Source of the DNA: Bacillota bacterium
GTDB lineage: Bacteria; Bacillota; Clostridia; Eubacteriales; Eubacteriaceae
Reading direction: 5' to 3'
Assembly: GCA_018903255.1 (NCBI GenBank)
Contig: JAHIQT010000192.1
Coordinates: 1 to 53,736, forward strand
DNA length: 53,736 bases
Shown: positions 1-53,736 of the stretch, in pieces
Numbering within the stretch: position 1 is the first letter of the stretch
Layout of the letters: every line of letters starts with the position of its first letter
Position numbers and translations under genes: made by a program
Notes under the pieces: generated by a model
Told to the model about the DNA's origin: nothing
The model's database searches: none
The model's input: the letters and a program-made list of their open reading frames with translations, nothing else

Positions 1-24
1 AATTGTTGAAAGGGTTATGAAAAA

Positions 25-1758
25 ATGAATCAGATGGTTAAGCAAAAAATCGCAGTGGCGAAGGAATGCATCATAAAGCTGTTTAGTCACTTGAAAAGGC
101 AAACTGCCAATATCAAAAAAAATGGCGATGGTTACCGCGATCTCAACTACATAAAAAATCACTTATTCGATGATATCACCTTTTACTTTATTTTATTGGG
201 CCCGGTGCTTTTCTTTTATGGTGCCTACTTATTTTATGAAGAAGGTAAATATGTGGTATCAGCGATCGAATTATCGCTGTATTTTGTATCGGTTTTTGTG
301 CTCGTTAGTGGCAAAATCAATCTGCGAATTAAAAAACTATTTTTTCTGCTGACTGGTTATTTTGCCAGCATACTAGTGCTTATCGTGGCCGGGCCGATGG
401 GGGCGGGAATGGTTTGTGTGACGGCGGTGCTGGTATTATCGGGCTCGTTGTTAGACAAAAACTGGGTTTTGAGATTTATCGCTTTTAATCTGGTGGCCTT
501 TTTGATTATCACGGTCTTGTTGACCCGAGGTTTTTTTTACGAGTTTGCGATTGCCAATTATGGTTCGAGATGGCTGATCGTCGCAATTAGCAGTCAGCTA
601 CTTGGGATTGGCTTATTGTTTATCAATCAAAAAATATATACCGGGCTAGATAATCAGTCGAAAATTATTGCCAGCGCGAAAGAAAACCTGGAGGTAAGTG
701 AACAGAAATACCGCTACCTCAGCTATCATGATCATCTGACCGGAGTCTACAATCGCTTATTCTGGGAGGAAGAGCAAAAGCGGATTGACAGTGGCGAGCA
801 GCTGCCGATCTCGATCATTATTGGCGATATCAACGGGGTCAAACTGATGAATGATGCGTTTGGTCATGAAGCAGGGGATCGGATTATCATGGAAACGGCA
901 CGGATTATGAAAAGAAGCTGTCGTGACGGGGAGTTGATTGCCAGAACCGGTGGGGACGAATTCAGTATTCTGATGCCGAAAACATCCCGGGAAGCGGCAT
1001 TAAAACGGATGGAACAAATTAAGGAGTCCTTTATATTGCATAATCGTCGGATTTTGAATGAGGCCTTTCATATCAATGTAGCCTTAGGATCGGGCACTAA
1101 AGAAAAACCCTATGGTGATTTAAAGCAAACTATTAAAAAAGCTGAATTGTATATGAATCAGCGCAAACTTCTGGAACAGCGCAGCTCTCACAGCGCGATC
1201 ATCTCATCGATTAAGGCGACGATGTATGAGAAAAGCCATGAAACAGAGGAGCATTCCGAACGCTTGGCAGCCCTATCCCGAATGGTCGGGGAAGCCCTTG
1301 ATCTTTCCCAAATTGAATTGGATAATTTGGAGATTCTGGCCACCCTTCATGATATTGGCAAGGTGGGAATTGATGATCGGATTCTCGGAAAACCGGGAAA
1401 ATTGACCGACGAAGAATGGAGTGAAATGAAAAAGCATCCGGAAATCGGCTATCGTATCGCTACGGCTTCGCCTGAGCTGGTCTCCATTTCTGAGTATATT
1501 CTCAGCCATCATGAGCATTGGGACGGCAGCGGTTACCCGAAAGGGTTGGCAGGGGAGGAGATTCCACTGCTATCACGGATCATTGGCATAACCGATGCTT
1601 ATGATGCCATGACAGAGAATCGCGTTTATAAAAAGGCGACGGATCGTGAAAGTGCGCTAGCTGAAATCAAGAAGAATGCCGGAACTCAGTTTGATCCTGA
1701 AATTGCTGAATTGTTTGTAAGAATGATGAATAAAATAGAGGCAGAAAAATCAATTTAG
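25..1758 (+). CDS. Membrane-bound GGDEF / HD-GYP cyclic-di-GMP enzyme
   Basis: The protein (577 aa) has about six hydrophobic helices between residues 50 and 200. A GGDEF diguanylate cyclase domain follows, with GGDEF intact at 309-313, then an HD-GYP phosphodiesterase domain with HDIGK at 442-446 and HHEHWDGSGYP at 495-505. It should therefore both make c-di-GMP from GTP and hydrolyse it at the membrane. The inhibitory-site position upstream of GGDEF reads RDGE rather than the usual RxxD, so product inhibition may be weak. The start at 25 is preceded by GAAAGGG. The promoter lies outside the window. A c-di-GMP riboswitch at 39.8 kb shows the genome uses this second messenger. Both catalytic motifs are complete; which activity dominates cannot be read from sequence. 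Confidence 0.9.
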   Translation: MNQMVKQKIAVAKECIIKLFSHLKRQTANIKKNGDGYRDLNYIKNHLFDDITFYFILLGPVLFFYGAYLFYEEGKYVVSAIELSLYFVSVFVLVSGKINLRIKKLFFLLTGYFASILVLIVAGPMGAGMVCVTAVLVLSGSLLDKNWVLRFIAFNLVAFLIITVLLTRGFFYEFAIANYGSRWLIVAISSQLLGIGLLFINQKIYTGLDNQSKIIASAKENLEVSEQKYRYLSYHDHLTGVYNRLFWEEEQKRIDSGEQLPISIIIGDINGVKLMNDAFGHEAGDRIIMETARIMKRSCRDGELIARTGGDEFSILMPKTSREAALKRMEQIKESFILHNRRILNEAFHINVALGSGTKEKPYGDLKQTIKKAELYMNQRKLLEQRSSHSAIISSIKATMYEKSHETEEHSERLAALSRMVGEALDLSQIELDNLEILATLHDIGKVGIDDRILGKPGKLTDEEWSEMKKHPEIGYRIATASPELVSISEYILSHHEHWDGSGYPKGLAGEEIPLLSRIIGITDAYDAMTENRVYKKATDRESALAEIKKNAGTQFDPEIAELFVRMMNKIEAEKSI

Positions 1759-1791
1759 AGGAAAATTAATGATTAAATCAGGTGCACTAAT

Positions 1792-1824
1792 GCGGCTGCT
1801 TCCGTTATCCCAGGAAGCAGCCGC
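1792..1824 (+). terminator. Perfect 12-bp hairpin after the GGDEF/HD-GYP gene
   Basis: GCGGCTGCTTCC (1792-1803) is the exact reverse complement of 1813-1824, with a 9-nt loop. The U-tract is short (ATCTTT), so it is a moderate intrinsic terminator. It lies between convergent genes. Confidence 0.6.
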
Positions 1825-1903
1825 ATCTTTACTGCTAAAAAATTTATATAATCGAACAGCATCACTGTGAATTTACAAAGTCAGAGCAATCGATAAAAAG
1901 GGA

Positions 1904-2689
1904 TCACTGATCCAGAAATAAGTTGACAATTAAATTGAATTTATCGGGGTTTTGAAACATTAAACCATGCCCTGCATCGGGAATTAGAATGAGCTTGGAG
2001 TTGGGCAGTTTACTGGCTAAGTAGGCGGAATTTTCGGCGGGCAGAATCAGATCGTCCTTGCCGTCAATAACAAGGGTTTCGTGCTTTAGAAAGGGGATTC
2101 GGTTACAGGAGCCTTCCCATTTATTAATTGCTTCGGCCTGCTTGAGAATCACATCAGGATTCATTTTTCCCAGCGGCCGTTGAAAGACTTCCCGAATACG
2201 ATCCTGGTTGCTTTTTATCCAGTCCGCAGGAAAAATCAGGCGCAACCATTCAAAACCCTTATCAGAAGGAATGCCCAGGGTGTTTTCAAGCTTGGAAAGT
2301 ACCTTTGGCTCAGGTGGAAATATTTCCGGATGACAAAGCGAAGCGTAGAGAATTAGCTTGTTGACAACTTCGGGATGTCTTAAAGCTAATTCCTGGGCGA
2401 TTGACGCGCCCATCGACCAGCCCAAGACATGAGCCTTTTCAATGTTTAAAGCAACCAGTAATTCATAGGTATCTTCAGAGAATTGCTCAATCGTAAAGTC
2501 TTTATGGCCGGAACTCGTTTCTCCGATGCCGCGGTTATCAAATATTATGACCCTGTATTTTTTGGCCAGCGACATCAGCAGTCGTTCCTCCCATAGGTTC
2601 ATGGTACCGCCGTAGCCCATAATCAAAAGCAGCGGATAGCCGGTTCCGCAAATCCGGTAGCTCATATAAATGTCTTCAACTCTCACCAT
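1904..2689 (-). CDS. Alpha/beta-fold hydrolase
   Basis: The protein is 261 aa when started at the ATG at 2689, which has an AGAGGTGG ribosome binding site. A longer reading frame extends to 2854, but its extra 55 residues look unlike the family and carry no good ribosome binding site. The fold's hallmarks are present: a nucleophile elbow GWSMG with Ser92, an acid in GKDD near Asp213 and His241 in DAGHG. It resembles the broad esterase / 3-oxoadipate enol-lactone hydrolase-type group, and the substrate cannot be told. It is convergent with the gene to its left and divergent from the DUF389 gene to its right. Confidence 0.85.
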   Translation of the reverse strand: MVRVEDIYMSYRICGTGYPLLLIMGYGGTMNLWEERLLMSLAKKYRVIIFDNRGIGETSSGHKDFTIEQFSEDTYELLVALNIEKAHVLGWSMGASIAQELALRHPEVVNKLILYASLCHPEIFPPEPKVLSKLENTLGIPSDKGFEWLRLIFPADWIKSNQDRIREVFQRPLGKMNPDVILKQAEAINKWEGSCNRIPFLKHETLVIDGKDDLILPAENSAYLASKLPNSKLILIPDAGHGLMFQNPDKFNLIVNLFLDQ

Positions 2690-2928
2690 AACACCACCTC
2701 TTTTCACAAACTGCTGATTCTTATTTATATACCCACAAAGAAGGAAATTATTAACATATTGATGCAAAAAATTGTTCATCAAAAGCGATTGTCTTTTGGG
2801 TCGCTGTGACTGTATAAATACATGGAAATCAGGCTGTCCATTTGATATAATCATTTAAAAGACTGCGGTTTGTTTAATGATCGATCGGGTAAGAAAAGAC
2901 AATAAACAAATGAGATTAGGAGCGTAGG

Positions 2929-3975
2929 ATGATTGATTATCATAAAAATGGTTTGTTTGATATCCGGTCTGATCAAATGGCTGCCGAGGCCATTCATGAA
3001 AGTATTGTTTCTGGTGTAAAGTTAAAAGGAGCGCCGCTGATTATTCTTTTTTGTGCCATTATAGTAGCGTCGGTTGGCTTGAACACAAATTCAACTGCAG
3101 TTATCATTGGGGCGATGTTAATATCGCCATTAATGAATCCGATTATTGCCATCGGTTATAGCCTGGCAACCTATGACGGTTTACTGCTGCGAAATGCGAC
3201 GCTTAATTTTTTGATTCAAATTATTATTGCCTTAATTGGCGCGTCTATTTATTTTTCGCTAACCCCCATTCACGAACCGACCAGTGAACTGATTGCCAGG
3301 ACAGGGCCATCCTTTTTTGATATGCTGATCGCATTTTTTGGTGGAACAGCAGGGGTGATCGGTATAACCAGAAAAGAAAAAACCAATGTTATCCCGGGCG
3401 TCGCGATCGCAACGGCCTTAATGCCGCCAATGTGTACCGTTGGATTTGGGATAGCAAACCTCAACACCGATTACATTTTTCCGGCGGCCTATTTATTTCT
3501 GATCAACGCCTTTTTTATCATGTTGGCAACCTTTGCTTTTTGCAAATTGCTGCAACTCAAACAGGCGGAGGTGGTTAAGGAACGATTTAACAAGATTCTC
3601 AAACGAGGGATCATTATCGGTATGATTTTGATCACCATCCCGGCAACGGTTTCAGCTGTTTATATATCTGTTGATTCGATTATGGATAGCTATCTAACCA
3701 GTAAGGTTGAGTCGTTTGTGAATGCAGAGGTTAATTCATCCACAACCACCGCTATGAGAGCAACCATTGATCCCGTACGAAAAAGTTTGCGATTGGATCT
3801 CATCGGCGATGTTTATAACCCGGAGCAGCTTGACGGAATGAATGCAGCTATGGCTGATTATGGATTGGGAGACTACACTCTGGAAGTGGTTCAGGATATT
3901 CGAACCAGTCTCTTTAACTATTTTGAAAATGTCAATCGTACCGGGATTCTGGAAGGAGAGATAGTGATTGTCTAG
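2929..3975 (+). CDS. DUF389 family membrane protein
   Basis: This 348-aa protein has a short cytoplasmic N-terminus and about six hydrophobic helices between residues 35 and 240. They include the family's conserved stretch around GAMLISPLMNPI and a second conserved block ending in ALMPPMCTVG. A soluble C-terminal part of about 100 residues follows. DUF389 proteins are conserved inner-membrane proteins of unknown function. The ATG at 2929 follows a TAGGAG ribosome binding site. It is followed 39 nt later by the zinc-ribbon gene, so the two may be co-transcribed. No function is proposed. Confidence 0.85.
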   Translation: MIDYHKNGLFDIRSDQMAAEAIHESIVSGVKLKGAPLIILFCAIIVASVGLNTNSTAVIIGAMLISPLMNPIIAIGYSLATYDGLLLRNATLNFLIQIIIALIGASIYFSLTPIHEPTSELIARTGPSFFDMLIAFFGGTAGVIGITRKEKTNVIPGVAIATALMPPMCTVGFGIANLNTDYIFPAAYLFLINAFFIMLATFAFCKLLQLKQAEVVKERFNKILKRGIIIGMILITIPATVSAVYISVDSIMDSYLTSKVESFVNAEVNSSTTTAMRATIDPVRKSLRLDLIGDVYNPEQLDGMNAAMADYGLGDYTLEVVQDIRTSLFNYFENVNRTGILEGEIVIV

Positions 3976-4014
3976 AAAATAACATCAAAACCCCAGAGTA
4001 TAAGGAGGGAAAAA

Positions 4015-4965
4015 ATGAGTGATTTGCGGTTTTGTCCCAAGTGCGGGACCAATATAAAGACGGGCGAAAGATTTTGTGGAAACTGTGGTTTCGATACCGA
4101 AACGGTAATCGATTTCGATAAAGCTAATTTATCGCATCAGCAGTCAAAATTAGTTGGCAGTCCAGACCATCCCCAATTTACAGGAGCGGGTCAAATTCAG
4201 GCGAAAACAGCTCCAAATCAGGGGCAGAAGTCATCTAAAATGCCGATAATTATTATCACTGTCGTATTGGCATCACTAGTCTTAATCGGCGGCATCGCTT
4301 TCTGGTGGTTTAGTCAGGGACAGCATTTATTTGTCAAACCAGGATCTGTGGGAGGAAGCCAGACGAGTGGCGTGGTATTAGAGCTGCCGAGCTATTCGTT
4401 AAATGAAGGTTCTTATAGCGCCGAGCAGAAAGTGGCAATTACGATCCCTTCAGGCGAAGCAGTTCAGGTTTATTATACCATCGACGGCTCTGATCCGAGT
4501 CCGGCATCGGCCAAATATGAGAATCCGATTGTATTGCAGGCTAATACTACCCTGAAGAGCATTGCGATTGATAAAAACGGCAATCAGAGCGCCATCAAAA
4601 CGGCCGCCTATACAATTTCAATTCCCCAGCCGGCAACCACCCAACCGCAAACAACCACAACCACCCCAGCTGCTTCAACTAATGCTGATGAACGGGCTCA
4701 ATTTGAGCGTAATATTGAAGGAACCTGGAAGGTTCGCGAATCCAGCGGCTTTGTTTTATATTATACCTTTATTGGCGGAAGGGTTAATGTAACCGATGGC
4801 GGTAGTGATTATTTTGATGGAGTCTACAGCTTTAATATCGCCCCGGGGAATAATGGCACCATCGGGACTGTTGATGCTGGCACCCACAGCTTTTCAATTG
4901 ACTGTAATCCGTTGGGGGATAATGCCATTTTTATTAACGGGATGTATGCCACTTATTATTACTAG
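4015..4965 (+). CDS. Zinc-ribbon membrane protein with chitobiase/hexosaminidase-C-like extracellular domain
   Basis: The 316-aa protein begins with a zinc ribbon (Cys7, Cys10, Cys21, Cys24). A linker leads to one transmembrane helix at about 79-101. An external domain at about 125-200 contains YYTIDGSDPSP, the signature of the CHB_HEX_C_1 beta-sandwich. A Thr/Gln/Pro-rich linker (about 203-222) leads to a C-terminal beta-rich domain of about 90 residues that I do not recognise. The topology is cytoplasmic zinc ribbon, one helix, surface modules. The ribosome binding site AAGGAGG is strong. A role in surface sensing or wall binding is inference. Confidence 0.75.
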   Translation: MSDLRFCPKCGTNIKTGERFCGNCGFDTETVIDFDKANLSHQQSKLVGSPDHPQFTGAGQIQAKTAPNQGQKSSKMPIIIITVVLASLVLIGGIAFWWFSQGQHLFVKPGSVGGSQTSGVVLELPSYSLNEGSYSAEQKVAITIPSGEAVQVYYTIDGSDPSPASAKYENPIVLQANTTLKSIAIDKNGNQSAIKTAAYTISIPQPATTQPQTTTTTPAASTNADERAQFERNIEGTWKVRESSGFVLYYTFIGGRVNVTDGGSDYFDGVYSFNIAPGNNGTIGTVDAGTHSFSIDCNPLGDNAIFINGMYATYYY

Positions 4966-4989
4966 GCAGCGACCTCAAAACAATAAAAT

Positions 4990-5030
4990 AGCCACACGAT
5001 CGATTTTGATCGTGTGGCTGTTTTGGTTTT
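4990..5030. terminator. Bidirectional terminator between the zinc-ribbon gene and gltD
   Basis: A 12-bp stem (AGCCACACGATC, 4990-5001, with 5008-5019) has a 6-nt loop. It is followed by GTTTTGGTTTT on the plus strand and, read the other way, by ATTTTATTGTTTT. It can serve both convergent genes. Confidence 0.85.
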
Positions 5031-5053
5031 ATTACTTAATAGCAAAGGTTTAT

Positions 5054-6529
5054 TCAATTATTCATTAAATAATTGTGGCAGGCGCGGGCGGCTTCGCGGC
5101 CTTCGTTAATAGCCCAGACAACCAGGCTTTGGCCACGACGGATATCGCCGGCAGCAAAGATATTTGGCACACTAGTCTGGTAAACACCGTAATCGGCTTT
5201 AACATTGGAGCGGGAATCGCGTTCTAAACCTAATTGGTCAACCAGTAAATCATCCGGCCCCAGGAATCCCATCGCCAGTAAAACCAGATCAGCAGGCAGA
5301 ACTCTCTGCGTTCCAGGGATTTCTTTCATGGTCATGCGTCCGGTCTCATCAGTTAGCCACTCAATTTCGACGGTGTGGACTGCGGTTACATTGCCTTGGG
5401 CATCGCCAACAATTTTTTTAGTGGTGGTGCAGTATTGGCGGGGGTCGCTACCATACAGGGCGACCGCTTCTTCCTGGCCGTAATCGAGTTTATAAGTTTT
5501 AGGCCATTCCGGCCAGGGATTATTCTCATCTCGGATGGCCGGTGGTTTAGGCATAATTTCTAGTTGCAGCACACTTTTACAGCCATGACGGATGGAAGTG
5601 GCAACACAGTCGGTGCCGGTATCACCACCGCCGATAATGACCACATGCTTGTCCTTGGCTGATGTAAAGTTACCATCGGTCAGGTTGGAGTCGAGTAAGC
5701 TTTTGGTATTTGCTGACAAAAAGTCGATCGCAAAATCGACGCCCTTAAGATTTCGGCCTTCGACCGGTAGATCCCGCGGCTTGGTGGCGCCGCCGCATAA
5801 TACAACAGCATCGTAATCGGCTTTTAAATCAGCTACGGGGTAATCTTTGCCGACCTCGGTACTGGTGACAAAGTTAATCCCTTCGGCGCTCATCAGATCA
5901 ACGCGGCGCTTTACCACCTCAATTTTATCGAGCTTCATATTGGGGATACCATAGGTCAGCAGTCCGCCAACCCGGTCAGCGCGCTCATAAACGGTGACCT
6001 GGTGACCGACCTTATTCAGCTCGGCGGCGCAGGCCAGTCCTGCTGGACCAGAACCGACCACGGCAATTTTCTTGTCAGTCCGATGCTTAGGTGGATTAGC
6101 GGTAATCCACCCTGCCTTGAAGGCATGATCGATAATGGTGCATTCATTGACCTTAATGGTAACCGGAGGTTCGTTCAGTCCGACAGTACAGGCGCCTTCG
6201 CATGGTGCCGGGCAAACCCGGCCAGTAAACTCAGGGAAGTTGTTGGTAAGCAGCAGTCGCGCCAAGGCTTCCTTCCATAATCCTTTATAGATCATATCAT
6301 TCCATTCAGGAATTAAGTTATGAATCGGGCAACCCGAGGCACCGCCGGCAATCATCATCCCGGAGTGGCAGTAGGGAACACCGCAATCCATGCAGCGAGC
6401 TCCCTGAAGCTGCTGTTTTTCTTGGGGAAGTTCTAAATGAAACTCTGCCCAGTCTTTAATCCGTTCGAGCGGCTCCCGATCCTTTGGGACTTCCCGCTTA
6501 TATTCTAAAAATCCTGTTGATTTTCCCAT
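5054..6529 (-). CDS. gltD: Glutamate synthase (NADPH) small subunit
   Basis: The 491-aa protein is the FAD/NADPH and iron-sulfur electron-input subunit of glutamate synthase. The N-terminal cysteine motifs for two 4Fe-4S clusters are visible (CMDCGVPYC and, further on, CPAPCEGAC). An FAD-binding [10 protein letters not shown] and a nucleotide-binding GGGDTGTDC follow, with a C-terminal [15 protein letters not shown] block typical of the family. Length is normal for GltD. It lies 18 nt downstream of gltB, so the two form one operon. Its product passes electrons to GltB for reductive transfer of glutamine amide nitrogen to 2-oxoglutarate. Confidence 0.96.
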
Positions 6530-6547
6530 CTTAGTCTAACCTCCTCA

Positions 6548-9500
6548 CTAATTTCCGCTTACCCGGGACAGATCCCGGTTATTTTCATCAAAAGCTGCCA
6601 TTAAGGCCTCGTCGCCGGTAAGACCCAGGGCTTTAACCCGTTCCATGGCATCCAGCATCCGTTTATAATCGCGCGGTAAAACCTTGGTAAACTGTTTGAC
6701 ATAGGTATCAAAATCATCCAGAATTTTTTGAGCCAGAGAACTGTTGGTATAATCGCGGTGTTTCACTATTAAATCTTTTAACTCAGCACGTTCGGAGGCA
6801 TCGGTAACTTTAACCAAATCAACCATCTCGGCATTACAGGAGTCACAGAAGTTTTCGTCAAGATCGAGGACATAGGCGATCCCGCCGGACATTCCGGCTG
6901 CGAAGTTTCGACCTGTTTTTCCAAGGATAACGACCTTGCCGCCAGTCATGTATTCACAGCCATGATCACCGACTGATTCAACCACAGCGGTAACCCCACT
7001 GTTGCGGACACAGAAACGCTCGCCAGCAGCACCGCGGATATAGGCTTGGCCCTCGGTGGCACCATAGAAGGCGACATTCCCAATGATGATGTTCTCTTCA
7101 GGCACAAAGGTCGCTTCTTTAGGCGGATAGATCACCATTTTTCCGCCCGACAGGCCTTTGCCGAAATAGTCATTGGCATCACCTTCAAGTTTAATGGTCA
7201 TCCCTTTAGGAATAAAAGCACCCAGACTTTGGCCGGAAGAACCGGTCAGGTTAAGCGTGATAGTGTCCTCAGGCAAACCGGCTTCACCATAGCGTTTGGT
7301 CACTTCATTACCAATGATGGTACCAACCACCCGGTTGACATTTTTAATGGTGGTAGTGATTTCGACCTTTTCAGCCCTTTCCAGAGCCGGTTGACACAGG
7401 TCTAGCAACTCCGTTAAATCCTTAGATTTCTCGATATTATGATTTTGTTTGATTTGACAATATAAACCGCCGCCTTCGGGTACCTTAGGCTGGTATAAAA
7501 TACTGGAGAAATCCAGGCCCTTTGTTTTCCAGTGATTGATTGCCTGATTCATTTCTAGTTTATCGGAGCGGCCAACCATTTCATCGATCGTTTTAAAACC
7601 AAGCTCAGCCATAATTTCGCGCAGTTCCTGGGCAATAAATTTCATAAAATTGACTATGTGACCGGGATCGCCGGTAAAGCGCTTGCGTAGTTCGGGGTTC
7701 TGTGTTGCCACCCCAACCGGGCAGGTATCCAGATGACAGACCCGCATCATCACGCAACCAAGAATAACCAGCGGGGCGGTAGCAAAGCCGTATTCTTCAG
7801 CACCTAAGAGGGTCGCCACCGCTAAATCTTTACCGGTTAACAGCTTCCCGTCAGTTTCAACTTTGACCCGGGTTCTTAAGTTATTAAGGACCAGGGTCTG
7901 GTGGGTTTCAGCCAGTCCCAGTTCCCAGGGCAGACCGGCATGACGGATGCTGGTTCGCGGTGAAGCCCCGGTTCCGCCGTCATAACCACTGATTAGAATC
8001 ACATCAGCCTTGGCTTTAGCGACCCCAGCAGCGATGGTGCCAACGCCAACCTCAGAAACCAGTTTAACATTGATTTTAGCTTCTCGATTAGCATTTTTTA
8101 AGTCATGAATCAGTTCCGCCAAATCTTCAATCGAATAGATATCATGGTGGGGCGGCGGAGAAATCAGGCCGACTCCAGGGGTGGAGTAACGGGTTTTGGC
8201 AACCCAGGGATAAACCTTACGCCCTGGTAGCTGGCCGCCTTCGCCCGGTTTTGCACCCTGAGCCATTTTAATCTGAATTTCCTGGGCACTGGACAGGTAA
8301 TGGCTGGTGACACCAAAACGTCCGGAGGCCACCTGTTTGATGGCACTAAGCCGGGAGTCGCCGTTGTGCAGCGGAATGTGTCGCTCCGGATCCTCGCCAC
8401 CTTCGCCGGTATTACTCTTACCGCCGATCCGGTTCATGGCGATAGCCAGGCTTTCGTGGGCCTCGCTGCTCAGAGAACCGTAAGACATGGCGCCGCTTTT
8501 AAAGCGGGTGCAGATACTTTCCACCGATTCGACCTCATCAATGGCAATCGGCTGACGGTCTTTAAAGGCCATCAGGCCTCTTAGGGTACAGGTGCGCTGA
8601 CTCTGTTCATCGATCATGGCCGTATATTCCTTATAGGTCTGATAGTCACCGATCCGACAGGCTTTTTGCAATTTATAAACGGCTTCGGGATTATAGGTAT
8701 GATACTCGCCATCGGCTCGCCATTGGAAATTTCCGCCGGACTCCAATGCATCGGCATCGGCAAAAGGATTATGATAGGCTTCATCGTGACGCATCTGCGA
8801 TTCCCGGGCAATTTCATTGATCCCGATCCCTTCAATTCGCGATGGAGTACGGGTAAAGTATTTGTCAATCACATCCGAGTTGATTCCGACCGCTTCAAAG
8901 ATCTGAGCCCCGTGATAGCTTAAAATGGTTGAAATCCCCATTTTTGAAAGCACCTTGATAACACCCTTACTGACGGTTTTGATATAGGTTTTAACAGCCT
9001 TCTCATAGGCGACATCGGTTAACATCCCCCGACTAATCAGATCTTCGATGCTTTCAAAGGCCAGATAAGGGTTAATGGCGGTGGCGCCATAGCCGATCAG
9101 CACCGCAAAATGATGAACCTCACGGGGTTCGCCGGATTCAACAATCAAGCTGACCCGGGTGCGGGTTAGATTATTAATTAAATGGTGGTGGAGTCCGGAG
9201 ATCGCCAGTGCCGATGGTATGGGCAGCATCTTGGCATTAACGCCACGATCAGAAAGGACAATAATGGTGTTGCCATCGGCAATCGCCTGGTCAGCAGCCA
9301 CAAAAAGATCTTCGAGGGCTTGCTCCAGACCATCACCGCCGGTATGGCTTTCAAACAGGGTTGACAGGGTGATCGTTTTGATCAGCGGATCATCGATTTC
9401 ACGGATTTTTTGCAGTTCTTCATTGCTAACAATCGGCATCTCCAGACTAACCTGGTGACAGCTTTCTGGCAAGGGATGAATCAGATTCCCTTCGCCGCCT

Positions 9501-11131
9501 AGATAGACTTCGGTACCGGTGATCAGTTCTTCGCGGAGGGCATCGATCGGGGGATTAGTTACCTGGGCAAACATTTGCTTGAAGTAATTAAACAGTAGCT
9601 GGGACTTATCCGATAAAACCGCTAATGGGATATCATTACCCATCGCGCCAATGGGGTCGACCCCGTCCTTGGCCATCGGAATGATCAGGGCTTTTAAGTC
9701 TTCGTAGGTATAACCAAATGATTTTTGACGTTGAACCAGGGTTTCTTTATCGGCGCTTATTTTTGTTTTTGGTAGCGGCAGCTGATCCAGGCTGATATTA
9801 TGTTCGGCAATCCACTTGGCATAAGGCTCCTGGGAAGCAACGGAATGTTTTAAGTCTTCATCATTGATGATTTCACCTTTTTCGGTGTCGATCATCAGCA
9901 TCCGACCGGGCTTTAAACGCTCCTTGCAGACAATGTTTTCAGGTGGAATATCTAAAACGCCGACCTCCGAAGATAGGATAACCAGGTCATCTTTGGTGAC
10001 ATAGTAACGGGACGGTCGCAAACCGTTGCGGTCAAGGACTGCCCCCAGTCGAACACCATCGGTAAAAGCGATCGCAGCCGGACCATCCCAGGGTTCGAGC
10101 ATCCGCGAATGGTAATTATAAAAAGCTTTTTTTTCTGGGCTCATGGTGGTATGTTTAGACCAGGGTTCGGGAATCATCATCATCGCGCTATGGGCCAGCG
10201 AACGGCCGGTTAAACTTAAAAATTCAAAGGCGTTATCAAAGATCGACGAGTCACTGCCGTCGACATCAACCACCGGAAAGGTTTTTTGCAGTTCATTGCC
10301 AAAGAGCTCGCTTTGTAGCAGCGATTGACGGGCATACATCCAGTTGACATTACCGCGGAGGGTATTGATTTCACCGTTGTGAATCACATAACGGTTGGGA
10401 TGGGCTCTTTCCCAGCTGGGGAAGGTATTGGTGCTGAAACGGGAATGAACCATGGCGATGGCAGTGGTTACATCGGGATCCTGAAGGTCGAGATAGAATT
10501 GACCGACCTGATCTTCAGTCAGCATCCCTTTATAAACGATCGTACGGGAAGAAAAGCTGGCCGCATAAAAAGATAGACCTAGCTTTTTAGTTGCTTTGTC
10601 AACTTGTTTACGGATGGTGTAGAGTTTTCTTTCAAAAGCCATCGAATCGGTGAGTGTCGGATTTTTCTTGATAAAGACTTGTTTAAGAAATGGCATGCTT
10701 GCAACTGCAGTTTTACCAAGATCACAGAGATCGACCGGGACATCCCGCCAGCCCAGTAAGTCTTGTCCTTCTTTCTTGATCGTCTCTTCGAGAATGCTTT
10801 CGCATTGCTTTCTTTCGTTGGCATCGGTGGGCATAAATAACATCCCCAAACCGTAGTCCCCAGGTTGGGGCAGGGTAAAGCCTTCTTTAATGGTTGCTTT
10901 TTCCATAAACTGGTGGGGGATCTGAATTAGAATCCCGGCGCCGTCACCGGTGTTTTGTTCGGAACCGCGTCCGCCCCGGTGCTGTAAATTAATCAGTGTT
11001 GTTAAAGCCTGCTTGACAATATCGTGGGATTTTCTTCCTTTGATATGGACAATCGCTCCAATTCCACAGGCATCGTGTTCAAAAGCGGGATCGTAAAGTC
11101 CCTGTTTTGGTGGTAAGTTAGTGTGTTTCAT
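6548..11131 (-). CDS. gltB: Glutamate synthase large subunit
   Basis: The 1527-aa protein has the full GltB architecture: an N-terminal type-II glutamine amidotransferase, a central domain, an FMN-binding synthase domain and a C-terminal beta-helix domain with GXXGXXXG-like repeats. The catalytic cysteine is Cys22 within CGIGA, so a 21-residue propeptide must be removed. The 3Fe-4S cysteines appear in [15 protein letters not shown]. With GltD it makes two glutamates from glutamine and 2-oxoglutarate. The start at 11131 follows GAGGAAGG. A long leader (to about 11340) contains a hairpin, so control of early transcription is possible. Confidence 0.97.
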
Positions 11132-11420
11132 CGTGTTTTACCTTCCTCAGTAAATTCGTGTTATTAAATTAAGGGAATCAATTCAAAGGATTTAAAGTAA
11201 AGCTTTATGCGTGTGATTCTGCCTGATTGCAAGATCGTCCTTTGATCATCAATATCGACCAAAGGAAAAAGACGGTGTCATCCTAAATAAAAGAAATGAT
11301 GATCAATTAAAACTTCCCTATTGTATTTAATCGGATTGAGTTTTATAATTATACTACAAAGTGTAATAATTACCAGCAAAATTTCTCGACAAAAGTAAGT
11401 AAAATCAAGGTATAGCGGTT
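11132..11420 (-). promoter_or_regulatory. gltB leader region with candidate -10 box and leader hairpin
   Basis: No convincing gene lies here. On the minus strand a TATAAT box sits at 11348-11353 with no good -35. Between it and gltB is a hairpin at 11238-11266 (TCCTTTG pairing with CAAAGGA, extended inward by GTCG/TGAT pairs, 7-nt loop). No U-tract follows, so it is not a plain terminator. It may be a protein- or antiterminator-binding site; this is inference. Confidence 0.35.
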
Positions 11421-11597
11421 ATGTATTTAGCAAATCAGTGCAATTACTGTTCTTGTATGGCGCTCAATTGTTTTTCTAAACCGCACAGTCAAGCCTTGTA
11501 TGCGGTTGCATCAATCGTTGAGCAGATATCAACGATTGGTCAATTAAAGGCTAATGTTTTTTTTGTAAAAGAGGCGATAAAAATAGCTCTATCTTAA
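11421..11597 (+). CDS. Possible small Cys-containing protein, 58 aa
   Basis: An ATG frame of 58 codons lies in the gap between gltB and the methyltransferase gene. Its N-terminal third has four cysteines (CNYCSCMALNC); the rest is mildly amphipathic. The ribosome binding site is poor (CAAGG about 10 nt upstream), I see no clear promoter, and it resembles nothing I know. Its last codons and stop enter the inverted repeat at 11585-11633. It may be non-coding. Confidence 0.2.
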   Translation: MYLANQCNYCSCMALNCFSKPHSQALYAVASIVEQISTIGQLKANVFFVKEAIKIALS

Positions 11598-11633
11598 TTA
11601 TAACCGGAATAACGGTTTAATAGAGATAGAGCT
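11585..11633. repeat. 49-bp imperfect palindrome
   Basis: AGCTCTATCT (11585-11594) is exactly inverted at 11624-11633. An inner AACCG/CGGTT stem (11602-11606 with 11613-11617) lies on the same axis. There is no U-tract after either end. It could be a cruciform, a remnant of a mobile repeat or a weak terminator. The rest of the gap up to 11745 holds nothing recognised. Confidence 0.55.
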
Positions 11634-11745
11634 TGATGGCGTTTAGCTTGGAAGCATTAGTTGTTTTATTTAGCGGTGCAGTAATTTAAGCCTCGAGCCT
11701 GCTGCATTTAGATAAATATCACGTCTAGATAAATAAACGCTTGGT

Positions 11746-12729
11746 CTAGAACATTTCCTTACTGAGCTGATCAATCACGTCGCTAGTCGCTTCATATACA
11801 CCAGGGAAGGAACTAATATTTAAGCCCTGACTTAAGCATGGAATAAAATAAAGTTTGCCACATTCTTCACAGGCTTTTTTGGTATCCTCATAGATTTTTT
11901 CTCGGGTCCAGCCGGGGAAATCAACCCGGCCACTGTCGATATCACCCATAAAGGTAATTTTTTCGCCGTATTTCTTGATCAGTTCTGGCACATTGTTGGT
12001 TGTCATAACACCCTGCCAGATATCAATGCCCATTTCAATCATAAAGGGAACCAGATTGGCAGCATAGGAGTCGCTGTGGTGAATAATCAGTTCGACACCA
12101 TTGGCTTTCCAGAATCCATAGACCTGCTTGTAAGCAGGAACAATGAACTCATTAAACATTTGTGGGGAAATAAAAGAAGAAATCTGGCTGCCCCAGTCAT
12201 CGTGATGGAATAAAGCATCGGGATGAATGTGTTTAATCACTTCTGCGGCGTAGGCCAATTCATATTCAACAACATAATCAATCAGCTCCTTCATCGCTTC
12301 AGGTTCTTCATATAAGGCCATCAGAGCATCTTCCATACTCATTAAATGATGGGTCATTTCAAAAATCCCGGGGGCGCAAAATGCGGTGACAAATTTGTCA
12401 TTACGGTCGACTGACTTTGCATGCGCTTCGGCTGCCGCCCACTCTTCATCGGTATAGAATACGGAAGGTGCTTTGACTTGATTTTTCCAATCGGTGATGT
12501 CTTTTAAAGCCTTGTGTTCTTCATCATGCATCGGAAAAGAACCAATTTGATCGGCGGGCCAATCAAAGGTGATCCCCCATTTATTTTTAACGCGCGTGCC
12601 AGGAGCGGGAGCCAGCGGAAGATCCATCGGAGCTTCCATAATCAGTTCCATAAATTCGTATTGATTGACAAATCGATCGGGTGTGCCACCCTTAATAACT
12701 TCCATCAAATTTTGTCTTTTAGTTAACAT
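11746..12729 (-). CDS. Uroporphyrinogen-decarboxylase-family corrinoid methyltransferase
   Basis: The 327-aa protein belongs to the UroD/MtaA/CmuA superfamily, whose members move methyl groups between a substrate or cofactor and a corrinoid protein. It lies 90 nt downstream of a corrinoid protein gene under one promoter. The region where MtaA-type enzymes carry their zinc His-X-Cys reads IIHHSDSY, so the usual cysteine is missing and the metal site must differ. Acetobacterium O-demethylase methyltransferase I enzymes are also zinc enzymes with non-MtaA zinc motifs, so this could be the substrate-demethylating component. There is no activating protein or second methyltransferase in this operon. 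The ATG follows GGAGG. The substrate is unknown. Confidence 0.8.
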   Translation of the reverse strand: MLTKRQNLMEVIKGGTPDRFVNQYEFMELIMEAPMDLPLAPAPGTRVKNKWGITFDWPADQIGSFPMHDEEHKALKDITDWKNQVKAPSVFYTDEEWAAAEAHAKSVDRNDKFVTAFCAPGIFEMTHHLMSMEDALMALYEEPEAMKELIDYVVEYELAYAAEVIKHIHPDALFHHDDWGSQISSFISPQMFNEFIVPAYKQVYGFWKANGVELIIHHSDSYAANLVPFMIEMGIDIWQGVMTTNNVPELIKKYGEKITFMGDIDSGRVDFPGWTREKIYEDTKKACEECGKLYFIPCLSQGLNISSFPGVYEATSDVIDQLSKEMF

Positions 12730-12819
12730 CGCAATACCTCCTAAAATTTTGGTCTGTTCATTTAAACAATTGAATTTTATTTTAAAATCAGTTAGCTATG
12801 ATTGGTGGGAATATAAAAT

Positions 12820-13449
12820 TTAAGCGGTGGCCAACTCGCGGGCTTTGACGGCTGCACTACCGGCATCGGGAGCATATCCATCGGCGCCAACTTCAGCTGC
12901 GTATTCCGGGGTTACCGGAGCCCCGCCGACGATCACTTTGATATCCGGAAAAGCCGCTTTGACAGTTGCCACTGCTTCTTTTAAGGCTGGCATGGTGGTG
13001 GTTAGCAGACCGGAACATGCGACGATTTTGACATTGGTATTATCTTTAATGGCCTGAACGAAGGTGTCAGCTGGCACATCAACACCCAGATCAACCATAT
13101 CAAAGCCAGCACTTTCGATCATCATCGAGACCAGATTTTTGCCAATATCATGGAGATCACCGGCTACGGTACCGATGACACAGGTACCCAGGGAGGTAGA
13201 ACCATCGCCAGCCATCAGTGGTTTTAGAACCTCGACCCCTTTTGACATGGCTTTGGCGGCGATTAACATTTCGGGAACAAAAATTTCTCCAGCTGAGAAT
13301 TTATCTCCAACCACACCCATTGATTCGACCATTGCCTGAAGGACTTCGGCAGGTGCGCTGCCCTCGTCTAAGGCTTCCTGAACTAATCCGGGAACCAGTT
13401 TCGACTTTCCGGCTTCGACCTTTGCTTTGACTTCTTCAATTTTCGACAT
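12820..13449 (-). CDS. Corrinoid (cobalamin-binding) methyltransferase protein
   Basis: Starting at the ATG at 13449, which follows GGAGGA, the protein is 209 aa. A frame reaching 13500 adds an unlikely N-terminus. It has the MtaC/MttC layout: a helical cap of about 85 residues, then a B12-binding Rossmann domain with DLHDIGKN (His100 as lower cobalt ligand), the SGLLTTT block and VIVGGAPVT. It carries the methyl group as methyl-Co(III). Its partner is probably the UroD-family enzyme just downstream. It is transcribed from the palindrome-covered promoter at 13617-13645, so the TetR protein upstream is its likely regulator. Confidence 0.93.
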   Translation of the reverse strand: MSKIEEVKAKVEAGKSKLVPGLVQEALDEGSAPAEVLQAMVESMGVVGDKFSAGEIFVPEMLIAAKAMSKGVEVLKPLMAGDGSTSLGTCVIGTVAGDLHDIGKNLVSMMIESAGFDMVDLGVDVPADTFVQAIKDNTNVKIVACSGLLTTTMPALKEAVATVKAAFPDIKVIVGGAPVTPEYAAEVGADGYAPDAGSAAVKARELATA

Positions 13450-13505
13450 CTTTTTTTCCTCCTGTATAATGTGATTTGTTGTGATATCAGCCGATATCAA
13501 CTATG

Positions 13506-13541
13506 TTAACGATGTTTACGTGTGTGCGTAAGCAAATCGTT
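13506..13541 (-). promoter_or_regulatory. Imperfect hairpin in the 5' leader of the corrinoid operon
   Basis: AACGAT and TTACG on one side pair with CGTAA and ATCGTT on the other, across 13506-13541, in the untranslated leader between promoter and corrinoid gene. There is no U-tract. The role is unknown. Confidence 0.35.
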
Positions 13542-13588
13542 AAGAACTTTAAAAACGAATGAAGGCATCCAATAAAACGTTTGCACGT

Positions 13589-13645
13589 TATATTGTAATT
13601 GCTTGCAAGCAATTACAATATATAATACTCTAAGCAAAAAGTCAA
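13589..13645 (-). promoter_or_regulatory. Promoter with 34-bp perfect palindrome (probable TetR operator)
   Basis: On the minus strand TTGACT (13640-13645), a 17-bp spacer and TATATT (13617-13622) form a good sigma-A promoter. The -10 hexamer is the first six bases of a perfect palindrome, 13589-13622 (half-site TATATTGTAATTGCTTG). A protein bound there would cover -10 and the start site. The neighbouring TetR gene makes it the natural candidate. Confidence 0.8.
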
Positions 13646-13715
13646 TTAAATTCGTAAATTAAAAGTATAATGCTAAAATATCGATGAAGAAAACGATTAA
13701 ATCATAATAAAGATT

Positions 13716-13760
13716 AAAAATAAAAAGATGCTGCTATTGTTCGCAAACAATAGCAGCATC
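13716..13760 (-). terminator. Terminator of the TetR gene, overlapping its last codons
   Basis: A perfect 15-bp stem (13727-13741 with 13746-13760, 4-nt loop) is followed on the minus strand by TTTTTATTTTT. The stop codon of the TetR gene lies inside the second arm. It insulates the TetR gene from the corrinoid operon. Confidence 0.9.
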
Positions 13761-14426
13761 TTCGATGTACAAATAATTTTTAACTTCTTTTAGTTGGGGA
13801 TATTCTTCAAGGAGTCGATCGACGGTGCAGTTAGCTGAACTGATCAAAGATTTAAGGAGCAGGCTTTGATAATCTATTTTCAAAGAATAGAACATCTGAT
13901 TGATGCACAGATCAAAAATCTCGTCTTTCGAAATGAGGATTTCTTTTTCATATTGTTTCATGGTTAAAGCCCGGATCACCCCAAAGGATGCCGTAACCGC
14001 ACAACTACAAAGGAGCTCTTTTTCAGATTCATCTATTTGATCGTTCTGATTTACCAGGGTTTGGTAAAGTGAGTAGAGATTGCCGTCGCGGGTAGCTTTT
14101 TCAAGCAAATCGAACTTATTCATTTCATAAATAAAGCGGTCGTAGTGGGGATCGATTCCAGTTAACTGAAAATGCAGTTTAAAAAAAGTTATTAATTGTA
14201 ATAGCTCATCATTGGTGGGAAGATACTTGAGCAGGTGCGAGTATAGGGTTTCATAATTATTATTAAGCATATCGCTGGCGATGATGTCTTTTGTTTTGAA
14301 ATAGTAGGTAACCAAACCCAGATTTACACCCGCTTCTTTGGCGATCAGGGTGTTTGGGGTGTTAGCGTAACCATTTTCCAGGTAGAGCCGCTTGGCAGCA
14401 TTGTAAATTTTATCTCTCGTATTCAT
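13734..14426 (-). CDS. TetR/AcrR family transcriptional regulator
   Basis: The 230-aa protein starts with a typical TetR helix-turn-helix (IAKEAGVNLGLVTYYFKTK, about residues 25-45) followed by an all-helical ligand domain of low conservation. It is transcribed toward the corrinoid/methyltransferase operon but ends in its own terminator. The 34-bp palindrome over the -10 box of the operon promoter is its most likely operator. A shorter inverted repeat over its own -10 region (14448-14465) could mediate autoregulation, although the two sites are not alike. The inducer is probably the operon's methylated substrate (inference). Confidence 0.9.
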   Translation of the reverse strand: MNTRDKIYNAAKRLYLENGYANTPNTLIAKEAGVNLGLVTYYFKTKDIIASDMLNNNYETLYSHLLKYLPTNDELLQLITFFKLHFQLTGIDPHYDRFIYEMNKFDLLEKATRDGNLYSLYQTLVNQNDQIDESEKELLCSCAVTASFGVIRALTMKQYEKEILISKDEIFDLCINQMFYSLKIDYQSLLLKSLISSANCTVDRLLEEYPQLKEVKNYLYIEDAAIVCEQ

Positions 14427-14447
14427 GACGATTGTCCTCGTTCTCTT

Positions 14448-14465
14448 TATTATAGGAATATAATA
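14448..14465 (-). promoter_or_regulatory. Inverted repeat over the -10 region of the TetR gene
   Basis: TATTATA-GGAA-TATAATA is a 7-bp inverted repeat that includes a TATAAT box on the minus strand about 20 bases above the start codon. It may be promoter and operator together, though AT-rich symmetry could arise by chance. Confidence 0.35.
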
Positions 14466-14690
14466 GCATAAAAAATGAAAAGCCGTCCATGCCTAAATTA
14501 TTTACCGACAAAATAGCCAAACAAGTAGTTGGAAAAAAGAGCATCTTAAATAGGATTACAGACCAGTGGTCACTAAGACATAAAGAAGTTGATTAACTTG
14601 TCCCTACCAGGGTATTAAAACAAGACTAGTAAGGGATCAAAACTGATTCTTATTCGAATAATTTGGGTTAAGAAAGATGAGGATGATAGT

Positions 14691-15263
14691 ATGAAAAGGT
14701 TAAAGTTATCAATAGTGATGGGAATCGCTGCAACGCTGATCTTAGTCCTGACCGGTTGTGGCGGCAGTGAAAATGGTGGTAGTGCTACCGGTCAGTCTGA
14801 TCTTTCAAGAGATACCGTTTATGAGTTTTATGATGCGGTGGAGTTGGATCAGACCAAGGCAGAGGTGGATGCAAAATTACGGGTGACACCAACTGAAAGC
14901 GCCCAAATGGGCAACATCTTTACGTACGTGAATGAGGATAGCGGTTTTGGGGTCAGTGTTATGTTTGATGAAAATGGAATCGCCACAAGTAAAACCTTGT
15001 TTTACTCAATGACGAAAGATTTGGCTTTTTTAACAAAAAAAGCTGTGACCAAAGAACAGGCTGAGAACATTCCTGATGGCGCCACCTATGATGATGTTAA
15101 AAATATGCTCGGCGGTGACGGAACCGAAACCAGTGTTACCCAGATCCCTTTTGAAGACAACAAGCTAAGCTACATCAGGGTATGGATCAATCCCGATGGC
15201 ACGATGCTTCAGGTCGTCTTTTTAACGGATGGAACGATCGGCAAGGTGATGTTTTTTGATTAG
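14691..15263 (+). CDS. Lipoprotein with tandem SmpA/BLIP-like repeats
   Basis: The 190-aa protein has a lipoprotein signal peptide with lipobox LTGC (Cys at about residue 23), then a Gly/Ser linker. Two similar modules follow, beginning near LDQTKAEVDAKL and YDDVKNMLGGDG. This helix-then-sheet repeat is typical of SmpA/OmlA- and BLIP-like (DUF3862) domains of Gram-positive lipoproteins. It should be anchored on the outer face of the membrane. The function is unknown. The start follows GATGAGGATG. It precedes the subtilase gene by 181 nt and is probably transcribed separately. Confidence 0.75.
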   Translation: MKRLKLSIVMGIAATLILVLTGCGGSENGGSATGQSDLSRDTVYEFYDAVELDQTKAEVDAKLRVTPTESAQMGNIFTYVNEDSGFGVSVMFDENGIATSKTLFYSMTKDLAFLTKKAVTKEQAENIPDGATYDDVKNMLGGDGTETSVTQIPFEDNKLSYIRVWINPDGTMLQVVFLTDGTIGKVMFFD

Positions 15264-15444
15264 TCAGAAACCGATAAGCGAAACCAATATTAAAATTCTT
15301 AAGTATTGCCTGAAATGAAGGGAGAATATAAAGTATTTATGTTATAGTAATATATCGTAAATGGAATGGTTATAATAAAAGCAAAGGATTACATATGAAG
15401 GATAATACTACAAAGATGATACCGCAGTGCGAAGGGAGGACAGC

Positions 15445-17262
15445 ATGATTACTAAAATAAGAAAAATAAGACGATGGCTTGCAATAATGATGGTTTTCTT
15501 CTTGCTGTTTCCAGCAGGGAGTTATGCAGAAGATGTAGTTTATCCTGGCGATCAATCGATTGAGACAGCGATACAAGATAATAGCAGTACCGCGATAAAT
15601 GAAGAGCCGGGGCAGGGTAATGAAACACCGGCTGAGATACAAACCCTTGATGCGGTGCCAGCGGTTAATATCAACGAGAACCTCGATCAGCAGATCATTA
15701 TCATCTATAAAGATAGCGGTGAAGATAATGTCAAAAATCTGGCTCTGACTGATGAAGAGGTAGTTTCTGGTGAACAGGTTTCAAATCGGGTTGATCTCAT
15801 CGAAGTTAGCGAAGATACCAATATAGAGGCCTTGATGGCCGAGATGGAACAAAACCCAAATGTCTTGACAGTCGATAAAAATGATAAAATTGAAGTGACT
15901 GCCCTTCCTAACGATCCCTATATTGTGAGTGGTGCCGCCTGGCAGTTTCAACGGGTTGGAGCTGACCAGACCTGGGATCAGGTAAACAATGCGGCTCCGG
16001 TTGTGGTTGCGGTCATTGATACGGGCCTAAATGTTAATCATCCTGATCTGATCGGCAATATCGTGGCTGGGTATGATTTTGTTACTGGAAAACCCAATGT
16101 TATCGATTTGGCCGGTCATGGCACCGCCGTCAGCGGAACCATTGCGGCTGTGGCCAATAACGGGATTGGTGGCGCCGGAATTTCGGGACTGGCCAATATA
16201 AAAATTGCCCCTTATCGGACTGGCGGTGCCTATAGTGGCGATACCCAGCTGGATGTGGCTTATATTTGTGCGGCACTGCTAAAAGCGGCTGAGCGGCCAG
16301 AGGTGAAGGTAATCAATATGAGTTTTGGTGGCTACGGAACCTTTTCTTCATTGGCGGTGGCTGTTAATGAGGCCGTCAACGCCGGAAAAATTGTGGTCGC
16401 TTCTTCAGGCAATGAAGGGGAATCCTGGAATGCTCGGGTCGGCCAGTATTCCTATCCGGCATCCTATGATCATGTTATTTCGGTCGGAGCCATTAATAAG
16501 AACAATGTCCGGGCATCATTTTCACAATACAATGATCGGGTCGATTTAAGTGCCCCGGGTCAATCGGTATTAACGACCTCCAGAAGTGGTGGTTACGAGT
16601 ATGCCAGCGGAACTTCTTTCTCCAGCCCGATCGTAGCCGGCGCCTGTGCGGTACTAGTCGCAGCAGATCCCAGCTTAAATGCACAAGAGGTTGAGGCGAT
16701 TCTCAAAAGCACTGCCTTGGACCTGGGAGCAGCAGGCAGTGATCCTTACTATGGCAGCGGTTTGATTCAGCTGAATACGGCGGTGGCTTCGATTAATTCC
16801 AATCAAAAAACTGGCATTACCTATCGTACTCATGTCCAGAATGTCGGTTGGCAGGGTTGGCGGAGTGATGGCCAGAGCAGTGGTACTTCCGGCCAATCGC
16901 TACGGCTTGAAGGCATCGAAATCAAGACTGATAAATTAACCTATAATCTTGGTATTGAGTACCAGACCCATGTCCAAAATATTGGCTGGCAGGGTTTTAG
17001 GAGCGATGGTCAAACCAGCGGAACCTATGGTCAATCATTGCGATTAGAGGCCATTCAAATTCGTCTCACCGGCCCCGATGCACCCAACTATGATGTTTAT
17101 TATCGGGTGCACAGCCAGAACTATGGTTGGCTGGACTGGGCTAAGAATGGCGCAAATTCAGGAACTCAGGGCAAGGGCTTAAGGCTTGAAGCGATTGAAA
17201 TAAAAATTGTCCCTAAAGAAGATGCACCACCGGGCTCAACCAATCGACCGTTTATTATTTAA
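15445..17262 (+). CDS. Secreted subtilisin-like serine protease with three ChW repeats
   Basis: The 605-aa protein starts at the ATG at 15445, after GAAGGGAGGA; an upstream GTG in frame would lie inside that site. A signal peptide ends near SYA (residue 28). An inhibitor-I9-like propeptide covers about 83-153. The S8 peptidase follows, with Asp192 (VIDTG), His225 (GHGTAVSG), oxyanion Asn323 and Ser391 (GTSFSSP). Three ChW (clostridial hydrophobic Trp) repeats occupy about 459-493, 505-540 and 552-588, each with a QNxGW core and a GLRLE-like end. ChW repeats occur on clostridial surface and cellulosome-like proteins and probably fix the protease at the cell surface. The triad is complete. Confidence 0.93.
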   Translation: MITKIRKIRRWLAIMMVFFLLFPAGSYAEDVVYPGDQSIETAIQDNSSTAINEEPGQGNETPAEIQTLDAVPAVNINENLDQQIIIIYKDSGEDNVKNLALTDEEVVSGEQVSNRVDLIEVSEDTNIEALMAEMEQNPNVLTVDKNDKIEVTALPNDPYIVSGAAWQFQRVGADQTWDQVNNAAPVVVAVIDTGLNVNHPDLIGNIVAGYDFVTGKPNVIDLAGHGTAVSGTIAAVANNGIGGAGISGLANIKIAPYRTGGAYSGDTQLDVAYICAALLKAAERPEVKVINMSFGGYGTFSSLAVAVNEAVNAGKIVVASSGNEGESWNARVGQYSYPASYDHVISVGAINKNNVRASFSQYNDRVDLSAPGQSVLTTSRSGGYEYASGTSFSSPIVAGACAVLVAADPSLNAQEVEAILKSTALDLGAAGSDPYYGSGLIQLNTAVASINSNQKTGITYRTHVQNVGWQGWRSDGQSSGTSGQSLRLEGIEIKTDKLTYNLGIEYQTHVQNIGWQGFRSDGQTSGTYGQSLRLEAIQIRLTGPDAPNYDVYYRVHSQNYGWLDWAKNGANSGTQGKGLRLEAIEIKIVPKEDAPPGSTNRPFII

Positions 17263-17277
17263 AAATAATAAACGGTC
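17246..17277 (+). terminator. Hairpin overlapping the stop codon of the subtilase gene
   Basis: A perfect 14-bp stem (GACCGTTTATTATT, 17246-17259, with 17264-17277) has a 4-nt loop. The subtilase stop codon begins in the loop. The following run (AAAATTTTGATT) is a weak U-tract. Confidence 0.6.
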
Positions 17278-17364
17278 AAAATTTTGATTAAAATTGATGA
17301 ATTGGGGTAGATTGATTATTGGAGAACATGTAATGATTAATAAAAAAGGAAGGAGTAATTGGAG

Positions 17365-17622
17365 ATGATAATTAGCTGGGACAATATCAGCGAAGTGAAC
17401 CGACGCATTAAAGAACGGGATCTTGACTATAAGGTCCATTTAAGTGATTCCTGCGGTGGCCAAAGCATGTGGATTGAAGCCTTAAGCAAGGACAATCGTT
17501 TTGACAATCTGGATGATTTGAACGGTTTGATACAGGATTATTTTTCGGAGATTCATGCCGATGTCGAGTTCAGCTGGGATAAAAAATCCTTTTGGTCAAA
17601 AGATCGTTCCCTGGTATTCTAA
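17365..17622 (+). CDS. Small conserved clostridial-type protein, 85 aa
   Basis: The ATG at 17365 follows AAGGAAGGAG with 9-nt spacing; a TTG at 17359 is an alternative start. The product is a small acidic soluble protein with the central stretch HLSDSCGGQSMWIEAL and no membrane segment. It resembles small 80-90-aa clostridial proteins with an (R/S)D(A/S)CGGQ motif (the group named RDAC family, from memory and not verified). The function is unknown. It stands between the subtilase and the sigma-54 regulator and has its own terminator. Confidence 0.65.
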   Translation: MIISWDNISEVNRRIKERDLDYKVHLSDSCGGQSMWIEALSKDNRFDNLDDLNGLIQDYFSEIHADVEFSWDKKSFWSKDRSLVF

Positions 17623-17669
17623 TAGGGAGTATTTTTAAGCTTAAGTGAATGGGACACCCATATAAATAA

Positions 17670-17712
17670 AACACCATAAACAGGAGCCTTGCAGCCCCCT
17701 GTTTATGGTGTT
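17670..17712. terminator. Bidirectional terminator
   Basis: A 15-bp stem (AACACCATAAACAGG, 17670-17684, with 17698-17712) is followed by GTTATTTTTT on the plus strand and by TTATTTATA on the minus strand. It serves both convergent genes. Confidence 0.9.
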
Positions 17713-17713
17713 G

Positions 17714-19135
17714 TTATTTTTTGATATACTTATTGACCAGACGATAAGCGGTGGTCTGGCTTAAGCCCAGAGAATCGGCCAGATCGCTCATATTGTCATA
17801 AATCTCATAATAATCTTCAATAATTCCGCGTTTATAGTTTTCCACCAGATCATCGAAAATGATTTTCTTTTTGTGGATGCTTTCTTTCGTTGCAAAAGCA
17901 GCTACCTGTTCAGGTAATTTGTCGATACCAATGACGCTGCCAAGACTCATCACCGCCATTTGTTCAACGGCATTTTTTAGCTGACGGACATTTCCCGGCC
18001 AGTCGTATTGGATTAGGGCTTCAATAACCGGGTTAGAAAAAACCTTATTCTGTTTGTACTTCTTATTATATTCCTTCAAATAATATTGGGCAATCGGAAA
18101 AATATCATCGCGGCGTTCACGCAACGATGGCACTGTTTGGGTGATCCCATTGATGCGCCAATACAGGTCTTCGCGAAAGGTATTCTTGGCGACCAGTTCT
18201 GTCAGATTTTTATTGGTAGCAGTGATAATTCGGGTGTTTACCGTTTTAGATTCTAATCCCCCGACCGAGGTAAAACGTTGATTTTCCAGAAAATCGAGCA
18301 GTTTGACCTGAATATTGGGTTGCAATTCGCCGATCTCATCAAGAAACAGGGTACCGTGATTGGCCATTTCCACCAGTCCTTTTTTACCTTTAGGGCTGGC
18401 TCCGGTGAAGGCATAGGGGACATATCCAAAGAGCTCGCTTTCGATCAGATTGTCGGGAATCGAAGCACAATTGATCGAAATAAAGGGACTGCTTTTACGG
18501 GGGCTGCAATCATGAATAAATTTTGCGATTAAGCTCTTACCCACCCCACTTTCGCCCAACAGTAAAATAGGAATATCTGATTTGGCGGCCTTCTTCAATT
18601 TATGCAGGGTCTGATAAAGAATGTAGCTGCGACCGACAATATTATTGCTGGCCTTGGTTCGTTCTTCGCGGGAACCTTTTTTATCCTTAAGCTCGCCAGT
18701 AGCATCTGTTTTTTCCTGGTTCAGATAATCCAAATCAAACTCAACAAAGGATTCCCGTTTTAAGGTGTTATAAACCAGCATCACTAATTCATGATCCGAA
18801 TTATAAAGCGGGGTAGTAATGGTGATGTGCTCTTCGTCTGTCAAGATGGAGCGCTGTCGGGAGATGATGGTGCGTTTTTTTTCAATTGCGGTAGCCGTCG
18901 AAGGTGGTGTCCAGAAACCCTGGAAAGAGGTTAAAAAATTGAGCTTCCACATTTTTTCCGCCGAAATTCCATGATACTCCAGACAGGCCGGATTGGCATA
19001 GAGAACATTACCATCCTTATCGGTTACGGTGACTTCGATAAAACTATTCTCCAAAATATCCAGAAAAAATTCACTGGAGAGGGTTTTCAAATAATCTGAA
19101 TACTCGGGACTGTGATTCATTTCGTTTTTAAGCAT
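17714..19135 (-). CDS. PAS-containing sigma-54-dependent transcriptional activator
   Basis: The 473-aa protein has an N-terminal PAS domain (about 20-130), a sigma-54 AAA+ domain (about 165-400) with Walker A GESGVGKS and Walker B-type TLFLDEIGEL, and a C-terminal helix-turn-helix ending DLADSLGLSQTTAYRLVNKY. The sigma-54 contact loop reads YAFTGA instead of GAFTGA. Arginine-finger-type residues appear in FREDLYWRI. It is divergent from the quaternary-amine operon, whose -24/-12 promoter lies 275 bases from its start codon, so it almost certainly activates that operon. The PAS domain may sense the substrate or a related signal (inference). The start follows GAGGA. Confidence 0.92.
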   Translation of the reverse strand: MLKNEMNHSPEYSDYLKTLSSEFFLDILENSFIEVTVTDKDGNVLYANPACLEYHGISAEKMWKLNFLTSFQGFWTPPSTATAIEKKRTIISRQRSILTDEEHITITTPLYNSDHELVMLVYNTLKRESFVEFDLDYLNQEKTDATGELKDKKGSREERTKASNNIVGRSYILYQTLHKLKKAAKSDIPILLLGESGVGKSLIAKFIHDCSPRKSSPFISINCASIPDNLIESELFGYVPYAFTGASPKGKKGLVEMANHGTLFLDEIGELQPNIQVKLLDFLENQRFTSVGGLESKTVNTRIITATNKNLTELVAKNTFREDLYWRINGITQTVPSLRERRDDIFPIAQYYLKEYNKKYKQNKVFSNPVIEALIQYDWPGNVRQLKNAVEQMAVMSLGSVIGIDKLPEQVAAFATKESIHKKKIIFDDLVENYKRGIIEDYYEIYDNMSDLADSLGLSQTTAYRLVNKYIKK

Positions 19136-19409
19136 GCACTTTCCTCGATCTCACATTTATATTTGGCATTTTATTGATTGGTTTTTATTTGAGTGGTTGC
19201 TATTACCAATGTATTGTGTCGATCAGTTAGAATCATTTTTACAACACAACTTGATAATAAATCAAATAATCCGAATTAACAAGAGCAAAAAATCATATTT
19301 TTTCAAAAGCGGAAAAATAGAAGCCGTCTTTTTCAATATTGGAAAGAATATCAGGGTTACGAAAGTCAAAAAATGGCTATATAGTATAAATATCAGCTGC
19401 TCTTTGTTT
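19136..19409. promoter_or_regulatory. Divergent intergenic region: presumed activator-binding region
   Basis: This AT-rich stretch between the activator gene and the sigma-54 promoter should contain the upstream activator sites. I see only short symmetries, none repeated: ATTGGT/ACCAAT around 19178-19211 and a near-palindrome TTCAATATTGGAA near 19330. A 99-codon frame across it has no ribosome binding site and is probably spurious. Confidence 0.35.
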
Positions 19410-19424
19410 TGGCACGGTTATTGC
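19410..19424 (+). promoter_or_regulatory. Sigma-54 (-24/-12) promoter of the quaternary-amine operon
   Basis: TGGCACGGTTATTGC matches the RpoN consensus, with GG and GC exactly 10 bases apart. The expected start site is near 19436, giving a leader of about 190 nt. In that leader TCTCGTA (19454-19460) is inverted at 19504-19510, and no gene is seen. Confidence 0.92.
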
Positions 19425-19623
19425 GATACATAACATCAAGAATTAGCATAACATCTCGTAAATAAGTTAGAAAGGAGAAAAACAAAGGTGTAATCGGTTA
19501 GACTACGAGAAAGAAAAACAGCAGTCCAGAAAAAGTGCCCTGATTAAACGGGGATCGGGACAGTTGAGTTTTTTGAGTAATGAATTTCGCAATGATCAAT
19601 TATAAGTTTATGAAGGAGACTAA

Positions 19624-20547
<924 letters not shown>

Positions 20548-20589
20548 AACTATGATCTAAAAATCTAAAAATGAGAAGGAGGATAAATC

Positions 20590-22170
20590 GTGATGGAAGA
20601 GAAAAAACCTACCATTAAAACAAAAGATAAAACGGTACTCTACGTTTCGGCGGGAATCGCACTGGTATTTGTTCTATTGAGTGTGATGTTTACTGAAGGA
20701 ACCAATGAAGTTTTCAATCAATTGTTTGCCCTGATAACCACAAACTTTGGCTGGCTCTATTTGCTGGCAGTTGGCCTCTTCATTGTCTTTGCAATTGGTC
20801 TGGTGATCAGTCCCTTTGGAAAAATAAAGTTGGGGAAAGATAGTGATAAACCGGAATTCTCAAACTTTCAATGGTTTTCGATGTTGTTTGGCGGAGGGAT
20901 GGGAATCGGTCTGGTTTTCTGGTCGGTATCAGAACCGATCATGCACTACCTCAGTCCGCCGATTGGTGAAGGCGCAACCCAGTCAGCAATGGAGTTGGCG
21001 ATGCGGGTGTCCTTTTTCCACTGGGGACTCCACCCTTGGGTAATCTTTGCGATTGGCGGTTTAGGACTGGCCTATTTCCAATTCCGTAAAGACTTGCCGT
21101 TCTTGATTAGTTCAGCCTTTTACCCCTTAATCGGAGAAAAGATCCATGGTCCGATTGGTAAAACCATCGATATTCTGGCGGTATTTGCGACCATTTTCGG
21201 GGTTGCCACCAGCCTTGGTCTGGGATCAACCCAGATTGCCACCGGTTTACAATATATGTGGGGGATCGAGTCCAGCCCGATGACGATTTCGATTATTATT
21301 GCGGTGATCACGGTGATCTTTACCCTGGCTACTGTATCCGGATTACACAAAGCGATGCAATTAGCAGCGGATATAAAAATTTGGTTGTCGATTGCGTTTA
21401 TGGTCTTTATCTTTGTCTTTGGCGGATCCGTCTTTATCTTAAACAATTTCACCAATACCTTAGGAACCTATTTCCAGAATATTGTCGGTCAAACCTTCTG
21501 GATGGGAAATGTCGAATGGCTTAACGGCTGGACCATCTTCTATTGGGCCTGGTGGATCGCCTGGGCTCCATTTGTCGGACAGTTTGTTGCCCGGGTTTCA
21601 AAAGGGCGAAGCATCCGGGAATTTATACTGGCGGTTGCCTTACTGCCTTCTGGCTTTTCATTGATTTGGATTGCTATATATGGTGGTGCGGCCTTTAATT
21701 TGAATACCATTTCCGGTGGTGCTATTGAAGCGGCCGTTGGGACGGATTATACCACGGCACTCTACGCACTGTTACAACAGTTGCCACTTTATGGGATCAC
21801 CTCAATTCTGGCAATCTTCCTGATCGTAGTTTGTTTTGTCGGAGCTGCCAACTCGGCCACCTATGTACTAGCGATGCTGACCTCCGGCGGCGACATGGAT
21901 CCGGATAAAAAATTAAGAGGCGGCTGGGGAATTGCCCAGGGTTTGATCACCATCATGTTGATTCTGGTGGGTGGCACATCGGCTTTAAAAGCCTTACAGA
22001 CAGCTTCAATTGTGGCAGCCTTCCCTTATATGCTGGTCATGATTGTGATGTGTTTTAGTATTTTTAAAGCTTTGAAAGCAGACTATGCCGAAACCCAGTT
22101 ACTCATGAACAAAACCGGTCATAATGATATCAGCAGCGGCCCAGCGCCAGTTGCAGATGTTTTGGAATAA
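20590..22170 (+). CDS. BCCT family quaternary-amine transporter (first copy)
   Basis: The protein is about 526 aa with about 12 transmembrane helices. It carries the family signature: a glycine-rich GGMGIGLVFWSVSEP in TM3 and the aromatic WTIFYWAWWIAWAPFVGQFVARVSKGR stretch in TM8. The GMGIG form is the one found in sodium-coupled betaine carriers such as BetP, rather than in the CaiT antiporter. The probable substrate is glycine betaine or a similar betaine, imported for demethylation. The start is the GTG at 20590, 7 nt after AAGGAGG; the ATG at 20593 is equally possible. Termini are short, without the long osmosensing tails of BetP. Confidence 0.93.
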   Translation: MMEEKKPTIKTKDKTVLYVSAGIALVFVLLSVMFTEGTNEVFNQLFALITTNFGWLYLLAVGLFIVFAIGLVISPFGKIKLGKDSDKPEFSNFQWFSMLFGGGMGIGLVFWSVSEPIMHYLSPPIGEGATQSAMELAMRVSFFHWGLHPWVIFAIGGLGLAYFQFRKDLPFLISSAFYPLIGEKIHGPIGKTIDILAVFATIFGVATSLGLGSTQIATGLQYMWGIESSPMTISIIIAVITVIFTLATVSGLHKAMQLAADIKIWLSIAFMVFIFVFGGSVFILNNFTNTLGTYFQNIVGQTFWMGNVEWLNGWTIFYWAWWIAWAPFVGQFVARVSKGRSIREFILAVALLPSGFSLIWIAIYGGAAFNLNTISGGAIEAAVGTDYTTALYALLQQLPLYGITSILAIFLIVVCFVGAANSATYVLAMLTSGGDMDPDKKLRGGWGIAQGLITIMLILVGGTSALKALQTASIVAAFPYMLVMIVMCFSIFKALKADYAETQLLMNKTGHNDISSGPAPVADVLE

Positions 22171-22211
22171 AAGAATCACAACAAATAATTTAGAAAAAGA
22201 GGTATTTGAAT

Positions 22212-23642
22212 ATGTTACCAAAATTTGATATTTTGACAGATGAACAAATTGATAAGATTCATAACAACAGCCTGAAAATTCTTCAGGAAATCGGCGTTGA
22301 GTTCTCTTATGATCCGGCTATTGAAGTGTTTAAGAAACATGGCCAACGGGTTGAAGGCCATCGGGTATTCTTAGATTCAGACTTTGTTAAAAAGATGGTC
22401 GAAAAAGCACCAGCCCAATTTACTCTCCATGCCCGCAATCCCGAACATAATTTGATTTGTGGCGGCGAGAACATTATTTATATGCCCGGCTATGGCGCGC
22501 CCTTTGTCTATGATGCCGACGGTGGTAAACGGGATGCCACAATGGCAGATTATGACAATTTTGTTAAACTGGCTGGAGCCAGCAAAAACTTGCACATGAC
22601 CGGCGGAACCGTCGTTGAACCTACCGATGTGGAAGATGAAATCAGACATTTGAAAATGGCCTACAGTCATATTATTAACTCGGATAAATGCTTCATGGGC
22701 AGTTCATCAGGCTATGAACATGCCAAAGATTGCATTGAATTAACGGCAGTGCTTCATGGCGGTTTGGATGTGATTAAGGAAAAACCAGCCCTGATTTGTT
22801 TAGTTAACTCGGTGACGCCACTTAAATACGATGACCGGATGCTTGGTGGTTTAATGGCCTATGCCGAAGCCGGTCAGCCGATGGTAATTGCATCACTGGT
22901 CATGGCCGGCTCAACTGGCCCGGCAACTCTGGCTGGCGCCATGTCCCTGCAGAATGCTGAAGTATTGGCTGGAATTACCCTGACGCAATGCATTAACCCG
23001 GGAACGCCAGTGGTTTATGGATGCACCTCAGCATTGACCGATATGTCAACCGGATCATTATCGATCGGTAATCCTGAGAATGCTTTGTTTGTCTCAGCGA
23101 GTGCTCAGTTTGCCCGCTTCTATGGCGTTCCCTGTCGGGGCGGCGGTGGTCTCTCTGATGCCAAAACCGTTGATGCTCAGGCTGGCTATGAATCGATGAT
23201 GACACTTTTTGCGGCCAGTAGCACCGGCGTTAATTTTGTCATGCATACGGCTGGAATCCTGCAATATTACATGGCCATGTCCTACGAGAAATTTATGGTG
23301 GATGATGAAATTGCCGGGATGGTGTTACGTTATCTCAAGGGCTTTGATTGTGACAGTGATGAAAAAATGGCTTATGAGGTGATTGAAAAAGTCGGTCCGG
23401 GTGGTCACTTCCTGACGCAGAAACATACCCGCAAAAATTTTAAAACCGAATTTTTCAGACCAGCCTTGAGTGACCGGCAATCTTTTGATAGTTGGTCAAA
23501 AGATTCGCTCGATACCAAGCAACGGGCAAAGCTGAAATGGCAGGAAGTTTTGGCCAGCTATACCCCGCCGGAACTGGATCCAGTGATCAAAGAAAAAGTT
23601 GAAGCATTTATTGAGAAACGTTCAAAAGAATTATTGAAATAG
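22212..23642 (+). CDS. MttB-family (non-pyrrolysine) quaternary-amine:corrinoid methyltransferase, MtgB-like
   Basis: The 476-aa protein belongs to the trimethylamine methyltransferase (MttB) superfamily. It is read through without an internal amber codon, so it is the non-pyrrolysine type. Characterised members demethylate glycine betaine (MtgB, Desulfitobacterium), proline betaine, carnitine or butyrobetaine (Eubacterium limosum). Context (BCCT transporters, MtrH-type enzyme, corrinoid protein) supports a betaine substrate, glycine betaine being the first guess; the sequence alone does not decide. The start is the ATG at 22212, 9 nt after AGAGG; a TTG at 22206 is less likely. Length matches MtgB. 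Confidence 0.9.
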   Translation: MLPKFDILTDEQIDKIHNNSLKILQEIGVEFSYDPAIEVFKKHGQRVEGHRVFLDSDFVKKMVEKAPAQFTLHARNPEHNLICGGENIIYMPGYGAPFVYDADGGKRDATMADYDNFVKLAGASKNLHMTGGTVVEPTDVEDEIRHLKMAYSHIINSDKCFMGSSSGYEHAKDCIELTAVLHGGLDVIKEKPALICLVNSVTPLKYDDRMLGGLMAYAEAGQPMVIASLVMAGSTGPATLAGAMSLQNAEVLAGITLTQCINPGTPVVYGCTSALTDMSTGSLSIGNPENALFVSASAQFARFYGVPCRGGGGLSDAKTVDAQAGYESMMTLFAASSTGVNFVMHTAGILQYYMAMSYEKFMVDDEIAGMVLRYLKGFDCDSDEKMAYEVIEKVGPGGHFLTQKHTRKNFKTEFFRPALSDRQSFDSWSKDSLDTKQRAKLKWQEVLASYTPPELDPVIKEKVEAFIEKRSKELLK

Positions 23643-23673
23643 AAAAATAAGATAAGAAAAAAGGAGAAAAATA

Positions 23674-24321
23674 ATGAACCCAATATTTGAAGAAATTAAA
23701 GATGCAATTGTCGATGGTGATGAGGATTTAGCAATTGAGCTGGCCGAAAAAGTAGTCGAAGAGAAGATTGATCCGGTTCAGGCCGTCCAGCTTGGCTTTA
23801 TCAAAGGGATTGAAGAAGTTGGCGCAGCGTGGACCAATGGCGAAGCCTTCTTACCCGATGTCATGATGGCAGCCGATGCCATGAAAGCGGGCATGGATGT
23901 ACTGGAAGCGGTACTGGCAGCCGGTGAGGGCGAAGGTACTTATGAAGATAAGGGTAAGATTGTCCTGGGCACGGTTGAAGGGGATATCCACGATATCGGC
24001 AAAAATATTGTCGGCGCACTGTTAACCTCTGCTGGGTTTAAGGTTTATGATATCGGGATTGATCAGAAAGCCGAAGATTTTGTTGCCAAGGCGGATGAAG
24101 TAGGGGCAAAAATTATCGCCGCCAGTTCGCTGTTAACAACCACCATGAAATCTCAAAAAGTGTTGGTTGAGTATCTGGATGATCAAAACCTGCGCGATAC
24201 CTATAAGGTCATCATCGGTGGCGGTCCCACCAGTAAAAAGTGGGGCGAAGACATCGGTGCTGATGGTTGGGCGGAAACAGCTGATGAAGCCGTGGCGCTT
24301 TGCAAACAATTACTGGAATAG
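23674..24321 (+). CDS. Corrinoid protein of the quaternary-amine methyltransferase system
   Basis: The 215-aa protein has a helical cap (about 1-90) and a B12-binding domain with GDIHDIGKN (His106 as lower ligand), SSLLTTTM and VIIGGGPTS. It takes the methyl group from the MttB-family enzyme 31 nt upstream and gives it to the MtrH-type protein. It is about 35 percent acidic/alanine-rich in the cap, as in MtgC/MtqC. AAGGAG precedes the ATG. A hairpin after it probably reduces read-through to the second BCCT gene. Confidence 0.94.
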   Translation: MNPIFEEIKDAIVDGDEDLAIELAEKVVEEKIDPVQAVQLGFIKGIEEVGAAWTNGEAFLPDVMMAADAMKAGMDVLEAVLAAGEGEGTYEDKGKIVLGTVEGDIHDIGKNIVGALLTSAGFKVYDIGIDQKAEDFVAKADEVGAKIIAASSLLTTTMKSQKVLVEYLDDQNLRDTYKVIIGGGPTSKKWGEDIGADGWAETADEAVALCKQLLE

Positions 24322-24365
24322 AAAAAACAAACAATCGATAATATAATAAATTAACATCGCAGAAC

Positions 24366-24402
24366 AGGTGCCAGAATTTATATTAAAATTTTGGTGCCTT
24401 TC
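24366..24402 (+). terminator. Partial terminator between corrinoid protein and second BCCT gene
   Basis: A 14-bp stem with three G-U pairs (24366-24379 with 24386-24399) is followed by TTCTATC. The weak tail suggests attenuation rather than full stop. Confidence 0.6.
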
Positions 24403-24436
24403 TATCATATAATGAAATAGAAAGGAATTGAATAGC

Positions 24437-25903
24437 ATGGTATTTTACATATCAATTGGTCTTATTCTCCTGTTTCTCATTTTCGGTTTCTTATTTCCCG
24501 AGCAATTGTTGGAAATCACCAGCCAGTTGTTTGCATTTATCACCAATGACTTAGGCTGGTTTTATCTGGCAACGGTGCTGGGAATCTTAATTTTTTCGCT
24601 TTATCTGGCGTTTGGAAGGTTTGGTAAAATTCGCTTAGGCAGTGATGACGATCGTCCTGAGTATTCGAATTTTTCCTGGTTTGCGATGCTCTTTAGTGCT
24701 GGTATGGGGATTGGTTTAGTTTTCTGGGGTGTTGCCGAACCAGTTTTTCACTATGCTCAACCACCGATGGGGATCGAACCCTCCTCGACCCAGTCGGCGC
24801 TGATGGCTTTTCGCTATACATTTTTACACTGGGGGCTTCATCCCTGGGCCATTTATGCCATTGTCGGTTTAGCGCTGGCTTACGTTACCTTTCGAAAAAA
24901 AATGCCCTGCTTAATCAGTTCAACCCTCTATCCCCTGCTGGGTGAAAAGAGCAAAGGGCCAATTGGACAGGGAATTGATATCCTGGCCTTGATTTTAACG
25001 GTAATCGGGGTTGCTACCTCGCTGGGGATGGGTGCCTTACAGATAAATGGCGGTTTAAATACGCTATTTAATATGCCCAACACGATCGGCGCTCAGGTGA
25101 TTATTATCGCTGTTATCACCGTCTTGTTTTTAATCTCCGCAGCAACCGGTATCGATAAAGGAATAAAAATACTCAGCAACACCAATATTATTATTGCTGT
25201 GTTGCTTTTGCTATTTGTATTTTTAATTGGACCAACTGTTTTTATTCTTGACACCTTCTTTGTTAGTCTTAGTGGCTATTTACAGAATATTTTGCCGATG
25301 AGTTTGGCATTATCACCCTTTGAAAAAGACCCCTGGGTTGGCGCATGGACGATTTTTTATTGGGCCTGGTGGCTGTCATGGGGACCGTTTGTCGGTACCT
25401 TTATTGCCAGAATATCAAAAGGTCGAACCGTGAAAGAATTTGTTCTGGGTGTGATCATCCTGCCGGCTATCTTTTGCTGTCTCTGGTTTACTGTTTTTGG
25501 CGGGACCGCCTTATACTTTGAAATCTTTGAGGGCGTCGATATTGTTGCTCAGGTTACAAATGATATGACCGTCGGTTTATTTGCCACCCTATCCCATTTA
25601 CCACTAGGTAATATCGTCTCCTTTGTTGCGACGATATTGATTGTCACATTCTTTGTAACATCGGCAGATTCAGCAACCTTTGTCATCAGCATGTTTTCCA
25701 GAAACGGCGATTTGAATCCGGATACTAAAATTAAAATGATTTGGGGTACCTTACTGTCATTGATGGCGATCGTCCTACTTTTCAGCGGCGGACTGGTGGC
25801 GATGCGAAACACATCAATTATCATGGCGCTGCCATTTCTGGTTATTGTTATTATGATGTGTATGGCCTTATATCGGGGATTTCGAAAAGAGGAAAATGAG
25901 TGA
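24437..25903 (+). CDS. BCCT family quaternary-amine transporter (second copy)
   Basis: The 488-aa protein has about 12 helices, beginning in the membrane with almost no N-terminal tail. It has the same signatures as the first copy (AGMGIGLVFWGVAEP and WTIFYWAWWLSWGPFVGTFIARISKGR). The ATG at 24437 follows AAAGGA; a TTG at 24428 is the other option. The two carriers are clearly related but diverged, so this is an old duplication or separate acquisition. They may differ in substrate or affinity. It lies 115 bases beyond the corrinoid gene and behind a weak terminator. Confidence 0.92.
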   Translation: MVFYISIGLILLFLIFGFLFPEQLLEITSQLFAFITNDLGWFYLATVLGILIFSLYLAFGRFGKIRLGSDDDRPEYSNFSWFAMLFSAGMGIGLVFWGVAEPVFHYAQPPMGIEPSSTQSALMAFRYTFLHWGLHPWAIYAIVGLALAYVTFRKKMPCLISSTLYPLLGEKSKGPIGQGIDILALILTVIGVATSLGMGALQINGGLNTLFNMPNTIGAQVIIIAVITVLFLISAATGIDKGIKILSNTNIIIAVLLLLFVFLIGPTVFILDTFFVSLSGYLQNILPMSLALSPFEKDPWVGAWTIFYWAWWLSWGPFVGTFIARISKGRTVKEFVLGVIILPAIFCCLWFTVFGGTALYFEIFEGVDIVAQVTNDMTVGLFATLSHLPLGNIVSFVATILIVTFFVTSADSATFVISMFSRNGDLNPDTKIKMIWGTLLSLMAIVLLFSGGLVAMRNTSIIMALPFLVIVIMMCMALYRGFRKEENE

Positions 25904-26049
25904 GCAATAGAAGTGATTATTTTTATCCTCAGCAGAAAAGCTGGAGTTTTATTTTTGCGTTTTAAAGAGGTTGATAGCGAAAAATAGCAGGGAGTCGAAG
26001 GGTCTCATTAGTAAATATTTGTGACAAAGTGTGAAAATTTATTAAGTGA

Positions 26050-26078
26050 TTGCTATTCCCCAAAAAACTTGTTATGAT
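26050..26078 (+). promoter_or_regulatory. Sigma-A promoter of the chemoreceptor gene
   Basis: TTGCTA, a 17-bp spacer and TATGAT lie 42 bases above the ATG. Upstream of it (25904-26049) only a bulged hairpin with a T-rich tail, after the second BCCT gene, is seen. Confidence 0.65.
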
Positions 26079-26119
26079 TAATCAATTACAACATATTTTT
26101 ACAACGAAAGGAACCTGGT

Positions 26120-29100
26120 ATGGAGCACAATAAAAAAATCTCAAAATCCAAGTCGATTCAGGTAAAACTATTGATCATCCCACTGGTCTGTGTATTAGCA
26201 GGGGTAGTAATGATTGGGGGCATTTCTTCGTATTTAACCCGAAACAGTTTGTTTGAAGAAATGAGCCGTAATGGTTTCACGTCTTCACAAAGATTTGTGG
26301 ATCGGATTGAAGATAACACCGAAGCCGTTAAAACCATGAATGAAATGCTAGAAGCCCAGATTCGTAGTGTGGGGAACATCGTCATCAGCAATCAAGGAAA
26401 TATCAATGATGTCTATCTGACTCAGCTAGCGGCGCAAACGGGAATCGATCATATCTATTGGTATAATTCAGCTGGAGAGATCATCAATGCCGCTAATGGT
26501 GAGTATCTGGGCTGGAAGGCGGAGCCGGGCGATCCCATTCATAATTATATGGTCAGCGGCGCACCGGAGTTGATGGAAGCAATCAGAAAAAGTACCGAAA
26601 CCGATGAAAGCTTCAAATACGGTTATCTGCGAAGTAGCACCGGGGAGTTTGTCCAGGCTGGGGTTTCGGCCAATCGGGTGCTGGAATTAACCGAAAAGTT
26701 TGGCTATCAGGCTCTCATTGATGAATTGGCATCGGATGATAGCATTGTCTATGCAAGTTTTATTGACCAGAATTTGATTGCTGTGGCTGACAGCGACAGT
26801 GAAGATATCGGCATCAACTACCAGGATGATGAGTCAATAAAGAAGGCGGCGATTGACGGCGAAATGATCGCCGAGGAGTATTTTTATGAAGCCGAGAATG
26901 TCAATGTTTATGATGTTTTGTATCCGGTTGTGGTTAATGGGGAACTTCAGGGGGCATTAAACATTGGCTATTCAATGGGTGTAGTACAGTCGGCGATTGT
27001 AAAAAATATGTTGCTGATTGCCCTTGCCGGGCTAATTATTTTTCTGGTGCTGGGGATGATCCTTTACAAAATTTCGACCTCCATTACTAAACCGATTGGC
27101 AGTGTTAATCTGATGATCAAAGAAATGCGCAAAGGCCATCTGGGAATGCGTTTAAATATCGATTCGCAAGATGAAATCGGCGAAATGGCAACGGCGATGG
27201 ATGAGTTTGCTGATGATTTGCAACATGTCGTAATCGCTACCATGAACCAGATTTCAGCAGGGGATGTATCGGCAAATATTGATATTACCGATGACCAAGA
27301 TGAAATCAGCCCGGCCCTGAAACGCACGATTGAAACGATTCGTAATCTGATCCAGGAAGCGACCCGCTTATCCCAGGCCGCAGTAGCGGGAAAATTGCAA
27401 ACAAGGGGAAATGCCCAAGCCTTTGAAGGCGGTTTCAAAGAGGTGGTCGAAGGTGTCAATGCCACTTTAGACGCTGTCGTGAGACCGCTTCATATGGCCG
27501 CCGAATACCTCGATAAGATTGGACAAGGCGAGATTCCAGAAAAAATTACTAGCACCTATGCCGGTGATTTTGATCAGCTGAAGCAAAGTGTCAATGCCTG
27601 TATTGATGGTCTGGGAGCGCTAGAAGAAGGCAATCGGATCCTTGCCTTGATGAGTAAGAATGACTTGAGCCAGAACATCACAAATCAATATCTCGGTATC
27701 TATGGGGAAATAGCTGAAGCAATTAATTCAGTCCACAGCCAGTTGCTACGAATCGTCAACATCGCCAACCATATTGAAGCGGGTGAACTCAGTGATTTAG
27801 ATGATTTGAAAGCCGTTGGCAAGCGCAGCGAAAAGGATACCCTGGTACCCAGTCTGATTGGGATGATGGAAAATATCATGACCCTGGTTGCAGAGACGCA
27901 GATGATGGCGCAAACAGCGGTGGCCGGTGATCTCAGTTTCAGAGGCGATCCAGATAAGTTTTCTGGTGAGTACGCCAAGGTGATTGAAGGCTTTAACCAG
28001 ACTTTGGAAGCGGTGATTCGGCCGATCGAGGAAGCGTCAGCAACCCTTAAAGAATTGTCCGCCGGCAACCTGAATGTTGCAATGGACGGAGACTATCAGG
28101 GTGATCACGCGATCATCAAAAAAGACATGAACCAGACCATTGCCAATTTGAAGCGCTATGTTGGCGAAATCAGCACTACCCTCGAAGCAATGAGCGTCGG
28201 AAACCTGGATCAGGAAATCACCTCCATCTATACTGGCGACTTCCTGGCCATTAAAGAAGCCCTCAATGGGATCAGTTCAAGTTTGAGCGCAACCATGTCG
28301 GAGATCGATGTAGCCGCCGCTCAGGTGGAAATTGGGGCTCGCCAGATTTCCGATAGCGGTCAGGCATTGGCTCAGGGAACCACTGAGCAGGCCAGCTCGA
28401 TCCAGGAACTGACGGCCTCGATTGAAGAAGTGGCCGGTGAAACCAAACAGAATGCCAGTCGTGCCAATGATGCCAATGAGCTGGCGGTGCGTGTCCGCAA
28501 AAATGCTGAAGTTGGCAATGGCCAAATGAAAAAAATGATTGTCGCCATGGGCGATATTGACGAATCATCTAAAAACATTTCCAAAATTATTAAGGTGATC
28601 GATGATATCGCCTTCCAGACCAATATTCTGGCTCTTAATGCTGCGGTGGAAGCCGCCCGAGCCGGCCAGCATGGCAAGGGTTTTGCGGTCGTCGCCGAAG
28701 AAGTGCGAACCCTGGCAGCCCGTAGTGCCGAAGCGGCAAAGGAAACCACCGGCCTGATTGAAGGCTCGATTGAGAAGGTTGGCGTGGGCACGAAAATTGC
28801 TGATCAAACCGCTGATAGCCTCAAAGAAATATCACTTGAAATTGAAAAGGTCACCAGCTTAGTCGGTAATATTGCCAGAGCGTCCAATGATCAGGCCGCC
28901 GAAATTGCCCAGATAACCCAGGGGATCGAACAGGTTTCTCGGGTGGTTCAGACCAACTCAGCGACAGCCGAAGAAAGTGCGGCCGCCAGCCAAGAATTAT
29001 CGGGGCAGGCTGAAATGCTGAAACAGATGGTAGGGGCATTCAAGGTGAAGGGAAAAGTAAGTCAGAAAAAAGAGCAATTAGCTCAGCCGCAGAAAGAGCA

Positions 29101-29152
29101 ATTAGCTCAGCCACAGATTGTTTTAGACGATGAAGACCTAGATAAGTATTAG
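26120..29152 (+). CDS. Methyl-accepting chemotaxis protein with poly-HAMP region
   Basis: The 1010-aa receptor has TM1 (about 13-36), an extracellular Cache-type sensor of about 250 residues, TM2 (about 293-316) and a HAMP domain. A long cytoplasmic run of HAMP-like repeats covers about 370-720. Two are clearly alike, around [13 protein letters not shown] and [13 protein letters not shown], each followed by a [12 protein letters not shown]-like segment. The signalling domain has the conserved hairpin tip [20 protein letters not shown]. The C-terminus carries two copies of KEQLAQPQ, encoded by a near-perfect 24-bp tandem repeat, instead of a CheR-docking pentapeptide. The ligand is unknown. 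AAAGGA precedes the ATG. Confidence 0.93.
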
Positions 29153-29270
29153 AAATTGAAGCGACCTAATGAAGAAGGTTATTGAATAAATTGTGACCTG
29201 TTAATATGACGGCTGATCTGAATTGAATTAAATCGGATTAAATTGAATTGAAGATCATGTTGTACAACTA

Positions 29271-29314
29271 AAAACAGAGACCGTCCGATCAGGGAAGGTC
29301 TCTGTTTTATTTTT
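29271..29314. terminator. Terminator between chemoreceptor and PH/SHOCT gene
   Basis: A 12-bp stem (AAAACAGAGACC, 29271-29282, with 29297-29308) is followed by ATTTTT on the plus strand. On the minus strand only TTTT within the stem then TAG follows, so it acts mainly on the plus strand. Confidence 0.85.
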
Positions 29315-29340
29315 AGATGAAAATAAAATTGCTGAGCTGC

Positions 29341-30561
29341 CTATAATTTAGCCAGCAGTTCCTGTTTCTTCTGGTTGAATTCTTCCTCGCTGATAATTCC
29401 CTTCTCTTTTAAACCAGCCAATTTTTCAATCATCGCAATGGGATCTTCTTGAGCTGGCGCGGCAGTTGGGGTGACGGTTTCAGAAGGCTCGGATGAGGGT
29501 TGGTCGGGAGCTGCCGCGGCAACCCCGGCTGGTTTATGGTCATTATAAATCTTTATTATCTGTTGGGCTTCGCGGGCATAGAGGATGCTGATGGTTTCGA
29601 TCGCATCGGCTGTTTTTATTTCGGTATCATTGGGGTTCATTCCCATGGTCAGCGACAAATCGAGAAAAGAAACGGTGCTGAGTTGGGTGGTTAGCGACAA
29701 AATCTGGTCGTAGGGAAAACTCTTTCTGGTCTCTAAATCCCGGTCATAGAGAACAATTTTGCGGCTGGTACAGGTGATAAACTTTTTGGAAACGAGGCTG
29801 CCCATTCCCCAAGCAAAATAGACTAGCTGTTCATCAGGCTCCAAAAAACTTTTAACAATTTCGCGGGTGGTGGGATCGAGTTTGGCAGCGATGAAGGCAT
29901 CGACCTGGTCGTCAGCAATCACAAAATCATTGTTGCTCAGGCGCCAGAGATACTCGGTTAAGGTGATAATATCAATATCTTTGACGCCTTCGGCTGGGCT
30001 GGTGATCAGGGTGTTCCCGTTAACAAGGAGCTTGCAGTGGTCAGTATCTTTAGTGATGGCGATGGAAAAGAGCTTTTCTTTGGGAATCGAACCGACAACA
30101 AAAAATGAATGGTTCTCCGGGAAAAGCACTTTAAAATAAAGGTTACTGGTGGTAAGCAGGATGGTCTGACCCTTGGAGTCTTTAAATTGAAATAAGAACT
30201 TTTCCTGGTCAGTATAGGTCGAAAAAGTTTTCAAAATATTTTTTAGCAGCTTTTCTTCATCAGGGTACATATCAATTCTGGTTGCCGTCGGGCTGTTGGC
30301 AGGAAATAAAAGTTTCTCATTGAATTCTTTTGTAAACTCAAGGACTTCCTCATCGGTGGCATTAATCAAGGGCTGGGCAGGTGCATCGGCGGGATTAAGA
30401 AGCTGCTCCAACAGGGTGTCAGTATAGGTTTTGATCCGCAGTTCCATCTCGGCTCTTAGCCGATCCTGTTCTTCTTTTTTAAGGGCTAAATCGGCTTGAA
30501 TTGAATCAATACTTTCCTTGGCCAAATCGGTAACGTCTTTAAATAGATCCTTTAATCCCAT
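29341..30561 (-). CDS. PH-like and SHOCT domain protein
   Basis: The 406-aa protein has a charged, coiled-coil-prone N-terminus (about 1-50). A globular middle follows, with a segment near 245-335 (AWGMGSLVSKKFITCTSRK onward) resembling bacterial PH (YokE-like) domains. A Pro/Ala/Thr linker leads to a C-terminal SHOCT motif (LAGLKEKGIISEEEFNQKK). SHOCT ends are short oligomerisation segments. It has no signal peptide or membrane helix. A role as a peripheral membrane or stress-related protein is only a guess. The ATG follows AAAGGAGA. Confidence 0.75.
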   Translation of the reverse strand: MGLKDLFKDVTDLAKESIDSIQADLALKKEEQDRLRAEMELRIKTYTDTLLEQLLNPADAPAQPLINATDEEVLEFTKEFNEKLLFPANSPTATRIDMYPDEEKLLKNILKTFSTYTDQEKFLFQFKDSKGQTILLTTSNLYFKVLFPENHSFFVVGSIPKEKLFSIAITKDTDHCKLLVNGNTLITSPAEGVKDIDIITLTEYLWRLSNNDFVIADDQVDAFIAAKLDPTTREIVKSFLEPDEQLVYFAWGMGSLVSKKFITCTSRKIVLYDRDLETRKSFPYDQILSLTTQLSTVSFLDLSLTMGMNPNDTEIKTADAIETISILYAREAQQIIKIYNDHKPAGVAAAAPDQPSSEPSETVTPTAAPAQEDPIAMIEKLAGLKEKGIISEEEFNQKKQELLAKL

Positions 30562-30640
30562 GATTGATCTCCTTTTAATTGATTAATTACTATTTTATTT
30601 GATTATTTTCATTTTACCTAAGGATCAGCAAAATAGCAAA

Positions 30641-30686
30641 TAAAAACAGCCATCTGACCTTTTCTTTAAGATAAGTTCAGATGGCT
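30641..30686 (-). terminator. Terminator of the glutamate-synthase-like gene
   Basis: AGCCATCTGA (30648-30657) pairs with 30677-30686. On the minus strand the stem is followed by GTTTTTATTTG, 28 bases after the stop codon. Confidence 0.8.
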
Positions 30687-30713
30687 TAAGTACAATTATT
30701 TAATTAAGGATTA

Positions 30714-32306
30714 TTAGCCTTTTAGAATTGAAAGGGCTTCTTCCCGGCCACATTCCATCAGGTATGGAATTTTGGTGACCTTAGCACATTCTTCAGTTAA
30801 GGACATCAGCTCGTTGCGGGTGATGCTTTCGGTATTGAAGCATCGGGCACCGGCCATCAACTGTTGTAAGCCAACTCGGATTTTGTCAGAGTAGCTATAG
30901 ATGCCGATCGCTCCCAAAGGAATGTTTTTAATTTCTTTGGAACCAACGATGTCCTTGACCGCTTCGTAGCAGACAAAAATTTCTTCTATCGTGGAACCGA
31001 ATTCGCTGACAGTTTTGGGTAGCTTATTCTCTTTGATCCACTGGTCGATATTCTTGCCAACCATTCCCGGAATCATCAGGGCACGACCCATGCAAACTGC
31101 CTTAACATATGGTGCACCGAGGGCGAGCGCTTTGAAGACACCGTCTTCACTGCTGAAGCCGCCAGCAAAGGCCAAATCAGGAACACGTTCACCTTGAGCT
31201 TCTAGAATCTGGGCAAATTCAATGGCTGCTGAATGCAGATAAATCGAAGGCATACCCCATTCTTCCATCATTCTCCAGGGGCTCATACCGGTTCCACCAG
31301 GAGCGCCATCGATGGTTAACAGGTCGATTTTTGCTTTCGAACACCATTTCATCGCCATGGCCAGTTCTCTTAAACCATAAGCGCCGGTTTTTAAGGTGAT
31401 CCGTTTGTAGCCTAAGGCGCGTAAACGTTCAACTTCTTCCATAAAGCTTTCTTCGCTGATAAAGCCCAGACGGCTGTGTCGTTCAAATTCATGAATCGCA
31501 CCGTCATTGAAGGCTGCCTGAATAACTGGATCCATCGGGTCTGGGGTAACGATGTAACCACGTTTTTGGAGTTCCATGGCGCGTTCGATGGTATTGACCT
31601 TAATTTCGCCACCGATACATTTTGCACCCTGACCCCATTTGAGTTCAATGGTTTCAATCTTGTGTTTGTTAATGATATATTCAGCAACGCCAAGACGGGT
31701 ATCTTCAACATTCATTTGGATCAGGATTTCACCTTTTCCAGTATGATATTTTTTATAGGCTTCGATCCGGCGATCCATGTCAGGTGCTTCGATCACCATA
31801 TTGTTTTTGTCCAGAACCAGACGGGGATCAATCCCACAGACATTTTCGCCACAGACAATGGTAACTCCTGAAACAGCAGCACCTACGGCAAAATGATCCC
31901 AGTTTTTCCGGGCGATTTCGGTGGAGCCCAAAGCACCGGTAAAGATTGGAACGTTCATCGCTACCTTAGAATCCCAGCCATAGGCACATTCAGTACTGAC
32001 ATTTGGGAAACGGGCATTGTCTGGTGTTCCTACTTCGCCATTGGGCAGGCCTTTGGCACCCAGGGCATAACCCTGAATATTTAAATGAGAATAATCGACG
32101 GGATAGTCCTTGTCACCACCGGCGGTTACATCACCGAAAGGACCTGGATAGATCAGTTCCCGGCCTCTGAATGTGGCCTTGAAAACTTCGCAATTTCCGC
32201 GACATCCATCCACACAGCGTGAACAGAGCCCAGAACATGGGACAATACTTTTTGAGCGGTTAAAGGTTTCGGTGGCGTCATTGCCATTAGGTCTTTGAAG
32301 ATTCAT
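30714..32306 (-). CDS. FMN-binding glutamate-synthase-family protein with N-terminal Cys cluster
   Basis: The 530-aa protein corresponds to the FMN/synthase domain of GltB, with IDGAPGGTGMSPWRMMEEWG as the flavin-binding stretch and CMGRALMIPGM in place of the usual cluster segment. It lacks the amidotransferase and beta-helix domains. The N-terminus has a dense cysteine motif (CSGLCSRCVDGCRGNCEVF, about 24-42) that could bind an iron-sulfur cluster. Stand-alone proteins of this family occur in many anaerobes and methanogens, and their reaction is mostly unproven; methylamine-glutamate methyltransferase subunit C is one related group. It has a strong own promoter and an operator-like palindrome in its leader. 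The start follows AGGGGG. Confidence 0.82.
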   Translation of the reverse strand: MNLQRPNGNDATETFNRSKSIVPCSGLCSRCVDGCRGNCEVFKATFRGRELIYPGPFGDVTAGGDKDYPVDYSHLNIQGYALGAKGLPNGEVGTPDNARFPNVSTECAYGWDSKVAMNVPIFTGALGSTEIARKNWDHFAVGAAVSGVTIVCGENVCGIDPRLVLDKNNMVIEAPDMDRRIEAYKKYHTGKGEILIQMNVEDTRLGVAEYIINKHKIETIELKWGQGAKCIGGEIKVNTIERAMELQKRGYIVTPDPMDPVIQAAFNDGAIHEFERHSRLGFISEESFMEEVERLRALGYKRITLKTGAYGLRELAMAMKWCSKAKIDLLTIDGAPGGTGMSPWRMMEEWGMPSIYLHSAAIEFAQILEAQGERVPDLAFAGGFSSEDGVFKALALGAPYVKAVCMGRALMIPGMVGKNIDQWIKENKLPKTVSEFGSTIEEIFVCYEAVKDIVGSKEIKNIPLGAIGIYSYSDKIRVGLQQLMAGARCFNTESITRNELMSLTEECAKVTKIPYLMECGREEALSILKG

Positions 32307-32359
32307 TAATTTTCCCCCTTGAAAATCTGTTTATAAAATTATGTAAAATTTTGACGATG

Positions 32360-32377
32360 ATTTGCACCTTTGCAAAT
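32360..32377 (-). promoter_or_regulatory. Operator-like palindrome in the leader of the FMN protein gene
   Basis: ATTTGCA-CCTT-TGCAAAT is a perfect 7-bp inverted repeat about 35-55 bases downstream of the predicted start site, where a bound protein would block elongation. Confidence 0.45.
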
Positions 32378-32417
32378 TATCCATTAGCTTTACACTCGAC
32401 TAAAAACTTACTTTACC

Positions 32418-32445
32418 ATTATAAATCAAATATTAAGATTGTCAA
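32418..32445 (-). promoter_or_regulatory. Consensus sigma-A promoter of the FMN glutamate-synthase-like gene
   Basis: TTGACA (32440-32445), a 16-bp spacer and TATAAT (32418-32423) on the minus strand. Both hexamers match consensus exactly. Confidence 0.85.
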
Positions 32446-32496
32446 TAGAGTCTCGAGATAGCGAAAAGCCGACAAAAACGGGGATCAAAAACGGTT

Positions 32497-32524
32497 TTGT
32501 TTTTATTTTAACGACAGATATAAT
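32497..32524 (+). promoter_or_regulatory. Probable promoter of the rhodanese-RACE operon
   Basis: TTGTTT, a 16-bp spacer and TATAAT lie back to back with the divergent promoter at 32418-32445. This implies an untranslated leader of about 200 nt. Confidence 0.55.
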
Positions 32525-32624
32525 AAAAATTAACCATCCTGATATAAATGGGCTAATTTCGCGGACAGTTGTATGCATAATGCGACCTAATTTATGGCCG
32601 AAAAATATTTCGAAAATTTCGATC

Positions 32625-32645
32625 TTCTGTGATGTCATCACAGAA
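32625..32645 (+). promoter_or_regulatory. Crp/Fnr-like palindrome in the rhodanese leader
   Basis: TTCTGTGATG-T-CATCACAGAA is a perfect 10-bp inverted repeat with one central base. The TGTGA/TCACA arms recall Crp/Fnr sites, but the spacing is 5 instead of 6 bases. Confidence 0.4.
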
Positions 32646-32730
32646 AAAAATCGGGAAAGGCGGTAAAATATAGTTAATCAAAGAAGATTTAAAATTTGCA
32701 CGAATAAATGATATAAAGGAAGGTATTATT

Positions 32731-33084
32731 ATGTTAAACTTATTATCAAGAAAATCAGAATCAAAAAATTCAGTCAAGAGAATGTCCCCAGATGAGGCTA
32801 AAAAACGATTAGATGCCAATGAACCGATCGTACTTCTCGATGTCAGAGAAAAAGCCGAATATGTAAGTGGGCATATTCCCAACAGCATTAATCTGCCACT
32901 GAGTCAAATTCAGACAGTCGGTGGAATCCTACCGGACAAAAATGCCACCATTTTTGTTTATTGCTTAAGTGGCGGCAGATCCCAAAGTGCCGCCAGCCAG
33001 ATGGTTAAAATGGGATATCAAAACATATACAATCTTGGCGGCATCAGCGGTTGGAAATATGGAACCGTCAGTGGCAGTCATTAA
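32731..33084 (+). CDS. Rhodanese-like sulfurtransferase
   Basis: The 117-aa single-domain rhodanese has its active-site cysteine at residue 78 in the loop CLSGGRSQSA and the CDC25-like LLDVREKAEYVSGHIPNS block. It has no signal peptide; the first 15 residues are basic. It would carry persulfide sulfur in the cytoplasm. It lies only 24 nt upstream of the RACE-like gene, so the two are co-transcribed. A link between sulfur transfer and corrinoid reactivation is not established, which makes the pairing notable. AAGGAAGG precedes the ATG. Confidence 0.9.
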   Translation: MLNLLSRKSESKNSVKRMSPDEAKKRLDANEPIVLLDVREKAEYVSGHIPNSINLPLSQIQTVGGILPDKNATIFVYCLSGGRSQSAASQMVKMGYQNIYNLGGISGWKYGTVSGSH

Positions 33085-33108
33085 ATAAAGACAAAAAATG
33101 AGGTAGTT

Positions 33109-34668
33109 ATGGGAGAACAAAGGATTCAGGCATTAACTAGAAAAATATTGCTAAAAATATCACCTCCCGGAAATGGTGATATTGTCGGTGATCAGGAACG
33201 TATTCAAAGCGCATTGACCCCAGATTTCGGGACGGTGCGTTTTTCCCCTCGTCTGCTCAAAAAAGTATACCCCTTGTGCCGCGAGGCTAATTGGGAGATT
33301 ACCCTGACCCTATTAAAAAACGGTAGAGCCTGGGAGCTGGTGGAACTGGAGTCCGGGGATCAGCGCGATGCTCATTTTGGCCTAGCGGTGGACTTAGGCT
33401 CTACCTCAGTGGCCATGAAGATGGTCGATCTAAATACCGGAAAGGTATTGGGGGAAGAAAGTATTTTAAATCATCAGATTCAATATGGTGATGATATCCT
33501 CAGCCGCATCTTTTATGCCAAGAATAAACCCGATCATCTCATTGCAGTACAGGAAGCAACCCTGGGCACCTTTAATGCCTTGTTGAGCCGCCTAGAAACA
33601 GCAACTGGGATCAGTGCTGAGAAGTCCTGCATCATGGTCGTTTCAGGCAATACGACGATGATCCACTTTTTATTGGGGATTGATCCCTGGCCTATCTTTG
33701 AGTATCCCTTTGCGCCGGTGTTTAACCATACCGGTTATTTGGACGCCCGCGATCTCGGCCTTAACACCAGTGGCTATCTTTATTGCATGCCCTCGGTGGC
33801 CAACTATTTAGGTGGCGATACCGTCAGTGGCCTGTTGGTTGCCGGACTTCACGAAAAAGATGAATTAGGCTTATTTATTGATATTGGCACCAATGGTGAA
33901 ATGGTCTTAGGAAATAAGCACTTTCTAGTGGCTGGCGCCGGAGCCGCCGGACCGGCACTAGAAGGCGGGATTAGTAAAAATGGCATGAAGGCCACCGCCG
34001 GTGCCGTGGACTCGGTTATCATTTCCGAAAATGAGCTCAGGTTGACGACCATCGGCGGGCATCGGCCGCGGGGCATTTGCGGATCCGGGATTGTTGATTT
34101 GATTGCTCAAATGCTATTAAGTGGTTGGATTGATTTTTCCGGCCGCTTTAATCCCGAGAAGTCCTCGCGGATCGTGATTCGTGACGGCGAGTATGGAGTC
34201 CTATACGCCAGCCGGGAAGAATCAGGCAATGGTCAAGAACTGCTGTTTACCCAAAGTGATATGAGCCAGTTCATCGATACCAAAGCTGCCGCCTCTACCA
34301 TGGTTGCCTATCTGCTGGAACGGCTGGGGGTTGAACCGATCGATGTCGATCGACTGTATGTTTCCGGAGCCTTTGGGACGTATATCAATCTGGAGTCGGC
34401 AATCACCATCGGCCTTTATCCTGATTTACCGAGAGAACGTTTTGTTTCGTTGGGTAATAGCTCCTTGCAGGGCGCTTATGTGTTGTTAACGGATGATCAG
34501 AAAATGGAGGAAGTGACCAGGCTTCAGGAACGGATCGAATATCTGGAATTTGGAGCGGCCACGGATTTTATCTCCCGGATGTATGCCGCCCGCTTTCTAC
34601 CGCACACCGACTTTGATCTCTATCCCACGGTTAAGGCAGCGCTTAGAAAACAGGGACGATTTCGGTAG
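33109..34668 (+). CDS. RACE-family ASKHA protein (corrinoid reductive activator) lacking the ferredoxin domain
   Basis: The 519-aa protein has the linker and ASKHA/DUF4445 domains of RACE proteins, which use ATP and low-potential electrons to return inactive Co(II) corrinoid proteins to Co(I). Visible ATPase-type motifs are VDLGSTSVAMK (near 93), DIGTNGEMVLG (near 265) and SGAFGTYIN (near 425). Family members are usually over 600 aa and start with a 2Fe-2S ferredoxin domain. This one begins directly with the linker, and its first 100 residues hold only one cysteine. No frame remnant of such a domain precedes it. Either a separate ferredoxin supplies electrons or the function has changed. Ribosome binding site GAGG is weak. 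Confidence 0.85.
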   Translation: MGEQRIQALTRKILLKISPPGNGDIVGDQERIQSALTPDFGTVRFSPRLLKKVYPLCREANWEITLTLLKNGRAWELVELESGDQRDAHFGLAVDLGSTSVAMKMVDLNTGKVLGEESILNHQIQYGDDILSRIFYAKNKPDHLIAVQEATLGTFNALLSRLETATGISAEKSCIMVVSGNTTMIHFLLGIDPWPIFEYPFAPVFNHTGYLDARDLGLNTSGYLYCMPSVANYLGGDTVSGLLVAGLHEKDELGLFIDIGTNGEMVLGNKHFLVAGAGAAGPALEGGISKNGMKATAGAVDSVIISENELRLTTIGGHRPRGICGSGIVDLIAQMLLSGWIDFSGRFNPEKSSRIVIRDGEYGVLYASREESGNGQELLFTQSDMSQFIDTKAAASTMVAYLLERLGVEPIDVDRLYVSGAFGTYINLESAITIGLYPDLPRERFVSLGNSSLQGAYVLLTDDQKMEEVTRLQERIEYLEFGAATDFISRMYAARFLPHTDFDLYPTVKAALRKQGRFR

Positions 34669-34702
34669 TAATTTAGTAAGCTTTCAAATAAATAAGTAAA
34701 AC

Positions 34703-34748
34703 AATAAGAACCCCGGTGATTGGTATACCAATCACCGGGGTTCTTATT
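34703..34748. terminator. 46-bp perfect palindrome, bidirectional terminator
   Basis: Two 23-base arms meet at 34725/34726 with no spacer (inner arm CCCCGGTGATTGGTA). AT-rich outer ends supply U-tracts in both directions. It separates the convergent RACE and TrpB2 genes. Confidence 0.9.
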
Positions 34749-34759
34749 TAAGAAAAAAT

Positions 34760-36133
34760 CTATTTCACTTCCATTTGGGGCAGACTGTCAAAACCGATTT
34801 GGAGATCTTCATCAGTCGGAACATAGTCGGTCATGTTGCCGGCGTTGTAGTTCATATAGGCGGTCATATCAAAGTAGCCGGTACCGGTTAAACCAAAGAC
34901 AATGATTTTCTTTTCGCCGGATGCCTTACAGGCGATCGCTTCATCAACGGCGGCTTTAATCGCATGAGCAGATTCGGGCGCAGGCAGAATCCCTTCGATT
35001 CGGGCAAATTGGGTGGCGGCCTCAAAAACTTCATTTTGGGTATAAGATTTAGCACGGATGTAACCGTCATGGTAAAGCTTGGAAATGATCGGACTCATCC
35101 CGTGGTAGCGTAATCCGCCGGCGTGGTTAGGAGATGGCATGAAACCACTGCCTAAGGTGTACATCCGAATCAGCGGGGTGGTTTTTCCGGTGTCGCCAAA
35201 GTCCAGGGCATAGCGTCCCCGGGTTAACGATGGGCATGACGCCGGTTCGACAGCTAAAAAGTCGATGTCATTCTGGCCTTCGATTTTTTCGGCCATAAAG
35301 GGGGCAATCAGACCCAGTAAATTGGATCCACCGCCGGCACAGCCAATGATGATATCCGGTTTGATATCATATTTGTCGCAGGCGATCTTGGTTTCTAGCC
35401 CAATAATGGACTGGTGCAGACCGACATGGTTTAAGACGCTGCCCAGGACATATTTGCAGCTGTCGGTCGTGACTGCCACCTCAATCGCTTCGCTGATGGC
35501 ACAGCCTAAGGATCCGTTGGTATCCGGGGTTTCGGCTAAGATTTTTCGGCCGGCGTTGGTGGTGTTGGAAGGCGAGGCAATCACCTTGGCACCATAGGTT
35601 TCCATTACCGCCCGACGGTGCGGTTTCTGTTCGGCTGAAATCTTAACCATATAAACGGATAAGTCCAGATGATAGTAAGCACAGGCCATTGACAGGGCAG
35701 TGCCCCATTGTCCGGCTCCGGTTTCGGTAGTTAATGAGGTTAAACCCTGCTTTTTGGCATAGTAGGCCTGGGCAGCAGCAGAGTTTAGTTTATGGGAGCC
35801 AGAGGTGTTAGTGCCCTCGTATTTATAGTAGATTTCGGCTGGCGTATCTAATTCTTTTTCCAGACAATAGGCTCGAACCAGCGGCGAGGGCCGGAACATT
35901 TTGTAGAAACTCTGGATTTCTTCAGGAATTTCAATGAATTCATCGGTAGTATTGAGTTCCTGGTCGACTAATTCTTCGCAGAATACCGGCAGCAGTTCTT
36001 CTTTGCTACAGTATTCACCGGTGCCAGGATTCACAAAAGGCTCAGGCAGCTCCTTCATTTTGGCTCGCAGATTGAACCAGTATTTTGGCATCTCATCTTC
36101 ACTTAAATAAATCTTATAGGGTATCTTTTCCAT
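34760..36133 (-). CDS. trpB: Tryptophan synthase beta subunit, TrpB2 type
   Basis: Starting at the ATG at 36133 after AAAGGAA, the protein is 457 aa. A frame reaching 36190 runs into the leader and is not used. It has the TrpB2 layout, longer than TrpB1. The PLP lysine is Lys115 in GSHKLNSA, the phosphate-binding loop reads GCAGGGSN, and SGLRYHGMSP-like blocks follow. It condenses indole (or another nucleophile) with serine or O-phosphoserine to give tryptophan. No trpA or other trp gene is adjacent, as is common for TrpB2. A T-box leader makes its transcription respond to uncharged tRNA, probably tRNA-Trp. Confidence 0.93.
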   Translation of the reverse strand: MEKIPYKIYLSEDEMPKYWFNLRAKMKELPEPFVNPGTGEYCSKEELLPVFCEELVDQELNTTDEFIEIPEEIQSFYKMFRPSPLVRAYCLEKELDTPAEIYYKYEGTNTSGSHKLNSAAAQAYYAKKQGLTSLTTETGAGQWGTALSMACAYYHLDLSVYMVKISAEQKPHRRAVMETYGAKVIASPSNTTNAGRKILAETPDTNGSLGCAISEAIEVAVTTDSCKYVLGSVLNHVGLHQSIIGLETKIACDKYDIKPDIIIGCAGGGSNLLGLIAPFMAEKIEGQNDIDFLAVEPASCPSLTRGRYALDFGDTGKTTPLIRMYTLGSGFMPSPNHAGGLRYHGMSPIISKLYHDGYIRAKSYTQNEVFEAATQFARIEGILPAPESAHAIKAAVDEAIACKASGEKKIIVFGLTGTGYFDMTAYMNYNAGNMTDYVPTDEDLQIGFDSLPQMEVK

Positions 36134-36188
36134 GATTATTTCCTTTCTTTCTGTGGTTAACTCATTACAGACAGCGGTCTGTAAATAC

Positions 36189-36462
36189 AAAAAACTCGTC
36201 CTCTACTAAACGTAAAGGACGAGTATAACGACTCGTGGTGCCACCTTTTTTTACAGGATCAAACCTGCCTCTGCAGAATACTAACATATTCCTCAACACT
36301 GACGTAGTTGTCACGTCATGGAATACTCAGCCTAAGCCTTTGACCATGCCCTCAGCGGTCCATTTGATGGATTGCCTTCTGCAAGGCTCTCAGCCTACCT
36401 CGCTCTCTGTCAGTGCATCTTCCACCGTTATCTCCGCATCAACGGTTTGTTTTTATCTAATT
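36189..36462 (-). promoter_or_regulatory. T-box riboswitch upstream of trpB2 (probable Trp specifier)
   Basis: On the minus strand the leader has a Stem I base (CCGTT...AACGG near 36440), a T-box core GGTGGCACCACGAG (36232-36245) and a terminator (ACTCGTCCT with AGGACGAGT, 36194-36224) followed by a T-run. A TGG followed by A (36362-36360) lies where the specifier loop is expected, fitting tRNA-Trp. Uncharged tRNA would stabilise the antiterminator and switch trpB2 on. Confidence 0.9.
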
Positions 36463-36468
36463 ATCTAT

Positions 36469-36497
36469 ATTTTAAATGAAACATTAAGAAAAGTCAA
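36469..36497 (-). promoter_or_regulatory. Promoter of the T-box/trpB2 transcript
   Basis: TTGACT (36492-36497), a 17-bp spacer and TAAAAT (36469-36474) on the minus strand, just ahead of the T-box Stem I. Confidence 0.75.
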
Positions 36498-36513
36498 TTA
36501 GTAAATTCTAATC

Positions 36514-36542
36514 TTGACAATTATCGGGAAATGAAGTACAAT
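36514..36542 (+). promoter_or_regulatory. Promoter of the G5/3D protein gene
   Basis: TTGACA, a 17-bp spacer and TACAAT, 68 bases above the ATG and divergent from the trpB2 promoter. Confidence 0.85.
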
Positions 36543-36610
36543 CGATTTGTAAAGAAATTGTAACGAAACAGATTTTCGATTGGAAAGATTGAAATGAAAA
36601 TGGAGGTTTT

Positions 36611-37738
36611 ATGATAGAAAAACAGAATAGCAGCCCGAATAGAAGAAAAAAGTCGATTTTAAAAATAGGCATGGCCAGCGTGATCATCACCTGTGTGGTA
36701 GGAACCGCCAGTTCCTTTGTTTTTGCCAAGGAGATCAAGGTCACCGTTGATGATACCGAAAGAATGCTCAGTGGTGGCATGTTCCAGAGTGTCGGTGCGG
36801 TGCTAGAAGGTAATGGCATTGAACTAGGAGATCAATATTCCGTCAATGTCGATACCAACTCGGTGTTGTTTACGGTTAATCATGTTGAAGTGAAAAGCAA
36901 GGCTAGCGGTCAACTGTCTGTTGATGGAAAAACAATTATTTATCAGACCGAAGCCGAAACAGTTGGTGATTTACTCAATGAGTATGATCTAAAACTAAAT
37001 GATCTTGACCGGGTTGAACCAGGCAAGTCTACATCATTAAAAGATGTCAAAGAAGTTGAGGTCATTCGGGTACAAGTTGATGAACTGCCAAGCCGGCAGG
37101 TTGTCACCTATACCACCCAGAATAAAGACAACCCGGAAATGGAAACCGGCAAAACCAAGCTTATCCAGGTTGGCGTTGACGGCGAATCCAGCCAAGTTGA
37201 ACGGGTGCTTTATGAAAACGGGGTGGAAGTCAAGCGGGAAATTATTTTCGATGAAATTGTAACAGCGCCGATACCAGAAATTGTTGAAGTTGGCACGAAA
37301 GCAGCGATTGTAGCCCCGGCTCCCGTCACGGAAGCGCCAGTTGTCGAAACCCCGGCAGAACCGCAAGCACCTGTGGTTGAAAGCCCGGCTGCAGCCCAGG
37401 CTCCGGTGGTCGTAACACCAGCTACTGCTCCAACTCAGACAACCGCCACCACTACCATTCCCGAAGGTGCTGTCAAAATGACGATCCAATGTACCGCTTA
37501 TACGGCAACCGGGAATGCCACCGCATCGGGTGTGATGCCTAAAGCGAATCATACCGTAGCAGCCTGGAAAGGTTTGCCCTTTGGAACCAAGATTTATATT
37601 CCGGCGATGGGCACCACCTATACGGTTGAAGATCGCGGCGGTGCAGTTACGGAGGGAATCGTTGATATTTATATGGATTCCTATGATGCCTGCATTCAAT
37701 TTGGACGACAGAACTTGGAAGCTTATATTATTTATTAA
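36611..37738 (+). CDS. DUF348/G5/3D-domain cell-wall protein (YabE/Rpf2-like)
   Basis: The 375-aa protein has an N-terminal membrane segment (about 16-38, probably a signal anchor or signal peptide ending near VFA). Ubiquitin-like DUF348 repeats come next, then a G5 domain (about 155-225). A Pro/Ala/Val-rich spacer (about 232-288) is repeated around APVV. The C-terminal 3D domain (about 292-375) shows its conserved aspartates in VEDRGG, VDIYMDSYD. Proteins of this build (YabE, stationary-phase Rpf2) are wall-associated and the 3D domain is lytic-transglycosylase-like. It probably trims peptidoglycan. AATGGAGG precedes the ATG. Confidence 0.88.
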   Translation: MIEKQNSSPNRRKKSILKIGMASVIITCVVGTASSFVFAKEIKVTVDDTERMLSGGMFQSVGAVLEGNGIELGDQYSVNVDTNSVLFTVNHVEVKSKASGQLSVDGKTIIYQTEAETVGDLLNEYDLKLNDLDRVEPGKSTSLKDVKEVEVIRVQVDELPSRQVVTYTTQNKDNPEMETGKTKLIQVGVDGESSQVERVLYENGVEVKREIIFDEIVTAPIPEIVEVGTKAAIVAPAPVTEAPVVETPAEPQAPVVESPAAAQAPVVVTPATAPTQTTATTTIPEGAVKMTIQCTAYTATGNATASGVMPKANHTVAAWKGLPFGTKIYIPAMGTTYTVEDRGGAVTEGIVDIYMDSYDACIQFGRQNLEAYIIY

Positions 37739-37748
37739 ATGAATCAAA

Positions 37749-37787
37749 GACAAAAGAAGGATGTGCGTGGCACATCCTTCTTTTGTC
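37749..37787 (+). terminator. Strong terminator after the G5/3D gene
   Basis: An 18-bp perfect stem (37749-37766 with 37770-37787) with a 3-nt loop. The descending arm ends in CTTCTTTTGTC. Confidence 0.85.
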
Positions 37788-37809
37788 AGAAAAGTATCTT
37801 AAAGTAAAA

Positions 37810-37841
37810 AAAGCAGCAACCGATCACATGGTTGCTGCTTT
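37810..37841 (-). terminator. Terminator of the degenerate-GGDEF gene
   Basis: AAAGCAGCAACC (37810-37821) pairs with 37830-37841. On the minus strand it is followed by a T-run, and it overlaps the stop codon. On the plus strand ATTTTTTT also follows, so it may work both ways. Confidence 0.85.
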
Positions 37842-39465
37842 ATTTTTTTAGATGCCTTAAGACCAGCGCCCGATAATCAAAGGGATTGGTGATATCGCGG
37901 GAGTAGGGAATGGCGGCAAGGCTAAGTGACACATCAGCTTCAACAGCTTCATACTCGAGAATCAGAGCTTTGAAGGCATCGGTAATTTCCTGATTGATCA
38001 GCAATTGATTTTTTACAGAAGTGTTTTCCATCAGAATACTGAAGATGCTGCCATCGAGAATATAAATCAGGTGGTTACTGTAGCAGTGGCTCTTGATAAT
38101 TTTTAAGGTTTTATAGAGGATCTCGTCCCAGAGCCGGGAACCGTTGATGGTTTTTAGCTCATCCAGATGATTGATCGTAATCATTTCCAGAGTCAGAATG
38201 GTTTCGCCGCGGGAAGCGCGATCCATGGCATATTTGAGATCCTTATAGTAGGCTTTTTCGATCGTCAGTCCCGGACTTTCTTCGAGATTATCATAGGATG
38301 CAATTTGCTGTTCCAGATTTTTTTTAAAATGGAACAGCTCGCGAACCTTTCTAATCAATAATGCCGAACTCCATAAAATCATCGGAATCACCAGTAGCCA
38401 ACCGATCTGATAAAATTTAAAGGGCACATCAAGGTAGAAAACCGAAATCAGCGACAAAATTACATAACTGCACAAGAGTAGAATCATAAAAAAGATACTG
38501 GCGCCATAGGGCATCGCAATGGTAAAGATTAGGCAGGTGAATAAAATAAACACCACTGAGTAATCAATAAAATTAAATTCTGAGGCAGTAAAAATCAGGA
38601 AAGCTCCAAAAATCATTAATCCCATAAAGAAAAAAACAAGCGGCGGAACCATATTGGTTAGGCTGGGCTTTTTAAGGAATTGAAGGTTCGTTTTTTTAGT
38701 TGGTTGAGCTTGTTTTTGCTTGATTGCCCTATCTTTACGTTTTTCTGGCTTTGCTTTTTGGGGCTTTGCCTTTTTCGGCGGTAGCGGTTCTTGATTAATT
38801 GGCGTTTCTGTTGTCAGCGTTGTTTTTTCCGGTTGGCGTTCTGGTGTTGTTGCCATTTCTGGGGGCGGATCGGGTTTTATTATTTCCGGGCTAACCTCAG
38901 ACAGTGGCGGCGTCGAATTTGTTTCGGCAAATCTGGAATTGTCAAAAACATCATCGGTGCCAACAGGATTGGTGAGCTCGGATTCAGTTGGTGCTTTAGG
39001 GATAGCTGCGGTTCGCTCCGCTTCATATGCGTAAGGGGTGGTTCGTCCCAGAATTTTTGATAGGGTCGGTAGTTCCTCCTCATCTTCTTCGGTTTCGCCG
39101 ATCGGTATGGAAAAGCCTGTCCGGTCACTGAGTGGCAATGGTTGACTGGTAAGCAGATCACCATTAAAAGCCAACTGATTTGATCGGGTTTCGAAAGGAC
39201 GGGAATTGAGGACGGCCTGATCGAGAGCATCGTCATCCGAGATATCTACCCCGGAAAGAAAATCTGTGCCGGGTTGGAAGGGATCATCAGAGATGGCCAC
39301 TTCAACAACATTAGGATTCATTTCTCGCGAAATAAAGCCTTCTTCAGTGAGTGAAGCAAGCTTAGCATCAATTCGTATTTCGCATTCCTGGATGGTGGCA
39401 TCCAGATGCTGTTTTTTTTCGAGAATAAGATCCAATTTACTCGGCTGGATTTTACTACTATTCAT
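37840..39465 (-). CDS. Membrane protein with degenerate GGDEF-like domain, under c-di-GMP riboswitch
   Basis: Starting at the ATG at 39465 the protein is 541 aa. It has a long hydrophilic N-terminal region (1-270) that is acidic, then Pro/Glu-rich, then strongly basic (KKAKPQKAKPEKRKDR). About four to five membrane helices follow (275-375). The C-terminal domain (about 400-541) has the spacing of a GGDEF domain, but the signature is replaced by DGSIF (471-475), so it cannot be a cyclase; it may bind nucleotide or only mediate contacts. The leader carries a c-di-GMP-I riboswitch about 340 nt upstream. No close match is known to me. The start has a weak ribosome binding site (GATGGA). Confidence 0.75.
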   Translation of the reverse strand: MNSSKIQPSKLDLILEKKQHLDATIQECEIRIDAKLASLTEEGFISREMNPNVVEVAISDDPFQPGTDFLSGVDISDDDALDQAVLNSRPFETRSNQLAFNGDLLTSQPLPLSDRTGFSIPIGETEEDEEELPTLSKILGRTTPYAYEAERTAAIPKAPTESELTNPVGTDDVFDNSRFAETNSTPPLSEVSPEIIKPDPPPEMATTPERQPEKTTLTTETPINQEPLPPKKAKPQKAKPEKRKDRAIKQKQAQPTKKTNLQFLKKPSLTNMVPPLVFFFMGLMIFGAFLIFTASEFNFIDYSVVFILFTCLIFTIAMPYGASIFFMILLLCSYVILSLISVFYLDVPFKFYQIGWLLVIPMILWSSALLIRKVRELFHFKKNLEQQIASYDNLEESPGLTIEKAYYKDLKYAMDRASRGETILTLEMITINHLDELKTINGSRLWDEILYKTLKIIKSHCYSNHLIYILDGSIFSILMENTSVKNQLLINQEITDAFKALILEYEAVEADVSLSLAAIPYSRDITNPFDYRALVLRHLKK

Positions 39466-39517
39466 ATATATCCATCGCTTTCGCAAATAATTTCGTTGCA
39501 ATATTTTTGGTCATTGA

Positions 39518-39546
39518 CTTTATCATCATAATCGTCGATGATAAAG
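39518..39546 (-). promoter_or_regulatory. Hairpin in the proximal leader of the degenerate-GGDEF gene
   Basis: CTTTATCATC (39518-39527) is exactly inverted at 39537-39546. It lies between a possible second promoter (extended -10 TGCTATAAT, 39606-39611) and the start codon. It could be an operator. Confidence 0.35.
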
Positions 39547-39737
39547 AAGCTTTTAGAGGTGGCGAATTCATACAATAAATTTAAAATAGTCCTCTACAAC
39601 TACACATTATAGCAAAGAATGTGTTTATATTAAAGAGAAAAACGAAAAAAAGACAGTTATTCCTGCTCAGTCGTATTTAAGTAATGAGCTCTGCTTAAAA
39701 ATGCTTTTAAAAAGCGGTTTTATGTTAATGGCTATGG

Positions 39738-39890
39738 AGTAAAAAAATAAAAAAAAACAACGATTAAACACGTTGCATTAAATACACATATAGATGCGCT
39801 TAAAGTTGCAACTGGCTGTCATATAAATAAATACTTAGACCCTCTAGCTTTGCGTCCTTACCTTTTGGTAAGTTTGCCGAATATATAGTT
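39738..39890 (-). ncRNA. Cyclic-di-GMP-I (GEMM) riboswitch with terminator
   Basis: The minus strand (39880 to about 39803) reads GGCAAACT, a hairpin CTTACC-AAAA-GGTAAG, GGACGCAAAGC, AGAGGGTCTAAG and ATGACAGCCAG, then GTTGCAAC: the ordered conserved blocks of the GEMM-I aptamer. The tetraloop is AAAA, not the usual GNRA. Downstream, CAACG/CGTTG (39771-39775 with 39758-39762) is followed by ten T's, a terminator. The 3' aptamer strand GTTGCA can also pair with TGCAAC at 39777-39772, which would break the terminator. Ligand binding should therefore favour termination, an OFF switch (inference). Confidence 0.93.
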
Positions 39891-39896
39891 AATCTC

Positions 39897-39925
39897 ATAA
39901 TAATACATATTTGTTATTCAGTCAA
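39897..39925 (-). promoter_or_regulatory. Promoter of the riboswitch transcript
   Basis: TTGACT (39920-39925), a 17-bp spacer and TATTAT (39897-39902) on the minus strand put the start near 39890, just ahead of the aptamer. Confidence 0.8.
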
Positions 39926-39962
39926 GTCCAAGGTTGTTATGAACGACTTATGTCCAAGGTTG
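39926..39962 (-). repeat. Two 11-bp direct repeats upstream of the riboswitch promoter
   Basis: GTCCAAGGTTG occurs at 39926-39936 and 39952-39962, start to start 26 bp, the first abutting the -35 box. They could be activator sites. Confidence 0.45.
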
Positions 39963-40083
39963 ATTTGTGGGTCAAAAGTGTGCGCATGCTAAGAATAATT
40001 CTCGCTTGTGGCGGTTTTTTTCTGATAAAATGGAGGCGAAACCATAAAGCTAGGGAGAAAATGATGTCAGGATTGAAAAACAC

Positions 40084-40400
40084 TTATCAACAGCTTCGCA
40101 TATAAATTTTGTTAAATGAGAAATTTAAAAGTGTCTATTTTGGGGAATTAAATTTAGGAATTTAAATTATCAACTTTTATCTGTGCATATGTGGATAAGT
40201 TATAAAAAAACAATTAACAGGTGCGCTATAAAAAGGCTGAACAGAAAAGCCTGTGCTTAGGCAAGTTTTTGGGGAAAAGCAAGAAATCAACAAAACTTAT
40301 CCACAAATGGTGGATAGAATTGACCAATATGTGGATAAACTTGTTGATTATCTGTTAAAATTAAAAAATTAAGTGAATTAGAGGAGCTAAATGTGGATAA
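40084..40400. other. DnaA-box cluster in AT-rich gene-free DNA (origin-like region)
   Basis: Four exact 9-mer DnaA boxes (TTATCCACA or its complement) lie at 40190-40198, 40297-40305, 40330-40338 and 40392-40400. Variants stand at 40084-40092 (TTATCAACA), 40167-40175 and 40342-40350. The region is strongly AT-rich, and the last box overlaps the GTG start of the next gene. No dnaA or dnaN is in the window, but a DnaD-DnaC pair is within 1 kb. It could be an origin, a DnaA-titration site or a DnaA-controlled promoter. No other gene is seen in 39963-40392. Confidence 0.75.
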
Positions 40401-41148
40401 CTTTTTAAAAAAAGGGGAAAGAATTGAAGACTTAGGCCTTAATAATCTGAAGATCATCCAGAATCCGGATTATTTCTGTTTTGGCATGGATGCAGTTTTG
40501 CTGTCCTGGTTTGTCTCCCGGCGAACAAAAGGGGCTCCCCACGTTATTGATCTGGGAACCGGAACGGGAATTATTCCATTATTGCTTTATGGCAAAACAA
40601 AGGCAGCCTCGATCACTGGGTTAGAGATCCAGGAACCGCTGGTCGAAATGGCTAGACGGAGCATGGCCCTTAATGGCTTGTCAAACGAAATTAGGATCAT
40701 CGCCGGGGATATTAAAGCGCCTGGTAGTGAGATTCTTCCAAACGCTTACGATGTGGTAGTCAGTAATCCCCCTTATATGCGGGCTCAGGCGGGACTTAAG
40801 AACAATTGTGAAACAAAAACTATTTCCCGCCACGAAATTTTATGCAGCATTGAAGATATTCTTATTTTCAGCAAGCGGATGCTAAAGGATCGCGGCCGTC
40901 TGTTTTTGGTTCATCGGCCGGAGCGGTTGGGCGATATTATTTCGCTGATGCGATCTTATAAAATTGAGGTCAAGCACTTGCAATTTGTTTACCCATCCTT
41001 AAAAAAAGAAGCCAATCTGGTTTTAATTGAAGGACGAAAAAGTGGTAAACCAGGGTTAAAAACTGACGCACCCTTGATTGTTTATCATGAAGATGGTGAA
41101 TATACACAGGAAATTTACGATATTTATGGGATGACCAAGCCGGAATAA
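40393..41148 (+). CDS. TrmN6-like tRNA1(Val) (adenine-37-N6) methyltransferase
   Basis: The 251-aa class I SAM-dependent methyltransferase has motif I VIDLGTGTG (51-59) and the N6-adenine catalytic motif NPPY (125-128). The layout matches YabB/TrmN6 (YfiC), which modifies A37 of tRNA1-Val. The start is GTG at 40393, 6 nt after GAGGAG. The start codon lies inside an exact DnaA box, so DnaA binding could repress it. In Bacillus the yabB gene is near oriC, which fits the origin-like DNA upstream. It is convergent with dnaC. Confidence 0.87.
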   Translation: MDNFLKKGERIEDLGLNNLKIIQNPDYFCFGMDAVLLSWFVSRRTKGAPHVIDLGTGTGIIPLLLYGKTKAASITGLEIQEPLVEMARRSMALNGLSNEIRIIAGDIKAPGSEILPNAYDVVVSNPPYMRAQAGLKNNCETKTISRHEILCSIEDILIFSKRMLKDRGRLFLVHRPERLGDIISLMRSYKIEVKHLQFVYPSLKKEANLVLIEGRKSGKPGLKTDAPLIVYHEDGEYTQEIYDIYGMTKPE

Positions 41149-41179
41149 AAACGGAATGGGACAAAATGGAGCAAGATAA

Positions 41180-41209
41180 AATAAAACAGATCTCAACAAA
41201 AGCTGAGAT
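41180..41209 (-). terminator. Terminator of the dnaD-dnaC operon
   Basis: ATCTCA (41190-41195) pairs with TGAGAT (41204-41209). On the minus strand it is followed by CTGTTTTATTTTA. The stem is short, so strength is uncertain. Confidence 0.55.
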
Positions 41210-41222
41210 TTGGAGGCTTTTG

Positions 41223-42188
41223 CTATAAACGACCCCGGCGAGCCTTGAGAATCCGAATATCTTCACCCAAAAAGGGAATCGTTTTGAAGTATCCGGAGAT
41301 CCGTGAGGAAAGCCGTTCATCATAAAGGGCTTTGATTTTGAGCACCGTCAGGTTACTGGAAATGATCATCTTTTTTTCGGCATTGAGGCGGCTGTCGATC
41401 ACCTCGTAGAGCTGTTTCTGACTGTATTCGGAAGAAAATTCAGCCCCTAAATCATCGATGATCAGAAGGTCGCAAAGGAGCAGCGGTTCATAGATTTCGG
41501 TGGAGGTTTTCTTTTCCCGGAAAAGCTGATCCTGAATACTGGCGACCAGGTGGGCAGCGGTGACGTAGACAATCCCATAGCCTTTTTCGGTCAGCTTGTT
41601 GACGATACAATTCGACATAAAGGTTTTACCTACTCCAGGCGGGCCGGTAAACAGGAGCTGGTCTTCGATGTTTTCAAAATTCTGACAATATTTCAGCATA
41701 TTCTGTTTAATACTGAGGGCATTGGAGCGATGGCTGGCAGTTCCCGAACCAATTGGCTGTTCAGAATAATAGTCAGGATTAAAGGCTTCAAAGGTTTCGC
41801 GCTGGGCTCTAGTTTTTAAGTCATAGCTGGAAAAACTGATTTCAGCCAGACACTGGTTCAGACAAGCGCAGATCCCTTCGGGGAGAATCCCCGCGTCCTG
41901 ACAAAGCGAACAATAAAAGCTATGACTCAGCAGGGCGGCTTTTTCTCCAGCCAAAACTGCTTTACGGGTTTCAAGCGCGCTCATCTGTTGGCGGATGGCA
42001 GCGGTTTTCTCCTGCTCATTAGCGATGGTGGCACGGGTCAGGGCAACACCCAGACGATTGATTTGATTGTCAAGATCAGAAAGCTCGGGTATCTGACGAT
42101 AAAGGGCTTCCTTTTTTTTGCGTTGTTTGAATTGGTAAGCATGCTGTTTTTCCTGTAGCAGGGCAAAGGCGGCATTATAGGTCTTCAT
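41223..42188 (-). CDS. dnaC: DnaC/DnaI-like AAA+ helicase loader
   Basis: The 321-aa protein has an N-terminal coiled coil (about 15-85) and a cysteine-rich zinc-like segment (YCSLCQDAGILPEGICACLNQC, about 92-113). The AAA+ ATPase follows, with Walker A GPPGVGKTF (near 180) and Walker B LLIIDDLGAE. This is the clostridial DnaC/DnaI arrangement, in which the zinc segment binds the replicative helicase. It overlaps the DnaD gene by 14 bases, so translation is coupled. Together they should load the helicase at origins or stalled forks. It differs from IstB, since no transposase is nearby. Confidence 0.88.
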   Translation of the reverse strand: MKTYNAAFALLQEKQHAYQFKQRKKKEALYRQIPELSDLDNQINRLGVALTRATIANEQEKTAAIRQQMSALETRKAVLAGEKAALLSHSFYCSLCQDAGILPEGICACLNQCLAEISFSSYDLKTRAQRETFEAFNPDYYSEQPIGSGTASHRSNALSIKQNMLKYCQNFENIEDQLLFTGPPGVGKTFMSNCIVNKLTEKGYGIVYVTAAHLVASIQDQLFREKKTSTEIYEPLLLCDLLIIDDLGAEFSSEYSQKQLYEVIDSRLNAEKKMIISSNLTVLKIKALYDERLSSRISGYFKTIPFLGEDIRILKARRGRL

Positions 42189-43203
42189 TATTTATCTCCA
42201 GTTCCGGCCATAGATCTTCGGCATAGTCAACTTCCATGTCCAGGTAAGCCTGTTTACGGGCATCACTCATTGGTTCAAGCGATTCCTTCTGATCAAATTT
42301 GGCTTTTGGTTTGTCATTTTTAATGTCTTCCAGGGTTTTGAAGCCCTGTTCGTGCCAATTTTTGAGAATCCCGTCAATATACTTCATATTCGGTTTGTTG
42401 GTGCGAGATAGGGCCTGTACAATGATTTCCATTGAAAAGCCGTAATCGTTAAACCAGGTATCGATCATCTGTCGCTCAGAAACCATCGGGTTTCGCTGAA
42501 TGCCCAGGTATTTAAAGATTTGATAGTAGCCAGTCCGTTTATGCGCTGAGTCTTTGATATAGGCTTCAGCTTCAATATGATCGCGCACCGCGGCACCATG
42601 AAAGGCTTTGGCTACGGTTTCCAGATAGGAGACCACCTGGGCTGGGGTAAAGGTGCGGTCTTTTTTATTGATCATATTAATTGAATACTCAACAATCAGA
42701 ATTACCGCTTCCGGGGTGAAATTGTAGTCATCCAACCAGCGTTTAAAGACCAGGGTTTCTTTTTTCGTGATGGTTCGGCTTTCGTACATATCCTGAATGG
42801 TGGTGTACATGCGTTGAATCCGGTCTTCCATGCTGTTAGAAGACTGCGAGTTCTTAGGCACCGTTGTTTCGGGGATGGCCTCATTTTTATAGAGGATCGT
42901 ACCGGTGATATTGTAGAAACGAACCAGTGCATCGCGGGTACCGGTATATTCAATGGCAATGATTTTTTCAGAAGCCCAGTAATCCCAGGCTTTTTTTACG
43001 TCGGTTTCCAATAAATTTAGATCCTTGGCGATATCCTCATTGCTGATCGGGGTCAGACCCATATTAAAGCATCGCTTTAAGCCGTAAAGATAAACCTTTA
43101 CGTAGTCGCCCCGAGCCATGGGCATATAGTGATTGATAAAAATATTTTCAATGGGTGTCACACCCAGATCATCATGGCTGGAAACTAATTCAAAACGATT
43201 CAT
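42175..43203 (-). CDS. DnaD-domain primosome protein
   Basis: The 342-aa protein has an N-terminal winged-helix-like region (about 15-95) and two DnaB/DnaD C-terminal helical domains (about 125-200 and 220-300). The second ends in a YxxxILxxW-type motif (KYIDGILKNWHEQG), the hallmark of DnaD_2 domains that bind DNA. These proteins act with DnaI-type loaders in Firmicutes primosome assembly. It is first in the two-gene operon and divergent from murA. CTAGAGGT precedes the ATG. Confidence 0.88.
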   Translation of the reverse strand: MNRFELVSSHDDLGVTPIENIFINHYMPMARGDYVKVYLYGLKRCFNMGLTPISNEDIAKDLNLLETDVKKAWDYWASEKIIAIEYTGTRDALVRFYNITGTILYKNEAIPETTVPKNSQSSNSMEDRIQRMYTTIQDMYESRTITKKETLVFKRWLDDYNFTPEAVILIVEYSINMINKKDRTFTPAQVVSYLETVAKAFHGAAVRDHIEAEAYIKDSAHKRTGYYQIFKYLGIQRNPMVSERQMIDTWFNDYGFSMEIIVQALSRTNKPNMKYIDGILKNWHEQGFKTLEDIKNDKPKAKFDQKESLEPMSDARKQAYLDMEVDYAEDLWPELEINNEDL

Positions 43204-43380
43204 GTTCTACCTCTAGTTATGGATTGATGTATTTTTATTGCTAAAAATTTTAGTTTGGACAGGTGCAATGCTGTTATTATATCACATCATTTTTAATTTG
43301 TGAGGAATTCCTATTTTCTTTAAGTAGTCGAAAGATTTCTTAAAGAGTGCAAGAAAAATGGCATAAAAACTCAAGATTTC

Positions 43381-43408
43381 TTGATAAAATTGAAACTTAT
43401 GATATAAT
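43381..43408 (+). promoter_or_regulatory. murA promoter
   Basis: TTGATA, a 16-bp spacer and TATAAT, 46 bases above the murA start codon. Confidence 0.8.
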
Positions 43409-43453
43409 TACCAATTGGATATTACATATACACTTGCACTGAAAGGAATAAAT

Positions 43454-44731
43454 ATGGATGCTTTTATTATAGAAGGAGGTAACCCCCTACAAGGTGAGGT
43501 TACAATCTCCGGGGCAAAAAATGCCGTACTGGGAATTATTCCGGCTGCAGTACTTTGTGCCTGCTCAAGTAAGATAGAAAATGTTCCTGATATTAAAGAT
43601 GTTAACAAGATGATTGTTATTCTTGAAAAATTGGGAGCTGAAATATATAGAGAAAATGATACCTTAATTATTAATACCGAAAAACCGATTTCATTTGATG
43701 TGTCGGAGTATGAAGAGGAAACCGGCCAGATGCGCGCCTCTTATTACCTGCTAGGAGCATTGCTGGGACGCTACCGCAAGGCGATTGTGCCATTGCCTGG
43801 TGGCTGTAACATCGGCGACCGCCCGATTGACCAGCACATTAAAGGCTTTCAGGCTTTGGGAGCAACCGTGGTAATTGAACATGGCCAGGTAAAAATGGAG
43901 GCGCCCCAACTAAAAGGTGCCCACATATTCCTGGATGTGGTCAGCGTTGGCGCCACGATCAACATTATGCTGGCAGCAGTTCGGGCTGATGGTAAAACGA
44001 TCATTGAAAATGCCGCTAAGGAACCCCACATCGTTGATGTGGCTAACTTTTTGAACTTGATGGGAGCAAATATTAAGGGTGCGGGAACAGATGTTATCAA
44101 GATCGTTGGGGTTGATGAAATGCATGGCTGTGAGTATTCGGTGATCCCCGATCAGATTACCACCGGTACTTATATGATGGCCGCTGCCGCCACCGAAGGG
44201 GATATTTTAATTAAAAACGTGATTCCCAAGCATATGGAGGCGGTTACCGCCAAGCTCAGCGAAATGGGTGTGATTGTCCGCGAAGAGGACGACGGGATTC
44301 GGGTTATTGGCAAGCATCCCTTAAAGGCGGTGAATGTTAAGACCATGCCGTACCCGGGTTTTCCCACCGATCTGCAACAACCGATGGCGGTTTTAATGAC
44401 CGTTGCCGAGGGGACTAGCACCATCACTGAAAGTATCTTTGAAAGCCGCTTTAAATATGTGGACGAGCTTCGCCGGATGGGAGCCAATATTTCGATTAAT
44501 AGCCGGACGGCAACGATTAATGGGGTCAAGTCCTTATCGGCCACCAAGATCAAGACCACCGATTTAAGAGCCGGAGCAGCCATGGTTATTGCCGGATTAA
44601 TTGCTGATGGTGAAACAAAGATCACCGAAATTATCCATATTGATCGGGGATATGCAAATTTACAGGAAAACCTGCGAAACCTGGGAGCCGATATTCGTCG
44701 GATTTCTGAGAAAGACCCTACTTATCTTTAG
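43454..44731 (+). CDS. murA: UDP-N-acetylglucosamine 1-carboxyvinyltransferase
   Basis: Starting at the ATG at 43454 after GAAAGGA the protein is 425 aa, the normal length; a frame from 43415 adds a non-family N-terminus. Lys22-Asn23 are conserved, and the catalytic cysteine is Cys118 in LPGGCNIGDRP. The enzyme therefore keeps the fosfomycin-target cysteine. It transfers enolpyruvate from PEP to UDP-GlcNAc, the first committed step of peptidoglycan synthesis. It is followed by walJ and htrA, a cell-envelope group. The 171-nt gap to walJ holds nothing clear. Confidence 0.96.
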   Translation: MDAFIIEGGNPLQGEVTISGAKNAVLGIIPAAVLCACSSKIENVPDIKDVNKMIVILEKLGAEIYRENDTLIINTEKPISFDVSEYEEETGQMRASYYLLGALLGRYRKAIVPLPGGCNIGDRPIDQHIKGFQALGATVVIEHGQVKMEAPQLKGAHIFLDVVSVGATINIMLAAVRADGKTIIENAAKEPHIVDVANFLNLMGANIKGAGTDVIKIVGVDEMHGCEYSVIPDQITTGTYMMAAAATEGDILIKNVIPKHMEAVTAKLSEMGVIVREEDDGIRVIGKHPLKAVNVKTMPYPGFPTDLQQPMAVLMTVAEGTSTITESIFESRFKYVDELRRMGANISINSRTATINGVKSLSATKIKTTDLRAGAAMVIAGLIADGETKITEIIHIDRGYANLQENLRNLGADIRRISEKDPTYL

Positions 44732-44902
44732 TTAGCTTCTGACTGATATGAAGAAAGCTACGAAACAGTACCTTAATTCTCATAAAGTTAGGTTAAGTCA
44801 GGTTTAAGTAAGATTCGCTAGGATAAGCGTAACAATTGAGCTGGCCTTGGCGCATTTAAATGGATGTTTTATCAGGTGTTAAAATGAACAAGGGAGCAAA
44901 GA

Positions 44903-45691
44903 TTGAAATTTTGTAGCTTATATAGTGGAAGTTCAGGAAACAGTTTATTTGTCTCAAATAACAACACAAAAATACTCATTGACGCTGGTCTCAGCGGGAA
45001 ACGAATTCAAAGTGCCCTGGATATCATCGCCGAGGATCCCCGCGAAATCAATGGTATCATGGTAACCCATGAGCACAGTGATCATATTCATGGGGTGGGG
45101 GTATTATCCCGCCGTTTTAATTTGCCAATTTATGCCAATCAGAAAACCTGGGATGCGATGATCAAGGGTCTGGGTAAAATCGCCGAAGAAAATATTAAAA
45201 TCTTTGATTTTGAGAAGCCGTTTTGTATTCAGGATCTTCAAATCAAAGCCTTTAAAACATCCCATGATGCAGCGGATTCAGCGGGCTTTGTCATTTCTGA
45301 TGGCAAAAATCGACTCGGAATCGCTACCGATTCGGGGATTATCACCCCGGAAATGCGTAGCGACCTGTGTGGCTGTGATTTGGTGGTACTAGAATCCAAC
45401 CATGACGTGTCGATGCTGGAAGCTGGAGCCTATCCCTTTTACCTCAAACAACGGATAAAAAGCGACTTTGGTCACTTGTCCAATGAGACCGCTGGGGATT
45501 TAGCGCAGGCGCTGGTAGAAAAAGGCACCCGGCAACTGGTGTTAGCACATCTCAGCCAGGAAAACAATTATCCGCTATTGGCTTATCAAACCACCGCCCG
45601 GATCTTAAGCGAAGCGGGGATGGTTCTGGATAAGGATGTTAAACTTTGTGTGGCAAAAAGAAATAGTACCAGTGAGATAATTAATCTGTGA
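44903..45691 (+). CDS. WalJ/YycJ-type metallo-beta-lactamase-fold hydrolase
   Basis: The 262-aa protein starts with a TTG at 44903, 6 nt after AGGGAG; the first residues MKFCSLYSGSSGNS match the conserved start of the YycJ family. The metal motif THEHSDH (residues 55-61) is intact, with later His and Asp ligands (TSHDAADSAG, ATDSG, LAHLS). YycJ/WalJ proteins are DNase-like enzymes encoded with the WalRK system in Bacillus and linked to coordination of wall and chromosome metabolism. No walRK genes are here, but an htrA-like gene follows 28 nt later, as in Bacillus. Confidence 0.88.
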   Translation: MKFCSLYSGSSGNSLFVSNNNTKILIDAGLSGKRIQSALDIIAEDPREINGIMVTHEHSDHIHGVGVLSRRFNLPIYANQKTWDAMIKGLGKIAEENIKIFDFEKPFCIQDLQIKAFKTSHDAADSAGFVISDGKNRLGIATDSGIITPEMRSDLCGCDLVVLESNHDVSMLEAGAYPFYLKQRIKSDFGHLSNETAGDLAQALVEKGTRQLVLAHLSQENNYPLLAYQTTARILSEAGMVLDKDVKLCVAKRNSTSEIINL

Positions 45692-45719
45692 GATCTTCAA
45701 CTAAGATTGAGGAGTAACA

Positions 45720-46823
45720 ATGAATGACGATCTGAAAAATGGAAAAACCCTAAGTTCTCTGTTTATTGGAATGCTTGGTGCAATTATTGGCGGCGTGATT
45801 GTCGGTGCCTTATTTCTTGGCGTCAACTTTTTTTTCGACAACAGCACCGTAATTCAGGGCGCTAAAAATGAAATAGTCGTCAGCCAGGGGACGGCCGATA
45901 CTGTCATCGAGGCGATTGCTCAAACCGTGCCACCATCGGTGGTGGGGATTGAAACAACCGGCGTGGCGATGACGGTCTACGGACCCCAGGAAGCATCAGG
46001 CGTTGGTTCCGGTTTTATTTTGACCAGTGATGGTTATATTGCCACCAATCAACATGTCGCATCGGATGGCATCTCCGGCATGACGGTATCGCTTGCTGAC
46101 GGGAATCGCTACGATGCGAAACTGGTCTGGTCGGATGTAAGCTTGGATATGGCGATCATTAAGATCGATGCGACTGATTTGCCAGTGCTTGAATTGGGCG
46201 ACTCAGACGATGTCGTCGTCGGCGAACTGGCGGTTGCAGTGGGGAACCCCCTGGGTCTTAACTTTGAGCGAACGGTGACGGCCGGAATCGTCTCGGCGAT
46301 CAACCGTAGTATTCCTCTGGATACCGGCTTGGCGGAAGATTTGATTCAAACCGATGCGTCGATCAATTCGGGAAACAGCGGTGGACCGCTAGTCAATAAA
46401 CACGGCAAGGTGATCGGTATCAATACCTATAAATTGACTACCGGTGAAGGAATGGGCTTTGCTATTCCGATTAATATATTAAAACCAATACTTAATGAGA
46501 TTGTCGCTACCGGTAAGTTTGAGCCGACAGTGATGGGGATCACAGCTTATGATCGGGCGATTGCCGATTATTACATCACCGACAGCAAGGTAAACTTTAA
46601 TGAGGGGATCTATATTGCATCAGTGCAACAGGGCGGTGGCGCCGCCAATGCTGGTCTGACAACCGGAGATATTATCAAAGAAATCAACGGGGTTAAGACA
46701 AACACCATGCTTAAGATGAAAGAAATTCTCTATGGCGTTAGTGCTGGTGATAAGGTAGCGGTTACCTTTGAACGGAATGGTCAAATGCAGACCATTGATG
46801 TGGTAGTGACTTCAGGACAATAA
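45720..46823 (+). CDS. HtrA/DegP-like membrane-anchored serine protease with PDZ domain
   Basis: The 367-aa protein has a single N-terminal membrane anchor (about 13-38). A trypsin-like domain carries the triad His112 (TNQHVA), Asp143 (SLDMAII) and Ser220 (SGNSGGPL), and a C-terminal PDZ domain (about 265-365) follows. It degrades or refolds damaged envelope proteins. It is 28 nt downstream of walJ and ends in a strong terminator, so murA/walJ/htrA may be partly co-expressed. GAGGAG precedes the ATG. Confidence 0.95.
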   Translation: MNDDLKNGKTLSSLFIGMLGAIIGGVIVGALFLGVNFFFDNSTVIQGAKNEIVVSQGTADTVIEAIAQTVPPSVVGIETTGVAMTVYGPQEASGVGSGFILTSDGYIATNQHVASDGISGMTVSLADGNRYDAKLVWSDVSLDMAIIKIDATDLPVLELGDSDDVVVGELAVAVGNPLGLNFERTVTAGIVSAINRSIPLDTGLAEDLIQTDASINSGNSGGPLVNKHGKVIGINTYKLTTGEGMGFAIPINILKPILNEIVATGKFEPTVMGITAYDRAIADYYITDSKVNFNEGIYIASVQQGGGAANAGLTTGDIIKEINGVKTNTMLKMKEILYGVSAGDKVAVTFERNGQMQTIDVVVTSGQ

Positions 46824-46842
46824 ATGATGGTCGTTGAATTGC

Positions 46843-46887
46843 AAAGAGCCTTATATATTTACACTTGTAAATATATAAGGCTCTTTT
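46843..46887. terminator. 20-bp perfect terminator hairpin after htrA
   Basis: A 20-bp stem (46843-46862 with 46867-46886) with a 4-nt loop; the rising arm starts AAAGAGCC and the falling arm ends GGCTCTTTT. Confidence 0.9.
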
Positions 46888-46920
46888 AACTGGTCTTTTT
46901 TACAAAATGAAACGAAAAGA

Positions 46921-46948
46921 TTGACATTTTCACAAAAAAACATATAAT
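46921..46948 (+). promoter_or_regulatory. Promoter of the SorC-HAD operon
   Basis: TTGACA, a 16-bp spacer and TATAAT, both consensus, 59 bases above the regulator's start codon. Confidence 0.88.
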
Positions 46949-47006
46949 TATAACAATAATTGCAAAAAGTGTTATCGAGTATCATAATGGCAAAATAAAG
47001 CAAGAA

Positions 47007-48035
47007 ATGGGTGAACGGATGAAGAAGGTAGTGGATGATGAGCGACTGATGGTGAAAATTTGTGAGATGTATTATAACCAGGATATCAATCAAAAGCTGA
47101 TTGCGACTGAGTTGGGTCTGTCGCGGCCAACCGTATCCCGGATTCTTCAGAATGCCAGGGAGCGGGGGATTGTCAAAATTATTATCGATCCTATTTTTGG
47201 CAACAACTATGTCGATCTGGAAAAAAAGTTGGAGAGCCGTTATGGTTTAAAAGAAGTTTTTATCGTCGATACCAAACAGGATAGCCGCGATCAGAAGGAT
47301 GAGCTGGCCAAGGCGACGGCCAATTATCTGGAGCGACTGATTAAAGATGACAGTATTATCGGGGTTTCAATGGGTTCTTCGATTGGTCAGATCTATCGTT
47401 TTGTATCTAAGGGAACCTCTAAGCGGGTGACCTTTATCCCGCTGATCGGCGGGATCGGCCATCTGGGGATGGAACTGCATTCGAATACCATTGTCGAAGC
47501 ATTAGCCAAGGCTTTTGGCGGGGATTCCTTTCTGCTCCATGCGCCGGCGCGGGTTTCTGGGATCAAGATCAAAGAAGAATTGATGAAGGAAGCAGATATC
47601 CGGCGGATCATCAAAATGGGCGATGGTTTGGATGTGGCGGTAGTTGGGATCGGGGTTCCTAGTCGCGGCTCGGCGATTATGTCGACCGGCTATTATGATG
47701 AAAAGGATATGGAAACGATGCGCAAAAAAAATGTCGTGGGTGATGTTTGTATGCAGTTTTTCGATATCAATGGCAGCACTGAAGCCTTTGAGGGCGACAA
47801 CTGCGTGATTGGGGTCGATATTAAAAAGTTGCGACGGGTTCCGCATTCAATTGGTGTTGCCAGCGGTTCCGAGAAAGCCCGGGCCATTCAGGGAGCCATC
47901 ACTGGCGGATTCATTAATGTCCTGGTTACTGATGTGGAATGTGGGAAAAAAATGCTGGAACTTGATCAGGCCTCTGAAATGGTGACAAAAAATGAAATGA
48001 TCGATGCAGAATCCGAGAGGAATGTCAAAAAATGA
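47007..48035 (+). CDS. SorC/DeoR-type sugar-binding transcriptional regulator
   Basis: The 342-aa protein has an N-terminal helix-turn-helix (NQKLIATELGLSRPTVSRIL, about 27-46). A SorC-type phosphosugar-binding domain (about 60-320) follows, with GVSMGSS near 108 and a GxGxP motif in GIGVPSRG. SorC proteins respond to sugar phosphates. It overlaps the next gene by ATGA, so the phosphatase downstream may act on the same metabolite. The start is uncertain: ATG 47007 has no clear ribosome binding site, and ATG 47019 is an alternative. Confidence 0.88.
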   Translation: MGERMKKVVDDERLMVKICEMYYNQDINQKLIATELGLSRPTVSRILQNARERGIVKIIIDPIFGNNYVDLEKKLESRYGLKEVFIVDTKQDSRDQKDELAKATANYLERLIKDDSIIGVSMGSSIGQIYRFVSKGTSKRVTFIPLIGGIGHLGMELHSNTIVEALAKAFGGDSFLLHAPARVSGIKIKEELMKEADIRRIIKMGDGLDVAVVGIGVPSRGSAIMSTGYYDEKDMETMRKKNVVGDVCMQFFDINGSTEAFEGDNCVIGVDIKKLRRVPHSIGVASGSEKARAIQGAITGGFINVLVTDVECGKKMLELDQASEMVTKNEMIDAESERNVKK

Positions 48036-48826
48036 TCATGCCAAAAACAGAAGCCCTCAAAGATATTAAACTATTTGCCCTGGATATGGATGGCACGGTT
48101 TATCTGGGCAATGGTTTAATCGACGGAGCCCTGGACTTTATCGATGAATTGCGAGTGCGCCAAAGAGATTTCATTTTCATCACCAACAATTCATCGCGGG
48201 GATCCAGCTTTTATCAGGAAAAGCTAAAAAAAATGGGCTGCTTTGTCGAAGCAGACCGGATCATTACCTCTGGAGATGTGACCATTGAATATCTAAAAAC
48301 CTATCATCCCGGACAATCCGTTTATCTGATGGGCACGCCATTATTGGAAGAAAGTTTTAGACAACACGGTATCAAACTGGTCGAAGACCAGCCGGATGTC
48401 GCGGTGGCCAGTTTTGACACCACCCTGACCTACGAAAAACTAGAAAAAATCTGTACCTTTATTATAAATGGTGCGGTATTTTTGTCTACCCATCTGGATT
48501 TAGTTTGTCCCACGGAAAGCGGTTTTATTCCCGACTGTGGTTCCATCTGTGCCCTGATTAGCAAATCTACTGGGGTGGAACCAAAATATTTAGGCAAACC
48601 ATTTCCTGAAACGATGGCGATGATCTTGTCCATTACCGGCCATAAAAAAGAAGATGTGGCCTTTGTCGGAGACCGGATCTACACCGATGTGGCCACCGGC
48701 GTCAATAACGGAGGCAAGGGTTTTCTGGTATTGACCGGGGAGACCAAAATGGCGGACTTAAAAAACTCGCAGGTGGTTCCGGACTGTGTCTTTGACTCGC
48801 TTAAAGAAATGATCAACTATTTATAA
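48032..48826 (+). CDS. HAD-IIA family phosphatase (NagD-like)
   Basis: The 264-aa protein has HAD motif I DMDGTVYLG, motif II in FITNNSS and the C-terminal GDRIYTDVATG motif. The large C2-type cap of subclass IIA lies between. Relatives include NagD, p-nitrophenylphosphatases and phosphoglycolate or glycerol-phosphate phosphatases. Its start codon overlaps the stop of the SorC gene (ATGA), so the two are translationally coupled. The substrate is probably a sugar phosphate sensed by the regulator (inference). Confidence 0.9.
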   Translation: MIMPKTEALKDIKLFALDMDGTVYLGNGLIDGALDFIDELRVRQRDFIFITNNSSRGSSFYQEKLKKMGCFVEADRIITSGDVTIEYLKTYHPGQSVYLMGTPLLEESFRQHGIKLVEDQPDVAVASFDTTLTYEKLEKICTFIINGAVFLSTHLDLVCPTESGFIPDCGSICALISKSTGVEPKYLGKPFPETMAMILSITGHKKEDVAFVGDRIYTDVATGVNNGGKGFLVLTGETKMADLKNSQVVPDCVFDSLKEMINYL

Positions 48827-48943
48827 AACTGTTTAATTTATCAAAAACAGGGAAGATAATAAGAACATGGATCATAATCTAGATGACCGAAAAGTTAAGA
48901 GAATAAACCGAAAGGAATGAAAGATTCATTAATAGGTAGGAAT

Positions 48944-49225
48944 ATGCATGCGAAAACAGTTACTATTATTAATCCCACCGGTTTACACGCACGACCGGCA
49001 GCGGAGTTTTGTCAGAGGGCCGGAGAATTTAGAGCTGATATCCGAATCAGGAAGTTGGGGGACGATCCCAAAGAGGGCGATGCAAAATCGTTGCTAAGCA
49101 TTATGACAACCGGGATTGGCCTAGGTGATGTGGTTGAAATTTTTGCCGAGGGTGAGGATGAAATGCTGGCAGTGGAAACCCTGGTGGCTTTGATCGGCGG
49201 CGGATTTGGCGAAAAGAAAAATTAA
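48944..49225 (+). CDS. HPr-family phosphocarrier protein
   Basis: Starting at the ATG at 48944 (after TAGGTAGG) the protein is 93 aa and puts the phosphorylatable histidine at exactly residue 15 in GLHARPAA, as in HPr. An ATG at 48917 abuts a GA-rich site too closely to be used. The regulatory serine equivalent is Ser49 in DAKSLLS, shifted by a three-residue insertion. No ptsI is adjacent. It may be the PTS HPr or a Crh/Npr-like regulatory variant. It lies 117 bases after the HAD gene and ends in its own terminator. Confidence 0.9.
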   Translation: MHAKTVTIINPTGLHARPAAEFCQRAGEFRADIRIRKLGDDPKEGDAKSLLSIMTTGIGLGDVVEIFAEGEDEMLAVETLVALIGGGFGEKKN

Positions 49226-49233
49226 GTCAAGGC

Positions 49234-49259
49234 AAAAAAACACCGACAGGTGTTTTTTT
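49234..49259. terminator. Terminator between HPr gene and nifV-alpha
   Basis: AAAAAAACACC (49234-49244) pairs with 49249-49259 with a 4-nt loop; A- and T-runs make it active in both directions. Confidence 0.9.
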
Positions 49260-49297
49260 AGTGGGTGACTTTATATTTACTTACCTATTTGGTGTGA

Positions 49298-50107
49298 TCA
49301 GGCATAAAGCAGTTCGTTTTTATAAATGATCGATTTTAAATCGGCCTGCCGCCACTGCAGTTCATCCAGACTGATGCCGAAGTCCAGTTGACCCTGGGTG
49401 GCGATCAGGAGATGCTCAAGGTTGCAGTTGCCGGCCCGTTCGCCAATCCCAAAGAGGGTGGAATCGGCATATTTGGCGCCGGAACGGAGCCCTTGGATGG
49501 AATTGGCTACGGCCATCCCGAGATCGTTGTGCATGTGCACCTCAATGTCGATGTTAGCAGGGATTTGGCTGATCGTGGCCTTGCAGAAGCTCGGCGACAT
49601 GATTCCCACCGTGTCCGAAAAACGCAGGGTGGTGGCGCCCAGATCCCGGGCGGTTTCAATCAGCTGGATGACGAAATCCCAGTCAGCCCGGGAGGCGTCC
49701 TCCAGGCCAATGGTCAGTTCTCTTTTTGCGGTGTGGATGGCCGCGGCGCAGGTGCTCAGGGTTTCCAGCACCTGGGAGCGGCTTTGGCGCAGCTTTTCGC
49801 GAATCAGCAGATCCGAAGCGGGGACACAAACATGGATAATGTCGGCACCACAAGCGATCGATTGGCTGATATCAGAGCGATTCATCCGGTTCCAGCCAAT
49901 AATCTGAGCATTTTGGCAGGCCAGTTTGATTTTTTCAAAGGCGCGGCATTCTTCCTTACCGATGGCGGGGGTGCCGGCTTCGATCCGGGTAACCCCCAGA
50001 GCATCCAGCGATTTGGCGATGGTGACTTTTTCACGGACGGTGAAAGCAATGCCGGGGCTTTGTTCACCGTCTCTTAGGGTGGTGTCAACAATATATTTTT
50101 TTATCAT
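49298..50107 (-). CDS. nifV: Homocitrate synthase alpha subunit (split NifV)
   Basis: The ATG at 50107 follows GAGGTG and gives 269 aa. It is the catalytic TIM-barrel of the isopropylmalate/homocitrate synthase family: DTTLRDGEQSPG at the start, HMHNDLGMA with metal-binding histidines and a GIGERAGNCNLE block. The C-terminal regulatory/dimer region is missing and supplied by the upstream omega gene. With the omega subunit it makes homocitrate from acetyl-CoA and 2-oxoglutarate for the nitrogenase iron-molybdenum cofactor. The start lies 23 bases inside the omega gene, so translation is coupled. C. pasteurianum has the same split. Confidence 0.93.
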   Translation of the reverse strand: MIKKYIVDTTLRDGEQSPGIAFTVREKVTIAKSLDALGVTRIEAGTPAIGKEECRAFEKIKLACQNAQIIGWNRMNRSDISQSIACGADIIHVCVPASDLLIREKLRQSRSQVLETLSTCAAAIHTAKRELTIGLEDASRADWDFVIQLIETARDLGATTLRFSDTVGIMSPSFCKATISQIPANIDIEVHMHNDLGMAVANSIQGLRSGAKYADSTLFGIGERAGNCNLEHLLIATQGQLDFGISLDELQWRQADLKSIIYKNELLYA

Positions 50108-51062
50108 TTTGCACCTCGCTGGCAAGGGTTTGCAGTTCCAGATCAGACAGGTTTCGGCCTAACTGGGTGCAACGGGATTTGATTTGTTTTAAAATCGAGT
50201 GAGCTGTCGATTCGGATAAACCGGGGTCGTTTAGTTTATACAATAGGCTTTTGCGACCAGAGTGTTTGCCCAGCACAATTTCTCGCTGGTTGCCGACAGT
50301 TTGAGGATTAAAGGGCTCATAGGTATGGGGGTTTTTTAACACACCATCGACATGAATGCCAGATTCCACCTTGAAAATATCGGCGCCGATGATGGCCTTC
50401 ATTTTTGCCACCGGCTGGCCGGAGCACTTTTCATAAAGGCCGCGTAGTTCACTTAAAACTGATAAGTCGCCGCTAAAGGCATCGGGCTGATGGAGCTTTA
50501 GACTCATCAGGACTTCTTCCAGAGGTGCCAAATTATGGTGGTTGGCAAAAGCGCAGCTGATGCTCGTTCCGCCGGCCAATAGCCATTCCAGGGCGATGGC
50601 GGCGGCACAGTGGTGGTGGTTGCTGGGACATAGATCCAGGGTTTGGGCACCGCTGCCTAGCAGGGCTTTGAAAATTGTCGGATAGTCCCGGTTCATCAGG
50701 TCTTCTAACCCGGTGATGCGGATCTTTTGATGCGGATAGAGAGCTGATTTTAATTTGCTGACGGGAATATTTTTTTCCACCAGATCATTGGGCTCCAGCT
50801 TCCAGAGGGGCTGGGGTTTTGTCATCCCAGAGCTATCTAAAGAGATCGGAAAAATTCGAGTCAGAAAAAAACTGCGGCCGCCCAGCCACTTTCTTAAACT
50901 GGCGGCACTTGACGGAAAACCGAGTCGGGCAAGCAAATCCGGGGTCAATTCGATTTTTGTGACCCCACAGCTAAAAAGCAGGTCACAGAAATGGTTAAGA
51001 TCCCGGGTGCTCATCCCGGCCGTATCAAAGCTTGTCAGTGTCCGATCAATAATAGTAACCAT
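50085..51062 (-). CDS. nifV: Homocitrate synthase omega subunit (split NifV)
   Basis: The 325-aa protein resembles a NifV whose barrel has degenerated: it begins IIDRTLTSFD instead of DTTLRDGEQ. Its last 110 residues keep the communication/dimer region (FKVESGIHVDGVLKNP...YEPFNP and LGKHSGRKSL). It is therefore the omega partner of a two-subunit homocitrate synthase, upstream of and overlapping the alpha gene, as in C. pasteurianum. The ribosome binding site (GCGGGG) is weak. Between it and the ferredoxin gene is a repeat element. Confidence 0.9.
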   Translation of the reverse strand: MVTIIDRTLTSFDTAGMSTRDLNHFCDLLFSCGVTKIELTPDLLARLGFPSSAASLRKWLGGRSFFLTRIFPISLDSSGMTKPQPLWKLEPNDLVEKNIPVSKLKSALYPHQKIRITGLEDLMNRDYPTIFKALLGSGAQTLDLCPSNHHHCAAAIALEWLLAGGTSISCAFANHHNLAPLEEVLMSLKLHQPDAFSGDLSVLSELRGLYEKCSGQPVAKMKAIIGADIFKVESGIHVDGVLKNPHTYEPFNPQTVGNQREIVLGKHSGRKSLLYKLNDPGLSESTAHSILKQIKSRCTQLGRNLSDLELQTLASEVQNDKKIYC

Positions 51063-51158
51063 TTGTGTACCCCGCTTTCGTTTGTTTTAATTTTAAAATG
51101 ATGCTGCCGATGTAAGGGCAGCATCAATCGGTGAAGTATTAAAATAAAAGATTAGCCC

Positions 51159-51312
51159 AGTACCGACAATTGTTATATCATGTTGTGACCTAGGGGTCAG
51201 ACCCTGTGCCTCAAGGCGAACAGTTGCGGAGCAATAACATAATAAATTGGTATTCCTAAATTCGCAACTGTACGAATTGTGCGCATTCAACAGATTAACA
51301 ATTGGTCGGTAC
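51159..51312. repeat. MITE/REP-like element with terminal inverted repeats
   Basis: The left end (51159-51185, GTACCGACAATTGTTA core) is inverted, with small indels, at 51288-51312. Inside is a second inverted repeat, ACAGTTGCG (51220-51228) with 51263-51271, and a REP-type core TGACCTAGGGGTCAGACCC (51186-51204). It carries no gene and lies between the ferredoxin and nifV-omega genes. Confidence 0.6.
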
Positions 51313-51319
51313 GGTCGTT
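51293..51319. repeat. 27-bp direct repeat, copy 1
   Basis: This copy, GATTAA(C/T)AATTGGTCGGTACGGT(C/A)GTT in pattern, differs from copy 2 at two positions. It overlaps the right end of the element at 51159-51312 and lies just downstream of the ferredoxin gene. Confidence 0.75.
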
Positions 51320-51338
51320 TGGCACTACCCCAAGAGGG

Positions 51339-51647
51339 CTAAATAACCAGGTCCTCGACGACCTTGCCGCCTTCGATGTGTTCCTCCATAATCCGTTCGA
51401 CATCGTCGACGGTGACCTTGCCATACCAGACGCCTTCGGGATAAACGACCACGATCGGCCCCTTGTCACAGATCCCGAAACAGCCGGTGTTGTTTAACAT
51501 GATGTCGCCGGATAATTCCCGTTCGTCGATTTCTTCAAGAAAGGTCTGCAGGATTTTTACTGAATCCTGTTGAAAACAATACCCCTGTTGGGTGCCGTTG
51601 ATCCGGCAGCTGGTGCAGATAAAAAGATGATGTTTAGGACTAACCAT
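51339..51647 (-). CDS. Thioredoxin-like 2Fe-2S ferredoxin (C. pasteurianum type)
   Basis: The 102-aa protein has cysteines at 11, 14, 24, 56 and 60, the same positions as in the 2Fe-2S ferredoxin of C. pasteurianum, where 11, 24, 56 and 60 are cluster ligands. That protein has a thioredoxin fold and interacts with the nitrogenase MoFe protein. Position between nifN-B and nifV supports a nitrogenase-related role here. GGAGGAA precedes the ATG. Direct repeats flank the gene on both sides. Confidence 0.9.
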   Translation of the reverse strand: MVSPKHHLFICTSCRINGTQQGYCFQQDSVKILQTFLEEIDERELSGDIMLNNTGCFGICDKGPIVVVYPEGVWYGKVTVDDVERIMEEHIEGGKVVEDLVI

Positions 51648-51690
51648 TTTTAAATTCCTCCTGATCGCTTATAAATAGTTTTTGAATGAT

Positions 51691-51717
51691 GATTAATAAT
51701 TGGTCGGTACGGTAGTT
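51691..51717. repeat. 27-bp direct repeat, copy 2
   Basis: 25 of 27 bases match copy 1 (51293-51319). It sits in the 77-base gap between the nifN-B stop and the ferredoxin start, so the two copies bracket the ferredoxin gene. Confidence 0.75.
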
Positions 51718-51724
51718 AGTAATG

Positions 51725-53736
51725 TTAGAAATTACCGGCAGTCCGCAGTTCGGACCTTAAGATTTCCTGGGCTGCTGTTTTAACGGCGTCTTCGATGCGG
51801 TCGTAGGTTGAGATGACCTTGATGCCCTTGCTTTCCAGTCGTTTGGTGGGCAGATCGCCGATGCGCATGGTGATGGCAGCATCGCAGTCATTTAGCGCTT
51901 TTAGAATGGTGCCGATCTTATCTTCCTTTTCGTCGCATTCTTCTTCGCCGGTGCAATACTTACCAATCACCCGTTTTTCCTTAAACTGGACCTCTTCGTC
52001 AAGGTAATCATAAATATAAAGCTCAGAAGCCTGACCGAAATGCTGATCCACCAGCATCCCGCCTTTAGAGGTGATCGCAAAGCGCAATCCCTTTGGCGCG
52101 GCCAGAACCATCGCTTCGCTTTTGGCTTCAGTTTCCCGAAAATCGAGGGAGATGTCACTGTCCAGTTTGCCGATGGCGTCGGCACGGCATTGTTTGCAGT
52201 GATACATTTGTTTTAAGTGAACCCCGCATTTATCCCGAATCGCATTGATTTCATGGTTAGTGGCAATTTGCAAGCCCTCAAAGGCGGAGCCTTTGACTGG
52301 AATCAGCGGCATCACATTGGAGATAAAACAGCCCAACGCTTTGACCGTCTTGACCACTTCTTCAATGTGGGTGTCATTGATTCCCATCAGGGTTACGGTA
52401 TTGATTTTGACAATCACCCCCTCATCGATGAGAAGCTTGATCCCAGCAAGCTGGTTAGCCAACAAAACTGAGGCACCAGCCTCGCCATGGTAGCGGTTGC
52501 CCATGAAATCGATATGTTTGTAGATTTTTGCGCCGATGACCGGGTCAACCGCATTGACGGTGACGGTAATGTGAGAAACCCCCAGTTTAACCAGTTCTTT
52601 GGCATAGTAGGGCAGCATTAAGCCATTGGTAGAAACGCAGAAGGTAACATTGGGGTCATCTTCATGGATCAGGGTCAGGGCCTTTTTCGTTTCTTCAAAG
52701 TTTGCCAGGGCATCTCCGGGGCCGGCAATCCCAACGACGGTCAGGTTGGGTACCTTTTCTTTAACCAGTTTATATTTTTCAAAGGCCGCTTCCGGGGAAA
52801 GAATCTCGGTAGTCACGCCGGGACGGCTCTCATTGGGGCAATCAAATTTGCGGACACAGTAATTACACTGGATATTGCATTGCGGCGCAATGGGGAGGTG
52901 CATCCGGGCGTTTTTCTGAGCGCTGCCGCAACTGTAGCAGGGATGATTGGCGGTTTTTTCTTCGATCGTCATGATGGTTGTATGTGTCGTTGATTTGGGA
53001 TTTTCCAGCACTTTCATGGTTGTGTCCGTTTCCGGCTCCAATCCGTATTTGGATTTGGATCCTTCATTATAGTAGGTGTTATAGAGGGTTTCCCGAAAAC
53101 CGCCTTCGACCGCTTTAAGAATGGTGTTGGTGATCTGATCAAGGAGCACCTGAGAGCCTTCGTAGCCCAAGGTTCGAACCCGCTGACCGCCGATGCGGTC
53201 ATGGATGGGGAAAGCGCAGCGGATCAAGGGAATCCCGTGTTTTTCTTCAATTCGACGGCCGTCGGAATTTCCCAGCATTAAATTAGCACCAAGTCGCAGG
53301 GCTTCTTCCTCGATGGTTTCAAAGTCGACATCATTTAAGATCGCGTAATTGTCAACAAAAAGAACATCGGCCAGTTTGGAAAGCTCGGCGGCAATTTTTT
53401 CTTTGAGTTGGGGACAATTGGAACCAGTAGCCGCGATCACCGGCATCACCCCATTTTCACAACAGAGTCGGACAGCCGAAACGACAAAATCCGGTTCGCC
53501 GAAGATGGCAATGCGACCCAAGGCATTATATTTATGGGAGTCCACCATGCCATCAAGATAACGCCCTCTTTCCTTAGTGATTTTTACTGGAATGACTTTT
53601 TTTGACAATTCGGCTAAGAGATCGATTAAGGCATCGGTATCCCGAAGCCCCATTGGCAGGTTCAGCCGTTTGTAGGGAACCCCGAAGTTTTCGTAGAGGT
53701 AAACCCCCGGGGATTCGTCGGGCTTGATGGTGTCAG
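51725..53736 (-). CDS. nifB: NifN-NifB fusion protein (5' end beyond the window)
   Basis: The frame is open to the right edge: upstream of an internal ATG at 53653 it continues without stop and encodes a NifN-like GVPYKRLNLPMGLRDTD. The visible part is therefore the C-terminal third of NifN (through about 53030) fused to a complete NifB. NifB has the radical SAM motif CNIQCNYC in a larger cysteine cluster. A C-terminal NifX-like domain (LRFAITSKGGMLVDQHFGQ) follows. NifB makes the NifB-co precursor of the cofactor; NifN with NifE forms the scaffold that matures it. The same fusion exists in C. pasteurianum. It heads, or is within, the operon that continues to nifV. Confidence 0.93.
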   Translation of the reverse strand, partial: DTIKPDESPGVYLYENFGVPYKRLNLPMGLRDTDALIDLLAELSKKVIPVKITKERGRYLDGMVDSHKYNALGRIAIFGEPDFVVSAVRLCCENGVMPVIAATGSNCPQLKEKIAAELSKLADVLFVDNYAILNDVDFETIEEEALRLGANLMLGNSDGRRIEEKHGIPLIRCAFPIHDRIGGQRVRTLGYEGSQVLLDQITNTILKAVEGGFRETLYNTYYNEGSKSKYGLEPETDTTMKVLENPKSTTHTTIMTIEEKTANHPCYSCGSAQKNARMHLPIAPQCNIQCNYCVRKFDCPNESRPGVTTEILSPEAAFEKYKLVKEKVPNLTVVGIAGPGDALANFEETKKALTLIHEDDPNVTFCVSTNGLMLPYYAKELVKLGVSHITVTVNAVDPVIGAKIYKHIDFMGNRYHGEAGASVLLANQLAGIKLLIDEGVIVKINTVTLMGINDTHIEEVVKTVKALGCFISNVMPLIPVKGSAFEGLQIATNHEINAIRDKCGVHLKQMYHCKQCRADAIGKLDSDISLDFRETEAKSEAMVLAAPKGLRFAITSKGGMLVDQHFGQASELYIYDYLDEEVQFKEKRVIGKYCTGEEECDEKEDKIGTILKALNDCDAAITMRIGDLPTKRLESKGIKVISTYDRIEDAVKTAAQEILRSELRTAGNF

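Follow-up and report, generated by a model that had tools for sequence, protein, structure and literature searches.

The locus described here lies within the window, by which we mean the whole stretch of 53,736 nucleotides that was analyzed. Read along the minus strand, it comprises a c-di-GMP-I (GEMM-I) riboswitch with a promoter of its own, a second promoter with a conserved leader, and a gene coding for a membrane protein of 541 amino acids; a cluster of DnaA boxes precedes the riboswitch (Table 1). The open reading frame of the gene spans positions 39501 to 37840, within which the ATG at 39465, retained as start in most orthologues, gives the 541-residue product. Since all 10 named relatives of this protein were Acetobacterium records, we placed the window's genome (G000) with this genus. 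The gene was found in all 19 Acetobacterium genomes searched, G000 included.

Table 1. Position and basis of the predicted features of the locus
Feature	Position	Strand	Basis
Gene terminator (inverted repeat and T tract)	37805..37839	-	Sequence reading
Gene, 541-aa membrane protein with degenerate GGDEF domain	37840..39465	-	ORF list, orthologue alignment
GGDEF-derived C-terminal domain (residues 386-541)	37843..38310	-	Pfam, alignment, Foldseek; DGSIF at 38055-38041
Four-helix transmembrane segment (~residues 272-375)	38341..38652	-	Sequence reading; low-confidence model helices; homologues in three other genera
Conserved N-terminal segment (residues 1-46)	39328..39465	-	Alignment of 19 orthologues
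Conserved 5' leader: hairpin CTTTATCATC/GATGATAAAG (39546-39518) and GCGAAAGCGATGGA (39484-39471)	39466..39599	-	Upstream alignment
Proximal genus-conserved promoter (TTAATA-16-TATAAT, TG before -10)	39606..39633	-	Scan; 17 aligned loci
Insert of ~406 bp holding the cassette	39680..40085 (boundaries approximate)	-	Alignment of 17 upstream regions
Intrinsic terminator (GCAACG...CGUUGU and T tract)	39746..39776	-	Terminator scan; 27/30 cassettes
Antiterminator (GUUGCA 39812-39807 with UGCAAC 39777-39772)	39772..39812	-	Exact in 26/30 cassettes; forced-fold energies
c-di-GMP-I (GEMM-I) aptamer	39804..39888	-	RF01051, 67.7 bits; G at ligand-specificity position (GGCAAAC)
Distal promoter of the riboswitch transcript (TTGACT, 17 nt, TATTAT)	39897..39925	-	Promoter-like scan, 10/12; kept in 3 carriers
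DnaA-box cluster (exact TTATCCACA at 40190(-), 40297(+), 40330(-), 40392(-))	40190..40400		Sequence scan

Aptamer and two-state expression platform

The sequence-only reading had proposed a GEMM-I riboswitch with promoter and terminator on the minus strand, and all parts of this proposal were borne out. An Rfam covariance search returned c-di-GMP-I (RF01051) as the only RNA family at gathering level in the window; the minus-strand match covered the full model (positions 1 to 87) and scored 67.7 bits (gathering score, 35; E value, 3.4e-11). A sigma-70-like distal promoter, matching at 10 of 12 positions, ends 8 bases ahead of the aptamer, and a terminator-like hairpin was detected by scanning at 39776-39757 on the same strand. 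Promoter-like sites numbered 9 in 1000 scanned bases versus a mean of 4.6 in shuffled sequences, so that a promoter match by itself says little. Both the distal promoter and the hairpin were also retained in the two other riboswitch-carrying genomes. Scanning of 39400-40400 revealed no further terminator-like site on the minus strand from 39757 to 39465.

At what we take to be the ligand-specificity position, the window aptamer reads G, not A (the G of GGCAAAC). According to excerpts of two studies, G versus A at one position of GEMM-I selects c-di-GMP versus cGAMP (PMC9481103, PMC6456294). With its full-length match, the G at this position, and the coupled platform described below, the window RNA is a predicted c-di-GMP riboswitch.

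The expression platform was compared in a sample of 30 cassettes resembling that of the window. The GUUGCA/UGCAAC helix of the antiterminator was exact in 26 of them, and a GCAACG/CGUUG helix ahead of a T tract was found in 27. The 5' strand of the antiterminator overlaps the 3' strand of the aptamer's closing helix; antiterminator and terminator are mutually exclusive, as both use GCAAC. For the antiterminator, 96.0% of cells were paired versus at most 49.4% when the helix was slid, and for the terminator the corresponding values were 97.7% and at most 74.7%. Forced folds of the window RNA gave ensemble energies of -29.0 (antiterminator) and -28.4 kcal/mol (terminator), i.e., 0.6 kcal/mol apart, and in four other cassettes the two states differed by 0.4 to 1.0 kcal/mol, with a sign that was not constant. 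Because the states are near-equal in energy, the ligand should tip the RNA to termination; c-di-GMP is thus predicted to turn the distal transcript OFF. As stated in the abstract of PMC6200980, class I riboswitches of C. difficile all acted as off switches there, although the same source names one class I locus with a transcript rising with c-di-GMP.

Covariation was no test of the antiterminator, because its strands hardly vary: no pair had a change on both sides, and shuffles reached every measure. Covariation of the terminator added little among the similar cassettes. Likewise, the minimum-free-energy fold of the riboswitch leader was not more stable than those of shuffled sequences (z, -0.20; 86 of 200 shuffles as good).

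The membrane protein and its GGDEF-derived domain

The C-terminal domain alone matched the Pfam GGDEF family with 26.0 bits (cut-off, 23.8), and within the whole protein the score fell to 22.5, under the cut-off. The NCBIfam GGDEF model stayed under its cut-off of 37.4 both ways (24.9 for the domain alone, 21.3 for the whole protein), and among 53 GGDEF matches in the window's genome the 541-aa protein was the weakest (25.2 bits). For a 160-residue C-terminal model of modest quality (pLDDT, 57.1; pTM, 0.53; the other four models, 39 to 45), the first 46 Foldseek rows all contained GGDEF domains, with a best E value of 2.9e-3 and none at or below 0.001; row 47 was yeast Cdt1. GGDEF proteins also headed the list for a 285-residue model, with E values of at least 0.27 and a poor pLDDT of 51.9, and a sequence search of the PDB gave no match at 0.001, its first row being the unrelated FD15 (E value, 0.02). 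Structure prediction, which had been suggested as a check on this domain, therefore pointed to a GGDEF fold in the ranking of its matches, but not at an E value of 0.001 or with a confident model. By sequence or fold homology, we assign the domain to the GGDEF superfamily as a prediction.

In line with the view that this GGDEF domain is dead, its catalytic residues were missing from all 19 Acetobacterium orthologues. The signature position reads DGSIF (residues 471 to 475), and GG[DE]EF was present in none of the 19 orthologues, which carry DGSVF (11), DGSIF (3), EGNVF (3), DGHIF (1), or EGNIF (1). None of the 19 has Asp at the two first-strand positions that read DxD in the profile, as placed by an ungapped alignment to 6eib with an E value of only 0.08; these hold T/S/A and R/S/C/N/P. 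The RxxD inhibitory site, which we expect five residues ahead of the signature, is equally absent from all 19 (YSTH in 10, YNTH in 3, and YSNH, FSTH, and YSSH in 2 each). Since signature and RxxD are gone throughout, neither synthesis nor binding of c-di-GMP through the known sites is expected of the protein. Judged by its signature and first-strand residues, it is predicted not to be an active diguanylate cyclase, and, judged by the missing RxxD, it would not be a c-di-GMP receptor of the CdgI/PelD type. PelD is reportedly a degenerate GGDEF protein that lacks the active site and keeps the inhibitory site. CdgI of E. coli, as described in an excerpt of PMC5635695, is likewise GGDEF-derived without an active site; in contrast to the 541-aa orthologues, it keeps the inhibitory site.

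The N-terminal 270 residues had been described as low complexity. They are more than that: residues 1 to 46 and the short motifs DISDDDALDQAVLNSRPFE and EELPTLSKILGR, with a variable P/K-rich stretch joining them, were conserved in most of the 19 orthologues.

Seven homologues found elsewhere in the family, in the three genera g2, g3 (perhaps Eubacterium), and g5, had hydrophobic helices and, by eye, no GGDEF domain, and most of them adjoin the same methyltransferase gene. Pfam returned no family for L045, the single other-genus homologue tested. In a sister genus, the protein at the syntenic position lacks a GGDEF domain. The GGDEF-derived part is thus confined to Acetobacterium in our sample and may represent a tail specific to this genus. 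The earlier suggestion that the protein looks like a retired enzyme therefore needs revision: it does carry a GGDEF-derived domain without an active site, but, given the homologues without such a domain, it is possible that it was at no time a cyclase.

The window's genome also encodes a paralogue of 295 amino acids (G000:C76). Its counterparts in G001 and G009 (L048 and L049) have no signature by eye, but RVED in the position of the inhibitory site.

Native promoter, distribution, and origin of the cassette

Between the riboswitch terminator and the gene lies a second promoter-like site, the proximal promoter, which was conserved in 17 of 17 aligned loci (upstream regions of 17 of the 19 genomes; G011 and G012 left out). 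Its extended -10 element TATAAT was located 146 to 158 bases 5' of the start codon in these loci. The 14-mer GCGAAAGCGATGGA of the leader was found in 17 of 19 genomes, as a single copy in each except for two copies in G009. Promoter and leader were intact and conserved in genomes with and without the riboswitch alike, which suggests that the gene would have been self-sufficient before the cassette arrived. Both had been overlooked in the sequence-only reading. A leader peptide or other conserved upstream ORF was rejected because leader lengths vary by single bases between species. Support for a structured leader was slight as well: only 2 of 17 predicted pairs had a change on both sides, and the window leader folded just a little better than shuffled sequences (z, -0.77).

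The riboswitch preceded the gene in 3 of the 19 genomes, G000, G006, and G010. In the other 16, no GEMM-I match ahead of the gene reached the gathering score, and no aptamer remnant was detected at this threshold. Within the set of 10 named loci, one (L004) carried the riboswitch, apparently the same locus as L025 of G010. In the carriers, ~385 to 407 bp were inserted between the DnaA-box cluster and the native promoter, whereas in 14 non-carriers the cluster adjoins this promoter in one common insert-free layout. In the sequence-only reading, the riboswitch would control this gene. As a rule for the genus this was not supported, since 16 of the 19 genomes lack a gathering-level match and the gene has a conserved promoter of its own beyond the terminator. 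The latter position implies that the riboswitch can add a transcript and need not own the gene, and, missing from 16 genomes, the cassette is not needed for the gene's core role. The switch thus appears to be a recent addition, with no intrinsic tie to the gene. The cassettes of the two other carriers were 89% and 91% identical to that of the window. That the two-state platform is intact in all three carriers despite this divergence suggests selection keeping it in working order.

Among the best 60 of 97 BLAST rows, homology of the insert to other loci started at or after the distal promoter and ran to the terminator. Outside this section, these rows contained no match to any other locus, same-locus matches of the window and the carriers aside. 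The closest cassettes elsewhere occurred in G000 (C52), G009, and G018. The one on C52 is 80% identical to that of the window and precedes a gene whose product contains two stretches assigned to PepSY (Pfam, 58.2 bits); like other Acetobacterium cassettes, it has a promoter, aptamer, and two-state terminator homologous to those described here. A mobile element was considered and rejected, as neither convincing terminal repeats nor a target-site duplication were found.

Trees of adjacent segments were in conflict. The intergenic DNA with the DnaA boxes united the three carriers (98/99), and a grouping of G000 with the non-carrier G002 was rejected (p-AU, 4.4e-5). In contrast, the protein tree of the gene grouped G000 with G002 (100/97) and rejected the carriers as a clade (p-AU, 0.002), and four upstream genes likewise grouped G000 with G002 (98/98). 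The 5' coding stretch of the methyltransferase gene, the proximal leader, and two downstream genes gave no firm placing of G000; an earlier tree from methyltransferase and DnaA-box DNA together had united the carriers (93/98). DNA trees comprised 16 rows (G008, G011, and G012 left out), and flank-gene trees were calculated without G007, G008, and G011, the downstream tree also without G005. This conflict suggests movement of the regulatory segment by recombination. The simplest reading of the trees would be that the cassette was inserted once and that lineages later swapped the intergenic block. Cases of transferred noncoding regulatory DNA have been reported from bacteria.

Proposed control of the gene and the neighboring DnaA boxes

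We propose, with a probability of roughly 60%, that the cassette was inserted upstream of a self-sufficient gene and that c-di-GMP shuts down an additional transcript encoding a membrane protein that is itself blind to this messenger. In a few lineages of Acetobacterium, a complete cassette of promoter, aptamer, and antiterminator/terminator would have come to lie ahead of an existing gene. With little c-di-GMP present, GUUGCA in the 3' strand of the aptamer's closing helix would pair with UGCAAC to form the antiterminator, and RNA polymerase would read through to the gene, giving a second mRNA beside that from the native promoter. When the messenger is abundant, it would hold GUUGC in the aptamer, leaving UGCAAC free and allowing the CAACG/CGUUG terminator to form; the distal transcript would end near 39746, and only expression from the native promoter would be left. 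The protein, with four transmembrane helices and a GGDEF-derived domain, probably acts via protein contacts at the membrane, possibly between GGDEF domains. Interactions with other GGDEF domains are described for degenerate ones of E. coli (excerpt of PMC5635695), and such contacts are plausible here because of the many GGDEF matches in the genome.

The native promoter could, however, account for most expression, so that the riboswitch would hardly matter to the gene. The cassette would then yield a short attenuated c-di-GMP-dependent RNA, or be a passenger of recombination, with the native promoter alone driving expression. The intact native promoter and leader in carriers and non-carriers and the occurrence of the cassette in just 3 of 19 genomes are consistent with this explanation, as is the position of the cassette's T tract, which ends ~280 nt ahead of the start codon, versus ~55 to 60 nt ahead of the next ATG in the similar cassette L156. 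We nevertheless consider it rather unlikely, given the apparent selection on the platform in the three carriers; moreover, the minus strand holds no ORF of at least 50 aa between riboswitch terminator and gene. Read-through could also interfere with the native promoter, which the distal transcript would have to cross, and thereby reverse the sign: output would fall at low c-di-GMP, and c-di-GMP would raise expression. Such an ON switch seems very improbable, since the read-through RNA would still carry the gene and its leader, and interference would have to outweigh this additional mRNA.

Two further explanations concern the age of the arrangement and the function of the protein. On the gene tree alone, the distribution of the riboswitch requires three changes, which would fit one gain and two losses, i.e., a riboswitch that was ancestral at the gene and lost in most species. 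We regard this as improbable, since deep-branching genomes have no riboswitch, the 14 aligned non-carriers share a single layout, and the neighboring intergenic DNA unites the carriers in one clade, in conflict with the trees of the gene and of the genes upstream. The C-terminal domain, in turn, might still sense c-di-GMP or another nucleotide through a changed site, so that RNA and protein would read the same messenger. The domain is very strongly conserved, with MENTS and KNQ invariant in all 19 orthologues, and degenerate GGDEF proteins can bind c-di-GMP, as does CdgI, whose inhibitory site is intact (excerpt of PMC5635695). We give this explanation little credence: signature, first-strand Asp residues, and RxxD are gone in every orthologue, and the conserved residues would fit protein contacts equally well.

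Each component (the riboswitch class, the OFF platform, degenerate GGDEF proteins) is known by itself, and their combination is a new instance; in the literature searched, we found no riboswitch ahead of a GGDEF protein that lacks the catalytic as well as the inhibitory site. GEMM-I riboswitches of C. difficile belong to the same aptamer class and, in excerpts of PMC6200980 and PMC9286219, are described as off switches with flagellar and surface targets. They differ from the present case, in which the switch precedes the gene of a non-catalytic, GGDEF-derived membrane protein retaining a promoter of its own, and in which few species have the cassette, as an insert. The evolutionary side is the more interesting aspect: the same gene and native promoter occur with and without the cassette in related species, bordered by the DnaA-box array, and this natural before/after comparison lets one ask how riboswitches gain targets and whether an add-on cassette takes control. 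The locus also marks a membrane protein family whose GGDEF-derived tail is without catalytic and inhibitory sites yet strongly conserved. Going further, Acetobacterium GEMM-I cassettes might be portable modules that copy between loci and then spread from species to species by intergenic recombination, with the window module having moved as a block with the DnaA-box array and put the dose of a c-di-GMP-blind protein under c-di-GMP in some species only. We offer this tentatively, as possible but on balance doubtful; if true, it would represent regulatory rewiring under way, which might connect the messenger with a DnaA-linked locus near replication-initiation-like genes.

The array itself consists of four exact DnaA boxes within 211 bp. 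A chromosomal origin at this site was rejected. GC skew in the window was positive on both sides of the cluster, and in G002 it turned between samples at 2.60 and 2.80 Mb that flank dnaA (~2.67 Mb); the locus lies at 3.21 Mb in that genome, ~547 kb away. The cluster would thus constitute several predicted DnaA boxes away from oriC, as do the DnaA-box clusters of B. subtilis (Okumura 2012, cited in an excerpt of PMC5295017) and datA/DARS of E. coli. In contrast to these, the putative window array is conserved between two genera at a single intergenic site, beside the 541-aa gene and near genes resembling those for replication proteins.

DnaA boxes and a conserved leader beside the GGDEF-like gene

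The region upstream of the gene for the 541-residue membrane protein contained a cluster of DnaA boxes spanning 211 bp and located off oriC, and no other exact box was present in the window. Near this cluster lay genes whose products contain DnaA-like ATPase domains or DnaB_2, a domain of replication initiation and membrane attachment. After omission of loci with an upstream region cut short, at least two exact boxes were detected upstream in all of the remaining Acetobacterium loci (18/18). A similar array adjoined the same methyltransferase gene in four genomes of g3, another genus of the family. In three g3 genomes (L040, L044, and L045), a CRISPR array (RF01316) lay directly 3' of the syntenic gene.

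The conserved 5' leader of the gene yielded no match at gathering level in Rfam; possibly, it represents an unrecognised regulatory RNA or a site for protein binding.

Coordinates of the features described in this part
Feature	Location	Remarks
DnaA-box array	window 40190-40400; L183-L186	4 exact boxes in window
Conserved 5' leader of the studied gene	39599-39466	nearly unique GCGAAAGCGATGGA; conserved hairpin
295-aa paralogue of the studied protein	G000:C76:14823-15569	family also in L048, L049
GEMM-I array	G016:C27:1312-1853	4 matches, same strand
GEMM-I array	G018:C10:299524-299961	4 matches, same strand
GEMM-I aptamer, L018	G000:C204:12284-12388	A at specificity position
GEMM-I, L017	G000:C151:2364-2448	upstream of fliK-like gene

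Variation among GEMM-I aptamers

At the position associated with discrimination between c-di-GMP and cGAMP, A replaced G in 13 of the 30 compared cassettes, including some that come first in a tandem pair (e.g., L158, L161, L163, and L179). Outside these cassettes, the A-bearing aptamer of L018 was followed by a second aptamer and a gene encoding a protein that bears the pilin-type N-terminal methylation motif. A response of A-type aptamers to cGAMP, or a mixed response, is possible. Among the matches listed, two arrays each comprised four GEMM-I hits within ∼440 to 540 bp; a review (PMC9481103) counts c-di-GMP-I doublets and triplets.

GGDEF paralogues and a fliK-like gene

Members of the paralogue family combined hydrophobic helices with a GGDEF domain (38.1 bits in L048) and, by eye, carried RVED at the inhibitory-site position. 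The L048 gene adjoined genes for a BcsB-domain protein and a UDP-GlcNAc 2-epimerase. The paralogue may serve as an exopolysaccharide receptor resembling PelD. The fliK-like gene downstream of the related L017 GEMM-I, its sequence cut by the locus end, reached 19.5 bits for Pfam Flg_hook, below the cut-off of 29.8.
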